Part shown: piece after piece, positions 1 through 64,000 of the stretch
Layout: each line of letters starts with the position of its first letter
Position numbering within the stretch: the stretch's first letter is position 1
NCBI GenBank assembly: GCA_019636795.1
Contig: JAHBWW010000001.1
Location: forward strand, 496,001-560,000
Length of the DNA stretch: 64,000 nt
Source of the DNA: Phycisphaeraceae bacterium
Lineage (GTDB): Bacteria > Planctomycetota > Phycisphaerae > Phycisphaerales > UBA1924
Direction of reading: 5' to 3'
Position numbers and translations under genes: made by a program
Notes under the pieces: generated by a model
The model's database searches: none
What the model was told of the DNA's origin: nothing
What the model saw: only the letters and a program-made list of their open reading frames with translations

Positions 1-883
1 AAAGAATGGGGAGTTCCTGCTGCATTGCGAGTGGAACGCGGGAGACCAGTGCGGGGTCGATGCGTGAGATGACGACCTTGCCCAGTGCCATGGCCTCGAC
101 CGAGAGACCGCCGTACCAGCCGAGACGGAGTTGGTCGATGATGATGTCGGCCTGCGCGTACCGGAGCATGGCTTGATCGCGCGGGAGGCGCTCGATGAGA
201 TCAAACTCGACGCGTGAGCCGAGTGCGGCGATGGCGTCGATGACAGCGGATGTTCCTTTAACGGTGCGATCGGTGGGGGCGTGGGCGATTCGAAGCGGGC
301 GGTCGTAGGCCTTGGCAAAGACAGGGGTGATGGCGTGTGGGTCGATTGAGGCGTAGGGCATGAAGAGGGAATCGGGGACGAGGTCTGTGAGATCGGGGTT
401 GAGGCAGAAAACGCGCTCGCTCCAGCGTGCGATGTAGCGTGCGACGCCGGCGCGGCGTGTGCCGTCGTTGATTGAGCATGGACCCGACCCTGTTGCGCAG
501 ACGGCGCAACGTGCGGGGATGCGAACGTCGCAGCCTTGGCAGGTGGTGAAGATGCGCACGCCCGAGGCTTTGAGGAGCGGGAGGTCGATGCCGAAGCCGC
601 CCATGAGCGGGAGAAATGGTTGGGCGAAGTTGAGGTGAACGATGTCGTAGTCTCGTGCGGCGCGGAGGAGCATGGAGGTGCGGCCTGCGAGGCGGCGCAG
701 GCGAGAGCGGGAAGCTAGATCGAGGTCGATATCGACGTCGTAGTTGAATGGGCTGCGTGTGATGACGGCGACATCGGAATGCAGGCCCAAAGCGCGCTCG
801 GCGCGTGACAGGCCTGTGGGATGTCCTCCGACATCGGTTGGCCAGTGAAGGATGCGGAGAGGTGCGGCGCGTGAATCAGGCAT
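1..883 (-). CDS. Glycosyltransferase, GT4-like with Cys motif (C-terminus off window)
   Basis: The visible 294 codons run from an ATG at 883 to beyond base 1, so the C-terminus is missing. After an N-terminal strand (LRILHWPTDVGG) and a YDIVHLNFAQP segment there is a cysteine patch, CQGCDVR followed by C-x2-C-x6-C (about residues 115-140). The second Rossmann half has HAPTDRTVKGT and the C-terminal GT4-type acidic region GWYGGLSVEAMALGK, which normally binds the sugar nucleotide. It is a paralogue of the glycosyltransferase at 1760-2941, with the same Cys spacing and the same HAP..R..KGT motif. The ATG overlaps the end of the upstream epimerase gene by 8 nt, placing it last of the visible genes in the leftward unit. 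It probably adds a sugar to the surface polymer made by this cluster; donor and acceptor cannot be read from the sequence. Confidence 0.8.
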   Translation of the reverse strand, partial: MPDSRAAPLRILHWPTDVGGHPTGLSRAERALGLHSDVAVITRSPFNYDVDIDLDLASRSRLRRLAGRTSMLLRAARDYDIVHLNFAQPFLPLMGGFGIDLPLLKASGVRIFTTCQGCDVRIPARCAVCATGSGPCSINDGTRRAGVARYIARWSERVFCLNPDLTDLVPDSLFMPYASIDPHAITPVFAKAYDRPLRIAHAPTDRTVKGTSAVIDAIAALGSRVEFDLIERLPRDQAMLRYAQADIIIDQLRLGWYGGLSVEAMALGKVVISRIDPALVSRVPLAMQQELPIL

Positions 884-1763
884 GGAGTTCGAGCGTTGCA
901 TTGATGGCGTCGGCGAAGGGCGTGAAGCGAAGTGGGCAGATCGTGCGCATGAGTGTAATGTCGGCGATGTAGTCGGTGGCGCGAGGTGCGGGGGCGATCG
1001 TGAAGGTAGGCGAGAGGCCCAGGCGTGAAGCGATGGTTTGGGCCATGGTGCGAATGGAGGTCGGTTGGTCGCTGGCGAGGTTGACACGAAGCGGGGTGTC
1101 GTTGCGGCTGAGCATGTGCTGGGCGAGGTCGACGAGTGTGCGTGCGACGTCATCGACATAGGTGAGGCTGATGCGCAGGCCTTCGTGGTCTTCGGGGTGG
1201 AAAGGGTGCGGTTCGAGAGTGACGGGCTGGGATTGTTTGATGCGTGAGATGATGGTGGGGACCATCATGCGTTGTTGACCGGGGCCAAAGACTCCGAAGA
1301 GCCGCACGCAACAGGTTTTGAGTTCTGGGATTAGAGCGAGTGCTTCTTCAGCGTGGATTTTGCTCAGGGCGTAGGCGTTATCGCGACGGAAAGGCTGATC
1401 TTCGCGCATCGGCTCGAAGGTGTGCGCGTAGACGGTGCCGGTGGAGGCGTAGATGAATGCGCGGACACCAGAGCGTCGTGCGAGATCGGCTGCGCGGAGC
1501 GCGCCTACGACGTTGACAGCAAAGAGGTTGTCTGCATGAAGCGGAAAATCGCGGAAGTGGGGCGACTGGGCGAGGTAGAAGATAGTGTCGGTGCCATCCG
1601 GGAGGATGGGTTCGTCGCGTGCGATATCGCACAGTGCGAAGTTAGCGGGTGTGTGCTGGTCGGCGAGGCAGTCGATGCCGAACGAGGGAAGGTGGCGGGC
1701 AGCAAGTTCGCGAGAGAGTGAGCGGCCGATGAACCCGGTAGAACCGATAATGACTGCGTTCAT
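876..1763 (-). CDS. NAD-dependent epimerase/dehydratase (extended SDR)
   Basis: A 295-aa extended short-chain dehydrogenase. The N-terminus MNAVIIGSTGFIGRSL is the Rossmann GxxGxxG nucleotide-binding motif. YASTGTVY supplies the catalytic Ser/Thr strand and YALSKIHAEE the Tyr-x3-Lys pair, so the catalytic core looks intact. Such enzymes epimerise, dehydrate or reduce sugar nucleotides in the cytoplasm. The start at 1763 is chosen because its ATGA overlaps the stop of the upstream glycosyltransferase, and because any upstream extension gives Arg/Pro-rich sequence unlike the family. It lies between two glycosyltransferases and probably provides an activated sugar for them. The exact reaction is unknown. 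Confidence 0.85.
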   Translation of the reverse strand: MNAVIIGSTGFIGRSLSRELAARHLPSFGIDCLADQHTPANFALCDIARDEPILPDGTDTIFYLAQSPHFRDFPLHADNLFAVNVVGALRAADLARRSGVRAFIYASTGTVYAHTFEPMREDQPFRRDNAYALSKIHAEEALALIPELKTCCVRLFGVFGPGQQRMMVPTIISRIKQSQPVTLEPHPFHPEDHEGLRISLTYVDDVARTLVDLAQHMLSRNDTPLRVNLASDQPTSIRTMAQTIASRLGLSPTFTIAPAPRATDYIADITLMRTICPLRFTPFADAINATLELHA

Positions 1764-2941
1764 GGGAGTGAGGCTCCGGTATGAGAGAGTGCGAGTGCGA
1801 GACGTTGCGAGCAGGCGGAGAGACTGTAGTAGGTCTCGATATAGGTTCGGCCGAGGCTGCCGAGTTGTGGGAGAAGTTCGCGTTCGAGGCATAGGCGTTC
1901 GATTTCTCGTTCGATTGTTTCGGGGCGGATGTTGATGATGGGGCAGGCGTCGGGGGCGAGGAGATCGCGCTGTGGATTGCGGATGAAGCAGAGGACAGGT
2001 TTGGCCAGGGCCATGGCTTCGAGGGCGAAGTAGCCGTGAAATCCGATGAGGCACTGATCGAAAATGACGTCGGCGTTGCGGTATTGAGCGAGGGCCTGGT
2101 CGTGTGTGAGGTTTTCGACGAGTTGGAGTTCGACGGAGAGGCCTCGTGTGCGGAGGTTTTCGACTGCTGCGATGAGGTGATCGGTGCCCTTGAAGTGTCG
2201 ATGATTGGGGGCGTGGAGAATGCGCAAGGGGCGTTCGGGATTGGCGTCGGGAATTGCTGGGGCGTAACGCGGATCGTTGAGATCGATTGGCCAATAGAAG
2301 AGGGTGTTGTTGCTGCCGGGGGTGTAGTGAGTCATGTCGCCGATGGAGAAGCGGGCGGTTGCGGCGTGTGCGATGCGGCGCTGGTTGATTGCGGCGCGGG
2401 TGTCGTCACAGATGCAGTACTTGCCGGGGTGAGGGCAGGCCTCGCAGCAGTTTGGCGAGCCGAGGGCGAGTGTTGCGTTGCGCGTGCGCACGTCGGCGCC
2501 ATAGGCCCAGAAAAATAGTTGCTTGCGTGAGATGCGGTAGAGGAGGAGTTCGACGGGGTTGAACTCGCGCGCGCGAAAGAGGGGGAGGAGGCCGCGATCA
2601 CAGAAGAAATGGAGGCGGTCGCAACTGAGGCAGGCGAGGATGAGGTTGAGGAAGGGCGAGAGCGGGCCCAAGAAGTGGGTGTAGCGCGCGTTCGAGAGGT
2701 TGCGGTCGAAGCGCTGTTCGAGGCGATTGACTTCGAAAGCCCAAGTCTGGACGGTGAATCCGATCGAGCGTTCGGCGTCGGCCAGGAGGGGGATGGTGGG
2801 AATTGGTTGAGTGATCCAGAGGCTGCGAGAGGGGCGTGTTGAGCGACGCGTGATGTGGCGAAATAGTGCAGCGAGAAGTGCGAGAGGAACTGCGAAGAGC
2901 AGGCCCAGAACAATGAGCATGTGGCGGATGGCCGATGTCAT
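1760..2941 (-). CDS. Membrane-anchored glycosyltransferase with CxxCx6C motif
   Basis: A 393-aa protein. Residues about 8-27 (MLIVLGLLFAVPLALLAALF) form one N-terminal membrane segment, so it is probably anchored on the inner face of the membrane. A YGADVR stretch is followed by a cysteine cluster (NCCEACPHPGKYCIC) with C-x2-C-x6-C-x-C spacing. The second half has the GT4 features LHAPNHRHFKGT and GYFALEAMALAKPV. The Cys cluster matches in spacing that of the paralogue at 1-883 and may bind zinc; that is inference. The stop overlaps the epimerase start (ATGA), and only 11 nt separate it from the upstream methyltransferase. Expected role: glycosyl transfer in surface polymer assembly. Confidence 0.83.
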   Translation of the reverse strand: MTSAIRHMLIVLGLLFAVPLALLAALFRHITRRSTRPSRSLWITQPIPTIPLLADAERSIGFTVQTWAFEVNRLEQRFDRNLSNARYTHFLGPLSPFLNLILACLSCDRLHFFCDRGLLPLFRAREFNPVELLLYRISRKQLFFWAYGADVRTRNATLALGSPNCCEACPHPGKYCICDDTRAAINQRRIAHAATARFSIGDMTHYTPGSNNTLFYWPIDLNDPRYAPAIPDANPERPLRILHAPNHRHFKGTDHLIAAVENLRTRGLSVELQLVENLTHDQALAQYRNADVIFDQCLIGFHGYFALEAMALAKPVLCFIRNPQRDLLAPDACPIINIRPETIEREIERLCLERELLPQLGSLGRTYIETYYSLSACSQRLALALSHTGASLP

Positions 2942-2952
2942 CTGGGTGTGAT

Positions 2953-4077
2953 TCAGAGGGGCTTGCGAAGGAGGACGGAGATGCCATTGGGGTTTGCGTC
3001 GTTGAATGAGTATTGGGTGACTCCGAGGTCGGCGAGCCACGATCGGACTTCGTCGTCGGTGTGCTGCCAGGCGTCGTGTGGGTGATACCAGTCGAAGTTG
3101 ACCATGTTGTTGGTCTCCCAGTCGAAGGCGTCGTTCCAGAAGCACTTGAGGAAGTTGTAGTAGAGGAGACGTTGGACGTTGTGAGTTCCGGGGGGGATGC
3201 CGAGGAGCGGAATGCCTTTTTCGAGAGTGATGGTTGCGTCGAGTTTGCTCAGTTCGCGTCCGAGTTCGGTGATTCCTTCGCAGGCTTCGTAGCAGGCTTC
3301 GGGCTCGAGTGGAGAGAGGTGTGTGCGGAGGTGAGCATCGCAGAATCGACGTGCGGCGCCCATTTGCCGGTAGACGTAAAAGAAGAACTGGCCTCCGGGC
3401 TTTACTTTTTTATAGACAGCTTCAACGGCGTTGCGTGTGTTTGGGGTGTGGTGAAGGACGCCATCGGCGATGGCGAAGTCGAAGACGTTGTCTTCGCAGG
3501 GTATGGCCATGAGGTCGGCCTGGAGGATGTGGGTGTTGGGGAGGCTGCCGACGTTGTGATATGTTGTGACGGCGGCTTCGGAGATATCGACGGAGACGAC
3601 CGAGCCGGGGCAGTGTTGAGCCATGAACTGCGTGTTGAAGCCGGAACCGGGTCCGATTTCGAGGATGCGGTCGAAAGCGCGGTAGAAGGCGGGGAGTTGG
3701 TCGGCGGATTGCAGGCCGAATTTCTTGACGAACCAGCCGCTGAGGAATTGCTGGTGCTGTTGCTCGAAGCCGTAGTTTTTGAAGCGTCGCCATTTGTCGG
3801 AAAAGGTGACGTTGGTGGCGGCCTGGGTAGAGAGAGGAGCGGGGGCGGATTCATCGGGGAAGCGATCGGCGAGGTTGTGGCGTGCGATGAAGTCGGCGTG
3901 ATGATCGCGGACAGCACCGAAGAGGAGGCGCGGGACGCCATCGATGATCGGGTACCAGTGCTGGCCGGCGGAGAGAATGCCTTCGGTGATTTCGTCACCG
4001 TGCGTGGCGAGGATCTGGAGTTCGAGGCGCTTGCCGGTTTGCGGGTCGCGCAAGAAGTCGAGGGTGCTGCGTTTCAT
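2953..4077 (-). CDS. SAM-dependent methyltransferase with Trm112-like N-terminal domain
   Basis: A 374-aa protein. Residues 1-55 resemble a Trm112-like module (LDFLRDPQTGKRLEL ... WYPIIDGVPRLLF), which is often fused to methyltransferases of surface polysaccharide loci. The class I methyltransferase domain begins near residue 150 with ILEIGPGSGFN (motif I), followed by VVSVDIS (acidic motif II) and DFAIADGVLHH (motif IV). It would transfer a methyl group from SAM, probably to a sugar or lipid-linked glycan; the substrate is unknown. The ATG at 4077 overlaps the TGA of the upstream 695-aa glycosyltransferase by 4 nt, which fixes the start and indicates translational coupling. Confidence 0.85.
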   Translation of the reverse strand: MKRSTLDFLRDPQTGKRLELQILATHGDEITEGILSAGQHWYPIIDGVPRLLFGAVRDHHADFIARHNLADRFPDESAPAPLSTQAATNVTFSDKWRRFKNYGFEQQHQQFLSGWFVKKFGLQSADQLPAFYRAFDRILEIGPGSGFNTQFMAQHCPGSVVSVDISEAAVTTYHNVGSLPNTHILQADLMAIPCEDNVFDFAIADGVLHHTPNTRNAVEAVYKKVKPGGQFFFYVYRQMGAARRFCDAHLRTHLSPLEPEACYEACEGITELGRELSKLDATITLEKGIPLLGIPPGTHNVQRLLYYNFLKCFWNDAFDWETNNMVNFDWYHPHDAWQHTDDEVRSWLADLGVTQYSFNDANPNGISVLLRKPL

Positions 4078-6161
4078 CGGCGTTCCATTTGTTTTTGTGG
4101 CGTTCGGATTTTGGTGTTGGGATGAGTGGAGATGAGGTCCATGAAGAGGGTTGCGTGGCGTTCGACGACATGGCCATGCCAGTAGTTGCGGCGCATCCAG
4201 GCGTGCAGGGTTGCGCGCATGTGTGCAGCGTCGCACATAAGAGCGTCGCGGAGAGCGGCGGCGCAGGAGTCGATGTCGTGGGCTTCAAAATACGGTGGGG
4301 GCTCCATGCACCAGTCGGACTTGGCGTGGTCGAGGTGAGTGACGAGCGGGGTACCGACAGCCAGTGCGGTGGGGCCGATGCCGCCGAAGACACCGTAGCG
4401 AAATTGATCGACCAGAACGCGTGCGCCGCGAGTGACACGGATGAGGTTGTGGATGTTGAGAGGCTCGATCATGACGACGCGATGTTCGATGCCGAGGCTG
4501 CGCATGAGCTCGCGCGAACGATCGAGATCTGCACCCCACGAGGGCGTGACGAGTTGAACATCAGGAAAGTCTGGGGCGATGCGTGCGAAGGCTTCGAGGA
4601 GAATATGAGTGCCTTTGACGTCAAAGTCGTGCCGTGCCGGAGAGAAGACATAGGGCGGGCAGACGCCGGGCGGGAGGATGCCGGCGTCGGCGATGGACAT
4701 GTCGTAGTACTTGCGGTCGATGAGGTGAGGAATCGGAATGACACGGGGAATTTCGAGTCGCTGAGCAGCGGCGATGCAATCGGGATTGGTGATGATGGTG
4801 GCGTCGGCGCGCGCGTAGGCGAGCGCGGTGAGGCGGGCGGTTGCGTTGTCAGCGAATGGGATGTCGCGAATGGTGCCGTGCTCGTAGGCAACGAACGGGC
4901 TTGAACCGGTGAGCATGGTCAGAATGGGGTCGGTGGCGTAGGCCTCGACGAGGTCGTAGTGATCGAAAAGATGCTTCCAGAGCGGGAGAACGCTGCGATA
5001 GGGGAGCATGTCGATGAGTTGAAGTTGGTCCTTGCGGGTCGGGAAGCGGCGTGCGAAGTCGGCAATGAGTTCGCTGGTGCGGGCATTGAAACCGGCTTCA
5101 AACTCAGGTGTATCGAGTGCTGCCAGTTCGATGCCTGCGAGGACGCGAAGGGCCAAACGCTGGATGAAATCGCGGCGGCGGAGGCGTGCGAGTTGCCGCT
5201 GGTGCTGGCGCGCGGCGTCGGAGGGGGCGGGAGCGATGCGGTCGGCCCACGATGACAACTTCAGCGCCAGGTGCTGTGCGATATAGAGCGCGGGACGAAT
5301 GAGGAGCGCGAACGGCAGACACACAAGCAGGACGACGAAGGCAACCAGGAAGAACGGTGATTTTGTGGTCTGCACAGCGATGGCGGCGAGCGGTCCTATC
5401 GGCCATGGGAAACGGCTGGCCTTCGAACAGAAGCGGGATTCGAGCCGATCGAGGCGGGCGTGGAGTGCACCGGCCTTGGCGCTGACGCGCTGGCGCAGGG
5501 TCTGACCTCGGCGAGCAGAGTAACTCAGCGTGCGGCTGGGCAAACGCAATGCCCAGCACAGGCTATTTCGAGCAGCGAGCATGGCTCGGCCTGGCAAACT
5601 CGCAACAGTGGCGAGGACAGTGTGAAACAAGGTCTGAGTGCCATGTGCAACGGGTTTGATGACGCGGAGGTGCTTGTACAGGCGCGTTGTGCGCATCGCG
5701 ATGAGATAGCGCTGTACGGCAAGGATGCGCCAGATGAGGCCGGCGCGTCTGGTGCGGCCTTCGAGGGCTGCGAGAAGATACGCAACGGCCCAGAGACGAG
5801 GACCCTGCGCGAACCATCGTGGTCGTGTGAACCCTTGGAGATTGACCTCGCGCCAGTTGGGCGCGAAGTGATCGGAGACCATGCCGGTGAAGTCGGCGTC
5901 TTCCCATTCAGGGCAACCCATGATGTGGTAGTAGTCGTAGCAGAGCGCGTGACATTCGAATCCTGCTTCGACGAGGACTTTCGCGTTGTTGTAGCCATTG
6001 TTGGCGATGTTGCCAACGTGAAGGATCCGTGGGCGTCGGCCATGGCGGGCGGTGAAGTCCGCGATCCATGCGTGCCAGTCGGTATGTGAGGAAGGCGCGA
6101 CTTGGCCAGTCTGTGGCTTTGGTTCGATCATGACTGGAGATGGAGCCTCGGCGATGGTCAT
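4074..6161 (-). CDS. Large glycosyltransferase with central membrane-associated insert
   Basis: A 695-aa protein, nearly twice the usual GT4 length. Residues about 30-120 form a Rossmann-like half (RPRILHVGNIANNGYNN). Residues about 140-350 are a basic insert that includes one strong hydrophobic segment (FFLVAFVVLLVCLPFALLI). From about 400 the second half carries YEHGTIRD, NPDCIAA, FSPARHDFDVKGTHILL and the C-terminal GGIGPTALAVGTP region, as in nucleotide-sugar-dependent GT4 enzymes. The start at 6161 is chosen because its ATGA overlaps the stop of the deacetylase-like gene; a few in-frame codons upstream are possible. It sits mid-operon among glycan genes. The insert may tether the enzyme to the membrane or separate its two lobes; its function is not known. 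Confidence 0.8.
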   Translation of the reverse strand: MTIAEAPSPVMIEPKPQTGQVAPSSHTDWHAWIADFTARHGRRPRILHVGNIANNGYNNAKVLVEAGFECHALCYDYYHIMGCPEWEDADFTGMVSDHFAPNWREVNLQGFTRPRWFAQGPRLWAVAYLLAALEGRTRRAGLIWRILAVQRYLIAMRTTRLYKHLRVIKPVAHGTQTLFHTVLATVASLPGRAMLAARNSLCWALRLPSRTLSYSARRGQTLRQRVSAKAGALHARLDRLESRFCSKASRFPWPIGPLAAIAVQTTKSPFFLVAFVVLLVCLPFALLIRPALYIAQHLALKLSSWADRIAPAPSDAARQHQRQLARLRRRDFIQRLALRVLAGIELAALDTPEFEAGFNARTSELIADFARRFPTRKDQLQLIDMLPYRSVLPLWKHLFDHYDLVEAYATDPILTMLTGSSPFVAYEHGTIRDIPFADNATARLTALAYARADATIITNPDCIAAAQRLEIPRVIPIPHLIDRKYYDMSIADAGILPPGVCPPYVFSPARHDFDVKGTHILLEAFARIAPDFPDVQLVTPSWGADLDRSRELMRSLGIEHRVVMIEPLNIHNLIRVTRGARVLVDQFRYGVFGGIGPTALAVGTPLVTHLDHAKSDWCMEPPPYFEAHDIDSCAAALRDALMCDAAHMRATLHAWMRRNYWHGHVVERHATLFMDLISTHPNTKIRTPQKQMERR

Positions 6162-7327
6162 GCTCGGAAGTACTCCGGATGCAGGACGACGACGCATCGC
6201 GATCGATCAGGCATGTCGGCGATGACGGATGGAAGATCCGCAAGGGCGAGGCGGTCTCGGAAGTAGGCATCGCGACCGAACCGCCCCCCAGCGACCCAAT
6301 GCTCCTGCCCGACGACCCAAAGTTGCAGATCGACCGACCAATCACAGCATGGATTGCTGGTGAGGTAAGTGCGCATCCATTGGGGGTCGCGAATGTTGGC
6401 GTGTGCGAGGTCGGCCGCGAAAAGCGAGGCGGCCTGAGAGTCGACGATGCGCCGTGGAGACGCAAAGGTACCTTCATAAGAAAGGCCGAGGGCGGCTTCA
6501 GAAAGGGTTCCAAGGGGGAGCCTGCGACGAATTGGATCGGACTGGTCCCAGAGTATTCGTCCAGAAAAGACTTCAGAGTTTTCGGCGACGTAGACGGGTG
6601 CGCTGTTGTGCCCGACGGTGCCTTTGATCTGCGCGCCGAGTTCGCGAAGCCATGTGATTTCCTGCGCCATGGCGTGTGGGCCATCGACACCAAGCAGGTT
6701 GTGTGCGCCAAGTGCGTCGTTGTGCAGCCCGATTTCTGCTCCGGCAACGATGAGTGCTTCGACCCACCGCGGGAGTTCGCGATGCCGGACAAAGAGGGTG
6801 CCGAACATGCGGCCGTAGTAGATGGCGGTGTGAAGCAGGTAGAACGAGCCGCAGATGCCACGGCTTGCGAGAAAGCGGGCCATGCGAATGGCGGTAACAG
6901 GGTCGGCGTCGATGTCATGGCGCAGGCTGACGCGCACGCCGGAGGATTCTCCGCTCATGAGTTCGCAGCAGGGGACGAGCGTGACTCTCGAGTTGGATTC
7001 GAGTTGGGTGACCAGTTGCTGATAGTGATGGAACGGGTTTGCGAAGGGGAGATAGTTGGCCTGGACCTGTTGGAAGTAAGGCCCGAGGTCGAGTTCCTGC
7101 ACGGCGGTGGGGATGGTGCGCCGGCCATCGAAATCGCTTGTGCCCGTGAGGCCGGCGCGCTGGGCAGCAGCGTAGAGAGCAGCGAGGTCCTTGCGTGCGT
7201 GTTCAAGGTCTTCTCGCAGTCGGATTGCACGATCACGCTCGATGACGAGTTGTCGTTGGAGTTCGGCCTGCTGCTTTCGGGGGGGCACATGTGCAGCCTC
7301 GGGAGCGTTGCGCGTAGGGGGCTTCAT
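6158..7327 (-). CDS. Polysaccharide deacetylase-like protein (CE4-type fold)
   Basis: A 389-aa protein. Residues about 20-55 look coiled-coil (Glu/Arg/Leu-rich heptads). The catalytic-type domain has VSLRHDIDADP, the likely metal-binding Asp/His motif of this divergent CE4 branch, then IGLHNDALG and GTVGHNSAPVY. The same three landmarks occur in the N-terminal half of the protein at 10062-12077, making them paralogues on opposite strands. Members of this branch are found in O-antigen and capsule loci and are presumed to remove acyl groups from sugars. No signal peptide is visible, so it probably acts in the cytoplasm. Both ends overlap neighbours by 4 nt (ATGA). Confidence 0.75.
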   Translation of the reverse strand: MKPPTRNAPEAAHVPPRKQQAELQRQLVIERDRAIRLREDLEHARKDLAALYAAAQRAGLTGTSDFDGRRTIPTAVQELDLGPYFQQVQANYLPFANPFHHYQQLVTQLESNSRVTLVPCCELMSGESSGVRVSLRHDIDADPVTAIRMARFLASRGICGSFYLLHTAIYYGRMFGTLFVRHRELPRWVEALIVAGAEIGLHNDALGAHNLLGVDGPHAMAQEITWLRELGAQIKGTVGHNSAPVYVAENSEVFSGRILWDQSDPIRRRLPLGTLSEAALGLSYEGTFASPRRIVDSQAASLFAADLAHANIRDPQWMRTYLTSNPCCDWSVDLQLWVVGQEHWVAGGRFGRDAYFRDRLALADLPSVIADMPDRSRCVVVLHPEYFRA

Positions 7328-8808
7328 GCGGTGCTCCTGTCGGGCACGCGCGCGATGAGCAGCGTTTCGTGCGGGATGTCGGTGCGACCGGTCGGGCGAG
7401 GTGCGATGGAGATGTGAGTGCAGCCTCGGCGTTCGAGATGTTCGCGCAGGCGGCTTGGGCTGAGGTCGGCGTAGTAGCAGCCGTGCTCGCTCGACCAGAG
7501 GAAACGGTGGTCGGTGAGTTCAGGGAACCAGCCTCGATAACAGGTGACATAGATCCAGCGTCGTGAAGCCGCGATCATGGCGTCGAGGTAGCGTTCGGGG
7601 TCGTAGGCGTTGTCGATGGTGCCGCTCGACATGACGAGGTCGGCAGCTTGTGCTGGCGGGTTTGCAATGAAATCGAGGGCGAGGTATTGGTGTTTCGGAT
7701 TGGTGCGATGCTGGCGTGCCCAGGCAATGCTGCTTTCTGCCAGATCGACGCCGATATAGGTGCGGTCGGCCAGTTCGCTCGAGTAGCCGACGCCCACGCC
7801 ACAACCAAAGTCCATGACAGAGTTGATGCGTTCGGTGGAGTCATGGCTGCGGATCCATGAAATGGCGTCGTCGTGCATGCGTCGGCGACCTTCGTACATC
7901 CATTCGTACCAAGCGAGATCGGCAGCGCGTTCGCGCCAGCAAGCACCAAAGGCTGGAGGCTTCCAGAGCGTGGCGTTGTCGGTCCAATAGTTGAGGCGGC
8001 GCATGGTTGGGCCTGCGATGGTCTCGAAGTCGCGGCGTTGTGCGCCGTTCCATTGTGTCCAGTCGGGGAAGGTCGGCGCCTCGTCGCAGCGATCCTTGAG
8101 CGAGTTGATGCGAGCATCGAGCATGGAAGCGACATTGGCGCGATCGAGGCCTTGGAGTTCGAGGAAGTCCGCGACGTGAAGGAGGTCGTCGGGGCCGGCG
8201 CGGGTGTAATCGAGCTGGATCCATGAGCCTTCGGGCAGTCGCGCGAGTTGATCGAGATAAAGATCGTAAATGCGGGCCCAGTAGTAAGCGCACATTTCGA
8301 ACCGGGTTGCGCTCGGCCAGCGTTCGTATAGAGGCTCGCCGGGCAGAGGTCGGGGCCGGGCGAAGTCCGAGGAATCAAGGTGGACAAGCAAATTCGCGGC
8401 ATTGCGGCGGGCAATCACGGAGAGTTCACCGGGGTCGTTGGCTTCGCGGTACACCGTGCCGAAGAGGCGATCGTGCCAGTCGATAAGGGAGCGGACGACA
8501 TCGCGGCCGTCGCGCGTCAGGAGGACGAAGCGTGCGTCGCAAAGTTCGTGAAGGAGGCCGACGAAGGGGGCGTACGTGACGTTCTTTTCGCCATAGATTC
8601 GGTTGCCGGCGCTTTTGACGCGTGGCAGAACAGACTGCTCGAGGATGGTTTTGGGTTCTGCAAGTCTTCCTTCGAGGGCAAGGCGGGACTCGACATTGAG
8701 ATTCGGAACCGGCTCGACCGCGCAAGAGCCATTGGAGGCTTGATCGAGAATGCGCGCAAGTGAAGTTGAACCTGCCCGGGCACTGGACAGGACGAAGAAC
8801 GGTCGCAT
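7324..8808 (-). CDS. Sulfotransferase-methyltransferase fusion protein
   Basis: A 494-aa two-domain protein. The N-terminal half is a sulfotransferase: LSSARAGSTSLARIL near residue 8 is the 5'-phosphosulfate loop that binds PAPS, and LLTRDGRDVVRSLIDW is the 3'-phosphate-binding segment. The C-terminal half, from about residue 330, is a class I methyltransferase with VMDFGCGVGVGYS (motif I) and YIGVDLAESSIAWA (motif II). One chain could therefore sulfate and methylate the same glycan. The start at 8808 is chosen because the sulfotransferase core begins right after it; an upstream extension to about 9186 is Arg-rich, overlaps the divergent gene and looks non-coding. It is the first gene of the leftward unit. 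Confidence 0.82.
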   Translation of the reverse strand: MRPFFVLSSARAGSTSLARILDQASNGSCAVEPVPNLNVESRLALEGRLAEPKTILEQSVLPRVKSAGNRIYGEKNVTYAPFVGLLHELCDARFVLLTRDGRDVVRSLIDWHDRLFGTVYREANDPGELSVIARRNAANLLVHLDSSDFARPRPLPGEPLYERWPSATRFEMCAYYWARIYDLYLDQLARLPEGSWIQLDYTRAGPDDLLHVADFLELQGLDRANVASMLDARINSLKDRCDEAPTFPDWTQWNGAQRRDFETIAGPTMRRLNYWTDNATLWKPPAFGACWRERAADLAWYEWMYEGRRRMHDDAISWIRSHDSTERINSVMDFGCGVGVGYSSELADRTYIGVDLAESSIAWARQHRTNPKHQYLALDFIANPPAQAADLVMSSGTIDNAYDPERYLDAMIAASRRWIYVTCYRGWFPELTDHRFLWSSEHGCYYADLSPSRLREHLERRGCTHISIAPRPTGRTDIPHETLLIARVPDRSTA

Positions 8809-8921
8809 GATCGGTAAGGATAGGGGCTTGAGGTGCTGGAAACCGACTGAAACACAGGGTTTGTGTGCGCCGGGCGCGATGGCGGGAAAGGCCCGGTGAT
8901 AGAGTGCGGGCCAGAGCGACC

Positions 8922-8927
8922 TATACT
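8922..8927 (+). promoter_or_regulatory. Probable -10 element (TATACT) of rightward glycan operon
   Basis: In the 147-bp divergent gap between the two glycan units, TATACT lies 29 bases before the ATG at 8956. A GAGGAGAAGG Shine-Dalgarno stands just before that ATG. No convincing -35 hexamer is seen 16-18 bases upstream, so the promoter may need an activator. Confidence 0.4.
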
Positions 8928-8955
8928 CGACCTCGCGACAGAATGAGGAGAAGGT

Positions 8956-10065
8956 ATGAATCCGCCGGTCACGGTTGTGGTGATCCAATCGCTGAGTTAC
9001 ACGGGAACCACATGGCTGAATCTTGTGCTGGGTTCGCACAAGGATGCTTTCGCGCTCGGCCCATGTGACCGTCCATTTTCGCTGGATGTGTCGAAGGCGG
9101 CTGAGGCATGCCGGGTTCATGGCGCGGAGTGTGCGTTCTGGCCTGAGTTTTACAGGACATTGGGCAACAAGAACTTCTTTGTACACCTATCGCGGGTATC
9201 GGGCAAGCGGGTCATCGTAACGAACAACCCCCTGCCAAATGGGGCAGGGCGGGCGCTGAACCACCCGGACATCGTTGTCAAACCGATCGACTTGGTGCGC
9301 GATGGGCGCGGGGTGGCGTGGAGCTATGCGCACAAGCACCCTAATGAGTCGTTTTTCGATGGCGTCAAGAATTGGCTCACGCCTGCGATGGAAGGGATGG
9401 AGTGCGATCCGGGCAGTTCGGACCGGTTATTTCTGCGGTATGAAGACATACTTGCGGACCAGGTCGGGATGCTCAGTAACGTGGGGAGGTTTGTGGGGCT
9501 TGAGTATGACGACTCTGCTTTGAGGTTCTGGGAGCACGACCATCATGCGGCTGCGGGCAATGCAGGGCCGGTGTTCATGATCAAGCTTCACCAGGGGCTG
9601 CCGCTGCCGGGGTTTGCGCGTGATCGGGAGTTCTATCAGGAACAGTATGACAAGGCGCGAGCAAACCCGGAACACCAGTTTGAATCGGAACGGTGGCGAT
9701 TGCAGTTGACGCCCCGCGAGTTGTTTGTGTTCGAGTATTTTTGCGGGCGTGTGAACGCGAAGCTTGGGTATGAGCCGAGTCGATTTACGCTCGAAGAGGT
9801 ACGCGAGTTCAGCGCGGAGCTGAAGCTCGCGCTGGAGTTGCCGCCGGAGGATGAGGTTCCGTCGCGTGATCGCGCTACACCATCGCGAGCCGCAGATCAC
9901 CATGCAGTCGCGGCGTCGGCGATCGATGCGTCCGGTACGATGAGCGCGCACCAGTACGAGCAGCCGGTGGGGGTCAAGCCGCGCATCGCGGCGATAGCGG
10001 TTGTTGTGTTTGCACTGGCCATCGGTCTTGTGTCGATCATGGCTGCGACGGGAGTGTTCGGATGA
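8956..10065 (+). CDS. Sulfotransferase with C-terminal membrane anchor
   Basis: A 369-aa protein. The N-terminal TGTTWLNLVLGSHKD is a PAPS 5'-phosphosulfate loop of the sulfotransferase superfamily, and IDLVRDGRGVAWSY matches the 3'-phosphate-binding motif (basic residue, Asp, Gly, Arg). A Gly/Ala/Asp-rich linker (about residues 295-340) leads to one hydrophobic helix (IAAIAVVVFALAIGLVSIMA) in the last 25 residues, so it is probably tail-anchored with the catalytic domain in the cytoplasm. A strong GAGGAGAAGG precedes the ATG. The stop overlaps the next start (ATGA). It heads the rightward glycan unit and is the second sulfotransferase of the cluster, on the opposite strand from the fusion protein. 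The acceptor is unknown. Confidence 0.82.
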   Translation: MNPPVTVVVIQSLSYTGTTWLNLVLGSHKDAFALGPCDRPFSLDVSKAAEACRVHGAECAFWPEFYRTLGNKNFFVHLSRVSGKRVIVTNNPLPNGAGRALNHPDIVVKPIDLVRDGRGVAWSYAHKHPNESFFDGVKNWLTPAMEGMECDPGSSDRLFLRYEDILADQVGMLSNVGRFVGLEYDDSALRFWEHDHHAAAGNAGPVFMIKLHQGLPLPGFARDREFYQEQYDKARANPEHQFESERWRLQLTPRELFVFEYFCGRVNAKLGYEPSRFTLEEVREFSAELKLALELPPEDEVPSRDRATPSRAADHHAVAASAIDASGTMSAHQYEQPVGVKPRIAAIAVVVFALAIGLVSIMAATGVFG

Positions 10066-12077
10066 CGCGGGTAACGAGCGATCCGGCGAGTCAGATTCGC
10101 CCTTATTGCGTGGTGGACAGCGGGCGCAGTGAGAGCGATGTGCTGTCGCAGATCAACCTGAGTTGTTTTGAGTGCTATGGCCCAGACTCGCGTGTGGGGC
10201 CGCACCCGGATAGAGGTCGTGTGACCGTCGATGTGCTGGCGCAGTACGAGAAGCTGATTCGCGAACTGGCATCGATTCCGCATCTGGTCTTCGTGCCTCA
10301 CACCGAACTGAACGACTACGGGTGTCCTGCGGACAAGATCGTGTGTTCGATTCGGCACGACGTGGACGCGGATATTCGCGCAGCGGTCGCCGAGGCCGAG
10401 ATCGAGCAACGCTACGGCGCTCGAACGAGTTACTACATTCTGCATACCGCGCCGTACTACGGCTCGTGGATCGATGGCGAGCATCGTCGCAATGGATGCA
10501 TGGCTCGGTTGTATCGACAGATTCAGGATATGGGTCACGAGATTGCGCTGCACACCGATCCGCTGCACTTGTATCAGAACATGTATCTCGATGGCGCGCA
10601 GGCCGTGCGCGAGGAGATCGCGTGGCTGCGGGAGCAGGGTCTGAAGATCACAGGCACCGTTGCGCACAACTCGGCCCCGATTTATGGCATCGAGAACTTC
10701 GCGATTTTCAAGGGTAAGAACCGCAAAGGCCTGGCGCTGGGCTCGCGAGGAGAACCCGGCGATGAACTTGTCGATGAGGTTGTGCACGAAGGGAAATGGG
10801 CTCCGCTCGGTGTGCTCGATGAGCGAGAACTTGGCCTGACATATGAAGGTAACGACTTCTTCCGCCGCAAGGACATTCGCATCGAATACGGCGCGACACG
10901 ATATCTAAATCGTTGGCGGTGGGACGCGCACCTCAAGCGCTGGCGCGTGGCCAAGGATCCGAGCGAAGATCGATTTGTCGATCAGGAGCGCATGATCGAG
11001 GAAATCAAGGGCCTGCCCGGCGGCGTGTGGCTGATCCTGAACGTGCATCCGCTGTATTACGGATCGAGGGCGGTTGCCAAAGGTGCTCCACCGATGAAAC
11101 TTGATCGCGTTGCGACGCAGATCAACAAGGACTGGGGCTGGGAGACGCATGAGCCGAATACGGTGCAGGCGGCTCATGGAGAGCAGGCGGGCCAGGTCGA
11201 GTTTCAGTCAATCAACTACTCTGATGATCGTGGAATGCTTGATATTCCGCTGCCGACCGATGCCAATGGCGAGTGTCGTGTGCTGCTGCTTGGCGGGCGA
11301 AACATCGATGGGCTTGAGGTTGGAATTCCGGAGCACTGCCATCGGCAGGTTGGCGCGAGATTGAGCGAAGCGCTGGATAGACCTGTACGTGTGCGCAAGG
11401 CGGCATTCAGTGGAATGGGTCTGTGCCGACACTTCGCGTGGTGCGAGCGTGCGTTGGCCGAGCGTGAGCATGATGTGGTCATCATCGGGCTCGGGGCTGA
11501 TGAACTGGCAAACTCGCATCCTGCGCTCTGGTCACAGAGCACAGGGTTTGCGATCAAGCATCCGCCGGGGCGGTATCTGTGGACCGATGGCGAGGCAGTG
11601 GTAGTTGTAGATCGCTCACGCGGTGCTTGGATTCGTCGCTCAAGGCTTCGGGCGGCCGATTCCGCTCCTTCGCTTGCTGATCCTTCGACACTCAAAGGAA
11701 CTTCGACGAAGGATGTGGATGTGATCGGTCGATGCCTGTCGTATTACGCCGATCACGTCCGTGCAGCAGGCGCGACGCCGATTGCGATGCTGGTTGAGTG
11801 TGGCGAGGCTGCGGGTTACTGGAGTGACGCCGAGCAGGACAACCGGGCTGCGCATCGGCGGACACTGCGCGTTGTGCAGCCTTGGATTGAAGCTGCAGGG
11901 ATGGAGTTGATCGATCCGTATGCCTTGTATCTTGAACACAGTGGTGCTCCGACGCATTGGCGTGCGAGCAACACCTGGAGCCATACGGGCCACAGACTGG
12001 CGGCCAAGGCGATGTACAAAGTTTTGCATCCACTGTTGACAGCGAAGAAACTGGTCCCCGCTGGGGCGCAGTCGTGA
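10062..12077 (+). CDS. Polysaccharide deacetylase-like / SGNH-hydrolase-like fusion
   Basis: A 671-aa protein. Residues about 40-370 are a CE4-like domain with CSIRHDVDADIRA, MGHEIALHTDPLH and GTVAHNSAPIYG, paralogous to the protein at 6158-7327. From about residue 400 an alpha/beta domain follows (CRVLLLGGRNIDGL, VVIIGLGADELANS and, near the end, NTWSHTGHRLAAKAM). That order of strand, Gly-x-Ala/Asn-type block and C-terminal His resembles SGNH/GDSL esterases or acyltransferases, although the usual GDS nucleophile is not evident (GGRN occupies its place). It may remove and replace acyl groups on sugars; this is inference. The ATG overlaps the preceding stop (ATGA) and the stop overlaps the next gene (GTGA). 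Confidence 0.72.
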   Translation: MTRVTSDPASQIRPYCVVDSGRSESDVLSQINLSCFECYGPDSRVGPHPDRGRVTVDVLAQYEKLIRELASIPHLVFVPHTELNDYGCPADKIVCSIRHDVDADIRAAVAEAEIEQRYGARTSYYILHTAPYYGSWIDGEHRRNGCMARLYRQIQDMGHEIALHTDPLHLYQNMYLDGAQAVREEIAWLREQGLKITGTVAHNSAPIYGIENFAIFKGKNRKGLALGSRGEPGDELVDEVVHEGKWAPLGVLDERELGLTYEGNDFFRRKDIRIEYGATRYLNRWRWDAHLKRWRVAKDPSEDRFVDQERMIEEIKGLPGGVWLILNVHPLYYGSRAVAKGAPPMKLDRVATQINKDWGWETHEPNTVQAAHGEQAGQVEFQSINYSDDRGMLDIPLPTDANGECRVLLLGGRNIDGLEVGIPEHCHRQVGARLSEALDRPVRVRKAAFSGMGLCRHFAWCERALAEREHDVVIIGLGADELANSHPALWSQSTGFAIKHPPGRYLWTDGEAVVVVDRSRGAWIRRSRLRAADSAPSLADPSTLKGTSTKDVDVIGRCLSYYADHVRAAGATPIAMLVECGEAAGYWSDAEQDNRAAHRRTLRVVQPWIEAAGMELIDPYALYLEHSGAPTHWRASNTWSHTGHRLAAKAMYKVLHPLLTAKKLVPAGAQS

Positions 12078-13051
12078 ATGTGGAAGCGCTCGTCGAGCGT
12101 ACGCGCGCGACGCGGGACAGGATGCTCGAGAGCATGGTTGGCAGGCCGAGCGAGCAATCGGCTCGAGGGCACCTGCTCGGGTACGACACGGACGACAAGA
12201 TCCGTGGCTGGATCACGCTGTATAAGGATGCGGTGATTCCGTGCATTCGTTCGTTCGAGGGGTCTACGGGGCTTGATCTCGGATGTTGGTCAGGTCTCGG
12301 CACGAGCCTGCTGAGTGAGCTCGGGGCGCGGCGCGTGATCGGGGTAGATCTCAACGAGGATCTGATGGCATTTGCCGACGTGTGGTCGCGCGAGATGGAG
12401 TTTGATCGTGTCAGTTTTGCTTCCAATCCGGGCGGTGTCGTTCCGTTACGGGATGAGACGATGGATTGGGTGTATGTGAATCAGGTGTTCTGCAACATGC
12501 CACGCAGCGGTTTTGAGCAGGCGCTTGCGGAAATCGCGCGCGTGCTGCGCAGGGGCGGGCGACTGGTGCTGTGCGATTCAAATAATCCGCATTGCCCGGC
12601 AACGCTGGCGCGATTGGCGGCAGCGTATCGGGCGCGCGAGTTTGGCGCTGGCGATGAGTCAAAACCAGCCGGCCCCGTGTACAAGGAGCGTTGTCGATTC
12701 ATTCGGTCGCTGCTGCCCGACACGGATGATCGTACGATTGAGTTGCTTGCAGACAATACGTGTTACATGTGGGGGGATGAACTGTCGCGTGCAATTCACG
12801 CGTATGCGCATGCCGGGCAGATGCCTTCGAGTCGATTCATCGATGGATGCGCTCGTGCACCAGTCCAGCCATACTCGGGCATCCCGACCGGCAACGTGAC
12901 GGATCCATTCTGGTTTGCTGCGAGGCTCGAGGCGCTCGGTGTGTCAGTATCGATCAACACCGCAGCGGGAGAAGGCCCCGACGACCCGGCGGAGCTGCTC
13001 GATCTCTTGCGACAGAGTCAGTCGTTCTATGTGCTCGGGACGAAACGCTGA
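12074..13051 (+). CDS. SAM-dependent methyltransferase (class I)
   Basis: A 325-aa protein. GLDLGCWSGLGTSLL is motif I (the usual GxGxG has a Trp), RVIGVDLNEDLM is motif II, and MDWVYVNQVFCNMP with EIARVLRRGGRLVL are motifs IV and V of the methyltransferase fold. The GTG start at 12074 is preferred because it overlaps the stop of the preceding fusion gene as GTGA; upstream in-frame sequence lies inside that gene. It is the third and last gene of the rightward unit. It probably methylates a glycan or lipid-linked precursor; the substrate is unknown. Confidence 0.8.
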   Translation: MNVEALVERTRATRDRMLESMVGRPSEQSARGHLLGYDTDDKIRGWITLYKDAVIPCIRSFEGSTGLDLGCWSGLGTSLLSELGARRVIGVDLNEDLMAFADVWSREMEFDRVSFASNPGGVVPLRDETMDWVYVNQVFCNMPRSGFEQALAEIARVLRRGGRLVLCDSNNPHCPATLARLAAAYRAREFGAGDESKPAGPVYKERCRFIRSLLPDTDDRTIELLADNTCYMWGDELSRAIHAYAHAGQMPSSRFIDGCARAPVQPYSGIPTGNVTDPFWFAARLEALGVSVSINTAAGEGPDDPAELLDLLRQSQSFYVLGTKR

Positions 13052-13063
13052 GAATCAGCCGCA

Positions 13064-13900
13064 TCACCTGAGCTTTGCGAGCGCGGCAAGGCGCTTTGCG
13101 GTCGGCGGATGCGTCGCGAACATGCTTGTCAAACCTTTCGAGCCTGTGAACGGCTCGACGATGAAGAGGTTGTTCTGGGCAGGGTTCGGCTGCACAAGCG
13201 GGACGCGCTTCGAATACGACTCCAGTTTGGTCAGAGCGCTCATCAGACCATTGGGTGAGCCCGCGATAGCCGCACCCTCGGCATCCGCTGCGTACTCGCG
13301 CGTGCGGCTGATCATCGCTTGAATCAGCGCGGCACCCACAGCCGCAATGATCAGAACAACGATCGACACGAGCGGATTCACACCCTCGCGCCGACCACTC
13401 ATAAGCAGGAAGCCCCACTGCGCGACAAACGCGAGCGTACCCGCAATTGTTGCAGCGATCGTGGAGGTGAGAGTGTCGCGGTTCTTGATATGTGCCAGTT
13501 CGTGGGCTGCCACTCCTTCCAGTTCCATCGGGCTGAGCAGGTCGAGCGCACCTTGCGTGAATGCGACCGCAGCCTTCTTCGGGCTTCGTCCGGTGGCAAA
13601 GGCGTTCGGGGCCTGATGAGGGCAGAGGTAGACGCGAGGCATGGGCAGGTCGGCCTGCTGACGGAGGCGGTCGACCATGCGGTACACGTCGCCGCCGGTT
13701 TCGGGTGTGAGCTCGCGGCCTCGCATGGCTTTGATGGCGATCGTGTCCGAGAAGAAAAACGCGATCGAGTTGACAATCACGCCAAAGAACAGCGCGGGCC
13801 AGAGGAACTCGCGCCCGAGCATGCCACCAACAGCGACAAACACGCCCATCAGAGCGCCGAGCAGAATCGCGGTTTTGACTGAGTTCATGAATCCGTGCAT
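13064..13900 (-). CDS. htpX: HtpX-family membrane zinc metalloprotease
   Basis: A 278-aa M48B protease, the normal length for HtpX. Two N-terminal membrane segments (TAILLGALMGVFVAVGG and LFFGVIVNSIAFFFS) precede the zinc site HELAHIKN (HExxH). Two further hydrophobic segments follow, then SRTREYAADAEGA, which carries the third zinc ligand Glu. HtpX degrades misfolded membrane proteins with its active site facing the cytoplasm. Two starts are possible, ATG 13900 and ATG 13888; the second gives the usual short N-terminus. It is convergent with the methyltransferase at 12074 (12-bp gap) and not part of the glycan unit. Confidence 0.93.
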   Translation of the reverse strand: MHGFMNSVKTAILLGALMGVFVAVGGMLGREFLWPALFFGVIVNSIAFFFSDTIAIKAMRGRELTPETGGDVYRMVDRLRQQADLPMPRVYLCPHQAPNAFATGRSPKKAAVAFTQGALDLLSPMELEGVAAHELAHIKNRDTLTSTIAATIAGTLAFVAQWGFLLMSGRREGVNPLVSIVVLIIAAVGAALIQAMISRTREYAADAEGAAIAGSPNGLMSALTKLESYSKRVPLVQPNPAQNNLFIVEPFTGSKGLTSMFATHPPTAKRLAALAKLR

Positions 13901-14023
13901 GGCTTGCCTGAGATCGTTAACGCTTGAATTGTTTTATACGGTATCCGATTCCTTGTTCGGACATTGCCGGGTTCAGTTTCGCGGCGTACATGATGTGTAC
14001 TTGCAAATGGCGTACCGGGTTCA

Positions 14024-14908
14024 TCAGGGTTCCGGCACTGGGAGTGCGGGTTCATCGTGCCGATCTGGCAGAACATCATGTGTTTCGGTGTCGAATTTGG
14101 CTGCCGGGCGCGAGCTGGGCAGTGCCATACGGATGGCAGCCGCACCGAGCAGCACCGAGATGGCGACCTTGAGGAACGGGAGTTTGAGCTTGTGTGTGAG
14201 AATCGCGCCGATTCGAGCGCCAAAGACCGCGCCGAGTCCCATGGGTGCTGCCAGCACGACTGCGTCAATCCAGTGCTGCTGGTGTTCTGCGAGTGTGGAA
14301 AGTTTGAAAGCCGATCCGATGATCGCCGTCACCCACATAATGGCGGTGCTCGAAGCGATGGCCTGCCTGATTGGGATGCGAGCGAAGATCTGGAGCAACG
14401 GAACCATGACGATCCCGCCACCGATCCCGAGAAACCCGGCCATGAATCCCGTGATGGCACCGATGCATCCGAGCAACAAATTCCCGCCACGCTGCTGATC
14501 GGGCTTTGGCTCTTCGCGGCGTCGGGCGGCTGAAACGAGGTTCGCAGCACAGTAGCAAAGCAGAAAGATGACGAGCCCGGCCTTGGCGATTCGCCCCTCG
14601 AACTGGTTCGACGCAAAGACGCCCAGCAGAATGGTCACCGCCATCACGGGCAGGATGACTTTGACCAGATCCCTGCGCACGGCCTTGGCCTTTGCATGTT
14701 CACGACTCGAGAAGTACGCGACCACGACATTAACCAGCATCGCGGCTGCCATATAGAGATGATGTTCATTCTTGTCCGGGCCCGAATAGCCATAGATCAA
14801 GGCGAGCGCGGGGAGCATGATGATCGAGCCCCCGATGCCGGCAAGCCCGCCGACCACCCCGGCACTAAGCCCAATGAGCGAAGCTATCAGGATGTGCAGC
14901 AGTTCCAC
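14024..14908 (-). CDS. TauE/SafE family membrane permease
   Basis: About 294 aa with seven or eight hydrophobic helices. It shows the duplicated Gly-rich signatures of the TauE/SafE (DUF81) family: GVVGGLAGIGGSIIMLPAL near the N-terminus and GFMAGFLGIGGGIVMVPLL in the second half. These proteins export sulfite, sulfoacetate or related organic anions. The GTG at 14908 is chosen because GGAGG lies five bases upstream; a TTG at 14929 would add seven residues. The C-terminal 30 residues are Pro/Asp/His-rich and probably cytoplasmic. Neighbours give no clear hint of the substrate. Confidence 0.85.
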   Translation of the reverse strand: MELLHILIASLIGLSAGVVGGLAGIGGSIIMLPALALIYGYSGPDKNEHHLYMAAAMLVNVVVAYFSSREHAKAKAVRRDLVKVILPVMAVTILLGVFASNQFEGRIAKAGLVIFLLCYCAANLVSAARRREEPKPDQQRGGNLLLGCIGAITGFMAGFLGIGGGIVMVPLLQIFARIPIRQAIASSTAIMWVTAIIGSAFKLSTLAEHQQHWIDAVVLAAPMGLGAVFGARIGAILTHKLKLPFLKVAISVLLGAAAIRMALPSSRPAAKFDTETHDVLPDRHDEPALPVPEP

Positions 14909-15212
14909 ATTCGCCTCCAGAAGGGCCAATGGTAGCGGCGTGGGGAGAGGTATCCGCCGTGTCGCTTATCGGGCGCACAAATGACTGCGGGGTCAGAATT
15001 GTGACCGCCCACCCATTCAGGCGGTACAAACAGCCGTCTAGAGGGGCAAAAGAGCGCGAATTCCTGTCCGATTGGCGTGGATGGGCTAAAGTTCTGAGTA
15101 TTGGTTGGCTTGGCGGGACTTGTCATTCTGACGGGTTCAACCTGCCGTGAGCGTGGTGGGACATGCTTGCTGCAGGTGTCGGGTCAGCGACCCAAGGGAG
15201 GCTCGGAAGAGC
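14909..15212. other. Intergenic gap without a recognised gene
   Basis: About 300 bases between the divergent permease and 3D-domain genes. I see no convincing coding sequence, RNA gene, hairpin with T-run or paired -35/-10 elements. In-frame extensions of the 3D-domain gene reach into it (to 15147) but lack hydrophobic or conserved content. Confidence 0.4.
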
Positions 15213-15899
15213 ATGGCACAAGAGACGAAGAACGCCCGCCGATGGCGCGCGCACGCTGGGTACGCCCTCGAGCCGGTCGCCTGGGCAATGCTGTCTTTGC
15301 TCGTGGCGGGTTCGGCGATCGTGGTGAAAGAGCGCGGGTCAGTCCCGCCGATGGTGCGGCTCGAATCGAGTCATGACGCGGCACGGGTGAACACGGGGTC
15401 ACCTGGGCGCGAGGTGCATGCCGGATGGGTCACTGAGCCCGAGTTTGAGAGCGAGCCAGTGGCGGTTGACGCAACGCAGTTGAAGTCGCGCGACGTGCGG
15501 CCCGAGCACGGCGAGATCCGCTGGTTCGATGGACGCCCGGTTCGCCCGGCACGGACGGTCTGGATGAAGGTGACCGCCTATTCGCCGGATGCACGCTCAT
15601 GCGGTGCGTTTGCCGATGGCAAGACCGCCACGCTGCACTCGGTGTGGACCAATGCGATGCAGCTTGTCGCAGCGGACCCGCGCGTGCTGCCGTACGGCTC
15701 GATGCTGACGATTCCCGGCTATGCCGATGGCGAGATTGTGCCTGTGCTCGACTGCGGCGGCGCGATCAAGGGCAACCGTCTGGACGTGCTGTATTCGAAT
15801 CACACGCGAGCCAGAAAGTGGGGAGTGCAGCGTCTGGCCGTCACGGTGTGGGAATACGCCGACGGATTGCCCGCACCAAACCCGCGCAAGACGCGATAA
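15213..15899 (+). CDS. 3D-domain protein (cell-wall associated, signal-anchored)
   Basis: A 228-aa protein with one N-terminal hydrophobic segment (AWAMLSLLVAGSAIVV, about residues 23-38), a low-complexity linker, and a C-terminal 3D domain of about 110 residues. The 3D hallmarks are VTAYSPDARSCG, ADG.TA, VAADPRVLPYGSM and VLDCGGAIKGNRLDVLY, with the three conserved aspartates. The fold is the double-psi barrel shared with MltA and resuscitation-type muralytic proteins, so a role in peptidoglycan or periplasmic glycan turnover is likely; planctomycete walls are thin and the target is uncertain. The ATG at 15213 is chosen for the GGAGG/GGAAG just upstream and because the anchor follows directly. 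Confidence 0.82.
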   Translation: MAQETKNARRWRAHAGYALEPVAWAMLSLLVAGSAIVVKERGSVPPMVRLESSHDAARVNTGSPGREVHAGWVTEPEFESEPVAVDATQLKSRDVRPEHGEIRWFDGRPVRPARTVWMKVTAYSPDARSCGAFADGKTATLHSVWTNAMQLVAADPRVLPYGSMLTIPGYADGEIVPVLDCGGAIKGNRLDVLYSNHTRARKWGVQRLAVTVWEYADGLPAPNPRKTR

Positions 15900-15998
15900 A
15901 CCATCGCTCAAGCCTCACTCAACGCTCGATCAATCGGCCTCAGCGCGCTTCGAGTGCGTTGCTCATACAATCATCCCACGATTGCTCAGGAGCGCGCC

Positions 15999-16358
15999 AT
16001 GCCAACCGCAAAGGTCTATCGCTGGGATGACTTGCCGATCGACTCGCCCATGGCCAAGGTCGAGCGGCGCCGCGTCATCGGGCAGCAGATGATGATCTCG
16101 CAGATCTTTCTGCATCGCGGGTTCAGAGTCCCTTCGCATCATCACGTCAACGAGCAGTTCACGGTTGTGCTCTCGGGTGTCGTGCGCTTTGGTTTGGGCC
16201 AGGAAGGTTCAGCCGAACACCATGTCGTCGATGTCCGGGCGGGCGAAGTGCTGCATCTGCCGTCGGAGGTGTGGCACTCGGCCGAGGCGATCGAAGATGC
16301 CCACCTGTTCGACCTCTTCAGCCCGCCGAGCGAGCGGACCGGGATCGACGAGCGCTGA
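15999..16358 (+). CDS. Small cupin-domain protein
   Basis: A 119-aa single cupin. Motif 1 is seen as VPSHHHVNEQFTVVLSGVVRF (two or three metal-binding His and a Glu) and motif 2 as VLHLPSEVWHSAEAIED. This is a complete beta-barrel metal site of the type found in small cupins acting as isomerases, dioxygenases or sugar-binding proteins. The start at 15999 has a CAGGAG Shine-Dalgarno; the upstream in-frame ATG would add 15 non-conserved residues. It stands alone between the 3D-domain gene and the small DUF1328 gene. Its substrate cannot be inferred. Confidence 0.8.
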   Translation: MPTAKVYRWDDLPIDSPMAKVERRRVIGQQMMISQIFLHRGFRVPSHHHVNEQFTVVLSGVVRFGLGQEGSAEHHVVDVRAGEVLHLPSEVWHSAEAIEDAHLFDLFSPPSERTGIDER

Positions 16359-16403
16359 GCGACAGGTTCGAGTTTCGCACAATTTGACCAAGCGCGGCCT
16401 GGG

Positions 16404-16432
16404 TTGCCGTAAACCGTTGTATGTGCTAGACT
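16404..16432 (+). promoter_or_regulatory. Extended -10 promoter upstream of DUF1328 gene
   Basis: TTGCCG (16404-16409), a 17-base spacer and TAGACT (16427-16432), with TG one base before the -10 (TGCTAGACT). This fits a sigma-70-type extended -10 promoter and would start transcription about 35 bases before the gene at 16476. Confidence 0.55.
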
Positions 16433-16475
16433 TACGCCAGTTCAGGCAAAGACCCTGAACAGAAAAGGAGTCTCT

Positions 16476-16652
16476 ATGCTGTACTATGCAGTCGTATTCT
16501 TCATCATCGCGATCATCGCTGCGGTCTTTGGCTTTGGCGGCATCGCCGCCGGAGCGGCTGAAATTGCCAAGATCCTCTTCTTCCTGTTCCTGATTCTGTT
16601 CGTGATCTCGCTGATCATGGGCCTGGTGCGCGGGCGGCCGCCGAAGATTTGA
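16476..16652 (+). CDS. DUF1328 small membrane protein
   Basis: A 58-aa membrane peptide, [18 protein letters not shown] then [17 protein letters not shown], a second helix ([16 protein letters not shown]) and a short basic tail RGRPPKI. This matches the two-helix layout and central [10 protein letters not shown] segment of the DUF1328 (YtjA) family, which is normally 50-60 residues long. AAAGGAG lies six bases before the ATG and an extended -10 promoter stands upstream, so expression is likely. The function of the family is unknown; it is widespread and often stress-associated. The gene is too short for many automatic gene finders. Confidence 0.88.
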
Positions 16653-16874
16653 TGGAAGCGTCGGTCCGCAAGTGATGTGTACAGAGGCCTCGCGCGGGTA
16701 TTGGGCGAGGGTAGTGGTGCTGCGCACGCGCGAGGCTTAGGCTGGGGCTTGATGAAAGTCGATGTTTGCAAATCCAAACTTCTTCCGTGAGTCCTCGGGC
16801 TTAGCGGTCGCTGAATTCTGGGAGGCCGCCATTATGGTGATGGCGGGCAACACCCAGACTGAAAGGAGTTTCGG

Positions 16875-17051
16875 ATGGCAAAAGGAAGTAGCGGGAACTC
16901 GGGCGGTGGAGGCAAGGGCGGCGGTGGTGGGAAGTCTGGCGGGGGCGGGAAGCCTGGGGGCGGAGGCAAGGGTGGGGGTAACCCGAATTACCCGAGCACG
17001 ACGCCCAACCCGTCTGGACCCGGGCGCGGGAACACGCCAAAGGGCAAGTGA
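16875..17051 (+). CDS. Gly/Lys-rich small protein (hypothetical)
   Basis: A 58-codon reading frame. The ATG is preceded by AAAGGAG at 16862-16868, the same Shine-Dalgarno as the DUF1328 gene about 400 bases upstream. The product starts MAKGSSGNSGGGG, continues with lysines punctuating runs of glycine up to about residue 35, and ends with an Asn/Pro/Ser tail (NPNYPSTTPNPSGPGRG). It has no hydrophobic segment and should be unstructured and basic; a nucleic-acid- or polyanion-binding role is possible but unproven. Longer frames on both strands cover the same bases but lack a ribosome-binding site and have no recognisable content. It could still be non-coding. Confidence 0.55.
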   Translation: MAKGSSGNSGGGGKGGGGGKSGGGGKPGGGGKGGGNPNYPSTTPNPSGPGRGNTPKGK

Positions 17052-17057
17052 CTGATG

Positions 17058-17091
17058 ATCGCCGCCTGTGGGAAGCCGCGGGCGGCGGTTT
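17058..17091 (+). terminator. Possible terminator after Gly-rich gene
   Basis: CGCCGCC (17060-17066) pairs with GGCGGCG (17081-17087), extended by one wobble and one A-T pair, seven bases past the stop of the Gly-rich gene. Only a short T-run (TTT) follows, so termination is plausible but weak. Confidence 0.35.
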
Positions 17092-17257
17092 GATGAGAAG
17101 GAGCGCGCTGCCACACAACACAGGTCCAAGTGATGCGGCGGGAGCGTGTCAGTTTCGCAAGCGGGCTGGGCTCGTTGCAGCGGGGCGAACGACGACGGAA
17201 GTCCAAAGACGGACGCGTGTGGTATGGGGCAGGAAAATTTGGTGCTGCCCCGCCCCC

Positions 17258-18028
17258 CTACCCGCCCGGCTGCAAATTCTTGAGAAGTGTCGTTTCAACG
17301 TGCTTTGCACCGAGCGGTGTGAGGACAGCCATTGACTCGGCATCATTGAATTCAACCAACCTGTTCTGGTGCAGCTGAAGAATCACATTTTTCTTGTACA
17401 ACGATTTATTTGAGTATTCAATCCAATTCACGAGATCGTCAAGGGCCACTGGTTTCGCCGAGGAGTAAAGCAACACAAGCGTCTGGTCCTTCGCTTTCAT
17501 CGCTGGATTCAGCACGCGGCGAACATCTCCAGTCGCCCAAACCAACGGAACACGCCGATCAACCAAAGCCGATACTGCAGCCGTTGCCGCCTTCGTGGTT
17601 GTCGCATGAAATACCCGAATGAGCTCAGCCATAACCCACGATGACATCTCTATTACGGCGGTTGCATCCATTTGATTCGCATCAACTTCGCCGCCGACAT
17701 GCCCCACCCCTCGGTTATTCCGAATCTCATACAAGACTGGAAGCATCCTCGATATGAGTATTCGAAACCCGCGTGGAAGAGATGTCTCCCGCTCTAAAGC
17801 CCTGCACGCGTCCACCATATTCGAGGGTTTTGTCGCGTTGCCGGGCATCGCCCCGTCCGCATGACCTCGGAGGATTGAATAAACAATCTCGCAGAATTTG
17901 CCGCCATTCAGCTCTGCTGGCTCCCATCGATGCTCATAGTAATTGTGTACTATCTCCGTATAGGCAGACAGTAACTCTTCGCGAAGCTGTGCCGGAACAC
18001 CGCCGAGATATATCGCTAAGTCACTCAT
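17258..18028 (-). CDS. HEPN-motif protein with C-terminal winged-helix-like domain
   Basis: A 256-aa protein. The N-terminal half is mostly helical. At residues 103-110 it carries R-N-N-R-G-V-G-H, fitting the HEPN signature R-[polar]-x4-6-H that forms the active site of many toxin and defence ribonucleases. The C-terminal half, from about residue 165, looks like a winged helix (DLVNWIEYSNKSLYKKNVILQLHQN then a strand-turn and LTPLGAKHV). It lies 19 bases behind the 180-aa gene on the same strand, so the two are probably co-transcribed. Two 60-base stretches counted by eye have 23 and 29 G+C, against 43 of 60 in groEL, which suggests horizontal transfer. RNase function is inference from the motif. 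Confidence 0.7.
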   Translation of the reverse strand: MSDLAIYLGGVPAQLREELLSAYTEIVHNYYEHRWEPAELNGGKFCEIVYSILRGHADGAMPGNATKPSNMVDACRALERETSLPRGFRILISRMLPVLYEIRNNRGVGHVGGEVDANQMDATAVIEMSSWVMAELIRVFHATTTKAATAAVSALVDRRVPLVWATGDVRRVLNPAMKAKDQTLVLLYSSAKPVALDDLVNWIEYSNKSLYKKNVILQLHQNRLVEFNDAESMAVLTPLGAKHVETTLLKNLQPGG

Positions 18029-18047
18029 CAGTCATAGACGCACTTGA

Positions 18048-18590
18048 CTACTTGGACTTCGGCCTCTTCGCAGCCTTTTTCGCGCCGCGCTTGGCGACAG
18101 CCTTCTTCTTGAATTCGTTTGCCTTCTCGCGATCGGGAAGCAAATCGACAAACTGCTTTCCATTGTAAGAAAGTTCGAGTTCCTTGCCCTTCAAAAACAG
18201 ACCGGCCCTCCTGGCGTTGTCGACATCGCGATTGAAGTTATTGGAATCAAAATTGATACTCGCACGTCTGAAAATCTCCTGAAGATCTTCCTTCGTGTGA
18301 GTTTCGTTGCCCCGATTTTCCCTGAACCTAGCTGCGACCGCCAACTCCTCTTGCTTGGTCGTTGGCTTCTTGTTGGCGAAGAACGTAGCCGGCTCTTCCG
18401 TGTTGCTGTCGGTGCTGCCGCCCCGGCCGCCCGTAGCACTCGAATTGTCATAACCAGCTGATGGGGTTGTGGGTGCAGCGACACCCAGCATGACGGCCGC
18501 CCCCTGCAGTAGACGGACTTGCTCTTCTTCGCCGTGCTGGGCCAGAATTTCGAGTAGCTGTTTCGCTGATTCGCCAAATGACTTTGCCAT
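18048..18590 (-). CDS. Winged-helix-like protein with basic tail, partner of HEPN gene
   Basis: A 180-aa protein of unknown family. Residues 1-45 are helical (FGESAKQLLEILAQHGEEEQ). Residues about 45-75 are a Ser/Thr/Gly/Asp linker. Residues about 75-155 look like a winged-helix module: TTKQEELAVAARFRENRG, THTKEDLQEIFRRAS, then DVDNARRAGLFL and ELSYNGKQFVDLL. The tail from about 155 is strongly Lys/Arg/Ala-rich (KKKAVAKRGAKKAAKR), as in nucleic-acid-binding extensions. A GGAAAGG Shine-Dalgarno precedes the ATG. It is the first gene of a two-gene cassette with the HEPN protein, 56 bases after groEL. It could sense nucleic acid or regulate its partner; this is inference. Confidence 0.68.
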   Translation of the reverse strand: MAKSFGESAKQLLEILAQHGEEEQVRLLQGAAVMLGVAAPTTPSAGYDNSSATGGRGGSTDSNTEEPATFFANKKPTTKQEELAVAARFRENRGNETHTKEDLQEIFRRASINFDSNNFNRDVDNARRAGLFLKGKELELSYNGKQFVDLLPDREKANEFKKKAVAKRGAKKAAKRPKSK

Positions 18591-18646
18591 TGCTGGTCCT
18601 TTCCAAAATCGTCACACGCCGATTTCTCGACGTGAGACGGAGTATA

Positions 18647-20281
18647 TCAATAATCCATATCATCCATCCCAGCGCCAGCCCCCACCGGCGCCTTCTTCTC
18701 CTTGATCTCCACAATCGCCGCATCCGTCGTCAGCAGCAGGCCCGAGATGCTTGCTGCGTTCTGCAGGGCGATGCGTTCGACCTTGGTCGGGACGATGACG
18801 CCCATCTTGACCAGGTCGCCGTATTCCTGCGTCAGCGCGTTGAAGCCGAAGTTAGTTTCGCTGCTTTCTTCGATCTTGCTGGCGATGACCGAGCCGTCGA
18901 GGCCGCAGTTCTTGGCGATCTGCTTGACCGGCGCGGTGACGGCCCGACTGACGATGTCGATGCCGATGCGCTCGTCGCCGTCGCACTTCTTGCGGAGTGC
19001 GTCGAGGACCTTGCGGGCGCGAAGGATCGCGACGCCGCCGCCGGGCAGGATGCCTTCTTCGACCGCAGCGCGGCAGGCGTGGAGGGCGTCCTCGACGCGA
19101 GCCTTCTTCTCCTTCATCTCGACTTCGGTCGCCGCCCCGACGTTGATCTGCGCCACGCCGCCGGCGAGTTTGGCCAGACGCTCTTCGAGTTTCTCGCGGT
19201 CGTAGTCGCTGCTGCTGGCCTCGATCTGGTGGCGGAGCATGTCGATGCGGCCCTTGATATCAGCGCTCTTGCCCGCACCTTCGACGACGGTGGTGTTGTC
19301 CTTGTCGATCGTGACCTTCTTGGCCCGGCCGAGATCGGCGAGGGTGAGTTTTTCGAGGTCGATGCCGAGTTCTTCCATGATCGCGGTGCCGCCGGTGAGA
19401 GTGGCGATGTCTTCGAGCATGGCCTTGCGGCGGTCGCCGAAGCCAGGCGCCTTGACCGCTGCGACCTTAAGCACGCCGCGAAGTTTGTTCACGACGAGTG
19501 TGGCCAGGGCTTCGGAGTCGATGTCCTCGGCGATGATGAGCAGGCTGTCGCCGCTTTCAGCGATCTTGCCGAGAATGGGCAGCAGGTCCTTGGCACTCGA
19601 GAGCTTCTTCTCGTGGATGAGGATGTAAGGCTTCTCGAGGACGCACTCCATCGTCGCGGTGTTGGTGACGAAGTGGGGGCTGAGGTAACCTTTGTCGAAC
19701 TGCATGCCTTCGACGAGTTCGACTTCGGTGTCGAGGCTCTTGCCTTCTTCGACGGTGATGACGCCGTCCTTGCCGACCTTGTCCATCGCGGTGGCAATGA
19801 TCTTGCCGATGGCTTCGTCCTGGTTGGCGCTGCATGTGCCGACCTGTGCGATTTCCTTGCTCGATGCGACGGGCTTGGACATGTTGTGCAGTTCGGCGAT
19901 CAGGGCGGTGACGGCCTTGTCGATGCCGCGCTTGATCTGGTTGGGGTTCGCGCCGCTGGTGATGTTCTTGAGCCCTTCAGCGAAAATCGCCTCGGCGTAG
20001 ATCGTGGCGGTCGTGGTGCCGTCGCCCGCTTCCTTCGAAGCCTTTGACGCGACTTCCTTGACCATCTGCGCGCCCATGTTCTCGTACGGATCGTCGAGCG
20101 TGATCTCCTTGGCCACGGTCACGCCGTCCTTGGTGACGGTCGGTGCGCCGAATGACTTTTCGAGGACGACGACGCGGCCGCTGGGGCCGAGCGTGACCTT
20201 GACGGCGTGTGCGAGTTTCTGAACGCCGCGAAGAATCTTCTCGCGGGCCTCGTTACTGAAAGCGATTTGTTTGGCTGCCAT
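18647..20281 (-). CDS. groEL: Chaperonin GroEL (Hsp60)
   Basis: A 544-aa chaperonin subunit of normal length. It starts [17 protein letters not shown] and contains the nucleotide-binding [16 protein letters not shown] and the ATPase loop [14 protein letters not shown], as well as [22 protein letters not shown]. The C-terminus is [11 protein letters not shown], a short relative of the usual GGM tail. With GroES it folds proteins in a 14-mer cage in the cytoplasm. ACAGGAG precedes the ATG. It lies in the order groES-orf74-groEL; no HrcA/CIRCE operator was found upstream of groES, so heat-shock control must work in another way. Confidence 0.97.
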
Positions 20282-20304
20282 ATTCTGACTCCTGTTTCTT
20301 CTGA

Positions 20305-20334
20305 GGCACTAGGCCTTGGGCACTAGGCACTGGG
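20305..20334. repeat. Short direct repeats before groEL
   Basis: GGCACTAGGC occurs at 20305-20314 and 20319-20328, followed by the partial copy GGCACTGGG at 20326-20334. The repeats fill the gap between the 74-aa gene and groEL. They may be simple slippage or a binding site. Confidence 0.5.
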
Positions 20335-20338
20335 TTAG

Positions 20339-20563
20339 TTACTGCGGCAATCCGATACGGATATATGCGACCCGTTCGGCATCGATGATGAAAATGCTCT
20401 GCCCGTCTGTGAGTTTGATCAGGTGATCGGGTTCATCGGGGACGAGCATGGCGTTGCGGACGATGAGCTGGGTGTTTGGCTCGGGGATGCCATGAAAGGC
20501 AAACGTGGCCGAGCGTTGGCCCTTGAGTTCACCGAGTGCTTTGCGGAGTTGGTCGATGTTCAT
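20339..20563 (-). CDS. Small hypothetical protein between groES and groEL
   Basis: A 74-aa protein. It starts with a helix (MNIDQLRKALGELKG) and continues with alternating strands (SATFAFHGIP, QLIVRNAMLV, HLIKLTDGQSIFIIDAERVAYIRIGL). The strand-rich pattern ending in IDAERVAYIRIG recalls Sm-like or small beta-barrel proteins, but no family can be assigned. It is 21 bases downstream of groES and 57 bases upstream of groEL on the same strand, so it is almost certainly co-transcribed with the chaperonin genes. Its function is unknown; a chaperonin-related or regulatory role is only suggested by position. Confidence 0.75.
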   Translation of the reverse strand: MNIDQLRKALGELKGQRSATFAFHGIPEPNTQLIVRNAMLVPDEPDHLIKLTDGQSIFIIDAERVAYIRIGLPQ

Positions 20564-20584
20564 GAATCACTCTGTCCGCCGGGC

Positions 20585-20899
20585 TTAGTCGATGATCGCG
20601 AGGATGTCTTCCTCGGTCATGATGAGCAGTTCGCTGTCGTCGATCTTGACTTCGGTGCCCGCGTAGGACGAGAAGATCACGCGGTCGCCGGCCTTGACGG
20701 TCAGCGGGATGCGCTTGCCCGTCTCGGTGTTGAGCGAGCCATCGCCGACGGCCTTGATGGTGCCGCTCTTCGGGCGGTCCTTGCTCGATTCGGGCAGGTA
20801 GATGCCGCTGTCGGTGCGATCCTGGGCTTCGTCGCGCTCGACGAGGATCTTGTTGTGCAGGGGGCGGACGGAGACGGATTTCCTGGTTTTGACGGCCAT
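20585..20899 (-). CDS. groES: Co-chaperonin GroES
   Basis: A 104-aa co-chaperonin. It has VRPLHNKILVERDEAQDRTDSG (the conserved N-terminal strand and the start of the mobile loop), IYLPESSKDRPKSGTIKAVGDG and the C-terminal strand KIDDSELLIMTEEDILAII. It caps the GroEL ring. It is slightly longer at the N-terminus than the usual 95-97 aa. It is the first gene of the groES-orf74-groEL unit. An AGAAAGGA Shine-Dalgarno lies about ten bases before the ATG. Confidence 0.96.
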   Translation of the reverse strand: MAVKTRKSVSVRPLHNKILVERDEAQDRTDSGIYLPESSKDRPKSGTIKAVGDGSLNTETGKRIPLTVKAGDRVIFSSYAGTEVKIDDSELLIMTEEDILAIID

Positions 20900-21005
20900 G
20901 AGTCTGATTCCTTTCTAAGAACGCCTTGTGCAGAGGCTTGTTGATGAGTGATCCGTGCGGACACCTCAATGAACCGCGAAGTCAAACGCGACTACGCGTG
21001 GTTTG

Positions 21006-21575
21006 CTATGAAGACAGTTCTCCCGGCCAGCGGTTGTGGTAGAAGCGCGAGAGGCAGCGCTGAAGCACGCCGAGCATGAGTTCAAGATCGCCCTGGCCAT
21101 GCGGGCGATCAACGACAGCAAAGACGCCAGCCCGCAACGCAGCCGCGATGTGCCGCGCATCGTCACGGTGCGTGCTGGTCGGCTTGACCGCGACAATCGG
21201 AGGCGGCGCGTCGAGGCGCCGCAGGAGTTCGAGAATGCGAGGCCCGCCTTCGCTTGCGTATCCAGCCGACGATGCTTCCATCGGCAGGCCGAGATCGACG
21301 ATCGCGATGTGGACCGGGCAGGACTGGATGACGCGGGTGGCTTCCTGGCCGGTGCCCGCGCGCAGCGAGCGGATGCCCATCGGTTCGAGCAGCGTCGGCA
21401 GACGCTCGACCCACGGGTTTTCGTGCCGACCGGCGTAGGAAAGGAGCAGGTTCAGACGCACGCCTCCCCCGGGCCCAGTGGGGGGGCCACCAAAGTCGTC
21501 GGGATGCGAGCGCACGTTCCGCATGCCACAGACGAGGCAAAGAGTGTGCCGGAAGGCAGGCTCACATAACGACAT
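21006..21575 (-). CDS. Response-regulator receiver-like protein
   Basis: A 189-aa protein whose start is uncertain (ATG 21575 or ATG 21524). From about residue 40 it resembles a receiver domain: LNLLLSYAG, then CPVHIAIVDLGLPMEA, where the Asp of IVDLGLP would be the phosphoacceptor, then PPPIVAVKPTS and AALRAGVFAVVDRP (receiver strands 4 and 5). No DNA-binding or output domain follows, so it may be a stand-alone receiver. The N-terminus has CLVCGM and a nearby His, a possible metal knuckle if the longer start is right. It lies 106 bases upstream of groES, same strand. Confidence 0.6.
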   Translation of the reverse strand: MSLCEPAFRHTLCLVCGMRNVRSHPDDFGGPPTGPGGGVRLNLLLSYAGRHENPWVERLPTLLEPMGIRSLRAGTGQEATRVIQSCPVHIAIVDLGLPMEASSAGYASEGGPRILELLRRLDAPPPIVAVKPTSTHRDDARHIAAALRAGVFAVVDRPHGQGDLELMLGVLQRCLSRFYHNRWPGELSS

Positions 21576-21769
21576 GTATTACAAGCGTTTAGGAAACTAT
21601 TGCGGCCCTGGATACTGCCAATGACACGCGCTCCGGGCCTGCGAGGTGCCAAATCGGCAGGCTGCTATCGATGCCAGTTGAGGCTTCGTGGCTGTGCGTG
21701 GGTTTGTTCTGGACACAGTATTCGGACTTCGGTCGGGATCGCTCTGCGGAGGTGCGATACACTCCATCA

Positions 21770-23110
21770 ATGACGATGTTGGCCTGGATTTTTCTGATCG
21801 TGGCAGCTGGCTTGGCTGTCGTTGTTGCGTACCTCGTGTCGGGCAGGGCCAGACTCTTCGCCCAGCACGCTAGCGACCGCGCGAGCGCCGAGTCACTCGA
21901 GCGCGCGTTGGCCGAATCACGCAGCGAGCTCGATCGCGCCCGCGCCACCGAAGAGCAGGCGCGCGACCGCATCGTCGAACTGAGCAAGGAGTGCGCGATG
22001 CTGCGCGAGAGGCTCGAAAACGCCGAACTCCTGCGGCAGGAACTCGAACGCCACGAGCAGAGGCTGCGCGAATCGTTCGCAGCATTGTCCAACGAGGCGC
22101 TCAAGTCTTCGCTGGCGTCGTCGCGCGAGGAGTTTCTCGCACACGCCAAGCCATACTTCGACGCAGCCAGGCAGGAGCACGCCAATCTCGTTAGGCCTAT
22201 CGGGGAAACGCTGGAGAAGACGCGCGAGAGGCTTGAATCGATCGAGCGGGCGCGGGCTGAGAGCTTTGCCGCGCTGGGCAAGCACATCGAAATGGTTTCG
22301 GGTGCGAGCGAAGGGCTGCGGAACGAAACCGAGCGACTGACTCGCGCGCTGAGCAGGCCCGAAGTGCGCGGTCAGTATGGCGAGATTCAATTGCGGCGCG
22401 TCGCGGAACTTGCGGGGATGGTCAGCTATTGCGACTTCACGGAGCAGACGAGTTCGCGCGATGGCGAGGGCAACCTGCTTCGACCGGATATGGTCGTGCG
22501 CCTGCCCAACGAGCGCGTCATCGCGGTTGATGCCAAGACCAATACCTATGCATACCTCGAAGCGGTCAACGCCCGCGATGAGGCTGAGCGAGAGAAACAT
22601 CTTGACCGATTCGCGGGGCATGTGCAGGATCAGACCAAAAAACTATCGGACAAGCGATACTGGGCACAGTTTGACGGCGCTCCGGAGTTTGTCGTCATGT
22701 TCGTGCCCGGAGACCACTTCATTGATGCAGCACTGGCCCGCCAGCCTGATCTGCTCGAAACCGCCGCCCAGCGAAATGTCATCCTGGCGAGTCCCTCGAC
22801 ATTGATTGGGTTGCTGCGGGCTGTGGCTGTGGGATGGCGCGAGCATCGGCTGGCGGAAGAAGCGCAAGCCTTGTTGCGCCTGGGTGCCGAACTGCACGAT
22901 CGGGCCGCCACAACCTTTGAACACGCACGAAAACTCGGCGATTCCATCCGCCAAAGTGTTGATCGCTACAACAGCCTCGTGGGTTCGATCGACCAGCGGA
23001 TGCTGCCGACGCTGCGCAAGTTTGAAGACGGCGGTGCTCGCAGCCCCAAGACACTGCCCGAATTATCCGGTGTCGAGGTCCAGCCGCGCACGCTCCAGGC
23101 AGGCGAATGA
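21770..23110 (+). CDS. rmuC: RmuC-family protein
   Basis: A 446-aa protein with an N-terminal membrane anchor (LAWIFLIVAAGLAVVVAYLV), a long coiled coil (about residues 35-190, Glu/Arg/Leu/Ala-rich) and the RmuC nuclease-like domain: VRGQYGEIQLRRVAELAGM, PDMVVRLPNERVIAVDAKT and FVVMFVPGDHFIDAAL. RmuC proteins limit recombination at inverted repeats and have a PD-(D/E)XK-like core. The ATG at 21770 is chosen because the anchor starts there; an upstream ATG at 21671 would add 33 residues without conserved content. Confidence 0.9.
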   Translation: MTMLAWIFLIVAAGLAVVVAYLVSGRARLFAQHASDRASAESLERALAESRSELDRARATEEQARDRIVELSKECAMLRERLENAELLRQELERHEQRLRESFAALSNEALKSSLASSREEFLAHAKPYFDAARQEHANLVRPIGETLEKTRERLESIERARAESFAALGKHIEMVSGASEGLRNETERLTRALSRPEVRGQYGEIQLRRVAELAGMVSYCDFTEQTSSRDGEGNLLRPDMVVRLPNERVIAVDAKTNTYAYLEAVNARDEAEREKHLDRFAGHVQDQTKKLSDKRYWAQFDGAPEFVVMFVPGDHFIDAALARQPDLLETAAQRNVILASPSTLIGLLRAVAVGWREHRLAEEAQALLRLGAELHDRAATTFEHARKLGDSIRQSVDRYNSLVGSIDQRMLPTLRKFEDGGARSPKTLPELSGVEVQPRTLQAGE

Positions 23111-23135
23111 AGCAACCCGCCGCTTGCTCGCTCGA

Positions 23136-23582
23136 TCACTTGGTCAGCACGACGACTCCGAGCAGGATCAATACCACCCCCGCAACCTTGCGTGCTGTCA
23201 TCGGCTCACCCAGCAGCAGCCAGCCGAGCACGACTCCCGTCGCAGGCGCGAGCGCGAACGCAATGGGTTTGATCCGCGAGATCTCGCCGAGTGACAGCGC
23301 GGCGTAAAAGAAGATCAACGCAGCCGCCCCGGCGACGAGTCCCGAGCCAAGGATGATCTTGCTCCATGTCGCACCCGAGATGCCGCGCAGCGGCTGGGCC
23401 TCGACCGCGCTGAAATCTCTCGCAATGAAGAACGCGATGACGATCAACGGCAGGGCGACGAGGGAACGGAACATGACCGCTGCAAAGGGGCCGATTTCCT
23501 TGGAATGCAGGGCCGAGCGCGTCGCAACTTCCCCGACGCCCCAGCACAGCCCCGCTGCAATGGCGAGCAGAATGGCCTTCAT
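23136..23582 (-). CDS. Single-domain EamA/DMT-type membrane transporter
   Basis: A 148-aa membrane protein with about five hydrophobic helices. KAILLAIAAGLCWGVGEVATR and the final GVVLGWLLLGEPMTARKVAGVVLILLG are the entry and exit signatures of one EamA (DMT superfamily) repeat. Most EamA transporters have two repeats of about 300 aa in total; half-length versions probably work as dimers. It would transport a small metabolite across the inner membrane; the substrate is unknown. It is convergent with rmuC (25-bp gap). Confidence 0.85.
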   Translation of the reverse strand: MKAILLAIAAGLCWGVGEVATRSALHSKEIGPFAAVMFRSLVALPLIVIAFFIARDFSAVEAQPLRGISGATWSKIILGSGLVAGAAALIFFYAALSLGEISRIKPIAFALAPATGVVLGWLLLGEPMTARKVAGVVLILLGVVVLTK

Positions 23583-23663
23583 GGAGCAAAGCGTATCCGC
23601 GAACCCAGACCGGCGAGTTCGGCGCGCCCGCTTCTGCCAGCTTGAACCGGCCAGAGTTGCTCC

Positions 23664-26600
23664 TCAATCAACTTTGGTCGGCGCGACCGTTGTCTTGCCC
23701 GAAGAGTCTTCCCGAACGATCTGGATTCGGGCGTCAGCCGTACGCAGGTGCAGATCACGCTGTGGGAAGGCGATCTCGACATCGTTTTCGCGGAACGTCT
23801 TGAGAATGCCCATGTGCATCTGGTGTCGCGTGGCGACGAAGTTGCTGATGCTTGCAATATGGCAGCGCACCTCAAAGTTCAGCGTGCTGTCGCCGAAGCC
23901 CAGAAACAGCGCCTGAGGCGGAGGATCGCGCAGCACGAGTGGAATCTGATTCGCAACACGCAACAACAGTTCTACAACCTTGTCAACATCCGAGCCGTAA
24001 CTGACACCGACAGGGATCATGACACGCAGCACCGGATCGGTCAGAGTCCAGTTGATCACCTGATCGGTGATAAACGTGCGGTTGGGAATGATGAGTTCCT
24101 TGCGGTCCCAGTCGGTGATCATGGTTGCCCGCATGCGGATTCGTGTGACGTTGCCCGATACGCCACCCACCGTGACGGTATCGCCAACACGAATCGGCCG
24201 TTCCGCGAGGATAATGAGCCCGGAAACAAAGTTGGCAAAGATCTCCTGAAGTCCGAACGCGAGTCCAAACGTCAGTGCAGCGGCGAGCCATTGGACCTTG
24301 CTCCACGAGATCCCGATGGCGTTGAATGCGATTGTGATGCCCACAATCGCGATGACATATCGAAGGACTGTGCTCAGCGCGTACCGGCTGCCTGCATCAA
24401 GCGGAAGTTGCTGAAGAACGACAATCTCGACCAGTCCCGGAAGGTTGCGAAACGCCAGAATCGTGGCGAGCAGGATGATAAAACCAAGTCCCAGATCGGC
24501 GAGTGTTACGACAACCGCCGAGGTCGCTGGTGACTCAGCTGACGAAGAAACACTGGATATCAAACCGGTCGGAGAGAGGCTCGTCGAACCGCTTGCGGGC
24601 GAAGCGGATGGAGTTGTCGCTGGGGGGGCGTCTGGAGCGTCGGTCGCAAACGGTGCGAGTTCGAGTTCGGGCACCACGCCTTCGCGATCGCCCTGTGCAA
24701 TGTGTATGCGCGGCCAGACTTCAACACGATCGAGCATCTTGAGCGCTGGCAACACCGAAGCCCAGGTCGCGTACAAGCCCAGTACGAGTGAAACAACAAT
24801 GGCCAGGCGAAACAGTTGCTGTGTCTGCGCACTGATGGCGGGGAGATCCAGTTTCTCCTCCTCGATCGGCGCGCCACCTTCGGCACCTGTCGATTCGCCA
24901 CGTGCCTGTTCGCGGCGGCGTCGCGCGTCTTCAATGGCCACCTTGCGCCGGGCGAGAAAGAGCCATCGCTGCAGAAAGGCGTTCATGAGTATCAACGACA
25001 AGATCAGCGCCAGCGTGGCCTGAAACCGCGACTCGAGCTGAACCGCGGTGTAGTGATATCCCAACCACGAAACCGTTGCAAACGACAGGGGCAGCGCCAC
25101 CACCAGAGGGAACCAGACATAGCGCAGTCGATCAATCGCGCCATCAGGATTGCGCTTGCAGTATTCCCCGATCACCGCGCCACGAGGACGAAGCACACGC
25201 TCAAGCCACAATGACAGCAGCACCAACTGAGTCGTGAACGCCAGGCGGCCCAGAGTCGCGACCGATGACTCGACCCCGAGGCGCTCGAAGTATTCCGAAA
25301 CCCCGAAGGCAATCAGCGTCGGCGTAATGAACCAGTGCAGGTGAAGGCGGATCGCGCGCACCGAAGCCGTCGGCCAGCGGAAGTGGGCATCGAGCAATCC
25401 CCCGGGCTGGGCCAAGCGGGAGAGCGTGATCAGTGGCAGACCGAGCAAGGCTGCCGATTGCAGACCGTGCGCCAGTGCGATCGCTGTGGCCCCCTGATCG
25501 ATCGGGCTGGCGCATATCCATCCCAGGTTCCACAGAAACAACGGGAGTGGCAGTGCCATCCCCACCGTCATCGCGAACGCCCGCAGCGTGTGCTCGAACG
25601 AATCCGTCCGGTAACTGCTGACGCTCTTTGCCGTCTCCTTGAGTAACTTGCGGCACCTGCGAGCGACGACAAACGATGCAATCGTGAGGAGCGCTAGCCC
25701 GACCGAAACGTGCGCACGCTTGATGGCCGAACGCCACGTTAGTTCTAAAGCCTGCACCCACGCCGATGGATCGAGCGTCAAGGCGATGGAGTTCGCAAAA
25801 TCCTGCAAGCGTGGCAGCCCATCAACCGACACACTTCGGATCCAGAGGATGCGCTCTTCGATGAATCGCTCGTACGCACTCGCCGCGGCGAGGTATTCCT
25901 GCGTGGTCTCTTCGACCTCGATCAGGAGATTGAAGTGTGTCGTTGCATCTGCTACAAGGCGGTCAAGAGTGTCGCGGCGATTGATGGCCAGCTCACGCGC
26001 GACTGCTTCGATGTCGAGTCGCACCGTCTCCGATTCCACCGGGCCGACTTGTTGCATGAGGGACTCGACGGTCGTGCTGATATCGCCAGCGCCCGACCGC
26101 TCTTCCTGCCGCTCGATGAGTGTGACCTGGGCCTGTTCCAGTTGCTGGCGCGCCGTGCGAAGTGACCGCTTGAGGTCCGACACGTTGGGCAGCATCTCAT
26201 ATTGCCGACGCAGAAGCAGTCCCGTTGCCCGGTTCAGCCCGGTCGCCACGATGCGACGCCGCACAGACTGATACCCCTCGCGCATCGCTGCCAATCCCAC
26301 TCGCATCTGCCGCAGGTCCTCGGTATCCTGGTCGATGCGTTGCGTGGTGCCCTCGCGGCCGACCCGCAGGTCAGCCAATTCCTTGTTCCTGTCCGCAAAT
26401 TCCTGAAGCACCGGATGCTGGCGGGCCGCCTCGCGGCGCAATCGCTCGGCTTCGAGTGCAGCAGCCTGCGCTTCGAGTTGTCGCCGATCGCTCACAAGCC
26501 GCTGAAAAATCTCAATCAATTTCTCAGCGTTTCCGACCTGTCGCAAGGCCCGGTCTCGCCGCGCTGGTGTGATGTCTCGCCGCGCGTCATAGCACCGCAC

Positions 26601-27269
26601 CTCAGCCTCGAGCGCCTCGATCTCACGCATCGCAGCCATACGTTGCGCCTGAGCAGCCACGCGCCGCGCCTCGATCACCAGGCTCGGCTCGGCAGTAGCA
26701 AGCCCCCGAATGTCCTGATCCAACTCCGCGACACGTGTTCGCAATTGTGAGACCAGATCCTGTGCCACAGGACGACGTTCCACACGCCGCGATGACTCGT
26801 TCTGCCAGTACTCTGCCTGCTGGCGTGCGGCTGCCAGCTCTGCCCGGGCCTGCTCAAGCCCTTGTTCGAGTTGCGACAACGTCGCTTCGGGTGGAATGTT
26901 CGGTCTCGGGTCAGCTGGCGGGGCAGAAAGTTCCGCCCGAATCTGTTCAAGAAACGCTGGAGCCTCGGCGGTCAGTCGATTGAACTCGACCATCCGCGCC
27001 GTTGAATCTTCGAAACGCTGGAGATTCAACAGCGCATCACGAAACCGTTCGAGAATGGCTGTCCGAGTCGCCTCGTCAATCTCGGTCGCCTGCTCGAAAT
27101 GCGCGATGCGGGATTGAATGAACTCGGTCGAGATTGCCGGTTGCTCGGGCAGAACCTCTGGTTGAGTCGCCCGGGCGCCAGCCGAGAACACGGGCACCGT
27201 CAGCGCGAGAACGAGCACCAGCGCCCGCACCATTGCCATCACCGCGTACATTTCTGCATACTTCTTCAT
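23664..27269 (-). CDS. Large mechanosensitive ion channel, MscS/MscK type
   Basis: A 1201-aa protein with a signal peptide (VRALVLVLALTVPVFSAGARA). Next comes a large periplasmic region to about residue 480, rich in Glu/Arg/Leu coiled coil. About ten membrane helices follow, and then the MscS pore and beta domain: FGLAFGLQEIFANFVSGLIIL (pore helix) and IRVGDTVTVGGVSGNVTRI ... NRTFITDQVINWTL. The architecture is that of MscK/MscM channels (about 1100 aa in E. coli), which open under membrane tension to relieve hypo-osmotic shock. A low-complexity Pro/Ser/Ala loop (about residues 880-920) sits before the pore domain. It is transcribed away from the SAM-riboswitch operon. Confidence 0.9.
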   Translation of the reverse strand: MKKYAEMYAVMAMVRALVLVLALTVPVFSAGARATQPEVLPEQPAISTEFIQSRIAHFEQATEIDEATRTAILERFRDALLNLQRFEDSTARMVEFNRLTAEAPAFLEQIRAELSAPPADPRPNIPPEATLSQLEQGLEQARAELAAARQQAEYWQNESSRRVERRPVAQDLVSQLRTRVAELDQDIRGLATAEPSLVIEARRVAAQAQRMAAMREIEALEAEVRCYDARRDITPARRDRALRQVGNAEKLIEIFQRLVSDRRQLEAQAAALEAERLRREAARQHPVLQEFADRNKELADLRVGREGTTQRIDQDTEDLRQMRVGLAAMREGYQSVRRRIVATGLNRATGLLLRRQYEMLPNVSDLKRSLRTARQQLEQAQVTLIERQEERSGAGDISTTVESLMQQVGPVESETVRLDIEAVARELAINRRDTLDRLVADATTHFNLLIEVEETTQEYLAAASAYERFIEERILWIRSVSVDGLPRLQDFANSIALTLDPSAWVQALELTWRSAIKRAHVSVGLALLTIASFVVARRCRKLLKETAKSVSSYRTDSFEHTLRAFAMTVGMALPLPLFLWNLGWICASPIDQGATAIALAHGLQSAALLGLPLITLSRLAQPGGLLDAHFRWPTASVRAIRLHLHWFITPTLIAFGVSEYFERLGVESSVATLGRLAFTTQLVLLSLWLERVLRPRGAVIGEYCKRNPDGAIDRLRYVWFPLVVALPLSFATVSWLGYHYTAVQLESRFQATLALILSLILMNAFLQRWLFLARRKVAIEDARRRREQARGESTGAEGGAPIEEEKLDLPAISAQTQQLFRLAIVVSLVLGLYATWASVLPALKMLDRVEVWPRIHIAQGDREGVVPELELAPFATDAPDAPPATTPSASPASGSTSLSPTGLISSVSSSAESPATSAVVVTLADLGLGFIILLATILAFRNLPGLVEIVVLQQLPLDAGSRYALSTVLRYVIAIVGITIAFNAIGISWSKVQWLAAALTFGLAFGLQEIFANFVSGLIILAERPIRVGDTVTVGGVSGNVTRIRMRATMITDWDRKELIIPNRTFITDQVINWTLTDPVLRVMIPVGVSYGSDVDKVVELLLRVANQIPLVLRDPPPQALFLGFGDSTLNFEVRCHIASISNFVATRHQMHMGILKTFRENDVEIAFPQRDLHLRTADARIQIVREDSSGKTTVAPTKVD

Positions 27270-27347
27270 CGAGTGGTAAGTGTACGATGAGAATGTGTGC
27301 GATGCACGCGGGTTGGACGAACCGCTCGCTCGTTCTGCATATTTTTA

Positions 27348-27360
27348 GCTCATAATGAGC
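27348..27360. promoter_or_regulatory. 13-bp palindrome in divergent promoter region
   Basis: GCTCAT-A-ATGAGC is a perfect 6+1+6 inverted repeat between the channel gene and the methionine operon. No T-run follows on either strand in a terminator arrangement, so an operator is possible. Confidence 0.35.
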
Positions 27361-27395
27361 CATACCGAGCATGTCGAAATCATGCACCCTCCGAC

Positions 27396-27423
27396 TTGAC
27401 CACGACGCCAAGCCTGTTACACT
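27396..27423 (+). promoter_or_regulatory. Extended -10 promoter of SAM-riboswitch operon
   Basis: TTGACC (27396-27401), a 16-base spacer and TACACT (27418-27423), with TG one base before the -10 (TGTTACACT). Transcription would start near 27430, just before the first riboswitch helix. Confidence 0.7.
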
Positions 27424-27433
27424 CGCTCCACAT

Positions 27434-27532
27434 GCATCAAGAGTCCCGGGAAGCCTCTCAAAGGTCCCGGGCGGCAACCGAGCAGAAAACCTGCCACGGT
27501 GCCGAGGCCAGCCCCGACGTGGGGAACGATGC
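27434..27532 (+). promoter_or_regulatory. SAM riboswitch (SAM-I clan)
   Basis: An aptamer of about 99 nt. P1 is GCATC (27434-27438) with GATGC (27528-27532). ATCAAGAG follows on the 5' side as in S-box RNAs. CCCGGG ... CCCGGG forms the P2 arm, then comes the conserved GGCAACC, the small P3 arm GCAG-aaaa-CTGC, the conserved GGTGCC, and a P4-like CCCC-gacgt-GGGG. The order matches the SAM-I/SAM-IV clan, which binds S-adenosylmethionine and represses sulfur and methionine genes. The genes downstream (Cys/Met PLP enzyme, aspartokinase-homoserine dehydrogenase, Asd) fit. Which subclass it belongs to was not resolved by eye. Confidence 0.85.
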
Positions 27533-27607
27533 GGGCGGTTCTTTGAACCGTCAAAATAACAGCAGCGACGTTCGCTGCCTCCACGTCGACTCTGGTCCGC
27601 TGTTGGT

Positions 27608-27630
27608 GTCGTGAAAAGGAGTTTCACGAC
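27608..27630 (+). promoter_or_regulatory. Perfect hairpin with Shine-Dalgarno in its loop
   Basis: GTCGTGAAA (27608-27616) is the exact reverse complement of TTTCACGAC (27622-27630). The five-base loop is AGGAG, and the ATG of the PLP-enzyme gene follows immediately at 27631. Two further hairpins lie between this and the aptamer (CGGTTC-TTT-GAACCG at 27536-27550 and GCAGCGA-CGT-TCGCTGC at 27562-27578), neither followed by a T-run. The leader therefore looks like a translational rather than a termination switch; this is inference. Confidence 0.75.
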
Positions 27631-28848
27631 ATGTCCTTTTGCGCCGACCTTTGTTTCGATACCCTCTGTGTCACTGCTGGCCGAACCGCACGCGATGGCG
27701 ACCCACTGGTCACGCCTCTGGTTCAATCCACCACCTTCACTCGCGCCGGCATCACCAGCACCGCGCCGCATGCCTATTCGCGAGTGTCCAACCCCACAGT
27801 CGCAGCCCTCGAATCGGCGATTGGCTCGCTCGAAGACGCTCCTCCAGCTGTGTGTTTCGGTTCCGGGCTAGCCGCTGAGACCGCGCTCTTCCTCGCATTC
27901 CTCCGGGCCGGCGATCATGTCGTCTGCGGCCGACACGTCTATGGCGGAACGTCGCGACTGCTGCGCGATCTCCTCAGCGGGCTTGGCATCACCTGCACAT
28001 TCATCGACTCAACGCGCGTCGACGATCTCGCTGCCGCCCTGACACCCAGCACACGACTCGTCTTTATCGAAACCCCCGCAAACCCAACACTCGAAGTCTC
28101 CGACATCGCCGCGATTGCTGCACTCTCGCATCGCGCCGGCGCACTCCTTGCTGTCGACAACACCTTCCTCACCCCCGTGCTTCAGCAGCCGCTCAATCTG
28201 GGCGCAGATTTTTCTGTCTACTCCACAACCAAGTTCATCGAAGGGCACTCGGCCGCGCTCGGCGGTGCGCTCGTTTCGCGCCATGCCCAGCACCTCGATC
28301 GACTGCGTTTCATTCGCAAATGCACCGGCGCAATCCAGTCGCCACTCAACGCGTGGCTCACGCTTCAGGGCCTGCGCACACTTCCGCTTCGCCTTCGCGC
28401 CCAGTCCGCGACCGCCGCTACCATCGCGTCGTTTCTTGCCGATCATCCCCAGGTCGAACGCGTCTGCTACCCCGGACTGGCGGTTGACGAGCAGGCCACG
28501 ATCGCAGCGCGTCAGCACCTCGGCGCCCACGGCGCAGTCGTCTCCTTCGAACTCGCAGGCGGCCTTGAAGCAGCACACCGCTGCGTCGAACGCCTCAAAC
28601 TCTGCACACTCGTCGAACACGTCGGCTCGGTCGAGACTCTCGTCACCCACTCTGCCACCATGACTCATGCCGACGTGCCACGCGAAGAACGTCTCGCTGT
28701 CGGCATCAGTGACGGGCTAATCCGCATTTCCGTCGGTCTCGAAGCGCCCGACGCCATCATCGCCGATCTCGCACATGCGATCGAAGCCGCCCAGGACATC
28801 GCCACCCCACACATCAGCACAGGAGGCGTCGCATGCACCGCCCGCTGA
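27631..28848 (+). CDS. Cys/Met metabolism PLP-dependent enzyme (cystathionine gamma-synthase / O-acylhomoserine sulfhydrylase type)
   Basis: A 405-aa fold-type I PLP enzyme. Family landmarks are YSRVSNPTVAALE, FGSGLAAETALFL, VYGGTSRLL, FIETPANPTLEVSDI and VDNTFLTPVLQQPL. The Schiff-base lysine is K201 in YSTTKFIEGHS, and HVGSVETLVTHSATMTH is near the C-terminus. It makes or uses cystathionine or homocysteine from activated homoserine in the cytoplasm. Synthase, lyase and sulfhydrylase cannot be told apart by eye. The upstream SAM riboswitch and the downstream aspartate-branch genes favour a biosynthetic role in methionine synthesis. The stop overlaps the next gene by 16 nt. Confidence 0.92.
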   Translation: MSFCADLCFDTLCVTAGRTARDGDPLVTPLVQSTTFTRAGITSTAPHAYSRVSNPTVAALESAIGSLEDAPPAVCFGSGLAAETALFLAFLRAGDHVVCGRHVYGGTSRLLRDLLSGLGITCTFIDSTRVDDLAAALTPSTRLVFIETPANPTLEVSDIAAIAALSHRAGALLAVDNTFLTPVLQQPLNLGADFSVYSTTKFIEGHSAALGGALVSRHAQHLDRLRFIRKCTGAIQSPLNAWLTLQGLRTLPLRLRAQSATAATIASFLADHPQVERVCYPGLAVDEQATIAARQHLGAHGAVVSFELAGGLEAAHRCVERLKLCTLVEHVGSVETLVTHSATMTHADVPREERLAVGISDGLIRISVGLEAPDAIIADLAHAIEAAQDIATPHISTGGVACTAR

Positions 28849-30563
28849 TTGTGCTCAAGCTCGGAGGCTCAGTTCTTACCAGCGAGACAACCCTCCGTCG
28901 AGCTGTTCATGAAATCTACCGGTGGCGTCGCGAAGGCTGGCGCGTCGTCGCGGTCGTCTCAGCGCTGGCTGGCGAGACCGACACGCTGCTCAACGCCGCG
29001 CACCGCGCATGTCCCGATGCCCCTTCCGCTTCCGTTGCAGGGCTTGCCGCCATCGGTGAATCGCGCAGCGCAGCACTGCTCGCGCTCGCGCTCGATCGCG
29101 CAGGCCTGCCCGCTGCAACACTCTCGCCCGCAGCGGTTGGTCTGCGCGCAACCGGCGACCCACGCGACGCCGACCCCGTCGCGCTCGACCGCACCTATTT
29201 TGACGCCTGGTTCGATCGTGATTACGCGATCATTGTTCCGGGTTTCACCGGTATCGATAACCTCGGACGCACCGTCACGCTTGGTCGCGGCGGGTCCGAT
29301 CTCACCGCTCTTCATCTCGCTTACAACCTCGGGGCCGAGTGTTGCCGCCTCGTCAAAGATGTCGATGGCCTGTACGTCTCCGATCCCGCACGGCCAGGCC
29401 CCGAGCCACTTCGCTATGAGCACGCAACGTACGACGACGCGCTCGCAACCGATGGCTCCATCATCCAGCACAAAGCCTTGCGCTACGCAGCCGCCCGCAA
29501 TCTCTCCTTCGAGATCGGCCGCCTCAACGGCACGCGCCCCACACGCATCGGCCCCGGCGAGACTCGCGTCTCGCACAAACACGATCGACCTCATCCCAAG
29601 CGAGTAGCCATCCTCGGGCTCGGCACAGTCGGTCTCGGAGTGTTCGATCTCCTGCAAAGCCTCGAGGACGATGTCGTCATCAGCGCCGTTCTGGCTCGCG
29701 ACCACTCAAAACAACGCAGCATTCACGTTCCAGCCGAGTATTTTGCATCCAGCATCACCAACGCCGTGCGCGACGCCGACATCGTCGTCGAGGTCATCGG
29801 CGGGCTGGAAACCCCGCGTACTGCTCTGCACGCAGCACTCGAACGCAGCGCTTCCGTGGTCACCGCCAACAAAGCCCTCATCGCCAGTGACGGACCACAC
29901 TTGAAGAATCTCGCTCGCGAAAACAACTGCTCGCTTCACGCCTCAGCCTCGGTCGGTGGCAGTGTGCCAGTCCTCGAACGCATCGCCTCACGCCCGGGCC
30001 ATCGTCTGTGCGCCCTGCGTGGCATCCTCAATGGCACCACCAACTTTATCCTCGATCAACTCGCACAAGGCCAATCCATCGAGGCCGCCATCATCGCCGC
30101 CCAGGCACTCGGGTTTGCCGAAGCCGATCCTTCACGCGATCTCCTCGGCATCGACGCAGCCGAGAAACTCTGCGTCATCGCGCAACACGAAGCAGTCAAT
30201 GCTCACCTCACGCTCGACTCTGTTGCCATTGAATCGCTCGCCGATGGCTTGCGCCGCCTCGGCCCGCCAAAACCCGCCCGCAACGTGCGCCATCTCGCAA
30301 CATTGTCACTTGACCATGAAGGCAGTATCACTGCACAAGTCGGTCTCGCTCTGATTGATGCGGGCGACCCGCTCGCCGCTATTCATGGCTCCGGTAACGC
30401 CGTCGAACTGATCTGGGACGACGGAGTGCGCGAGTTCATCTCGGGCCGCGGAGCAGGGCGATGGCCCACAGCCGAAGCCGTCGTTGCCGATGTGCTCACC
30501 CTCTGTCGCCAGCAGCGCGACGTCGACTCAGCACTCATCGCCCGTGAGGTGCAGCATGCCTGA
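28833..30563 (+). CDS. Bifunctional aspartokinase-homoserine dehydrogenase lacking ACT domains
   Basis: A 576-aa fusion. The N-terminal aspartokinase part (to about residue 240) has VLKLGGSVLT, VGLRATGDPRDADPV, TLGRGGSDLTALHLA and LVKDVDGLYVSDP. It is followed directly by homoserine dehydrogenase, with VAILGLGTVGLGVFDLL (NAD(P) motif), VVTANKALIAS, the catalytic-domain NGTTNFIL and GFAEADPSRDLLGIDAAEKL. Classical ThrA/MetL fusions are about 810-820 aa, with two ACT domains between the halves; none fits here. Feedback inhibition by threonine or lysine through ACT domains is therefore unlikely, and control probably comes from the SAM riboswitch. It overlaps both neighbours. Confidence 0.92.
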   Translation: MHRPLIVLKLGGSVLTSETTLRRAVHEIYRWRREGWRVVAVVSALAGETDTLLNAAHRACPDAPSASVAGLAAIGESRSAALLALALDRAGLPAATLSPAAVGLRATGDPRDADPVALDRTYFDAWFDRDYAIIVPGFTGIDNLGRTVTLGRGGSDLTALHLAYNLGAECCRLVKDVDGLYVSDPARPGPEPLRYEHATYDDALATDGSIIQHKALRYAAARNLSFEIGRLNGTRPTRIGPGETRVSHKHDRPHPKRVAILGLGTVGLGVFDLLQSLEDDVVISAVLARDHSKQRSIHVPAEYFASSITNAVRDADIVVEVIGGLETPRTALHAALERSASVVTANKALIASDGPHLKNLARENNCSLHASASVGGSVPVLERIASRPGHRLCALRGILNGTTNFILDQLAQGQSIEAAIIAAQALGFAEADPSRDLLGIDAAEKLCVIAQHEAVNAHLTLDSVAIESLADGLRRLGPPKPARNVRHLATLSLDHEGSITAQVGLALIDAGDPLAAIHGSGNAVELIWDDGVREFISGRGAGRWPTAEAVVADVLTLCRQQRDVDSALIAREVQHA

Positions 30564-31659
30564 AACACCCACCATCGCCATCATCGGTGCCACCGGTGCC
30601 GTCGGACGCGAAGCCTTGGCCATTCTCGCAGAACTCCATTGGCCGATCGATCGTGTCATCGCTGTGGCCTCTGCTCGTTCAGCCGGATCATTGCTTCCGT
30701 TTGGCCAAAGCGAGATTCACGTCGAGGAGTTCAATCTCGACCGTCTCGATCGAGCAGCCTGCGCAATCCTCTGCACCGATGCAGCCCTCTCGCGCGAGTA
30801 TGCCCCACGTCTGGTTGACCGGGGCATTGTCGTGATCGACAATTCTTCTGCTTTTCGCTTGGATCCGCGCGTGCCTCTCGTCGTCCCCGAAATCAACGCT
30901 GGCGCAATAGCCCCCGACGCCCTGTTGATTGCCAACCCCAACTGCTCGACCATCATCATGCTTCTTGCCCTTGAGCCGCTGCGAAAACGATTCGGTATCG
31001 ATGAAGTCATCGTCTCGACCTACCAGGCCGTCTCGGGTGCCGGCATCGCGGGCATCGATGAACTGCACGAGCAGACCCGCGCCTCACTCGAGGGTCGTCA
31101 TGTGCCGCCGTCTGTGTTTCCTCACTCGTGCGCATTCAATGTGTTTCCGCACGAGTCCACGCTCGATCCCGACACTGGCCGCAACGGCGAAGAGGTCAAG
31201 ATGATCGCCGAAGCTCAGCGAATCTGGGATCACCCCAGCCTGAGCGTCATCCCCACCTGCGTGCGTGTTCCTGTCGTGCGTGCGCACAGCCAGTCGATTC
31301 TCGTTACGCTTCGCACGCCCGCAACGCTCGCCGACGTGCGTACCGCGATCGGTGCAGGCCCGGGCCTTCGTGTTGTGGATGATTGGGCCAACGCAATTTT
31401 CCCCACGCCTATCGACGCTTCAGGGGGCAACGATGTCCTCGTCGGTCGTGTGCGCAAAGTCGACGCTTCCGAGCAACCGCACACACCGACACGCCGCTTT
31501 CAGGTCTGGGCCTGTGGCGATCAACTCCGCAAAGGGGCCGCCCTCAACGCACTTCAGATCGCCCAGCATCAACTCACTGCGCGCCCGCCTGAGCGCAGAC
31601 ATCAACCGCGATCGACAAACCCGCAACATGCCCACTCGCCCACGCCCATTGAAAGTTGA
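30556..31659 (+). CDS. asd: Aspartate-semialdehyde dehydrogenase
   Basis: A 367-aa enzyme making aspartate semialdehyde from aspartyl phosphate with NADPH, the step between the two activities of the preceding fusion protein. It has IAIIGATGAVGREAL (NADP motif), DNSSAFRLDPRVPLVVPEIN, the catalytic Cys130 in NPNCSTI, the AVSGAGIAGIDEL segment and VRVPVVRAHSQS with the catalytic His. The ATG at 30556 overlaps the preceding stop by 8 nt. The C-terminal 25 residues are Pro/His-rich, non-conserved and antisense to the end of the convergent flavoprotein gene. It is the last gene of the riboswitch operon. Confidence 0.95.
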   Translation: MPETPTIAIIGATGAVGREALAILAELHWPIDRVIAVASARSAGSLLPFGQSEIHVEEFNLDRLDRAACAILCTDAALSREYAPRLVDRGIVVIDNSSAFRLDPRVPLVVPEINAGAIAPDALLIANPNCSTIIMLLALEPLRKRFGIDEVIVSTYQAVSGAGIAGIDELHEQTRASLEGRHVPPSVFPHSCAFNVFPHESTLDPDTGRNGEEVKMIAEAQRIWDHPSLSVIPTCVRVPVVRAHSQSILVTLRTPATLADVRTAIGAGPGLRVVDDWANAIFPTPIDASGGNDVLVGRVRKVDASEQPHTPTRRFQVWACGDQLRKGAALNALQIAQHQLTARPPERRHQPRSTNPQHAHSPTPIES

Positions 31660-32860
31660 ACCCCCCGATCCGCCCGTCCACATCCAGAATCTCTCCAGCC
31701 AGCCAAAGTCCTTCGCACACACGGCTGCGCATCGTCTTGACCTCGACTTCACTCAGCGGAATGCCCCCAGCAGTCACTTCTGCATGCGTGAACCCCCGGT
31801 CACCCGCGATTTTCACCTCACACTCGACCAGTGCATGCGCCAGCGCACGCCGCACGTCGCGCGTCAGGGCAGACCCCGCAGTTGTTGCGTCAGCGCCAGC
31901 CTGCACGCACAGCCGCAGCGCCAGCCGCTCGGGCAATTGCTCGCGGAGCCACGCGCCGACACTGCGCTTTCCAAGTGCCCGAAGTGCCGCATCGGCCGCA
32001 TCAAAACTCGTCTCCCCTAGCCAGTTGATGATGAGCTTTGCATCGGAGTCCGACCTCCTCGCGTCAAGATACCATCGGCTCGCATCAAGCACTCCCGGCC
32101 CGCTCAGTCCGAAGTGTGTGCACAGAATACTGTTCGTGAAGGCAGCCAGTTTCTTTCCGCTCCCGCTGCGCACTTCGACCCGCGCGATCGTACTGATGCC
32201 GCTCAACTCAGTGATCCACTTCGATCGCTCACCCACAACCAGAGGCACAAGCGAAGGAAAGATTCGCGATGTCGTCGAGTGGCCCAGCGCCTTCGCGAAC
32301 TCATACCCCAGACCGTCCGATCCTGACTTCGGTAGTGCCCTGCCCCCGGGCGTCAGCACCACACGCCGCGCCCGCACCACTTCTCCCGAATCTCCCTCGC
32401 GATGCACCACAAACTCTTCGCCCTCACGCTCAATCGCGCCGACCCGCCAAGGGTGGACGAGTCTGGTCCCGACCCGCTGTGATTCATGCACCAGCGCATC
32501 GAGCACCGTTCTCGCACGGTCCGTCGTGGGGAAAAGTTTGCCCGTATCTTCGCGCTTGAGTCTCACGCCGATGCTTTCAAAGAACGCGACTGTCTCAGGC
32601 ACGTCGAGCCGCCGAAGCACGCTGCGAATCGCCCCAGGCGTCGAGCCGGCGTACTGCTGCTCATCGACTTGATAGTGCGTGACGTTGCAGCGACCTCCCC
32701 CAGCCACCAGAATCTTCGCTCCGATCGTGCGCGCGCCGTCGACAAGCAGCACGCGGGCCGAGCGATGCTCTGCCTCAAGTGCCCGGCCCAGCGCGATCGC
32801 AGTCATCAACCCTGCCGCACCAGAACCAACAATCACGACATCCACCTGCTCGCTGTTCAT
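31574..32860 (-). CDS. NAD(P)/FAD-dependent oxidoreductase, HI0933/YhiN family
   Basis: A 428-aa flavoprotein. DVVIVGSGAAGLMTAIALG is the FAD dinucleotide-binding motif and ILVAGGGRCNVTH is the hallmark of the HI0933-like family. LTPGGRALPKSGSDGLGYEFA and, at the end, LAGEILDVDGRIGGFNFQWAWASG complete the family pattern. Members are about 400 aa; their physiological substrate is largely unknown. The ATG at 32860 places the FAD motif six residues in; an upstream in-frame start would add ten residues. The gene is convergent with asd and overlaps it by 86 bases at the 3' ends. Confidence 0.92.
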   Translation of the reverse strand: MNSEQVDVVIVGSGAAGLMTAIALGRALEAEHRSARVLLVDGARTIGAKILVAGGGRCNVTHYQVDEQQYAGSTPGAIRSVLRRLDVPETVAFFESIGVRLKREDTGKLFPTTDRARTVLDALVHESQRVGTRLVHPWRVGAIEREGEEFVVHREGDSGEVVRARRVVLTPGGRALPKSGSDGLGYEFAKALGHSTTSRIFPSLVPLVVGERSKWITELSGISTIARVEVRSGSGKKLAAFTNSILCTHFGLSGPGVLDASRWYLDARRSDSDAKLIINWLGETSFDAADAALRALGKRSVGAWLREQLPERLALRLCVQAGADATTAGSALTRDVRRALAHALVECEVKIAGDRGFTHAEVTAGGIPLSEVEVKTMRSRVCEGLWLAGEILDVDGRIGGFNFQWAWASGHVAGLSIAVDVCAQAGAQ

Positions 32861-32957
32861 GCAACCACACGGTATTCCAGGCTTCCCCACTTCCCCAGCA
32901 GGGGGGCATCACCCCATAGCAAAAAATGGAAAACTGCTGTATTCGGTCCGCAGGATC

Positions 32958-32966
32958 TGTTATGCT
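32958..32966 (+). promoter_or_regulatory. Extended -10 element (TGTTATGCT) for metzincin gene
   Basis: TGT-TATGCT lies 64 bases before the start at 33030. No good -35 is seen, as often with extended -10 promoters. Downstream the leader can form ACAGGGC (32977-32983) paired with GCCCTGT (32990-32996). Confidence 0.5.
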
Positions 32967-33029
32967 CTAATCGACTACAGGGCGAAGGGGCCCTGTTGTG
33001 GTTCATGTAGACCTGAAGGGGAGTCCAAA

Positions 33030-35288
33030 ATGAAAAAGTTTCTAGCCTGCCTCGCGCTGTCGGGCTCGGTGGCCTTTGCAGCCTCCGATCTCAGTTCACC
33101 TCTCATCCCTCAAGCCGAGCAGACCACTCCGCACGCCACGACCTTCACGCTCGATCAAGAAGGTTATCAGGCATTGCTCGGGGTGCAGTCTGTGGTCATG
33201 ACTGATTTCGTACTGGCCGATGGTGTCGAGGCCACACTGCGCCTCTCACGTCGCAATGTTTTCGCACCGGGTGCCGAACTGCTCCTCATGACCGATGACG
33301 GCGAGGTCCGCCTCGAACAGCCCGAGATGGCCATGTTCGGTGGATACATCGACGGCGACCCCGATTCAACCGTCTTCCTCTCCTTCTCGCCCTTCGGCGT
33401 CGAAGGGTTCATCGATGCCATGGGCCAGACCTGGATCATCTCCTCCGGTGCCTACGCCGACGAGCTGCCCATCGCGATCTTCAATCTCACCGCTCTTCCC
33501 GAAGGCATCATCAACTGGGCCGAGTTTCAGTGCAACGCCGACCAACTCGATCAGAACATGCGACCGATCGATCCCCAAGGCGGCCAGTCACCCCGCGGCG
33601 TCGGCGGCTGCTTCAACATCGACTTCGCGATCGAAACCGATCAGGAATACCTCGGCATCTTCAGCGGCAACCAGACCGCAGCCAACACCTACCTCGCCAC
33701 ACTCTGGGGCGCAATGACCGAAATCTACACCCGAGACGTCAACACCACGCTCACCGTCGTCTGGACACGCCTCTGGACCACAACCGACCCCTGGAACTCG
33801 GGCAACACCACTGACCAGCTCTTCCAGTACCGCGACTACTGGCAGGCCAACATGGGCTCCGTCCAACGCGACCTCGGACACTTCATCTCCGGCCGCGGCC
33901 TCGGCGGCGGCGTCGCATGGCTCCCAGGAATCTGCGGCGGACAATTCGCCTACGGCCTCAGCGCCAACATGAACGGCTTCTTCCCATACCCAATCCAGAA
34001 CAACAGTTCGCAGAACTGGGACCTCATGGTCGTTTCCCACGAAATCGGCCATAACGTCGGAGCGCCCCACACCCACCAGGCAACCCCCGTCATCGACGGC
34101 TGCGGCAACGGCAACTGTAACGTCGGGCAGAACGGCACCATCATGTCCTACTGCCACACTTGCCCCGGCGGAATGTCCAACGTCCGCATGGAGTTCCACC
34201 CCCTCACCATCGACAACGGCGGCGGACCCGGCGCGAGCATCATGCCCACCCTCAACGACTCCAACTGCGGCCTTCAGACCGCATGCTCCGGCATCGCCTT
34301 CGTCTTCCCCAACGGTCTCCCGGCGTTCGCTCAGCCCAACGGTTCGACCGTTCTGCTTGTCGATGCAGTCGGTGCGGTTGACCAGCCAGTTCCCGGCACT
34401 GGCATGCTGCACTATGACAACGGGTCCGGCTTCACCGCTGTGGCGATGACCGAAAACTCTCCCAACTCATACTCCGTCAATCTCCCCGCAACGGCTTGCG
34501 GCGGAAACATCGAGTACTTCGTCTCCGCCATGGCATCTGACGGCAACACCTACTACAGCCCGTCCAATGGCTCCAACACTGTCCCGGTCGCCACCTCCGT
34601 CGCAACGTATATCGATCTGAACTTTGAAATCGCTGGCGGGTGGTCCGTTCAGAACATCGCAGTCACCGATGGCGGTTGGGAGCGAGGCATTCCCGCTGGC
34701 GACGGCTCACGTCAGGACCCCACCTCTGACTATGACGGTTCCGGGCAGTGCTGGCTTACCGGCAACCGCCCAGGCAACAGCGACCTCGACGGTGGACCCA
34801 CCATTCTCAACAGCCCTATCTTCGACCTCTCAATGACCATCAATCCCACGCTCAGGGTCGCACGGTGGTTCCAACTGGCCACCACCAACGATGACACCTT
34901 CTCCATCGAAGTCTCTGACAACGGCGGCTCAACATGGGTTGTTGCCAACAGTGTCACCGGTTCAGTGAGTGGGTGGAACCTCGTCACGTTCCAGATCTCA
35001 AACTACGTCTCGCTCAACAACCAGTTCCGTGTACGATTCGTAACCTCTGACAACCCCAACAACTCTGTGCTCGAAGCCGCTATCGATGCCCTTCGCATCT
35101 CTGAAATGATTTGCGCTCCCGCATGCCCCGCCGACTGGAACGGCGACGGAGTGCTCGACTTCTTCGATGTCCAGGCTTTCCTCGCCGACTTCAGCGCTCA
35201 GAATCCTGATGCTGATCTCAACGGCGACGGCAACTTCGACTTCTTCGACGTCCAGATCTATCTGGGCATCGTCTCGGCCGGTTGCTGA
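33030..35288 (+). CDS. Secreted metzincin zinc protease with GC-type dockerin module
   Basis: A 752-aa protein. A signal peptide (MKKFLACLALSGSVAFA) leads to a pro-region to about residue 190. The protease domain has H337-E-I-G-H341-x5-H347, the HExxHxxGxxH zinc site of reprolysin-like metzincins, and the Met-turn GTIMSYCH. A region of beta-sandwich-like repeats follows (about residues 410-690). The last 60 residues hold two Ca-binding-type repeats, DWNGDGVLDFFDVQAFLADF and DLNGDGNFDFFDVQIYL, ending SAGC, as in the GC-type dockerin proteins of planctomycetes. It probably degrades extracellular proteins at or beyond the cell surface. AAGGGGAG precedes the ATG; a strong terminator follows. Confidence 0.9.
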   Translation: MKKFLACLALSGSVAFAASDLSSPLIPQAEQTTPHATTFTLDQEGYQALLGVQSVVMTDFVLADGVEATLRLSRRNVFAPGAELLLMTDDGEVRLEQPEMAMFGGYIDGDPDSTVFLSFSPFGVEGFIDAMGQTWIISSGAYADELPIAIFNLTALPEGIINWAEFQCNADQLDQNMRPIDPQGGQSPRGVGGCFNIDFAIETDQEYLGIFSGNQTAANTYLATLWGAMTEIYTRDVNTTLTVVWTRLWTTTDPWNSGNTTDQLFQYRDYWQANMGSVQRDLGHFISGRGLGGGVAWLPGICGGQFAYGLSANMNGFFPYPIQNNSSQNWDLMVVSHEIGHNVGAPHTHQATPVIDGCGNGNCNVGQNGTIMSYCHTCPGGMSNVRMEFHPLTIDNGGGPGASIMPTLNDSNCGLQTACSGIAFVFPNGLPAFAQPNGSTVLLVDAVGAVDQPVPGTGMLHYDNGSGFTAVAMTENSPNSYSVNLPATACGGNIEYFVSAMASDGNTYYSPSNGSNTVPVATSVATYIDLNFEIAGGWSVQNIAVTDGGWERGIPAGDGSRQDPTSDYDGSGQCWLTGNRPGNSDLDGGPTILNSPIFDLSMTINPTLRVARWFQLATTNDDTFSIEVSDNGGSTWVVANSVTGSVSGWNLVTFQISNYVSLNNQFRVRFVTSDNPNNSVLEAAIDALRISEMICAPACPADWNGDGVLDFFDVQAFLADFSAQNPDADLNGDGNFDFFDVQIYLGIVSAGC

Positions 35289-35311
35289 ATCAACTTCCCT
35301 CTGACACCTGC

Positions 35312-35346
35312 ACGAGCACCCTGGAAACGGGGTGCTCGTCGTTTTT
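35312..35346 (+). terminator. Rho-independent terminator after metzincin gene
   Basis: ACGAGCACC (35312-35320) pairs with GGTGCTCGT (35331-35339) across a ten-base loop and is followed by CGTTTTT. It lies 24 bases after the stop codon. Confidence 0.85.
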
Positions 35347-35524
35347 GTACCCCGGAACAAGTAAGAAATGGCACATTTTCTGCCGATTCGCCCTCCCCTT
35401 CCTGAGAGAAACTCCTTCCAAAGTGCAGAAGACTCATGGAGCCTGCATCTCGATGCTGGCGCCGACGAGCCGGGTGTGCGGCCCCAAAGCTCGCCATGTG
35501 CCCCGCCGCAACGGAGTCGTCGCG

Positions 35525-37414
35525 ATGAACGCAAACCGGTCCATGCAGATCTTGCTCGGTCACATTATTTCGCTGCCTCGCATGTCACGTGTCCTCGCCT
35601 GCACCGGGCTTGTCATGTTGTGCAGCGTGGCACAAGCCCAGTTTACCGTCAACGCTTTCTTCGACGCGCCAGCGGTCAATCCTGTTCTCGGGTGTGATGC
35701 CGATGCATCGATCCCCGGCGACCAGTGCACACTGCGCTCCGTGATTCAGCACATCAATACACTCCCGCCCGGAAACTACACCATCACGATGCCCGTTGGA
35801 TACTTTCTGCTCAGCCACACAGGGCATGCAGAAGACGCTGGCGTGACCGGCGATCTCGATGTCCATCGCAACATCGCCATCCGCGGGGGCGGACTGGGCG
35901 CAACATTCATCGACGCTTCAGTCCTCGGCGATCGCATCTTCGACGTCCGTGCCGCAGTTCGACTCTCGCTCGCCGATCTTGGGCTCTACAGCGGCACGGC
36001 GGTTCCCGGTGTGGTCGGTGTCGAGTCTGGCGGTGCAATTCGAGCCGTTGCTGGCAGCACCATCGAATTGAGCAATACCGAAGTCAGCGGCTGTTCCGCT
36101 ACCGGTGGCATCACGGCACACGGCGGAGCCATCGACACACTTGGAGATCTCATACTCACCAACTGGAACCAGTTTCACAACAACCGAGCAACCGGTTTCG
36201 GCGGGGCAGTCCATCTCGCGGGAACTGGCAGCATCGTCGGGGCTTACTTCGACCACAATCGCGCCGATCGCGATGGAGGCGCAATCCGTACCACCGTCGC
36301 CAGTCCCAACCTCCGCATCATCAGCACACGCTTCTTCCGTAATGATTCCTCAGCAGCCGGTGGAGCCATCAACGTCCGTGGTCCAACCTCCGTCGATGCC
36401 TGCGACTTCGAGGGAAATACCAGCGTCGGTGTCGGAGGCGCCATCAACACCTTCTCAACTCTCGACATCACCAGCACCCGACTCTTCGGCAACGCCAGCC
36501 AATCCGGCGGCGGAGCCCTCAACGTCGCAGGCCTCGCTGTCGCAACCATCCGCGACTCCATGCTCGAAGCCAACTTCGCCCACACCAGTGGCGGCGCGAT
36601 CACCAACTCCAACTCATGCACTATCCACAACTCAACACTCGCGGGCAACATCGCTCACGGCGATCAACTCAACGAACTCGGTGGCGGCGCTATCTACAAC
36701 TTCCGCAACCTCACAATCATCAACTCCACAATCAGCCACAACACCACCCCCAACGGCCTCGGAGGCGCAATCCTCAACCTCACCGGCGGCGATATCAACC
36801 TCGTCCATGTCACCCTCGGCTACAACACCGCCATGCTCCCAGGCACCGCCGACACCATCCACAACGGCACGCCCTCGGGGGGTGCAACCCTTCGCTCAAC
36901 GCACACCATCTTCGTGAACATTCCAGGATCGATCAACCCAGGCGTCACAGGCACATCGCTCCCGCTCATCTCCCTCGGCTTCAACTTCGACGCCGACGGC
37001 ACCGCAGGTTTCGCAGGCCCCGGCGATATCAACGGCACACTCGCCATGCCCATCGACCCCCTCATCAGCCCACTCGGACTCCACGGCGGACCGACTCTTA
37101 CCCAACGTCTCATGCCAGGCAGCCCATGCATCGACGCCGGCAACATCAACTTCAGCGTCGATCCCAACGGAAACACAATCATCGAAGATCAACGCCACCA
37201 CCCTCGCCCGTGGTACCAGCCCGACATCGGCGCATTCGAACGCCTCTGTATTGCCGATTACAACAACGATGGAGTGGTCAACTTCTTCGATGTTCAGGCA
37301 TTCCTCGCCGACTTCGCCAGCCAGCACCCCCGCGCAGACCTCAACCTCGACGGCGCGCACGACTTCTTCGATGTCCAGATCTTCCTGGCAAACTTCTCAG
37401 CCGGTTGCCCATAA
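35525..37414 (+). CDS. Secreted parallel beta-helix protein with GC-type dockerin module
   Basis: About 629 aa. The N-terminus has a hydrophobic export signal (VLACTGLVMLCSVAQAQ) that begins either at ATG 35525, with a GGAG eight bases upstream, or at ATG 35582. CTLRSVIQHINTLPPGNYTI resembles the N-terminal cap seen in CSLREAI-type surface proteins. Residues about 90-560 are short Gly/Asn/Thr-rich coils with repeated GGAI, GGAIN and GGGAL turns, a right-handed beta-helix as in polymorphic outer-membrane and polysaccharide-acting proteins. The last 55 residues carry DYNNDGVVNFFDVQAFLADF and FFDVQIFLANFSAGCP. It is probably an extracellular adhesin or glycan-binding/cleaving protein; no catalytic residues were recognised. 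Confidence 0.82.
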   Translation: MNANRSMQILLGHIISLPRMSRVLACTGLVMLCSVAQAQFTVNAFFDAPAVNPVLGCDADASIPGDQCTLRSVIQHINTLPPGNYTITMPVGYFLLSHTGHAEDAGVTGDLDVHRNIAIRGGGLGATFIDASVLGDRIFDVRAAVRLSLADLGLYSGTAVPGVVGVESGGAIRAVAGSTIELSNTEVSGCSATGGITAHGGAIDTLGDLILTNWNQFHNNRATGFGGAVHLAGTGSIVGAYFDHNRADRDGGAIRTTVASPNLRIISTRFFRNDSSAAGGAINVRGPTSVDACDFEGNTSVGVGGAINTFSTLDITSTRLFGNASQSGGGALNVAGLAVATIRDSMLEANFAHTSGGAITNSNSCTIHNSTLAGNIAHGDQLNELGGGAIYNFRNLTIINSTISHNTTPNGLGGAILNLTGGDINLVHVTLGYNTAMLPGTADTIHNGTPSGGATLRSTHTIFVNIPGSINPGVTGTSLPLISLGFNFDADGTAGFAGPGDINGTLAMPIDPLISPLGLHGGPTLTQRLMPGSPCIDAGNINFSVDPNGNTIIEDQRHHPRPWYQPDIGAFERLCIADYNNDGVVNFFDVQAFLADFASQHPRADLNLDGAHDFFDVQIFLANFSAGCP

Positions 37415-37457
37415 CACGCTCGACTTCACACGTCGCACGCAGCATCACAAACCACAA

Positions 37458-37490
37458 CGGGCGCACCGCCGCAACACGCGACTGCGCCCG
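37458..37490. terminator. Possible bidirectional hairpin between convergent genes
   Basis: CGGGCGCA (37458-37465) pairs perfectly with TGCGCCCG (37483-37490) across a 17-base loop, between the beta-helix gene and the convergent GGDEF gene. T-runs are poor on both sides. Confidence 0.4.
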
Positions 37491-37516
37491 CTGTCATTGT
37501 CTGCGCTCACCCGCGA

Positions 37517-38851
37517 TCAGGCGTCGGCTTCGTCCACGCACTCGCGCATCGCGCCCGGACCCAACTTCAGCGCGTTCTTCCCCTGCTTCTTGCTCTCGAT
37601 CGCCAACTGATCGGCCCGCTCCAGCAGCGACTGCGGATCCTGCCCGTCCCACGGATACGTTGCCAGTCCACCCGAAATCGTCAGCGATCCAGGTGCGTCC
37701 TGGCCAAGTTTCGGGAACGCTGCCCCGCAGATCTGTGACTGAAACCGCCGCGCGATCCGGTAGATCGAATCCGGCGGCTTGCTCGTCGGTACACGCGGGC
37801 CACGCGGTTCATAAAAAATCACCGCAAACTCATCGCCCCCGATGCGGCACACCCGGTCCGAAGGCCGAATCACGCTCCGCAACAGCCGCACCGTCTCGCG
37901 CAGAATCTCGTCACCAGCGGCATGCCCGTGCTGATCGTTAAACTGCTTGAAACCGTCAAGGTCGAACACCATCACCGTCACGCTGTGCCGGGCACGCTTG
38001 GCCTGATCAATTGCATTCGACAGGTACCGTTCGAAGTATCGGCGATTCCACGCCCCCGTCAGCGGGTCAGTCAACGCTTCAAGCCTCTGATACCGATTCT
38101 GCTGTTCGAGCGTCAGCCACGCGCCCAGCCACACCGCATGCGCATCCAGATTCGCTTGAGTCGCCGGCGGCTGAGCGATCAGATATCCGACCCGTCGGCC
38201 CTCGACCAGCACCTCCGACGCAATCGATCCATCGCCTTCTGCCTGATGCCCCGCGAACGACACCGCATCATGTTCGAGACGTTCGCGGATCAACTTCAGC
38301 GCGACATTCAACACCTCGCCGCCGCCCAGCACCCGCTCGATCAGTTCCAGATCGCCCACTGCGCGGGCACTGCTCGGAACATCGCTTCGGCCGGCAAACA
38401 CCTCGATCGCCGGAACTAGAAACTCGCCCCCAAGGCGCATCTCGACGATTGATCTCAGTTCGTCGGGCTTCATGTCGCTTGTCACCACCCCGTGGATCAT
38501 GTCTCGAAGTGTCGGCTCACACGGACCAATGTGCACAATGCACAGTGTCCGATCGACGAAACTCATCGCTTCGATAAAATCTTTCGTAGCCGGTACAGGA
38601 GACGAGCCCGCAGAAAGCGCCACGACCACCGGAACCCCCGGCACCGGGGGGGTGGAACTGACGACCGCCACCACCTCGATCAGCGAGCGCAGACGGGCCA
38701 CTTCCACTGCCGGGTCCCGGAGCAGTTCATCCACATTTCCATCGCTCCCTACCACGAGGACACGAAGTCCGCGCAGTGGGGGGCCGCCAGTTGTGACGCC
38801 TGCGTAGTCCACTGATTTCTCTCGATCGAGTACGATGTCTACACACATCAT
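37517..38851 (-). CDS. Diguanylate cyclase (GGDEF domain) with receiver-like N-terminus
   Basis: A 444-aa protein. Residues about 25-150 resemble a degenerate receiver or sensory domain (LRVLVVGSDGNVDELL, VVVALSAGSS). Residues about 150-260 form a linker or GAF-like region. The GGDEF domain begins near residue 265 with DPLTGAWNRRYFERYL and contains FDLDGFKQFNDQHGH. The catalytic motif RIGGDEF is at residues 336-342, and R-P-S-D five residues before it is the allosteric I-site. It should make cyclic di-GMP from GTP with product inhibition. Its start overlaps the stop of the 178-aa gene (ATGA), so the two are coupled. Confidence 0.92.
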   Translation of the reverse strand: MMCVDIVLDREKSVDYAGVTTGGPPLRGLRVLVVGSDGNVDELLRDPAVEVARLRSLIEVVAVVSSTPPVPGVPVVVALSAGSSPVPATKDFIEAMSFVDRTLCIVHIGPCEPTLRDMIHGVVTSDMKPDELRSIVEMRLGGEFLVPAIEVFAGRSDVPSSARAVGDLELIERVLGGGEVLNVALKLIRERLEHDAVSFAGHQAEGDGSIASEVLVEGRRVGYLIAQPPATQANLDAHAVWLGAWLTLEQQNRYQRLEALTDPLTGAWNRRYFERYLSNAIDQAKRARHSVTVMVFDLDGFKQFNDQHGHAAGDEILRETVRLLRSVIRPSDRVCRIGGDEFAVIFYEPRGPRVPTSKPPDSIYRIARRFQSQICGAAFPKLGQDAPGSLTISGGLATYPWDGQDPQSLLERADQLAIESKKQGKNALKLGPGAMRECVDEADA

Positions 38852-39384
38852 GCCTCAGAATTCCCCGCCTGATCAGGGTGTTTCAAAGAAGCAAGCTCTC
38901 GACTGGTCAAAATGGAGGGCTGAGTTTCCCCACCTTCACAATTTTGTTCTACGTTATCGGACTCTTCAGCCTCAGCGACAACTTCCTCAGAGATCTTGAG
39001 CCCGTCCTCATCCATCGGATCCCGGTGGCTTGCCGAGGCCATGATGTTCGTACTTGCCATCGCACGCAGTTTCGGCTCGCGCTCAGCGTCATACACCCAG
39101 TGCGTCGCCTGAGGGGCATAACGCTCGGCTACCTCCAGCACGTCCGAAACCGAACGCAAGCGCCCAGGCTCCATCAGCAGCAGGATCAGCGGCGTGTGCG
39201 CATCATGCTGATACAACCTGCACAGCTCGGCTGTCGCCCAACTTGCCGTATCGCATTCAACAAACCACACGCCACGCTGCGAAAGCGCAAGCCGCAGATC
39301 GGCAGGAACCTCCGCACGCGAAGGGTGCCACAGCACACACCGTGCATGCGGGCGGTAGGGGTTATCACCCGAAACAGAACTCAT
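38848..39384 (-). CDS. Hypothetical protein coupled to diguanylate cyclase
   Basis: A 178-aa protein of no recognised family. Residues about 12-110 alternate strands and helices (RCVLWHPSRAEVP, GVWFVECDTAS, TPLILLLMEPGRLRSVSDVLEVAERY), which could be a degenerate receiver without the phosphoacceptor Asp. From about 110 it is acidic and low in complexity (EEVVAEAEESDNVEQ). The TGA overlaps the ATG of the diguanylate cyclase, so the two are translated together and it may tune that enzyme; this is inference. TAGACT lies six bases before the ATG, so a leaderless transcript is possible. Confidence 0.7.
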   Translation of the reverse strand: MSSVSGDNPYRPHARCVLWHPSRAEVPADLRLALSQRGVWFVECDTASWATAELCRLYQHDAHTPLILLLMEPGRLRSVSDVLEVAERYAPQATHWVYDAEREPKLRAMASTNIMASASHRDPMDEDGLKISEEVVAEAEESDNVEQNCEGGETQPSILTSRELASLKHPDQAGNSEA

Positions 39385-39521
39385 AGATCGAGTCTAGCCT
39401 CCCTGATTCGCGGGTAGTCGTAGGCACGTTACGCCACGGTTACGCCCGGCGTGTCTGCCGCTCTGGGTCTTCCCCCTGAGCAATTGCCCGCACTTCTATA
39501 AGCGTGATACGTGATTCCTGC

Positions 39522-40628
39522 TCACAGGTTTTGCAGGGCGATTGCAATCTCGTCGGCCCCATCCCCCGCCCCGACCTGCGCGAGCTGCTGACGCAGTCCC
39601 TGACGCAACGCATCATCCGAAAGCAATCGGCCCACGATCGCCCCGTGCGCGCGCACATTCGCATCGGCGTCGATGAGATCCTCGATCAGAATCGCCCCCT
39701 CGGAGTCCACCAGTGGCTGCACGTTGTGCTTCTGGTGCGCGTCGCGATGATACGGATAAGGCATGAATATGGTCGGAATGCGATTGATCCAGACTTCTGC
39801 GACACTTCCCGCGCCGGCCCGCGAAAGCGCCGCATCGCACGCACCCCACATGAGTCCGACCTCATCCACAAGCCCAACTACCCGCGCACTCACAGACAGC
39901 GCACGATAACGGCCTTCGACTTCTTCATGCTGATCTTCCCCGGCCTGATGCAGAATCTGCCAGCCCTCGAACATCTCAGGGTGCTGTGCACACAAACCGA
40001 GCACAAACTCGTTGATCGAGCGCGCGCCCTGGCTCGCGCCAGTGACCAGCAGCGTGCGCATCGCAGGATCCAGACCCAGTCGCTCGCGACACTCAGCCGC
40101 GCTCGCAGCGACCCGGGCCGCACTTCGCACAATGGGCCCGACCCGCGTCGCACCTGCAAATGCGTATGTCGAAAACACCCGGTCGACGCGCGGCGCGAGA
40201 AACCGATTCGCGCGTCCAGGTACAGCGTCCAGATTCACCAGCACACGCCGGACTCCGAGCGATCGTGCAGCCCATACTGCTGGCGGCGAGACGAACCCTC
40301 CCATAGCCACCAGCACGCATTCATCCGCTCCGATCGACCACTCATCGAAGCAGGCCCGCATAGCGCGCCTGCACGCGCGCACCACGCCAGGCCACGTTGC
40401 AGCGAAGCGCACGAGCACCTTCGGTGAAACGCCAAATGGCTGTGCGGGCACGGTGTCAAAATCGAGTCCGCTTCCATCGAGCACACGCTGGTCGATCGAG
40501 CGCGTCGAACAGATGACGCTGATGTGCATTCCCGGTTGATGATGCTGCAGATGCTCAGCGATGGCGATCGAGGGATAGATGTGTCCCCCGGTTCCGCCTC
40601 CAGCGAAGATCACGCCTTTTGCGCTCAC
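39522..40628 (-). CDS. murG: UDP-GlcNAc--lipid II N-acetylglucosaminyltransferase MurG
   Basis: A 368-aa GT28 enzyme that adds GlcNAc to lipid I on the inner face of the membrane. The N-terminal FAGGGTGGHIYPSIAIAEHL is the lipid-pyrophosphate-binding Gly loop. LLVTGASQGARSINEFV and DAALSRAGAGSVAEV with FMPYPYHRDAHQKHNV form the UDP-GlcNAc site. The GTG at 40628 overlaps the ftsW stop as GTGA, which decides the start and indicates coupling. The usual GGSLGA is replaced by GASQGA. The presence of murG and ftsW implies that the organism makes peptidoglycan. Confidence 0.94.
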   Translation of the reverse strand: MSAKGVIFAGGGTGGHIYPSIAIAEHLQHHQPGMHISVICSTRSIDQRVLDGSGLDFDTVPAQPFGVSPKVLVRFAATWPGVVRACRRAMRACFDEWSIGADECVLVAMGGFVSPPAVWAARSLGVRRVLVNLDAVPGRANRFLAPRVDRVFSTYAFAGATRVGPIVRSAARVAASAAECRERLGLDPAMRTLLVTGASQGARSINEFVLGLCAQHPEMFEGWQILHQAGEDQHEEVEGRYRALSVSARVVGLVDEVGLMWGACDAALSRAGAGSVAEVWINRIPTIFMPYPYHRDAHQKHNVQPLVDSEGAILIEDLIDADANVRAHGAIVGRLLSDDALRQGLRQQLAQVGAGDGADEIAIALQNL

Positions 40629-41836
40629 AAGGGCACCGGCTCGGCCAAGTCGTTGTCGGGCATCGTTCGTGCGTGCCGACGATCCATCGCGACCAGAAGC
40701 CCGAGGCAACCGGCGGTGAGCACCCAGCCCGTGCCCCCGGCACTGAGCAGCGGCAGGGCGATGCCCTTGGTCGGACCAAGCCCGGTGACCACGAGGAGAT
40801 TGATCGTGGCCTGAATCAAGAGCGTGGCCAGCACACCAAACCCCCCGAGCCGAAGCAGCGCGTTGGGCTCGCGGCTCAGGATCCCGACGATGGTCCACGC
40901 AAGGACAGCGTACAGGCCGAGGATCAGTGCTGCCCCCCCGATGCCGAGTTCTTCGCAGATGACAGCGAAGAGAAAGTCGGTCTGGTCTTCAGGCAGATAG
41001 CCGAATTTCTGGAGGCCGTGCCCGAGTCCACGCCCCGTGAGTCCGCCGCCGGAGACCGTGGCTAGTGACTGGATCATGTGGAAACCCGTGCCCTGCGGGT
41101 CGGCGTACGGATCGAGGAACGCGACGATGCGGTCAATGCGGTAGGGGTTCTGAACGATGGCAGCAGCGACGCCCGCTATCCCCACACCCAGAAACAGGGC
41201 GAAGTGTCGCCATCGTGCGCCGGCTGCGAGCAGCATCAGTCCCGCAGCCATGGCCATCAAGGCTCCCGTGCCGAGGTCCTCCTTGACAACGAGAGCTGAG
41301 ACCGCGCCAACGCAGGCGATGATGGGCAGGAATCCGAACCAGAACGTACGCAGACGCTCGCGCCCGACCCAGACGCAATACGCAGCGACGAGCCAGACGA
41401 GCGCCCACTTGGCGACTTCGCTGGGCTGAAAAGAATCCAGCGGTCCGAGATTGATCCAGCGGTGCGATCCGTTCCTGGGCCTGGCGATTCCCGGCCAGTA
41501 AACCGTCGAGAGAATGACCAGCAGCACGCCCGCGCCAAGGGCGGTGAGGATCGCGGGCCGCTTCAGTCGGCCGAAGTCTTCGATCACCCCTGCGACCGCG
41601 CCGATCGGGAGCAGGGCAGCACAGGTCAGGGCCCCCAGGGCGAGCACCATGTGCATGGTTGCGGGGCTCATCAGAATGGACTTGAATGTCACGCCATTGG
41701 CCGCGATGCCCCTGGTCGCGCTGTCTTCGCGGATTTCGATCTTGGCCACATGCATCGACGCGGAGTTGACCATCACCACTCCGATGGCCAGCAGCGCCAG
41801 CGCGCACAAGATCACCATGTGACCGGGGCGGATCAT
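40625..41836 (-). CDS. ftsW: Peptidoglycan glycosyltransferase FtsW (SEDS family)
   Basis: A 403-aa polytopic membrane protein with about ten helices. SEDS signatures are GSHRWINLGPLDSFQPSEVAKWALVW in the middle (conserved R, W and PSE), DPYADPQGTGFHMIQSL with SGGLTGRGLGHGLQKFGYLPEDQTDFLF, and the C-terminal GLGPTKGIALPLLSAGGTGW. It polymerises lipid II into glycan at the septum. It is coupled to murG downstream (GTGA overlap), as in the division/cell-wall cluster. No other division gene is adjacent; upstream is rimO across a 97-bp gap. Confidence 0.94.
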   Translation of the reverse strand: MIRPGHMVILCALALLAIGVVMVNSASMHVAKIEIREDSATRGIAANGVTFKSILMSPATMHMVLALGALTCAALLPIGAVAGVIEDFGRLKRPAILTALGAGVLLVILSTVYWPGIARPRNGSHRWINLGPLDSFQPSEVAKWALVWLVAAYCVWVGRERLRTFWFGFLPIIACVGAVSALVVKEDLGTGALMAMAAGLMLLAAGARWRHFALFLGVGIAGVAAAIVQNPYRIDRIVAFLDPYADPQGTGFHMIQSLATVSGGGLTGRGLGHGLQKFGYLPEDQTDFLFAVICEELGIGGAALILGLYAVLAWTIVGILSREPNALLRLGGFGVLATLLIQATINLLVVTGLGPTKGIALPLLSAGGTGWVLTAGCLGLLVAMDRRHARTMPDNDLAEPVPL

Positions 41837-41933
41837 GCCAACATTATCGGCACCCGGACGCCAGTTCGTGCAGGCAACTCTTCGGGCCCGAGAGTCATCT
41901 TCAGTTTGTCGAAGCAGGGGTGCATATCAGGCG

Positions 41934-43655
41934 TCAGATCAGCGGCAGGCCGATGCGTTTTTCGAGTTCAACCACGGGCCGGGCGATCAGGTCGTACCCG
42001 TCCGAGCCGACGATGGTGCATCGGACCAGTTCGCCCGGCGACAAGGTTTCACGCGAGCGCACGATGGTCGTGGCGTCGATTTGCGGGGCCTGAAAATAGG
42101 TCCGCCCCGCATACACCCTGACCTGCGGCGAGCCGGGGTCAAGCCCGATCGATCGATCGATCAGCACATCGAACTGGCACCCCGACTCGGTCGGGCGCGA
42201 GGGGTCGAACTGCTCAGCGAGAAATGTTGCCTGCTCGTGCGCGATGCCCTGCTGCAAGGCCATGATTTCATCGTGGCGACGCTGCTTGATCTCAGCCGGG
42301 ACCGCCAGCGCCGGGTCATCTTCCATCGAGCCAGCGACAGTTCCTTCCTCGCGGCTGTACTGAAAGCAACCGACCGCGTCGAACCCGACATCTTCGATGA
42401 AGGCCAGTAATTGCTCGTGGTCTTCCTCGGTTTCGCTGGGGAACCCGGTGATGAACGTTGTCCGAATCGCCATGCCTGGAATGCGATCACGCAGCTTGTG
42501 CATCAGTTCGTGCTGCTGGCTTGCCAGCACGTTGCGCCGCATGGCGGTGAGGACGCGGTCCGATGCGTGCTGAAGCGGGATGTCGATATAAGGCAACAAG
42601 TGCCCATCGCTGACCAGGGCAGCAAAGGCGTCGATGATCTCGTCGGAGAAGTTAGACGGGTAGGCGTACATGAGCCGGAGCCAACCACGCCCGATTTCCT
42701 GCGAAACGGTGTCGGACAAGGCTTTGAGCACGCGAGGCAGGCCGGCACCAAAGAGGTCCGCATTAGCAAGTGCCCCACGGGCTGGTCCGCCCAGTCCGAC
42801 TCCGATGTCGTCGCCATAACTGGTCGTGTCCTGCCCGATGAGCAGAAGTTCGTAGGCTCCGTCGCGCAGGAGTTCGCGGGCTTCATCGACGATGCGGTCG
42901 ACGCCCTTTGAACGCATCTTGCCTCGGATGGACGGGATCGTGCAGAACGCGCAGTTCTGGTTGCAGCCTTCGCTGATGCGCAGATATGCATAGTGCCTCG
43001 GCGTGAGGCGCAGACGGGCAGAATCATCCTCGAAGTATCCGATGCCCTTGCCATCTTTGCCGTTGACAGTCAGGCCCGTGGTTGCCATGCCTTGGTCGCG
43101 GGCTTTGACCAGCGCGTTGGCGTGGATCCAGTACTTCGGTGCAGTCTCGGCGGTTGGTTCCGAGCCGACTCGAACATCGGCCCCGCTCATGCCGCGCACC
43201 GCTTCAAGCACCTTTTCCCGATCGAACACCCCGATCATGGCATCAATGCCGGGCGCCCATTCGAGCATCTTGGCCCGATGCCGCTGAACCAGACATCCGG
43301 CCACGACGACGCGCTTGACCTCGCCGCGTTCCTTGGCAGCGATCGCATCGTGGATCACGCCTAGAGATTCCTGCTTCGAGGCTTCGAGGAAGCCGCAGGT
43401 GTTGATGACGACGGCGTCGGCGGGCGTGATGCGGCCTGTGGTCGCGCTGGAGTCCTGTTCCGAACCCGCCAGCGAGAGATCGTCGTGTTCGTTATCCGTC
43501 GATGCGTCTGCAGAGACGGGCAAAATCCCGTCCTCAGCCAGCAGGCCGAGCATCTTCTCCGAATCGATCAGGTTCTTCGGGCAACCCAGACTCACAAACG
43601 AGACCGTGCGGATCTCGCTGTCAGCCGGAGGCAAAGTCTGGGATTCATGGTGCAT
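41934..43655 (-). CDS. rimO: Ribosomal protein S12 methylthiotransferase RimO
   Basis: A 573-aa radical-SAM enzyme, about 130 residues longer than typical RimO (about 440). The N-terminal UPF0004 domain has SLGCPKNLIDSEKMLG, VINTCGFLEASKQES and VVVAGCLVQRH, with three Cys for the auxiliary cluster. The radical-SAM core has EGCNQNCAFCTIPSIRGKMRSK (CxxxCxxC). A C-terminal TRAM domain (about residues 500-573) binds RNA or protein. Two insertions explain the extra length: an acidic Ser/Asp stretch before VINTCGF and about 45 residues before the radical-SAM motif. It methylthiolates the conserved Asp of S12. It overlaps the preceding gene by 11 nt. Confidence 0.93.
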   Translation of the reverse strand: MHHESQTLPPADSEIRTVSFVSLGCPKNLIDSEKMLGLLAEDGILPVSADASTDNEHDDLSLAGSEQDSSATTGRITPADAVVINTCGFLEASKQESLGVIHDAIAAKERGEVKRVVVAGCLVQRHRAKMLEWAPGIDAMIGVFDREKVLEAVRGMSGADVRVGSEPTAETAPKYWIHANALVKARDQGMATTGLTVNGKDGKGIGYFEDDSARLRLTPRHYAYLRISEGCNQNCAFCTIPSIRGKMRSKGVDRIVDEARELLRDGAYELLLIGQDTTSYGDDIGVGLGGPARGALANADLFGAGLPRVLKALSDTVSQEIGRGWLRLMYAYPSNFSDEIIDAFAALVSDGHLLPYIDIPLQHASDRVLTAMRRNVLASQQHELMHKLRDRIPGMAIRTTFITGFPSETEEDHEQLLAFIEDVGFDAVGCFQYSREEGTVAGSMEDDPALAVPAEIKQRRHDEIMALQQGIAHEQATFLAEQFDPSRPTESGCQFDVLIDRSIGLDPGSPQVRVYAGRTYFQAPQIDATTIVRSRETLSPGELVRCTIVGSDGYDLIARPVVELEKRIGLPLI

Positions 43656-44160
43656 CGCTCAATGGTATCGCTCGGCCTGACGCGAAGGCGTCCTTGGCCA
43701 ATTTGGCCAGTGACGATGGATCGAGGTTTCCCATCGGGTAGTACATCCGGATTGCAGCGTCGAGGGTCTCGGGATTGGACAAAACGAATCGGCAGGGGTG
43801 GGGGATGCGCCACCCGACGAACCGCATGGCACGCGGCAGGCCCGGGGTATCGGTTGCGACCACCAGTTCGCGCCCTTCGAAGCGCAAAGGCACGATACGG
43901 AACTGCCATGCCTGGCGCCGGTCGATTGCTGCCAATGCGTCGGGCGATGCCGCTTCGACGGTTGGATCCATCCACTCGGCCATCTGTGAGAACTGAACCG
44001 CCCAGGCCTGTTCGACGCTGCGGGCGTCGATGCCGAACATCTCTTCAGCCACCACACCGAATGGTCGGCCATGCTCTTCCTGAGCGAGCAGGATCTGGCG
44101 ACGTTGTTCATCGGTGAGCAAGCCTTGCTCGACCAGCAGTTCACCCAGACGCATCGTCAT
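43645..44160 (-). CDS. Stand-alone type II secretion ATPase N-terminal (MshEN-like) domain protein
   Basis: A 171-aa protein. The N-terminus MRLGELLVEQGLLTDEQRRQILLAQEEHGRPFG is the helical repeat typical of GspE/PilB/MshE N-terminal domains, where the R-x-G-x-x-L-x6-L pattern can bind cyclic di-GMP. The remainder (RFEGRELVVATDTPG, FVLSNPETLDAAIRMYY) fits the second part of that domain. The motor ATPase domain is absent, so it is an orphan regulatory module. It is transcribed just ahead of rimO, with an 11-nt overlap. Start at 44160; a second ATG lies two codons later. Confidence 0.75.
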   Translation of the reverse strand: MTMRLGELLVEQGLLTDEQRRQILLAQEEHGRPFGVVAEEMFGIDARSVEQAWAVQFSQMAEWMDPTVEAASPDALAAIDRRQAWQFRIVPLRFEGRELVVATDTPGLPRAMRFVGWRIPHPCRFVLSNPETLDAAIRMYYPMGNLDPSSLAKLAKDAFASGRAIPLSDAP

Positions 44161-44253
44161 GATCGGCCCTTTCGGTTCCGACCGGCGCGGGGCAGGTCGG
44201 CAGCAAGGGTCATCGGCTGTGGGTGCCAGGCCGGTTCAGGTTCGACCGTGATC

Positions 44254-44268
44254 GCGCAATGATTGCGC
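44254..44268. promoter_or_regulatory. 15-bp palindrome upstream of MshEN-like gene
   Basis: GCGCAAT-G-ATTGCGC, a perfect 7+1+7 inverted repeat in the 206-bp gap before the gene at 44160. It is a possible operator; the rest of that gap shows nothing coding. Confidence 0.35.
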
Positions 44269-44323
44269 CCGTTTACATGCACTGGGAAACCAGAGCCGCG
44301 CACGATGGCCCGATGCGATGAAA

Positions 44324-44355
44324 GTCGTCGAAAATTTGAAAACTTCCTTGACGAC
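44324..44355 (-). terminator. Possible terminator after clpS
   Basis: On the minus strand GTCGTC and GACGAC pair across a 20-base A/T-rich loop, 12 bases after the clpS stop, followed by TTTC. The stem is short, so this is a weak call. Confidence 0.3.
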
Positions 44356-44366
44356 GGAGGGGCAGT

Positions 44367-44678
44367 TCAGAGCGCTGGCTCGATCGTGGCCGTCAGGTGC
44401 CGACTGCGGAGCCGATCGCGGTAGAGTTCCGCTCGCTCCTTGTGGGTCGTCATGACGAGCGAACGCCCACGGGCGTGCGCAACCTGCGTGATCTGCACAG
44501 CATGCTTTTCACGTACAGGCGTTACAGAGATCAGAGACATCACAACATACCCGAAGTCATTGACATCATCGTTGTGCAAGATGACGTGAAAAGGCGGAAG
44601 AATATTCGTCGCGGGAGGAGCCACCTCCGGCTTGATGTCGGGTGGCTTGACCGTTGATGTCGGGGAGTCGCTGCTCAA
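44367..44678 (-). CDS. clpS: ATP-dependent Clp protease adaptor ClpS
   Basis: About 103 aa. The ClpS core is clear: PPFHVILHNDDVNDFGYVVMSLISV (N-end-rule pocket residues N-D-D), then HAVQITQVAHARGRSLVMTTHKERAELYRDRL. ClpS brings substrates with N-degrons to ClpA/ClpC for degradation by ClpP; two clpP genes lie 5 kb away. The start is uncertain: a TTG at 44678 has AGGAG seven bases upstream, while a GTG at 44699 would add MRRRRRN without a ribosome-binding site. It lies 62 bases downstream of mnmE on the same strand. Confidence 0.9.
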   Translation of the reverse strand: MSSDSPTSTVKPPDIKPEVAPPATNILPPFHVILHNDDVNDFGYVVMSLISVTPVREKHAVQITQVAHARGRSLVMTTHKERAELYRDRLRSRHLTATIEPAL

Positions 44679-44739
44679 ATTCCGTCTCCTGCGCCTCACA
44701 GCGTACCAGATAGATTCGGCAAATGCGAGCGCTTTTGCA

Positions 44740-46065
44740 TTACTTTCCTATGCAGAATTGCGCAAAGATCCGACCAATCACGTCGTCCGGAGTGATGCGC
44801 CCGGCAAGTTCGCCAATGAGATCGAGGGCACGCCGCAAACTTGAAGCAACCAGGTCAGCATTTGTAAGTCCATGTTCCGGCTGATCTTGCAACACGCCGG
44901 CCGCTGCGAGCAGGCTGCTGTGCGCGCGTCGCGCGACCTCGCGATGACGCGGAATCAGGGTCGAATCGGCCGCTCGCACACTTCCGTGTGCACAAAGCGC
45001 GATCTTGTGGGTCAGGCGTTCGAGGTGCCACCCGTCGAGGCTGCACACACTCAGGATTTCGGGCGAGAATATGACATGCGAGTCAACTTTGGTGCGAACA
45101 CGCACCCTCTCGGGCCATGTCGGATCAATCCAGTCGAACGCCCCTTCGGGATCGCACGCGATGAGGAGATCCGCGTGTTCGATTGCGCGCCGCGCGCCGG
45201 CTTGTGCTGCGAGTGAGAGGTCATCGCACGCATCAAGATCCAGGCCCGGTAAATCGGCCAGCAGCACGGCGTGCTGCGCGTCGAGCACCCATCGTTCGAC
45301 GATGACATCGCGCGTCGTGCCGGAGATCGGCGACGCCACCACGCGCGTGTGCCCCAGCAGAGCATTGAACAGGCTCGACTTTCCCGCGTTGGGTTTGCCC
45401 ACAATCACCACGAGAGGCTCGGGCCCGTTCCATGGCTCGGGTGCGACGCTTCCGGTCGCTACCTCGATGGTGCCCGCGAGCGCTTCGAGTCGCTCACGCA
45501 ATGCGCCGGCGCCGATCGCGACAACGTCTTCTTCCTCCGCAAAGTCAATGCCGCTCTCGACCAGCGCCAGCAGCGATGCGATTTCGTCAGCCCACAAGCG
45601 GTATTCTTCGCCCGCACGCCCGCTGAGCACTCGCTCGGCCGCTGCAACATGCTCCGAGGTCTGCGCAGCAACCTTGGCCGCGACCCCCTCTGCCTGCGCG
45701 AGCGTGAGTCTGCCTGCAAGATACGCCCGTGCTGTGAACTCGCCAGGCTCGGCATGGCGCACGCCTTGCACGGTGCTCAGCACAGTCATGAGACGTTCGA
45801 TCAGGGTGTCACTGTTCACAAGAACGAGTTCGGCTGCTTCCTCGCCGGTGTACGACGCAGGCGCGACGTAGCGAACAAGGAGCATCGGCAGGTCGGGTAA
45901 GGCGTCGCATCTGGCCCGCACGCGCCAGGCCCCGCGTCGGCCAGGATCGTCGATCCCGATGGCGCGAAGAGCAACTGGTGTCGCAGGTCCCGCGAGGCGC
46001 ACGATCGCTCGCCGTCCGATTCCGGCAGCACTCGCTCGCGCGACAATGGTGTCGCCGGTGAACAT
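44740..46065 (-). CDS. mnmE: tRNA modification GTPase MnmE (TrmE)
   Basis: A 441-aa protein. The N-terminal folate-binding domain ([21 protein letters not shown]) is followed by a helical domain. The inserted G domain has GKPNAGKS at residues 223-230 (P-loop), SGTTRDV (switch I) and DLPGLD (G3). The C-terminus is FCIGK, the conserved catalytic Cys motif. With MnmG it installs the aminomethyl-type modification on wobble uridine of tRNAs. It lies three bases after the yidC stop, so it is co-transcribed with yidC, as in many bacteria. Confidence 0.95.
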
Positions 46066-46068
46066 CGC

Positions 46069-48336
46069 TCACTTCCGACGCTTGAACTTCGGGTCTGTGC
46101 GCTCGGGGCGGTCGGGCGCGACATTGCGCACACGCTTCATCATGCGCTGGCTCGCCTGCTGTTGCGACTGACGCTCTTCAGCCATCTTCTGAAGTTTGGC
46201 AAGCAATCCCGTCGACTTCTTTGCCTTGGCCTGTTCGCGGATCTTGTCGGCATCGAGCAGGCCATGCTTGTTCATGTGCGCACGAATCCACTTGCTTTCT
46301 GCGATCGCCAGCGTCGAGTTCGTGATGAAATACAGCGCAAGCCCCGACGGCGCGGCATACATGAACACGGGGAACAGGACCACGCTCATGATCTTGACCA
46401 TGCGCTGTGTCGACTCCTGCTCGGGCGTAAGCGTCGCACTCGTCGGCGGGGTCAGGAACTTCTGGTGGAAGTAAAACACCAGACCAAGCAGCAACGGCAT
46501 CAGATTGATCGCGTCGATCTGCATCAGTCCGAAATCGAACGTTCGCCCGAGCGGAATGGCGTTGTCCGATCGCGAGAGGTCAGCCATGAACGTCCAGCCG
46601 CCGAGCTGCTGAAACACGCCGAAGAACGCAGGCTGATGGCGAAGTTCGACAGCGAAGAACAGCGTGGCGTACAGCGCGATCCAGACGGGAGTCTGAAGGA
46701 ACATCGGAAGGCACCCGAGCATGCCGGCCGGATTGATGCCTTCTTCCTTCCACAGTTTGCCCATTTCCGCCTGCATGCGCTTCGGATCGTCTTTGAACTT
46801 CTCCCGGAGTTTCTGCTGCTTGGGTGCGATGCCCTGCATCTGCACGCCGAACTTCTGAAGGCGGATCTGGCTCCAGCGCGTGACCGGATGCAAACAGGTG
46901 CGCACGATCACGACGAGCAGAATAATGGCCAGTGCCCAGTCGCCCGTCAGACCATGGATGAATGTCAGGACATCGAGCAGCACCCGCGCGAGCCATTGAA
47001 ATGTGCATACAGCGCACGGCCCGCCGAAGTTGTAGAGCACCATCCCGTCGAGACCCATCACGCGCGCGACAGTCTCTTTGCTGATGCTCGCGCGAGACAG
47101 CGGGCCGGCGTACACACCAAGGTCAAAGGGAGCACTCGTACCAGGGGCTACCACTGCGGGCTCACTCTCGACGAGCAGGACCACAACCGTGTTGTTCAGA
47201 ATCTCGTTTTTCTTGAGTCCGCCAGGCATGCCGGGCACGAGGCCCGCGATGCGCTTGACGTTCTGCACGCGAAAGACTTTGTCCGTCGAAGCCGGGTCGA
47301 TCAGCGGATGCAGTGAGACGCCAAAGTACCGCCCGGTCATGCCGACCCAGACGAGGCGATGCTCATCTTTGATGCTCAGGGCGTTCGGCCAGACTTGTTC
47401 AGAGACGGGAACGCTGAACGAACCGTTGGACTTCTTCACGCCGACAAGTGACGCGAAATCGGTGGTGTGGTTGTTGCTCAGCACCGCAAGGTCGCCAGCC
47501 TGCGATTGAGGCTTGAGCCAGAACCCGAAGCGAACGCGGCGTTTGTCTCCGCCGTAGCCTCCGGTTTCGGAGTCCATGCTGATCGGGCCGGTGTGAATCC
47601 AGCGAATGTCCAGAGGCTTGTCAGTCAGGTTGAATGCTCGCTGACGGATCGCCAGATCGTGCGAACCGAGCGCGAGGTCGATGGTGCGTTCGACGCGCAC
47701 GACCGGATTGCCAGCGGCATCGTCAATGAACGCTTCGAACGAACCAGCCGGAGCACCCTCGCGCAAGCGCCAGACCGGTTCGCCCGCCGGGCCACTGGTC
47801 AGGTCCACTCGTGTGCCATTGACGATGAGCGATGTCAGGGCATAAGGCACCGCGATGCCGACCGCCCCCGTGTCGATTTCGTGAAGACTCTGAAGAACGA
47901 TCTTCTCTTGCCCGGTCAAGTTCTGGCGGTGCTCACTCAACGTGAGCGTTTCAATGCCGACACCCAGTTCCGAAATACGGACTTCGAGCGCGTACCCGGT
48001 ATTGGGGTCGTCGCTGCCGATGACAACAGTGCCCAGTGGCTGGGTGAAGACCCGTGCAGCAAGGCCTTCGATCGGTGCGTTGGTTGGCCTGACAGTCGTG
48101 ATGGGAGTTGGCTGTGCGTCGGTCGTCTGATCAGAATCTGGCTGCCGAGTTGCAAGCGGGCTTTCGCCTTGATTCTCGACCTGGCTCCCGGTCTGGCTCC
48201 CGGTCTGGGCTTGTGCCGGCGTCTGAGGCGTTGCGGGTTTGCGGCCGATCGTGACGATGATGGCGATGAACAGCCCAAGCGCGAGGACCGCGATCGGGAG
48301 AATGATGCGAATGGGTGAGTTGTTCTTCCTCGCCAT
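46069..48336 (-). CDS. yidC: Membrane protein insertase YidC
   Basis: A 755-aa insertase, longer than the usual 540-620 aa. The N-terminal helix (RIILPIAVLALGLFIAIIVTIG) is followed by a Gln/Thr/Pro-rich linker and a large periplasmic beta domain (about residues 90-440). The conserved core is LAIILLVVIVRTCLHPVTRWSQ, IAPKQQKLREKFKDDPKRMQAE, GCLPMFLQTPVWIALYATLF and VFMYAAPSGLALYFITNSTLAI. The C-terminal tail is basic (PERTDPKFKRRK), fitting ribosome binding. It inserts and folds inner-membrane proteins. Start at 48336 (MARKNNS), directly before the first helix. Confidence 0.95.
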   Translation of the reverse strand: MARKNNSPIRIILPIAVLALGLFIAIIVTIGRKPATPQTPAQAQTGSQTGSQVENQGESPLATRQPDSDQTTDAQPTPITTVRPTNAPIEGLAARVFTQPLGTVVIGSDDPNTGYALEVRISELGVGIETLTLSEHRQNLTGQEKIVLQSLHEIDTGAVGIAVPYALTSLIVNGTRVDLTSGPAGEPVWRLREGAPAGSFEAFIDDAAGNPVVRVERTIDLALGSHDLAIRQRAFNLTDKPLDIRWIHTGPISMDSETGGYGGDKRRVRFGFWLKPQSQAGDLAVLSNNHTTDFASLVGVKKSNGSFSVPVSEQVWPNALSIKDEHRLVWVGMTGRYFGVSLHPLIDPASTDKVFRVQNVKRIAGLVPGMPGGLKKNEILNNTVVVLLVESEPAVVAPGTSAPFDLGVYAGPLSRASISKETVARVMGLDGMVLYNFGGPCAVCTFQWLARVLLDVLTFIHGLTGDWALAIILLVVIVRTCLHPVTRWSQIRLQKFGVQMQGIAPKQQKLREKFKDDPKRMQAEMGKLWKEEGINPAGMLGCLPMFLQTPVWIALYATLFFAVELRHQPAFFGVFQQLGGWTFMADLSRSDNAIPLGRTFDFGLMQIDAINLMPLLLGLVFYFHQKFLTPPTSATLTPEQESTQRMVKIMSVVLFPVFMYAAPSGLALYFITNSTLAIAESKWIRAHMNKHGLLDADKIREQAKAKKSTGLLAKLQKMAEERQSQQQASQRMMKRVRNVAPDRPERTDPKFKRRK

Positions 48337-48437
48337 GGTGTGGATCCAGCCGGCGGGTGGAGCCGGGGACAACGATAGCCCCTGATTCGCGTTTTGACGC
48401 CGAAACTTTCTCATGGATCTGGCTGACGACCGGCCAA

Positions 48438-49217
48438 CTACCGGCCTTCGAACAGGCGATCGCCCAGCCAATCATGCAGATCAGCGACCGACTTGATCTT
48501 GTCTGCCGTCACTTTGACGTTGTATTCAACGCGCCGGAACTCGACCCGATCGGGGTGGAGGATCGCGTAACTGGCACGAGGATCCTGATCCCGAGGCTGC
48601 CCGACCGATCCGACATTGATGACGCATTTCTCGCTGGGCGAGAACTGGTAGGTGCGATTTTCGCCCAGTTCATCCGGCGAGTAAAAGTCCGGCTCGCTCG
48701 TAAAAACGCCCGGCACATGCGTATGCCCGACCAGTGCGATGCGATCGACACGCTCGAAGATCGATTCGAGCTTGTCAGGCGCGTCGGTCGCATCGTCAGG
48801 AAAAATGTACTCGTTGATCGGTCGGCGCGGGGAGGCGTGGACCGCGAGCACGGGAATAGTTCCATCGGGTGGGGTTTCGACGACGCGCACCCGCAATCGG
48901 CCGAGAAAGTCGTAGCGAGCAGCACGAAGTTCGTGGTTGGTCTCGGCGTCGAACTGTCGGCGCGTCCAGAAGGCGCTGGATTCGGCGACCGGGTTGAAGT
49001 TGGTTGGTTCGTAAAGGACCCCGAAGTCGTGATTGCCCATGAGGGTCCACTGGCAGTGTTGGCGGACGAGATCGACAACTTCGAGGGGGTCGGGGCCGTA
49101 GCCCACGACATCGCCGAGGTTGATGATGCGCTCGATCCCTTTGTCGTGGATGTCTTCGAGGACCCTGCGCAAAGCTTCGGCGTTGCCATGAATGTCACTG
49201 ATTACCGCTGTTGGCAA
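48438..49217 (-). CDS. Calcineurin-like metallophosphoesterase
   Basis: About 259 aa. Two-metal phosphoesterase motifs are all present: AVISDIHGNAEAL (D-x-H), INLGDVVGYGPDP (G-D-x-x-D-Y-type), LMGNHDFGV (G-N-H-D), AVHASPRRP and GHTHVPGVF (G-H-x-H). The layout matches the YfcE/ApaH-like family of diadenosine-tetraphosphatase or cyclic-phosphodiesterase type; the substrate is unknown. The start is uncertain: TTG 49217 has AAGGGGG about nine bases upstream, whereas GTG 49274 would add 19 residues without a ribosome-binding site. It precedes yidC on the same strand. Confidence 0.88.
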   Translation of the reverse strand: MPTAVISDIHGNAEALRRVLEDIHDKGIERIINLGDVVGYGPDPLEVVDLVRQHCQWTLMGNHDFGVLYEPTNFNPVAESSAFWTRRQFDAETNHELRAARYDFLGRLRVRVVETPPDGTIPVLAVHASPRRPINEYIFPDDATDAPDKLESIFERVDRIALVGHTHVPGVFTSEPDFYSPDELGENRTYQFSPSEKCVINVGSVGQPRDQDPRASYAILHPDRVEFRRVEYNVKVTADKIKSVADLHDWLGDRLFEGR

Positions 49218-49516
49218 AGCCAGAATCCCCCTTTTGGCCCGAAGTATGGACCGAGAACTGCGAGGCCGCGACACATCGACTTATTGAACGTGCATGCTAG
49301 TGCGCCGCACCGGGTAGGGCAACGCGGGCCGAACGCCTCAAGAGCGAGACCTGCGCGTCGGCCTCACAGTCTTTCTTCTTTGGGTTTCCCTATCATGCCA
49401 TAGGGGTCGGAGAGCCGATCGAGAGTTTCGCCGGGGAGTGGCTCCGGCGTCAAGCGTTTTGACCCCGCCGGAAGGCACTCCCTGAAAAAGGGTGTCTCGG
49501 GTACACGAGGGAGACC

Positions 49517-50107
49517 ATGCCAGCAGCAAACATCAACTATCAGCGAACCCGCGAGATGACGATCGACGAGTTGCTCCTCGAAAACCGGATCGTCTTCCTG
49601 ATCGGGGAAATCAACCATGCGTCCGCGGCCCGTGTGATGATGCAGATGCTCTACCTGGAGAATCAGCGTCGCAGTCAGGAGATCAGCCTGTATATCAACT
49701 CGCCTGGGGGGGCTGTGGATGACACGCTGGCGATTTATGACACGATGCGGTTCCTGTCGAGCGATATCGCGACATACTGCATCGGGCGGGCGTATTCGGG
49801 GGCAGCGTTGCTTCTGACTTCGGGGCAGAAGGGGCGCCGGTTTATTCTGCCGCACGCCAAGGTGATGATCCATCAGCCTTATGGCGGGGTGACGGGGCAG
49901 GCCGAGGACATTCGGTTGCAGGCCGAGCAGATCATCAAGAGCAAGAAGATTCTGAACCAGATCATCGCGGAGCACACGGGGCAGACGATCGATCAGGTGA
50001 CGAAGGACTCGGAGCGCGATAAGTACTTCAGTGCGACCGAGGCCAAGGCGTACGGGCTGGTGGACGAGGTGCTGTCGTCGCCGCCGAAGGCAGCAGCCCA
50101 GTCGTAG
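49517..50107 (+). CDS. clpP: ATP-dependent Clp protease proteolytic subunit ClpP (divergent copy)
   Basis: A 196-aa ClpP. It has IFLYINSPGG-like sequence (ISLYINSPGGAVDDTLAIYDTM), the catalytic Ser94 in GRAYSGAALL, the His in AKVMIHQPYGG and the catalytic Asp region DSERDKYFSATEAKAYGLVDEVL. The triad is intact, though the Ser loop (AYSG) differs from the usual AASMG. Together with the second clpP 49 bases downstream it may form a hetero-tetradecamer, as known in some bacteria with two ClpP. GAGGGAG lies upstream of the ATG. Confidence 0.93.
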   Translation: MPAANINYQRTREMTIDELLLENRIVFLIGEINHASAARVMMQMLYLENQRRSQEISLYINSPGGAVDDTLAIYDTMRFLSSDIATYCIGRAYSGAALLLTSGQKGRRFILPHAKVMIHQPYGGVTGQAEDIRLQAEQIIKSKKILNQIIAEHTGQTIDQVTKDSERDKYFSATEAKAYGLVDEVLSSPPKAAAQS

Positions 50108-50156
50108 TGCGTGACACGGACAAGAGTCAGTTGGAGTCAGGAGCAAAGGAACACTC

Positions 50157-50777
50157 ATGCATTCAAGGTCAAACACGCTGGTCCCGATCGTGGTGGAGCA
50201 GACCGGTCGCGGGGAGCGAGCGTACGACATCTTCAGCCGGTTGCTCAAGGACCGCATCGTGTTCGTCACTGGTCCGGTGATGGACGACATGGCCAATCTG
50301 GTGGTGGCGCAGCTGCTGTTCTTGCAGAACGAAGATGCCGAGGCGGACATCCACGTGTATGTCAACTCGCCGGGCGGCTCGGTGACGGCGGGTCTGGCGA
50401 TCGTCGACACGATGCAGTACATCGCTCCGGATGTGTGTACATACATCATCGGGCAGGCGGCGAGCATGGGCTCGGTCATTGCGGCGGCCGGAACCAGGGG
50501 TAAGCGCTACGCGCTCAAGAACAGCCGAAACCTGCTGCACCAGCCACTGATCTCGGGCGTGATGGAAGGGCAGGCAACCGACATCGAGATCGAGGCGCGC
50601 GAGATGCTGCGCCTGCGCGACCGATTGTACAAGATTTACTCGGACGCGACGGGGCAGCCGACCTCAAAAATCGAGACGGACTGCGACCGCAATCTCTGGC
50701 TTGATGACGGCGAAATGAAGTCCTACGGGCTTGTGGATCAGATTCTGGCGAGTCTGCCCAAGAACGCCAAGAATTGA
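50157..50777 (+). CDS. clpP: ATP-dependent Clp protease proteolytic subunit ClpP
   Basis: A 206-aa ClpP closer to the standard form: [41 protein letters not shown], the catalytic Ser103 in [20 protein letters not shown] with the catalytic His, and [23 protein letters not shown] with the Asp. It assembles into the barrel that degrades unfolded proteins fed by Clp ATPases; the ClpS adaptor is encoded about 5 kb away. It is the second gene of the tandem clpP pair. The N-terminus [15 protein letters not shown] is probably processed in part. Confidence 0.96.
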
Positions 50778-50783
50778 GGCACG

Positions 50784-51041
50784 TCAGGAAGTGTGCGGCG
50801 TTGTCGACGTCTGACGCTCGATGTTGCGCCAGCGATCGAAGTGTGCGCGCAGATCGGCGCGGAAGGACTCGATGGGGCGACCACGCAGCCACGGACGTCG
50901 AGCGTCGGGTTGTGTGGTGCCTTGAACGTGATTGACGCGGTTCTGAGTGGTGTCGTCGGGACGCATCGGTGTGCCCTCCGAGACAAAGATGCGCCGCATT
51001 CGTGGGTTTGGCCCGCGATCTAATGAGAGCGTGTTGGGCAC
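50784..51041 (-). CDS. Small basic hypothetical protein
   Basis: A weak candidate in the 356-base gap between clpP and the guanylyltransferase gene, on the opposite strand. GTG 51041 gives 85 aa; ATG 50966 gives about 60 aa with GGAGG eight bases upstream. The product is Arg/Thr/Pro-rich (TTQPDARRPWLRGRPIESF, ADLRAHFDRWRNIERQ) and may end in one helix. It matches no family I know. The rest of the gap shows no RNA gene or clear terminator. It may be spurious. Confidence 0.35.
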   Translation of the reverse strand: MPNTLSLDRGPNPRMRRIFVSEGTPMRPDDTTQNRVNHVQGTTQPDARRPWLRGRPIESFRADLRAHFDRWRNIERQTSTTPHTS

Positions 51042-51133
51042 GCGCCTCCGAGGTGTGCGTACTTTCCCAGTTCATCAGTGCGCGGGGGTGATAATGTGCG
51101 GCCGGTGCAGGGTGTGGTGGGTATAGTGGCTCT

Positions 51134-52243
51134 ATGCGCTACGCGATGATCATGGCTGGCGGTTCGGGCACGAGGCTTTGGCCGGTGTCTCGGCAGGGAC
51201 TTCCCAAGCAACTTATTCAGTTCATTGATCGCCCGGGCCGAATCGTGGCAGCCTCGCTTCTCGAACTGGCAGCCGAACGCCTTGAAGGGCTTGTCGATCG
51301 CGAACATCGCTTCATCTGCACGGGCGAAGCCTATCGGACGGCCATTCTCGCCACGGTTCCGGGATTCAGCGATGAGCAGATCCTCGGCGAACCCATGGGG
51401 CGCGATACGGTCAACGCGGTCGGTCTCACAGCTGCGGTGCTGGCCAAGCGCGACCCGGACGCGGTGTTTGCGGTGCTGACAGCCGATCATCTGATCGAGC
51501 CGATCGAAGTGTTTCATCGCGCGGTCGAGACTGGCTTTGAACTGGTGGAAGGGGACGCGTCGCGACTTGTGACGTTTGGCATCAAACCGACGTTTGCAGC
51601 GACTGGGTTTGGGTACATCGAGCAGGCTGAGGCGATAAATGGAACGCAAGGGCTCGGGTTTCGCGTGGCGAGGTTTGTCGAGAAACCGGCGCTGTCCGAC
51701 GCGACGCGCTATGTCGAGAGCGGAAGGTTTTTCTGGAATGCGGGCATGTTTGTATTTCATGCGCGCACATTTCTGGATCTTCTGGCCAGACACCGACCCG
51801 AGAGCCATGCGGGGCTGATGAAGATCGCCGAGGCTTGGGGGACGGATCGGCAAAGGGCGGTGCTTGAGGCTGTGTACCCGACGCTGCCGAAGATCAGCGT
51901 TGACTATGCGATTATGGAGCCGGCTTCGAACGACTCGAGCGTGAGTATTTGTGGCGTGCGGATGGATGTGCAATGGCTCGATGTCGGGAGTTGGCCGGCC
52001 TATGGCGAGACGATTGAACCGGATGAAAATCTGAACCGCGTTTCGGGGCCTGGGCATGCGATTTTTGAGGACAGTCGAGGAAATCTCGTGGTGACGTCAG
52101 GCCGCATCGGGCACACGGTTTCGTTGCTCGGGTGTGATGATCTGATTGTGATCCAGACGCCGGACGCAACACTGGTGATGCCGCGGGATCGGGCACAGGA
52201 TCTGAAAAAACTGCACGAGCATGTGCCGAGCGCGCTCAAGTGA
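51134..52243 (+). CDS. Mannose-1-phosphate guanylyltransferase
   Basis: A 369-aa nucleotidyltransferase making GDP-mannose from GTP and mannose 1-phosphate. The N-terminal MAGGSGTRLWPVSRQGLPKQ is the pyrophosphorylase signature. VLTADHLIEPIEVF provides the metal-binding Asp, GFGYIEQ and FVEKPALSDAT the sugar-phosphate site, and FFWNAGMFVFHA the second conserved block. The ManC isomerase domain is absent, so this is the short single-domain form. GDP-mannose feeds glycan synthesis, fitting the epimerase and asparagine-synthase genes that follow. It is convergent with the asparagine synthase gene at 52247 (3-bp gap). Confidence 0.92.
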   Translation: MRYAMIMAGGSGTRLWPVSRQGLPKQLIQFIDRPGRIVAASLLELAAERLEGLVDREHRFICTGEAYRTAILATVPGFSDEQILGEPMGRDTVNAVGLTAAVLAKRDPDAVFAVLTADHLIEPIEVFHRAVETGFELVEGDASRLVTFGIKPTFAATGFGYIEQAEAINGTQGLGFRVARFVEKPALSDATRYVESGRFFWNAGMFVFHARTFLDLLARHRPESHAGLMKIAEAWGTDRQRAVLEAVYPTLPKISVDYAIMEPASNDSSVSICGVRMDVQWLDVGSWPAYGETIEPDENLNRVSGPGHAIFEDSRGNLVVTSGRIGHTVSLLGCDDLIVIQTPDATLVMPRDRAQDLKKLHEHVPSALK

Positions 52244-52246
52244 GGC

Positions 52247-54118
52247 TCATGGCTCGCCCACGTTGAATCGTTCTCGCCACGCGCCGAAGCAGATCACGCG
52301 CCACACCGCGTTGTCGTAGGGAAGTGCGCCAGAAGCTTGCGCCCGGAGTCGATGGCGGGTTGCATCGCTCAGCCACGAACGAGTGGCGTCGAGCCCGCGT
52401 TCGAGGAGTTGGGGTGTGCGTGGGTCGCGCTGCATCCAGAGCGCTTCGGGAGTGGCAAAAGCCACCTTGTCTGTGCGATCGAGGATGGCATCGGGCACAA
52501 TGGAACGCAGTGCGCCGCGCAGAGCGACCTTGGTCAGACCTGCGTCGATCTTGTCGGTGGCATCAAGGCTCAGCGCGAGTTCGACAAGACTCGGAGCGAG
52601 AAAGGGAACGCGTGCCTCGATGCCGAAATGCATGGAGTTGCGGTCCTCGAAATGCAGGAGCATGGGCAGGCTGCTGTGCGAGATTTGGTCAAGGGACAAC
52701 GCGCGCACGCTGCGCCAGCCGTGCGGTGCAGTGTCGAACGGATCGCGCCACTGGTCGAGGCGAGCAATCGGCGACGGGCGGCCCAAAGCCCGCATGCCGG
52801 ACGGAAGGAGCGAGGCGATGGCTTGGGCAAGCTGTCGGAACATCGGGGTGCTGTGCAGGCGTGCGACCGCGCGTGCGTGCGACCATGCTGCGACTGGGCG
52901 AAGGGCGAGGAGATGTTCAGCGAGCGCGGCTTTGAAGAAGGCGTGGTACCCGCCGAATGTTTCGTCGGCACCTTGACCATCAAGCATGACCTTGATGCCG
53001 AGTCGGCGTGCATGCTCGAAGACCTTGAACTGTGCGAAGATCGATGGCGACCCGAATGGCTCGTCCTGCGCCCAGACGAGTTCGTCGAGTCGGTCGAAAA
53101 GTTCGCTGCCCTGCGGCTCGATGACGTGAAGTTGACAGCCCGACTGTTCACTGACAAGCGTGGCAAAGGCGCTCTCGTCCAGACCCGCGTTGCGGGTGCG
53201 GGCGTGGACGGCGATGAGAGAGTTTGAAGTATCGGTTGCATGCAGGGCAGTGCTGGCCAGCGCGACGACAGCCGACGAATCGATCCCGCCACTGAGGCAT
53301 GAGCCGACGAGTACATCCGAGCGAAGCCGTCGTTCGACACTGGTGCGCAGCTCGTCGATCACCGAGCCGTTGCGGCGGGGGCGGTCTGGGAGCGAGTACC
53401 AGTCGCGAACATTCCATGCGGCTGGCTGGGCGGCTGGCTGGCTCAGATCGAGTTGGACGAACGATCCGGGGGGGAGTTGGGTTACACCCTCAAAAAGGGT
53501 AGAGGAACTGTGATCAATGAGTCCCCGATTAAGGTAGTCGAGGCTGCGATTGACATGAAGCGTGCCCACCCATTCAGGGTGTGCCGTAAAGGCTTTGATT
53601 TCACTGGCGAGGCAGAGATGGCCGCCAGGGGCGCGCCAGGAATAAAGAGGCTTGATTCCAAACTGGTCGCGCGCGATCAGGAGGGAGTTGCGGTCGAGGT
53701 CGAGAAAGAAAAGGGCGAACATGCCATCAAAATTGTTAAGCGCGTCGGGTCCGAGTTTCGTAAGTTGGTGGAGTGCGACTTCGGTGTCGGTACGGGTGCG
53801 GAAGCGCACGCCCGAGTGCTTGAGTTGGGTGCGAAGTTCGTGGAAGTTGTAGATTTCGCCGTTGAAGGAGAGATGTTGGCGGTCACTGGGGGTGGACATG
53901 GGCTGGAGGCCCGATGGAGTGGTGTCCTGGATCGCCAGTCGCGCGTGCGCAAGGGCAAGGGTCGCGGGCTGCCCGCGGGCGACCCGGGAGTGCTGGGTAA
54001 AGGTCTGGATTCCGGTTCCATCGGGGCCGCGGTGGGCGATGCGGGTGAGCATCTGGGCTGCGAGATCACCCAGATCGGGTTGTGGGGAGGGGGCAAGAAT
54101 GGTGACCAGGCCGCACAT
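52247..54118 (-). CDS. asnB: Asparagine synthase (glutamine-hydrolysing), copy 1
   Basis: A 623-aa AsnB-type enzyme. The start is fixed by MCGLVTILAP, with Cys2 as the glutaminase nucleophile after Met removal. The class II amidotransferase domain shows MLTRIAHRGPDGTG, LSFNGEIYNFHEL and ARDQFGIKPLYS. The synthetase domain has GSCLSGGIDSSAVVAL (PP-loop), LDGQGADETFGGY and the C-terminal KVALRGALRSIVPDAILDR. It forms asparagine, or in glycan clusters amidates sugar acids or modifies a related acceptor, with glutamine and ATP. Its location opposite a GDP-mannose gene and a second AsnB-like gene suggests the latter; this is inference. Confidence 0.9.
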   Translation of the reverse strand: MCGLVTILAPSPQPDLGDLAAQMLTRIAHRGPDGTGIQTFTQHSRVARGQPATLALAHARLAIQDTTPSGLQPMSTPSDRQHLSFNGEIYNFHELRTQLKHSGVRFRTRTDTEVALHQLTKLGPDALNNFDGMFALFFLDLDRNSLLIARDQFGIKPLYSWRAPGGHLCLASEIKAFTAHPEWVGTLHVNRSLDYLNRGLIDHSSSTLFEGVTQLPPGSFVQLDLSQPAAQPAAWNVRDWYSLPDRPRRNGSVIDELRTSVERRLRSDVLVGSCLSGGIDSSAVVALASTALHATDTSNSLIAVHARTRNAGLDESAFATLVSEQSGCQLHVIEPQGSELFDRLDELVWAQDEPFGSPSIFAQFKVFEHARRLGIKVMLDGQGADETFGGYHAFFKAALAEHLLALRPVAAWSHARAVARLHSTPMFRQLAQAIASLLPSGMRALGRPSPIARLDQWRDPFDTAPHGWRSVRALSLDQISHSSLPMLLHFEDRNSMHFGIEARVPFLAPSLVELALSLDATDKIDAGLTKVALRGALRSIVPDAILDRTDKVAFATPEALWMQRDPRTPQLLERGLDATRSWLSDATRHRLRAQASGALPYDNAVWRVICFGAWRERFNVGEP

Positions 54119-54170
54119 GAGCGAGGACTCTACCGGGCCGGTGCAGCGTGGGCGCGGAAGTCTTGCGCAA

Positions 54171-54199
54171 TTGACAACTTGACGGCTTGGTCGTAGCCT
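54171..54199 (+). promoter_or_regulatory. Sigma-70-type promoter of epimerase operon
   Basis: A perfect TTGACA (54171-54176), a 17-base spacer and TAGCCT (54194-54199) in the 118-bp divergent gap. Transcription would start near 54206, about 30 bases before the GTG at 54237. Confidence 0.7.
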
Positions 54200-54236
54200 C
54201 GATCCTGAAGCGCACGCTCCTACTGGAGATTCATCT

Positions 54237-55241
54237 GTGAACATTTCGGGAAAAAAGGTCATGGTGATCGGTGGTGCCGGGTTGATCGGCAGCCACGTGG
54301 TTGATGAGTTGCTCAAAACCGACGTGGGGGAAGTGGTCGTGTACGACAACTTCTTTCGGGGGTCGTATGACAACTTGGCTGAGGCGCTGACGGACCCGCG
54401 TGTGACCATCTCGCCACACGGGGGGGATGTTCTGCACGAAGACATCCTGAACCGCGCCATGGAAGGGTGCCACGGGGTGTTTCACCTTGCAGCGTTGTGG
54501 ATTCTTCAGTGCCACGAGTATCCGCAGACAGCGTTCGATGTGAATGTGCGCGGCACGTTCAACGTCATCATGGCAGCGATTCGCAACAAGGTCGAGCGCG
54601 TGGTGTACTCGTCATCGGCGTCGGTGTATGGCGATGCGGTCGAACTTCCGATGACGGAGGATCACCCGTACAACAACGACACGTTTTATGGCGCGACGAA
54701 GATTGCGGGTGAGCACTTTTTCAAGAGTCTGGGCAAGCGATACGGGCTCAACTGGACCGGTCTTCGGTATATGAATGTCTATGGCCCGCGGCAGGACTAC
54801 AAGGGCGCGTACATCGCGGTGATGCACAAAATTCTTGATCGGATCGAGAGCGGGCGCTCGCCGGTGGTCTATGGCGACGGGAGCCAGCAGTACGACTTTG
54901 TGCATGTGACGGATGTTGCGCGGGCCAACGTGCTGGCGATGCAGTCGGATGTGAACGGGAAGAACTACAACGTCGGGCGCGGCATCGGGACGAGCATCAA
55001 GGACTTGACGCAACTGTTGCTTGATCTGACGGGCAGCGAGCTCGAGATCGAGTATGAAAAGGCCGGGTTGACCTTTGTGACGAACCGGATCGGGTGTCCG
55101 AAGGCTGCGGAGGCGGACCTGGGTTTCAAGTGGGGGGTCGATCTGCGTGACGGGATGCAGAGTCTGATCGAGTGGCGGCGCAACAATGAAGAAGCGCTGT
55201 CGAACAAGCAGCGTGCTTCAGGGGGCGTGCTGGCGTCGTGA
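54237..55241 (+). CDS. NAD-dependent sugar-nucleotide epimerase
   Basis: A 334-aa extended SDR. VMVIGGAGLIGSHVVDELL is the NAD motif, HLAALWILQCHEYPQTAFDVNV the cofactor region, YSSSASVYGDA the catalytic Ser strand, and FYGATKIAGEHFF the Tyr-x3-Lys pair. RYMNVYGPRQDYKGAY and the C-terminal DYDFVHVTDVA-like block fit UDP-glucose-4-epimerase/GDP-sugar epimerase relatives. The start is GTG at 54237, preceded by GGAG. It leads a rightward unit with the asparagine synthase and the ABC-like gene, downstream of a TTGACA promoter. It probably supplies a sugar nucleotide for glycan assembly; the substrate is unknown. Confidence 0.9.
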   Translation: MNISGKKVMVIGGAGLIGSHVVDELLKTDVGEVVVYDNFFRGSYDNLAEALTDPRVTISPHGGDVLHEDILNRAMEGCHGVFHLAALWILQCHEYPQTAFDVNVRGTFNVIMAAIRNKVERVVYSSSASVYGDAVELPMTEDHPYNNDTFYGATKIAGEHFFKSLGKRYGLNWTGLRYMNVYGPRQDYKGAYIAVMHKILDRIESGRSPVVYGDGSQQYDFVHVTDVARANVLAMQSDVNGKNYNVGRGIGTSIKDLTQLLLDLTGSELEIEYEKAGLTFVTNRIGCPKAAEADLGFKWGVDLRDGMQSLIEWRRNNEEALSNKQRASGGVLAS

Positions 55242-55292
55242 TCGAACGGACGGGCCGGACAACGATTGATTTGAGATAAGGGGTGCGCTCGC

Positions 55293-57380
55293 ATGTGTGG
55301 CATCGCAGGGATCGTGAGCCTGAGCGGCCGACCGATTGACCCGAATACGCCTAAGCGGATGTGCGACCTGATTGCGCATCGCGGGCCTGATGACGCGGGG
55401 TATGTTTTTTTTCATCATGGCAGCAGCGACACGGGGCGAGGCTCGTCGTGGGCGCGATTTGCGGATGCCGAGTTCAGGCACATCAACGAGCATCTGCCGA
55501 TTTTTGGCGGTGACTATTCGCGGACCGAACTGGCGGAGCGCGAGTTTACGGTTGGGTTCGGGCACAGGCGTCTTGCGATCCTGGACCTTTCGCCGGCGGG
55601 TCATCAGCCGATGTGCACGTCTGACCGCATGCTGTGGATCGTGCACAACGGGGAGGTCTACAACTTTCCGCAACTGAGAGCGGATCTTGAGGCGCGCGGA
55701 TATCGCTTTCGCAGCGGGACAGACACGGAAGTCATTCTGTCGCTCTGGGAAGAGTACGGCCCCGAATGTGTGAAGATGCTCGATGGCATGTTCGCATTTG
55801 CCATTTATGATCGGCGTGATAACTCGATGACGCTGGTGCGCGATCGCTTCGGCGTCAAGCCGGTGTATTACGCAATGGTCGGCGACACGCTGCTGTTTGC
55901 GAGCGAAGCCAAGGCGCTCTTTGGCAGCCGCATTCTCAAGCCGGAAATAGACCCGGCGACGCTGGTCGAGTACATGACATTTCAGAATACGTTTACGCGG
56001 CAGACGATCTGGCGCAATGTTTCGATTCTGCAGCCTGGGGAGATGTTGCGTGTTGAGCCCGGCTCGGGGCGCCAGCCGAAGCTTGTGCAGTATCACTCGA
56101 TGGCGACGGCGCTGGACGGCGCAATGGAAGACGAGGATCGTTGTGTCGGGCTCGTGGCTGAGCACTTCGGGCGGGCGGTGCAGCAGCAGTTGATCAGCGA
56201 TGTGCCGGTGGGGTCGTATCTCTCGGGCGGGATGGATTCGGGCTCGATTGTTGCGGTCGCTGGCAAAACGATCGATCGGTTGCACACGTTTACGGGCGGG
56301 TTCGATCTGACGAATGTGAATGGGATCGAACAGGGGTTTGACGAGCGGCGGATGGCTGAGCAACTGAGCCACCTGTTGCAGACCGAGCACTATGACGTGG
56401 TGTTGCACGCGGGCGACATGCCGGCCGCGATGGAGAGATTGACGTGGCACATGGACGATCCTCGCGTGGGGATGTGCCATCAGAATTGGTATGTTGCGAA
56501 GCTTGCGAGTCGGTTTGTGAAGGTCTGCCTCGCGGGGACCGGCGGAGACGAATTGTTTGCGGGATATCCGTGGCGGTATCGGGCAGCATTTGCCACAGCG
56601 GGAGTGCAAGAGTTTGATGATGCAATCTTGCGGTCGTGGCATCGACTGCTGCCTCCCGACCAGATGGCGGGGTTGTTTGCCGGTGATCTGCACATGCACC
56701 TTGATGAACCTCGGCGGCGCTTCGAGACCGTGATGCAGGATGCGCCGCAATGGAGCGGTGCGTTCGGCCGGGCGGAGAACCTGACGCATCGAGCACTGTA
56801 CTTTGAAGCGGCAACGTTTCTTCATGGTTTGCTGGTGACGGACGATCATATTTCGATGGCGCACAGTCTTGAGACGCGGGTGCCGTTCCTTGACAACGCG
56901 CTGGCGGAGCTTGCGTGGCGTATTTCGCCAGCGGTGAAGTTGAAGATGGATGGGCTGCGCGGCGAGAGCAGCGGGAAGTTCATCGATTCGGCGGATGGCA
57001 AGCATGTTCTGCGCCGGGCGATGGAGCGGTACCTGCCGCGCGAGTTTGTGTACAACCGCAAGCAGGGGTTCAGCCCGCCGGATGAGAACTGGTATCGTGG
57101 GCCTTCGATGGATTACATCAAGTCGATTCTGCTGGACACGCAGACGACGACGAGGCCCTGGTTTGAGGCGCGGTTTGTGCAGGATCGGTTGAGCGAGCAC
57201 TTCGAGGGTCGGCAGAACCATCGATTGCTGATCTGGTCTTTGTTGAGTTTCGAGTGGATCCAGAGGCACTTTGCCGACGGCCCGGCGTTGGTGCCCGATC
57301 CGGGCCTGCGATCGGTCAGGCCTGTGGTGCAGGTTCCGATTGAACGTGGTTCGGCCGCGACGTCCGAGCACACGGTGTGA
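55293..57380 (+). CDS. asnB: Asparagine synthase (glutamine-hydrolysing), copy 2
   Basis: A 695-aa AsnB-like protein, longer than copy 1. The N-terminus MCGIAGIVSLSG carries the Cys2 nucleophile, then MCDLIAHRGPDDAGY, WIVHNGEVYNFPQL and VRDRFGVKPVYYA. The synthetase half has GSYLSGGMDSGSIVAV (PP-loop), AGTGGDELFAGYPWRYR and the C-terminal LRRAMERYLPREFVYNRKQGFSPP. Insertions around residues 40-75 and 270-345 account for the extra length. Enzymes of this form are common in exopolysaccharide and peptide clusters. It follows the epimerase gene by 51 bases. The stop overlaps the next gene's GTG (GTGA). Confidence 0.9.
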   Translation: MCGIAGIVSLSGRPIDPNTPKRMCDLIAHRGPDDAGYVFFHHGSSDTGRGSSWARFADAEFRHINEHLPIFGGDYSRTELAEREFTVGFGHRRLAILDLSPAGHQPMCTSDRMLWIVHNGEVYNFPQLRADLEARGYRFRSGTDTEVILSLWEEYGPECVKMLDGMFAFAIYDRRDNSMTLVRDRFGVKPVYYAMVGDTLLFASEAKALFGSRILKPEIDPATLVEYMTFQNTFTRQTIWRNVSILQPGEMLRVEPGSGRQPKLVQYHSMATALDGAMEDEDRCVGLVAEHFGRAVQQQLISDVPVGSYLSGGMDSGSIVAVAGKTIDRLHTFTGGFDLTNVNGIEQGFDERRMAEQLSHLLQTEHYDVVLHAGDMPAAMERLTWHMDDPRVGMCHQNWYVAKLASRFVKVCLAGTGGDELFAGYPWRYRAAFATAGVQEFDDAILRSWHRLLPPDQMAGLFAGDLHMHLDEPRRRFETVMQDAPQWSGAFGRAENLTHRALYFEAATFLHGLLVTDDHISMAHSLETRVPFLDNALAELAWRISPAVKLKMDGLRGESSGKFIDSADGKHVLRRAMERYLPREFVYNRKQGFSPPDENWYRGPSMDYIKSILLDTQTTTRPWFEARFVQDRLSEHFEGRQNHRLLIWSLLSFEWIQRHFADGPALVPDPGLRSVRPVVQVPIERGSAATSEHTV

Positions 57381-59155
57381 AGCGCGATGCGCAGAGCGCG
57401 GTCATCGAACGGTCATCGCGCCTGGGCACGAGGGCAGCGATCGGGCGATACAGCGTATTGCTGCTCGATGCGGTGCGCATGCGCAAGGCGGATACGGCGG
57501 CAGTGATCGGGCTTGGGCTAGTGGGCGCGCTGGCGCAGGCAGGGGCGATCGGCGCGCTGTTGTCGTTTTTGAACGTGATGAGCAAGAGTGAGTCTGGTGG
57601 TTCGGTCCATTGGGCGTGGTTCGATGTCGAGCGGGGCATGTCGGGGCTGATCGTGGTCAGCGCGGTGCTTGCGGGGATGCTCCTGGTCGCGACGGGTGCG
57701 AGTTATCTGTCGGCGCGGCGTGCGCGAGCGATCGGGCGTGCGTGCACAGAGCGCAGCGTGGAGAGACTGATTCGAGTCGTAGCCGAGATGCCGGTGGGGG
57801 CGAATCGTGGAGACCTGGAAAGCCCCCGCACACTGGCGGTGCGTGGCTCGCGTTTGATGGGGTTGTCGGCGGAGAGCGCGATCAAACTGTTTCACCCGCT
57901 GGTGCAGATTGTGGTGTTGCTCGGCGCGCTTGTGTACATAGATTTTGGAGCGACACTGTGGCTTGTGCCGGCGATGCTTCTGCCGTTGCCTGTGCTGTGG
58001 AAGTTCAACAAGAGCGTGCGTCGATCGGCGAGGCTTTTTTATGAGTCCGCAGCTGCCGGGTTTGGGCGTGCGGCCGGTTCGGCGATTGATACAGTTGATC
58101 AGACGAGCGTGACCAACAAGACCTTGTGCGAAGCGGCCATCAGCCAGTATCGCGCGAGCCCGGCGGTGGCCGACTATTTTCGCGCGTATGACGACATGTC
58201 GCTCACCGCCGATCGCGCGGTGCTGATTACATCATCGTTCCGACCGCTTGTGCTGGGATATGTGCTGGTGGTGCTCGGGTCGCGGGCTTTGAGTGGCGCG
58301 ATGGACTGGGCACAGATCATCGCGTTTGTCGTGGTGCTTGTGCAGATATTGGGGCGTGCTGAGGGAGTCATTGCGACGTTTTCGGTGCTGAACCGGTTGT
58401 ACACGCAGGTGGCAGCGTATATGAGGTTCATCGAGCGCGGCGCGGAACTTTCTGGCGCGGCCGTTGCGAAGAGGGCCGAGTTTCCGATTGTCGTGCAGTG
58501 CGATGGCGAGCGCGTTGAGATCGCGCCGGGCTCTGCGGTGCAGATTTACTCGGGGCATACTCTGTCGCGGTTGACCGCGGGCGATGTGCTCGACGCGCTG
58601 GCGGCTGCGTCAGAAAGCGGGGCTCAAGTGGTGCGAGCAACCGCATTTGTCGGCAGGCGCTATCGCCCGCGCGGGGATCGCTACGGTACGCTCGCGGCAG
58701 GCGAGCCGGGCCAGGACGCGTGGGTCTGTGAAATCGCAGAGAGGCTTGAATGTGCGAGCGAAGTGCGTGCTGCGCTTGATGGCATTGTTGACGATGAGAC
58801 GTGGAACGGGCTGAGCGAAGTGGCGCGTGTGCTGTTGCAGATCGGTCCGATCCTGAGGAGCGAGGCACAACTGATCGCGTTTGACATGGCGCTCCTGACG
58901 GCACTGGAGCGGGCCGACGCCGACCGGGTGATGGACGTGCTGGCGCATCGTGCGGTGCTGATAGTCGCGCCGGACTATCGCTCGGGCATGCCATGGGCCA
59001 CGAGCGCGATTGTGATGGAGGATCAAAGGGTGGTCGCGGTGGGCTCGCGCGATTGGTGGAATCGGAGCACGCTGCGCGAGCGACTGACAGCGGGCGCCAA
59101 GCAGGGCCGAAGCCGGCGCGATGATGCGTTGGATGTCGAAACTGATCTGGTGTAG
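57377..59155 (+). CDS. ABC-exporter-like protein with degenerate ATPase domain
   Basis: A 592-aa protein with about six membrane helices (residues about 35-330) in the arrangement of an ABC-exporter transmembrane domain, then a soluble region aligned with an ABC ATPase. That region lacks the catalytic motifs. The Walker A position reads GSAVQIYSGHTLSRLTAG, without GxxGxGKS. The signature position reads GLSEVARVLLQIG rather than LSGGQ. The Walker B position reads AQLIAFDMALL, with the Asp but no catalytic Glu. APDYRSGMPWATSAIVMED replaces the H-loop. It is probably a non-hydrolysing membrane protein, perhaps a partner or evolved scaffold in the glycan unit. GTG start overlaps the AsnB stop. 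Confidence 0.78.
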   Translation: MKRDAQSAVIERSSRLGTRAAIGRYSVLLLDAVRMRKADTAAVIGLGLVGALAQAGAIGALLSFLNVMSKSESGGSVHWAWFDVERGMSGLIVVSAVLAGMLLVATGASYLSARRARAIGRACTERSVERLIRVVAEMPVGANRGDLESPRTLAVRGSRLMGLSAESAIKLFHPLVQIVVLLGALVYIDFGATLWLVPAMLLPLPVLWKFNKSVRRSARLFYESAAAGFGRAAGSAIDTVDQTSVTNKTLCEAAISQYRASPAVADYFRAYDDMSLTADRAVLITSSFRPLVLGYVLVVLGSRALSGAMDWAQIIAFVVVLVQILGRAEGVIATFSVLNRLYTQVAAYMRFIERGAELSGAAVAKRAEFPIVVQCDGERVEIAPGSAVQIYSGHTLSRLTAGDVLDALAAASESGAQVVRATAFVGRRYRPRGDRYGTLAAGEPGQDAWVCEIAERLECASEVRAALDGIVDDETWNGLSEVARVLLQIGPILRSEAQLIAFDMALLTALERADADRVMDVLAHRAVLIVAPDYRSGMPWATSAIVMEDQRVVAVGSRDWWNRSTLRERLTAGAKQGRSRRDDALDVETDLV

Positions 59156-59182
59156 GCTGGTGAGCGAAAGGCCAAATGGGGC

Positions 59183-59623
59183 ATGCGATATCTGGCGATT
59201 GATCTTGGAGACCGGCGAACGGGGCTCGCGCTGGGCGACAGTGTGACGGGCATCGCCAGCCCGTGCGGTCTGATCGAAGTCCCGCTCGAAAGAAACGGAG
59301 GCGAAGACCTGCTCCTGGCGATCGAGAAGGCTGCGCTGCGCGAGCTTGGTCCGGCAGGCTCGGCGGGCGAACTGGTGATGGGGCTGCCGCTGAACATGGA
59401 TGGATCGGAAGGCCCGGCCGCGACGAAGATACGATTGTTTGCCGAACGAGTGGCCCGCAGGACGCTGCGGGTGGTGCATGTGCATGACGAGAGACTGAGC
59501 ACCGCCGATGCGGATGAACGCATGTCGCGTTCGGGGTTGACGCGGGATCAGAAGAAGCGTCGGCGGGATGCCATCGCGGCTGCGGGTATTCTTCGCAGTT
59601 TCCTGAGCGAGCGGGCCGAATAA
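59183..59623 (+). CDS. ruvX: Putative Holliday junction resolvase RuvX/YqgF
   Basis: A 146-aa RNase H-like protein. MRYLAIDLGDRRTGLALGD is the first strand with the catalytic Asp, ELVMGLPLNMDGSEGPAATKIRLFAE the middle block, VVHVHDERLSTADADERM the second acidic motif and RRDAIAAAGILRSFL the C-terminal helix. Family members process 16S rRNA ends or resolve recombination intermediates. It lies 27 bases after the ABC-like gene, so read-through is possible, but its function is unrelated to the glycan genes. Confidence 0.92.
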   Translation: MRYLAIDLGDRRTGLALGDSVTGIASPCGLIEVPLERNGGEDLLLAIEKAALRELGPAGSAGELVMGLPLNMDGSEGPAATKIRLFAERVARRTLRVVHVHDERLSTADADERMSRSGLTRDQKKRRRDAIAAAGILRSFLSERAE

Positions 59624-59689
59624 CGTGTCAGGGACAGCGTTGGTACTGACGGCTAGTGATGGAGCGAGTATGAAAGGGTGGGCTGAGTC

Positions 59690-60616
59690 GTGTTGATATG
59701 GATTCAGGTCGTGCTGTTTTTCGTTGGGCTGCTTTCGGGCGGCGGTGGCGCTGCGCCGGCTGCGGGCGGGGCAGAACGCGATGACGAGACGGTGCTGCCT
59801 CGGGCGAGCGAACCCAGAACGTTCAAGGACGCGGCGGAGCTGCTCACAGCGCTCGAGATCGCGGACCGCGATATTCGCACTTTTGCATCCGAGATTCGGT
59901 ACACACGGTTGTTCGAGATTCAGGGTGATGTGCAAACGCGCATCGGAAAGTTGTACTTCAAGACGGATCCGCCACGAGAGACGAGCGCGGCAGCAAATGA
60001 TTCGGGCATGGTACCTGCACGCCGGCGATGGGTTGCTGTGCGATTCACGGAAATGATCGTGGGCGGCCGCAGAGACAAGCAGGAGCAGGTGTGGGTGTTC
60101 GACGGGGAATGGCTCGTCGAAAAGAACCCGACCGAGCGGCAGTTCATCAAACGCCGCATGGTGCGATCGGGCGAGACGTACGACCCGTTGCGCGTCGGCG
60201 AGGGGCCTTTCTTCGTCCCGGTCGGTCAGAAGCGCGAAGACATGGAGGTGTACTTCACAGCCGAACTGCGCGAAGTGTCCGACGGCTTGAGCGATGCGTA
60301 CGACGAATCGCGCGATGCGATGCTGCGGGCGCTGGGGCGCAACCTCGAAGGCACGGTGCAGCTGATGCTGACTCCTAAGCCGGGCTTGCGGCAGGTGCAG
60401 GATTTTGCGTTGATCCGGGTGTGGTACGACGCGCGCACGCTGCTGCCTCGGGCGTCGATGTCGATCGACCCGCTGGGTGATATCGATGTGTTTGAACTGT
60501 TCAGAGTCGATGTGAATGAAACCAGGGAGAAGATCGGGGCCGACGTGTTCAGCGTCGAAACACCCGGAGCGGGCGAGGGGTACCACGTCGAAGTCATGGA
60601 CGAGACGCGTCGATGA
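59690..60616 (+). CDS. LolA-like periplasmic lipoprotein-carrier-type protein
   Basis: A 308-aa protein with a GTG start. The N-terminus has a hydrophobic export segment (IWIQVVLFFVGLLSGGGGAAPA). From about residue 60 the fold looks LolA/LolB-like: FASEIRYTRLFEIQGDVQTR, IGKLYFKTDPP, VWVFDGEWLVEKNP, a loop, VQLMLTPKPGLRQVQDFALIRVWYDARTLLPRASMSI and a C-terminal strand. LolA-type proteins ferry lipoproteins or hydrophobic ligands across the periplasm. It is coupled to the TPR metallopeptidase gene by an ATGA overlap, so the two probably work together. The ligand is not known. Confidence 0.7.
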   Translation: MLIWIQVVLFFVGLLSGGGGAAPAAGGAERDDETVLPRASEPRTFKDAAELLTALEIADRDIRTFASEIRYTRLFEIQGDVQTRIGKLYFKTDPPRETSAAANDSGMVPARRRWVAVRFTEMIVGGRRDKQEQVWVFDGEWLVEKNPTERQFIKRRMVRSGETYDPLRVGEGPFFVPVGQKREDMEVYFTAELREVSDGLSDAYDESRDAMLRALGRNLEGTVQLMLTPKPGLRQVQDFALIRVWYDARTLLPRASMSIDPLGDIDVFELFRVDVNETREKIGADVFSVETPGAGEGYHVEVMDETRR

Positions 60617-63237
60617 AGCGCTGGTCGATCCATCTCGTTGGCGTGCTGGGATTCCTGGGGCTGGTCAGCAGTCCTGGGCTTGCACAGGGTCTTCCGCCGT
60701 TGTCGCCAGCTGTGACGCAGCGCATCGAGGCCGAGTATCTGACGCCCGAAGAGCGCCGCGACCTGCGTGTGTATCACGGCGTGTGGATGCAAGACGACCT
60801 TGATACACCGACCCGGCGTGCGCGGGCGGCATTGATGGTCGGGGCGATTGGTCACGACGTGCTTGGTGAAGATGCGCCGTTTCTCGATCGGGCTGAAGGC
60901 ATGGTCGAGCGAGGTGAACTCGAGGAGGCGGTTCAGCTGCTCGCGAGCGATGGTTCGGTGCGTGGCCTGCGTCTGCGAGCCGATGCGCTCGCGGGGCTGG
61001 GGAGGTTCGAAGAAGCGGATGAAGTGCTCGGCAGTCTCGTGACGCTGATGGCCGGTGAGGTGCTCGGGGCTGAGGAACTGGTTGATGGCGTGCGCGGCCT
61101 CCTGCTGCGGATGCAGATTCGCGGCTCGTTGCGTGCAGGCGGGACCGAGTATCGCCAGGTTCTCTCGCTGCTGAACAAGGCCAGAGACGAACTCGATCGT
61201 CTGGCGTGGCCGGTGCGGTTGGCCGAGGCCGAATTGCTCTATTCGAGGCACAATCGAGCGCAGGCGCTCCAGGCAGCGGGCGAAGCGCTCAGCCTCAATC
61301 CGCGCTGTGCGGGGGCGCTGGCGATCATCGGGCAGTTGCAGGTCGACGGGTTCAATTTCGAGGCTGCCGAGCAGATTGCCCAGGCGCTTGATGAACTCGC
61401 CAGCGAGTTCGATTCGATCTCGCCGCAGGCCATGGAGATTCGCGCTCGCGCTCTGCTGCGGCAGCGTGAGGCGCACGAAGCGGATGAACCGATCGAGCAG
61501 TTGCTGGGATCGTTTCCGCAGCATCGTCGGGGGCTTGCGCTTGCGGCCGCTGCTGCGGCGGGGGTGTATGACTTCGAGCGCACGAGCGAGTTGCTCCGGC
61601 TGTTCGATTTGCTGAGCCCCGGCCATCCACTTGCACTCTACGAGGTCGGGCGGGTGCAGGCCGAGACGCGGCAATATGGCGCGGCTTCGGTGAGTCTGAC
61701 TGAGGCGATTCGCCGCATGCCCAAGTGGTCTGCACCGCACATCGAACTCGGGCTGCTGGCGATGCAATCGGGTGATGACCAGCAGGCGCTCGAAGCGCTC
61801 AAGCATGCGATGGAACTCGACCCGTTCAACGCGCGAGCCTCCAACAGCCTCAAACTCATCGAACAACTGGCGTCGTACGGGCGTGTGGAGAGCGAACACT
61901 TCATCGTGCGCTATCGCCCGGGTGTGGATGAGATTCTGGCTCACGAGATGCTGCCGGTTCTGGAGCGCATCCATGCAAGGGTGTGTGGTGATGGACCGGG
62001 GGGGATGAATCACGAGCCTGAGGGGCGGACGGTTATTGAACTGATGCCCAACCATGAATGGTTCAGCGTGCGCATCACCGGCATGCCGAGCATTCATACG
62101 ATGGCGGCCTCGACCGGACCTGTCATCGCAATGGAAGCGCCCAAGGGTGGCGTGGGTTCGATGGCCGGGCCGTATGACTGGCCTCGGGTGCTGCAGCACG
62201 AGTACGCGCACACAGTTTCGCTCTCGCGCACCAAGAATCGCATTGCTCATTGGTTGACCGAAGCAGCGGCGGTGTATGTTGAGGATGCGCCGCGCGCAGC
62301 TTCGACCTGGAAGTTGCTCGCATCGGCGTATGACGGTGGGATGCTCTTTGATATGCGCGAGATCAACTTCGCGTTTGTTCGACCGCGCAAACCGACAGAT
62401 CGTGCGCAGGCCTATGCGCAGGGACACTGGATGTACGAGTTCATCATCGAAGGTTGGGGGCCCAAGGCGCCCTTGACGCTGATGGACGAAGCCGCCACGG
62501 GCGTTCCCGAGGAAGAAGCGTTCCGACGCGTGCTTGGGCTTGATTATGAGCAGTTTCTCGCGCGGTTCAAGGATTGGGCAGGCGAGGAGCTGACGAGTGT
62601 CGGGCTTAGGCAGCCCGTCGGCACGCCCAGTCTGGATGACCTGCTCGAAGAACTGATGACCGAGTGGTCGCAGCGAGAAGTGCCGCCTTCGGCTGCGGAG
62701 CGACTCGAGGCGCTGCGGTCGCTGGCGCGCGAGCACTCGGATCATCCGGATGTTCTCGAATCGCTGATTCTGGCCGAGGTTGAGCTGGCGGGAGGGAATC
62801 CGACCGAAGCGCTGGTGCCGCACCTTGAGCGTTACGCGAGTCTGCGTCCGATCGACGATCTGCCGCATCGGTTGCTGGCACGTTGGTACTTGGGCAGGTC
62901 GGAGCCCGAGGAGTATTTCCGCGCGATCGAGCACCTGGAGTTTCTGGATGTGCGCACGACGGATTCGGCAGTATTCGCAGCCGAATTGGCGAGGCTGTAC
63001 TTTGAAGCCGACGACTTGGAACGTGCGACCGCCAAGGCTGAGCGGTCGACTCAGATTGCACCCTTCGATCCGAATCAGCGCGAACTGGCTGCCAGGATCG
63101 CTCTGCTGCTCAAAGACTATGAGACGGCGGAGCGGCATATCGAAGCGATGACGCGCATCGAGCCTGACCGCGAGCGCAACAGGAGGCTGCTCGAACAGGT
63201 GCGCACATTACGGGCGGCTTCGGGTTCAGGCGACTGA
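60613..63237 (+). CDS. Secreted TPR protein with gluzincin (peptidase MA-like) domain
   Basis: An 874-aa protein with a signal peptide (VGVLGFLGLVSSPGLAQG). The N-terminal half is helical and TPR-like (MVERGELEEAVQLL, LRADALAGLGRFEEADEVL, AALAIIGQLQVDGFNF, AALEALKHAMELDPF). The metal-binding site is H529-E-Y-A-H533 with E550 in WLTEAAAVYVED, the HExxH...E pattern of gluzincins, in the arrangement seen in peptidase MA-like proteins. More TPR-like helices follow (about residues 680-870). It is probably a periplasmic metallopeptidase anchored in a complex, translated together with the LolA-like protein. The 3' end overlaps the convergent acyltransferase gene by 12 bases. Confidence 0.82.
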   Translation: MKRWSIHLVGVLGFLGLVSSPGLAQGLPPLSPAVTQRIEAEYLTPEERRDLRVYHGVWMQDDLDTPTRRARAALMVGAIGHDVLGEDAPFLDRAEGMVERGELEEAVQLLASDGSVRGLRLRADALAGLGRFEEADEVLGSLVTLMAGEVLGAEELVDGVRGLLLRMQIRGSLRAGGTEYRQVLSLLNKARDELDRLAWPVRLAEAELLYSRHNRAQALQAAGEALSLNPRCAGALAIIGQLQVDGFNFEAAEQIAQALDELASEFDSISPQAMEIRARALLRQREAHEADEPIEQLLGSFPQHRRGLALAAAAAAGVYDFERTSELLRLFDLLSPGHPLALYEVGRVQAETRQYGAASVSLTEAIRRMPKWSAPHIELGLLAMQSGDDQQALEALKHAMELDPFNARASNSLKLIEQLASYGRVESEHFIVRYRPGVDEILAHEMLPVLERIHARVCGDGPGGMNHEPEGRTVIELMPNHEWFSVRITGMPSIHTMAASTGPVIAMEAPKGGVGSMAGPYDWPRVLQHEYAHTVSLSRTKNRIAHWLTEAAAVYVEDAPRAASTWKLLASAYDGGMLFDMREINFAFVRPRKPTDRAQAYAQGHWMYEFIIEGWGPKAPLTLMDEAATGVPEEEAFRRVLGLDYEQFLARFKDWAGEELTSVGLRQPVGTPSLDDLLEELMTEWSQREVPPSAAERLEALRSLAREHSDHPDVLESLILAEVELAGGNPTEALVPHLERYASLRPIDDLPHRLLARWYLGRSEPEEYFRAIEHLEFLDVRTTDSAVFAAELARLYFEADDLERATAKAERSTQIAPFDPNQRELAARIALLLKDYETAERHIEAMTRIEPDRERNRRLLEQVRTLRAASGSGD

Positions 63238-64000
63238 ACGGTGCTTGCTTGTTGATGCGGTCTTGCCCATGCACCCGGGAACCTTCTGGGTGTCGCCGTC
63301 CACTTGGGCCGGGGTGTCGTTCGCGGGCCAGCCCGAGAGATCGAGGAACTGCTGTCGCAGGGTTGTTGAGATTTCGGCTGCGGGCAGGTGGCAGAGCGTT
63401 GTTGGTGGGCTGAAGGTGACCGATGAATGGCTCGGGTGCCAGAGACTGGCCCAGGCGGGATCGACCTGTGGCGTGCCATCGATGAACACGGGCAAGACGC
63501 GCGCGCCCGATTTACGAACCAGAAGCCCGAGGCCTGGATAGAACGGGAGAATTTGTTGTGGCGGTCGTTCGAGCCCACCTTCGGGAAAGATCCCGAGCAC
63601 GCCACCGAGCTTGAGGTGATCGAGCGCGCGACGCAGCCCCATGCTTTGCTGCTCGCCGCGGCTGACGAAGATGATTTTTTTCCAGCGCCAGAACCACTCG
63701 AGGCGTGGCTCGCGCATGTCGTGAGCCATGATCCAACGGATCTCGAAGGGGCAGACGGACTGGATCAGAATCGGGTCGATGCCGGCGGTGTGGTTGGCAA
63801 TGACGATCAACGGGCCTGGCGCGCGTGTGTTTGGGATATGATCTTGTCCATTGACCTTGAGGCGGTGGACGAGGCGAACGTACAGGCGCCCCACGCGGTA
63901 GAGCACGCCGGACTCGAAGTCGCCGCTGGGGTTATCGTGAATCCAACGGGAGAGCAGACCCACCAAAAGCAGGGATATGAGCACCAGAATTGCCCAGACG
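63226..64000 (-). CDS. PlsC-type lysophospholipid acyltransferase (start beyond window)
   Basis: At least 252 aa; the reading frame continues past base 64000 with more hydrophobic codons (VWAILV), so the true start may lie outside. A membrane segment precedes the acyltransferase motifs NHTAGIDP (H-x4-D catalytic motif I), FVSRGEQQSMGLRRAL and GIFPEGGLERPPQ (motif III, substrate binding), with VLPVFIDGTP as motif IV. Such enzymes acylate 1-acylglycerol-3-phosphate or related acceptors at the inner membrane. The last 30 residues are low in complexity and probably not catalytic. It is convergent with the TPR metallopeptidase gene. Confidence 0.88.
   Translation of the reverse strand, partial: VWAILVLISLLLVGLLSRWIHDNPSGDFESGVLYRVGRLYVRLVHRLKVNGQDHIPNTRAPGPLIVIANHTAGIDPILIQSVCPFEIRWIMAHDMREPRLEWFWRWKKIIFVSRGEQQSMGLRRALDHLKLGGVLGIFPEGGLERPPQQILPFYPGLGLLVRKSGARVLPVFIDGTPQVDPAWASLWHPSHSSVTFSPPTTLCHLPAAEISTTLRQQFLDLSGWPANDTPAQVDGDTQKVPGCMGKTASTSKHRSVA

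Follow-up and report, generated by a model that had tools for sequence, protein, structure and literature searches.

Why should a Shine-Dalgarno (SD) sequence form the whole loop of a perfect hairpin that runs directly into the start codon of a methionine gene? The question arose in a stretch of 64,000 nucleotides from a Phycisphaeraceae bacterium, which is referred to below as the window. A 9-bp stem with AGGAG as its entire loop, touching the ATG, had been described in the first-pass annotation, and the description was exact at 27608-27630. The arrangement had also been called unlikely by chance. A simple composition-based calculation agreed, giving an expectation of 0.0017 such hairpins per window, and on the two strands of the 64 kb it was the only case in which a Watson-Crick stem of 9 bp encloses an SD-like loop of 4-7 nt and adjoins an ATG. 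In folding, the pairs U27607-A27631 and G27606-U27632 extended the nine perfect pairs to 11, so that the A and U of the AUG can lie within the stem. The folding z-score was -3.4 for positions 27556-27660 and -5.0 for 27429-27660. Compared with this composition argument, the conservation of the hairpin with compensatory changes, as read from the aligned leaders described below, is the stronger argument against chance. The features of the locus are listed in Table 1.

Table 1. Predicted and directly read features of the leader and the downstream genes (positions in the window).
Feature	Position	Strand	Basis or remark
Promoter-like site TTGACC-16-TACACT	27396..27423	+	promoter prediction; transcription start predicted at ~27430
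SAM-I/IV riboswitch aptamer	27429..27568	+	Rfam RF01725, 43.5 bits (gathering 41.1)
GCATCAAGAG, P1 5' strand (27434-27438) and J1/2; also AS1 5' strand	27434..27443	+	
GGCCAG (J3/4), AS2 5' strand	27506..27511	+	folding, covariation
GACGTGGGG, P4 loop and P4 3' strand; AS3 5' strand	27516..27524	+	
GATGC, P1 3' strand; identical to the usual platform strand of relatives	27528..27532	+	alignment A3
Hairpin after P1 (P5-like), then AAAA	27534..27552	+	folding
Linker hairpin GCAGCGA-CGT-TCGCTGC	27562..27578	+	folding
CTCCACGTC, AS3 3' strand (partner 27516-27524)	27579..27587	+	folding, covariation
CTGGTC, AS2 3' strand (partner 27506-27511)	27592..27597	+	folding, covariation
CTGTTGGTGT, AS1 3' strand	27600..27609	+	9 of 10 pairs with 27434-27443, including G-U
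Full SD hairpin (stem 27606-27616 with 27622-27632, loop 27617-27621)	27606..27632	+	folding, covariation
SD hairpin, left arm GTCGTGAAA	27608-27616	+	sequence read directly
SD loop AGGAG	27617-27621	+	sequence read directly
SD hairpin, right arm TTTCACGAC	27622-27630	+	sequence read directly
ATG of the regulated gene	27631-27633	+	adjoins right arm at 27630
Regulated gene, Cys/Met-metabolism PLP enzyme (MetZ/MetB-like)	27631..28848	+	domain matches
Aspartate kinase-homoserine dehydrogenase fusion	28833..30563	+	domain matches; overlaps preceding gene
asd, aspartate-semialdehyde dehydrogenase	30559..31659	+	start chosen within longer ORF; overlaps preceding gene

An aptamer and the hairpin together precede a methionine/threonine operon. 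RF01725 was the one Rfam family found at its gathering threshold in the whole 64-kb window; the same positions also matched the SAM family (RF00162), below the cut-off of that family. The search of the 3.49-Mb genome returned no further SAM-I/IV aptamer, and the copy in the window is thus the only match. P2 of this aptamer is a single hairpin without an internal loop of the SAM-I or SAM-IV type, a trait of RF01725, and the aptamer presumably binds SAM. Riboswitches of the SAM-I/IV class form a pseudoknot between the P3 loop and the tail that follows the P1 and P5 hairpins. A P3 loop-tail pseudoknot is described for SAM-IV in PMC6890682; in the window aptamer, no clear partner for the PK-2 pseudoknot was seen by eye. 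The predicted transcription start places the 5' strand of the aptamer near the 5' end of the mRNA, and a -10-like hexamer ending 2-13 nt upstream of P1 was found in 52 of 72 orthologues compared with 6 of 72 in a control stretch. Many relatives also carry a hairpin of varied sequence at the position of the linker hairpin (by eye). Among the operon genes, the 576-aa fusion protein gave Pfam matches to the kinase and dehydrogenase domains and none to an ACT domain (E <= 0.001), and end-product control may therefore rest on the riboswitch. The divergent neighbour (23664-27269, minus strand) encodes a large protein with matches to MscK/MscM mechanosensitive channels below their cut-offs.

The conservation of the arrangement was assessed in relatives. 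Among 163 genomes of the same family, 89 had a protein match at E <= 1e-105, and the addition of one genome of the same order gave 90 leaders. The 5' motif of the aptamer was present in 82 of the 90, and motif and hairpin together in 72. The motif was detected by sequence pattern rather than by Rfam, which among 150 relatives gave 20 matches at E <= 0.001 and only 11 above the gathering cut-off; the aptamers of most orthologues were thus recognised through sequence anchors. For a hairpin to be counted, it had to lie no more than 3 nt before the in-frame ATG with a GG in or beside its loop. The distance from the first base of the aptamer to the ATG of the hairpin was 182-327 nt (median 209.5), with 62 of the 72 leaders between 180 and 225 nt. 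The GG lay wholly within the loop as found in 44 of the 72, and in most of the others at the loop edge or in the closing pairs; the 72 include L051, whose SD is in the stem. One or two extra bases separated stem and ATG in 13 of 62 aligned leaders.

Close relatives mostly keep the stem, in favour of the first-pass annotation: the hairpin search accepted 72 of the 82 orthologues that bear the aptamer, and the ten others (L030, L084, L065, L067, L103, L107, L055, L063, L064 and L114) mostly appeared by eye to have variant hairpins. In L030, two bases separate the hairpin from the AUG; the stem of L084 is 7 bp long, and its 11-nt loop exceeds the limit of the search; L065, L067, L103 and L107 carry variant hairpins; L055 and L063 have arms beside or near the ATG (by eye); and L064 and L114 gave no clear picture. 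The eight leaders without the aptamer motif were L041, L048, L062, L069, L071, L072, L073 and L104, of which L071 is a short stretch at a contig end. When these eight were searched with Rfam together with L055, L063, L064, L084 and L114 (E <= 0.01), the only SAM match was a weak one of the SAM-I type in L104; the five motif-bearing loci gave none up to this E-value. In L041 (genome G022), Rfam matched a tRNA upstream of the gene, at locus positions 1183-1256. A scan of GTDB contigs extended the distribution: among the matches listed, 44 of 80 loci were labelled Phycisphaer-, many others Planctomycetota and some Acidobacteria. Eighteen of these 80 listed loci were new and carried the motif, and 13 of the 18 showed the usual arrangement by eye; L126 and L128 did not, and L169, L170 and L177 were variants.

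The hairpin was conserved as a structure while its sequence varied. Sixteen different 6-bp stems occurred among 70 hairpins, which were selected as hairpins and hence pair by construction; L051, L066 and L068 were left out of this set because they use other registers, and L048, in which no aptamer motif was found, was kept. We aligned 62 distinct leaders with a hairpin, each of at most 235 nt, with MAFFT (alignment A3). The stem was paired in 97.7% of cells compared with 23-46% when the partner was slid, percentages that are inflated because the search favours hairpins and requires the GG. Two-sided changes occurred in five of the ten pairs, in 23 cells compared with 5.9 after shuffling (0/500), and the compensatory changes that the first-pass annotation had proposed to look for in homologous leaders were therefore present. 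Changes were also counted on a tree for which the remainder of the leader was used. The pair 311-332 had four changes on one side and seven on the other, one of them in the paired state, and the pair 313-330 had six and seven, two of them in the paired state. The hairpin stem has changed several times independently on this tree. The platform strand, which leads into the hairpin, was complementary to the A and U of the AUG in all 62 aligned leaders.

The sequence of the platform strand connects the hairpin with the aptamer. In most relatives this strand reads (CUC)UUGAUGC, and in the window CUGUUGGUGU. The hairpin needs only its last bases, and bases outside the hairpin were also conserved: G at -3 in 69 of 72 leaders, U at -5 in 63 of 72, and U or C at -4 in 46 and 21 of 72, respectively. 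The platform strand is the complement of the aptamer 5' end GCAUCAAGAG, that is, of the P1 5' strand and J1/2, and we named the resulting helix AS1. The last 4 nt of its 3' strand in the window are the start of the SD hairpin. Over the six AS1 bases outside the hairpin, a mean of 4.70 of 6 pairs formed at the true register compared with 1.3-2.5 at 12 other registers (69 leaders, a different set from the 69 used for the folding comparison below). Mismatches fell at three AS1 positions, in 22, 17 and 29 of 62 leaders.

AS1 can hardly covary because the aptamer 5' end is nearly invariant, three lineages excepted. In these (L065, L067 and L195), the start region is CCAUG instead of GCAUG, the platform (A/G)UGG instead of AUGC, and the aptamer CCAU instead of GCAU. 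L195 retains GAUGC as its P1 3' strand; its aptamer base thus agrees with the platform but gives up one P1 pair, and the contig ends within the gene that follows. In a pattern search of the 163 genomes, these three were the only aptamers with a base other than G before CAUY; the UCAUC variants L057, L098 and L101, which have CAGCAACC, were missed by this search. In the CCAUG lineages a pairing of CAUGG with CCAUG is also possible, and it would occlude the AUG with no need for the switching strand. L177 (Acidobacteria bacterium Mor1) and L169 appeared by eye to follow the same logic in another register: the 5' strand of the hairpin, CUUGG, pairs with CCAAG shortly upstream of CAUG and complements CAAG of the aptamer. 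In L169 the SD can pair with CUCC rather than form the loop (by eye). Another family of the same order carries tandem SAM-I/IV-like aptamers ~110 nt apart (L007/L022 in G090, L009 in G126 and L010 in G134), with two Rfam matches in G090 and the second copy recognised by eye in L009 and L010. The spacer between them contains CUCUUGA(UG), which complements the 5' end of the first aptamer (UCAAGAGCAG with CUGCUCUUGA in L007) and resembles an AS1 strand (both by eye).

Two further helices were found between the aptamer and the platform. In the minimum-energy fold of the window leader, GGCCAG of J3/4 pairs with CUGGUC (AS2), and GACGUGGGG, comprising the P4 loop and 3' strand, pairs with CUCCACGUC (AS3). 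Anchor parsing succeeded in 79 of the 82 leaders and failed in L057, L098 and L101, which have CAGCAACC in place of GGCAACC; for AS3, 75 of the 79 were used (L055, L063, L064 and L114 were dropped), and the 70 distinct ones were permuted. In statistics that ignore the relatedness of the leaders, the score of AS3 with its own partner was 19.8 compared with 17.1 for permuted partners (sd 0.31; 70 leaders), and that of AS2 was 12.45 compared with 10.95 (sd 0.25; 62 leaders; 0/5000). With one leader per genus, the scores were 19.9 versus 17.9 for AS3 (36 leaders; 0/5000) and 12.0 versus 10.8 for AS2 (0/5000). Covarying examples of AS3 were GGCAUGG/CCAUGCC in L076, L079 and L082 with GGCGUGG/CCACGCC elsewhere, UGCGAGGGG/CCCCUCGCA in L068 and CAACGUGGGG/CCCCACGUUG in L046; those of AS2 were GGAACUC/GAGUUCC in L046 and AGGCUAGC/GCUAGCCU in L094.

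On alignment A3, the three AS helices together were paired in 79.1% of cells compared with 34-48% when slid and 75.9% when shuffled, and had 45 two-sided cells compared with 20.0 after shuffling (0/500). The number of AS pairs with a two-sided change (10) was not in excess of the shuffles on the same alignment (210/500), and AS2 was the weakest helix, with 64.7% of cells paired. P1 and P4 were paired in 95.2% of cells without covariation, as would be expected of P1 if it is pinned by other demands. We considered AS3 as a short, loop-only pseudoknot compatible with P4; since the best helix enters the P4 3' strand by 2-4 nt in leaders with the usual P4, it was treated as probably anti-aptamer.

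Based on these results, we consider it probable that a SAM-I/IV riboswitch controls translation here by strand exchange and that the hairpin serves as the OFF arm of its expression platform. Without SAM, the platform strand would pair with the aptamer 5' end GCAUCAAGAG as AS1, helped by the nested AS2 and AS3, which would disrupt J3/4 and P4; the AUG would be free, and metZ and the overlapping downstream genes would be translated. With SAM bound, P1 and P4 would keep their strands, and the platform strand would pair instead with the start-codon region, add four pairs to the SD hairpin and close the AUG. The first-pass annotation had suggested the output of a SAM riboswitch as one possibility. 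It is supported by the conservation and covariation of the hairpin, by its ATG 182-327 nt past the first base of the aptamer, and by the strand that the hairpin has in common with the anti-aptamer pairing. The polarity (on without SAM, off with SAM) is likely, judging from the function of the genes and from SAM-I precedents; SAM represses methionine genes elsewhere as a general rule. The controlled step would be translation rather than mRNA decay.

The folds agreed with this reading in most respects. AS1, AS2 and AS3 nest and are mutually exclusive with P1, P4 and the ligand-binding core, and AS1 takes up the bases that open the extended SD hairpin. Two exclusive structures, one of them hiding the initiation site, were thus found in silico. 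Their ligand-free energies were nearly equal: the AS1 fold had the lower energy in 46 of 69 leaders and was favoured on average by 1.66 kcal/mol, a balance that the ligand could tip. The mean unpaired probability of the AUG rose from 0.32 in the fold with P1 and hairpin to 0.55 in the AS1 fold (69 leaders); the value was higher with AS1 in 55 of them and lower in 14. In the AS1 state, a residual hairpin of 6-7 bp with the SD in its loop can persist; in the window, the hairpin energy was -13.9 kcal/mol for the full form and -6.6 kcal/mol for the residual form after removal of the shared strand. As drawn, the SD is in or at the loop in both states, which indicates that the gate acts on the AUG. 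The first-pass annotation's alternative of a presentation of the SD accordingly stands in part: relatives have the SD inside the loop or at its margin, but the part that switches is the stem base, where the A and U of the AUG lie. The mean unpaired probability of the SD fell from 0.65 in the P1 state to 0.48 in the AS1 state (69 leaders), and in the window the pairing of AAAAGGA with the first codons took it from 1.00 to 0.07. A predicted ON state with a buried SD is awkward for the model and counts against it.

We lean by a narrow margin towards a stricter joint reading, in which the platform GAUGC would pair with both the aptamer 5' end and the start codon (GCAUG), the fixed AUG would set the sequence of P1, and the SD would always be in the loop with only the AUG gated. 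Start codon, platform and sensor would then evolve as one three-way pairing unit.

The same hairpin could instead be a constitutive stand-by site that loops out the SD at a fixed distance from the AUG and sets or raises translation without any SAM switching. The SD-like purines in or at the loop of relatives fit such a site, although they are partly a search criterion, and so does the covariation of upper stem pairs untouched by AS1 (columns 311-314). However, the conserved upstream U-5, U/C-4 and G-3 match the aptamer 5' end in one register only, a platform that complements the AU of the AUG in every one of the 62 aligned leaders would be odd for a stand-by site, and the concerted CCAU changes in aptamer, platform and start argue against it; AS1 and the closed AUG would be left unexplained. 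We therefore regard this explanation as unlikely. A reversed polarity, in which SAM turns expression on and the AS1 state is the closed one, is somewhat less likely still. In silico, the SD is indeed on average less accessible in the AS1-forced fold than in the P1 fold, and the CCAUG lineages could form the CAUGG/CCAUG hairpin in the AS1 state, but the genes make methionine precursors, for which repression by SAM is the rule, 55 of 69 leaders have a more open AUG with AS1 formed, and in the window the full hairpin exceeds the residual one in stability by 7 kcal/mol.

As general explanations, three other readings were discarded, since each depends on an element that is not maintained among the orthologues. 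An intrinsic terminator, formed by the hairpin and the U-rich UCCUUUU, was listed in the window by a terminator scan; a U-rich tail occurs in only 5 of 72 orthologues, and the AUG directly adjoins the hairpin and lies inside the extended stem, which makes transcription termination here very improbable. Repression by CsrA, bound to the GGA in the loop over the SD, seems equally far-fetched. The genome has two CsrA-family matches, and GGA is in the loop region of 67 of 72 orthologues, but GGA is expected from the SD itself and is missing from 5 of 72. The CsrA consensus has ANGGA in the loop, a core that only 26 of 72 possess, and AS1-AS3 would go unexplained. Third, the platform strand carries an upstream ORF of two codons (A/GUG-NNN-stop) in 47 of 72 orthologues and lacks it in 25; the ORF overlaps the 5' arm of the hairpin and reads GUG UCG UGA in the window.

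If the SAM-I/IV strand-exchange reading is right, the near-invariant P1 of the group (GCAUC/GAUGC) may be explained by its need to match a platform that must itself match the start codon. A translational switch that apparently gates the AUG and leaves the SD in a loop would make SD docking and AUG accessibility separable in one natural RNA. For the SAM-I/IV class, the locus would also supply a further expression platform, one whose anti-aptamer helices a planctomycete family has conserved. Anti-AUG strands have been described before, as have translational SAM switches and SAM-I/IV aptamers; in the open literature, no published description of this platform was found by title or abstract start among the matches listed. 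In two loci of the same order (L002 in G144 and L004 in G132), the aptamer tail leads by eye directly into a terminator-like hairpin, ACGAAGC...GCUUCGUUUUUG, and that family therefore seems to combine this aptamer class with control by transcription termination.

Like the SAM-I/IV family (RF01725; Weinberg 2010, PMC2864571), the window aptamer has a P2 without internal loop and a hairpin after P1. The RF01725 consensus tail has an SD-like 'aaggaguu' directly after the aptamer, whereas the window has there a linker hairpin and a long strand-exchange platform. As in the strand-exchange riboswitches (PMC10907184) and the P1-helix-regulated riboswitches (PMC11477058), the ligand would stabilise the aptamer and a switching strand would have two exclusive partners. 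The defining trait of the P1-helix-regulated class, as given in PMC11477058, is that the P1 3' strand forms the exclusive structure. Unlike in that class, the P1 5' strand is the shared one in the window; it lies near the mRNA 5' end and pairs, over ~160 nt, with a platform strand that repeats the sequence of the P1 3' strand. The closest precedent is the SAM-I riboswitch of the Xanthomonas campestris met operon (SAM-IXcc, PMC7270179). According to that paper, the SAM-bound state hides the SD and AUG in a platform hairpin, and an 'anti-AUG' sequence is described; without SAM, the AUG is exposed and the SD is still in a short hairpin. An anti-SD strand pairs with the SD in SAM-IXcc, and uncharged initiator tRNA helps to free it. 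Both systems, the window by prediction, are translational SAM switches before met genes, and the paradox of a free AUG beside an SD held in a hairpin without SAM, resolved in SAM-IXcc by uncharged tRNA, resembles the AS1 state of the window. The SAM-IXcc aptamer belongs to SAM-I and to another phylum, whereas the window aptamer is SAM-I/IV-like; and unlike in SAM-IXcc, the SD of the window forms the loop, with no anti-SD strand seen there.
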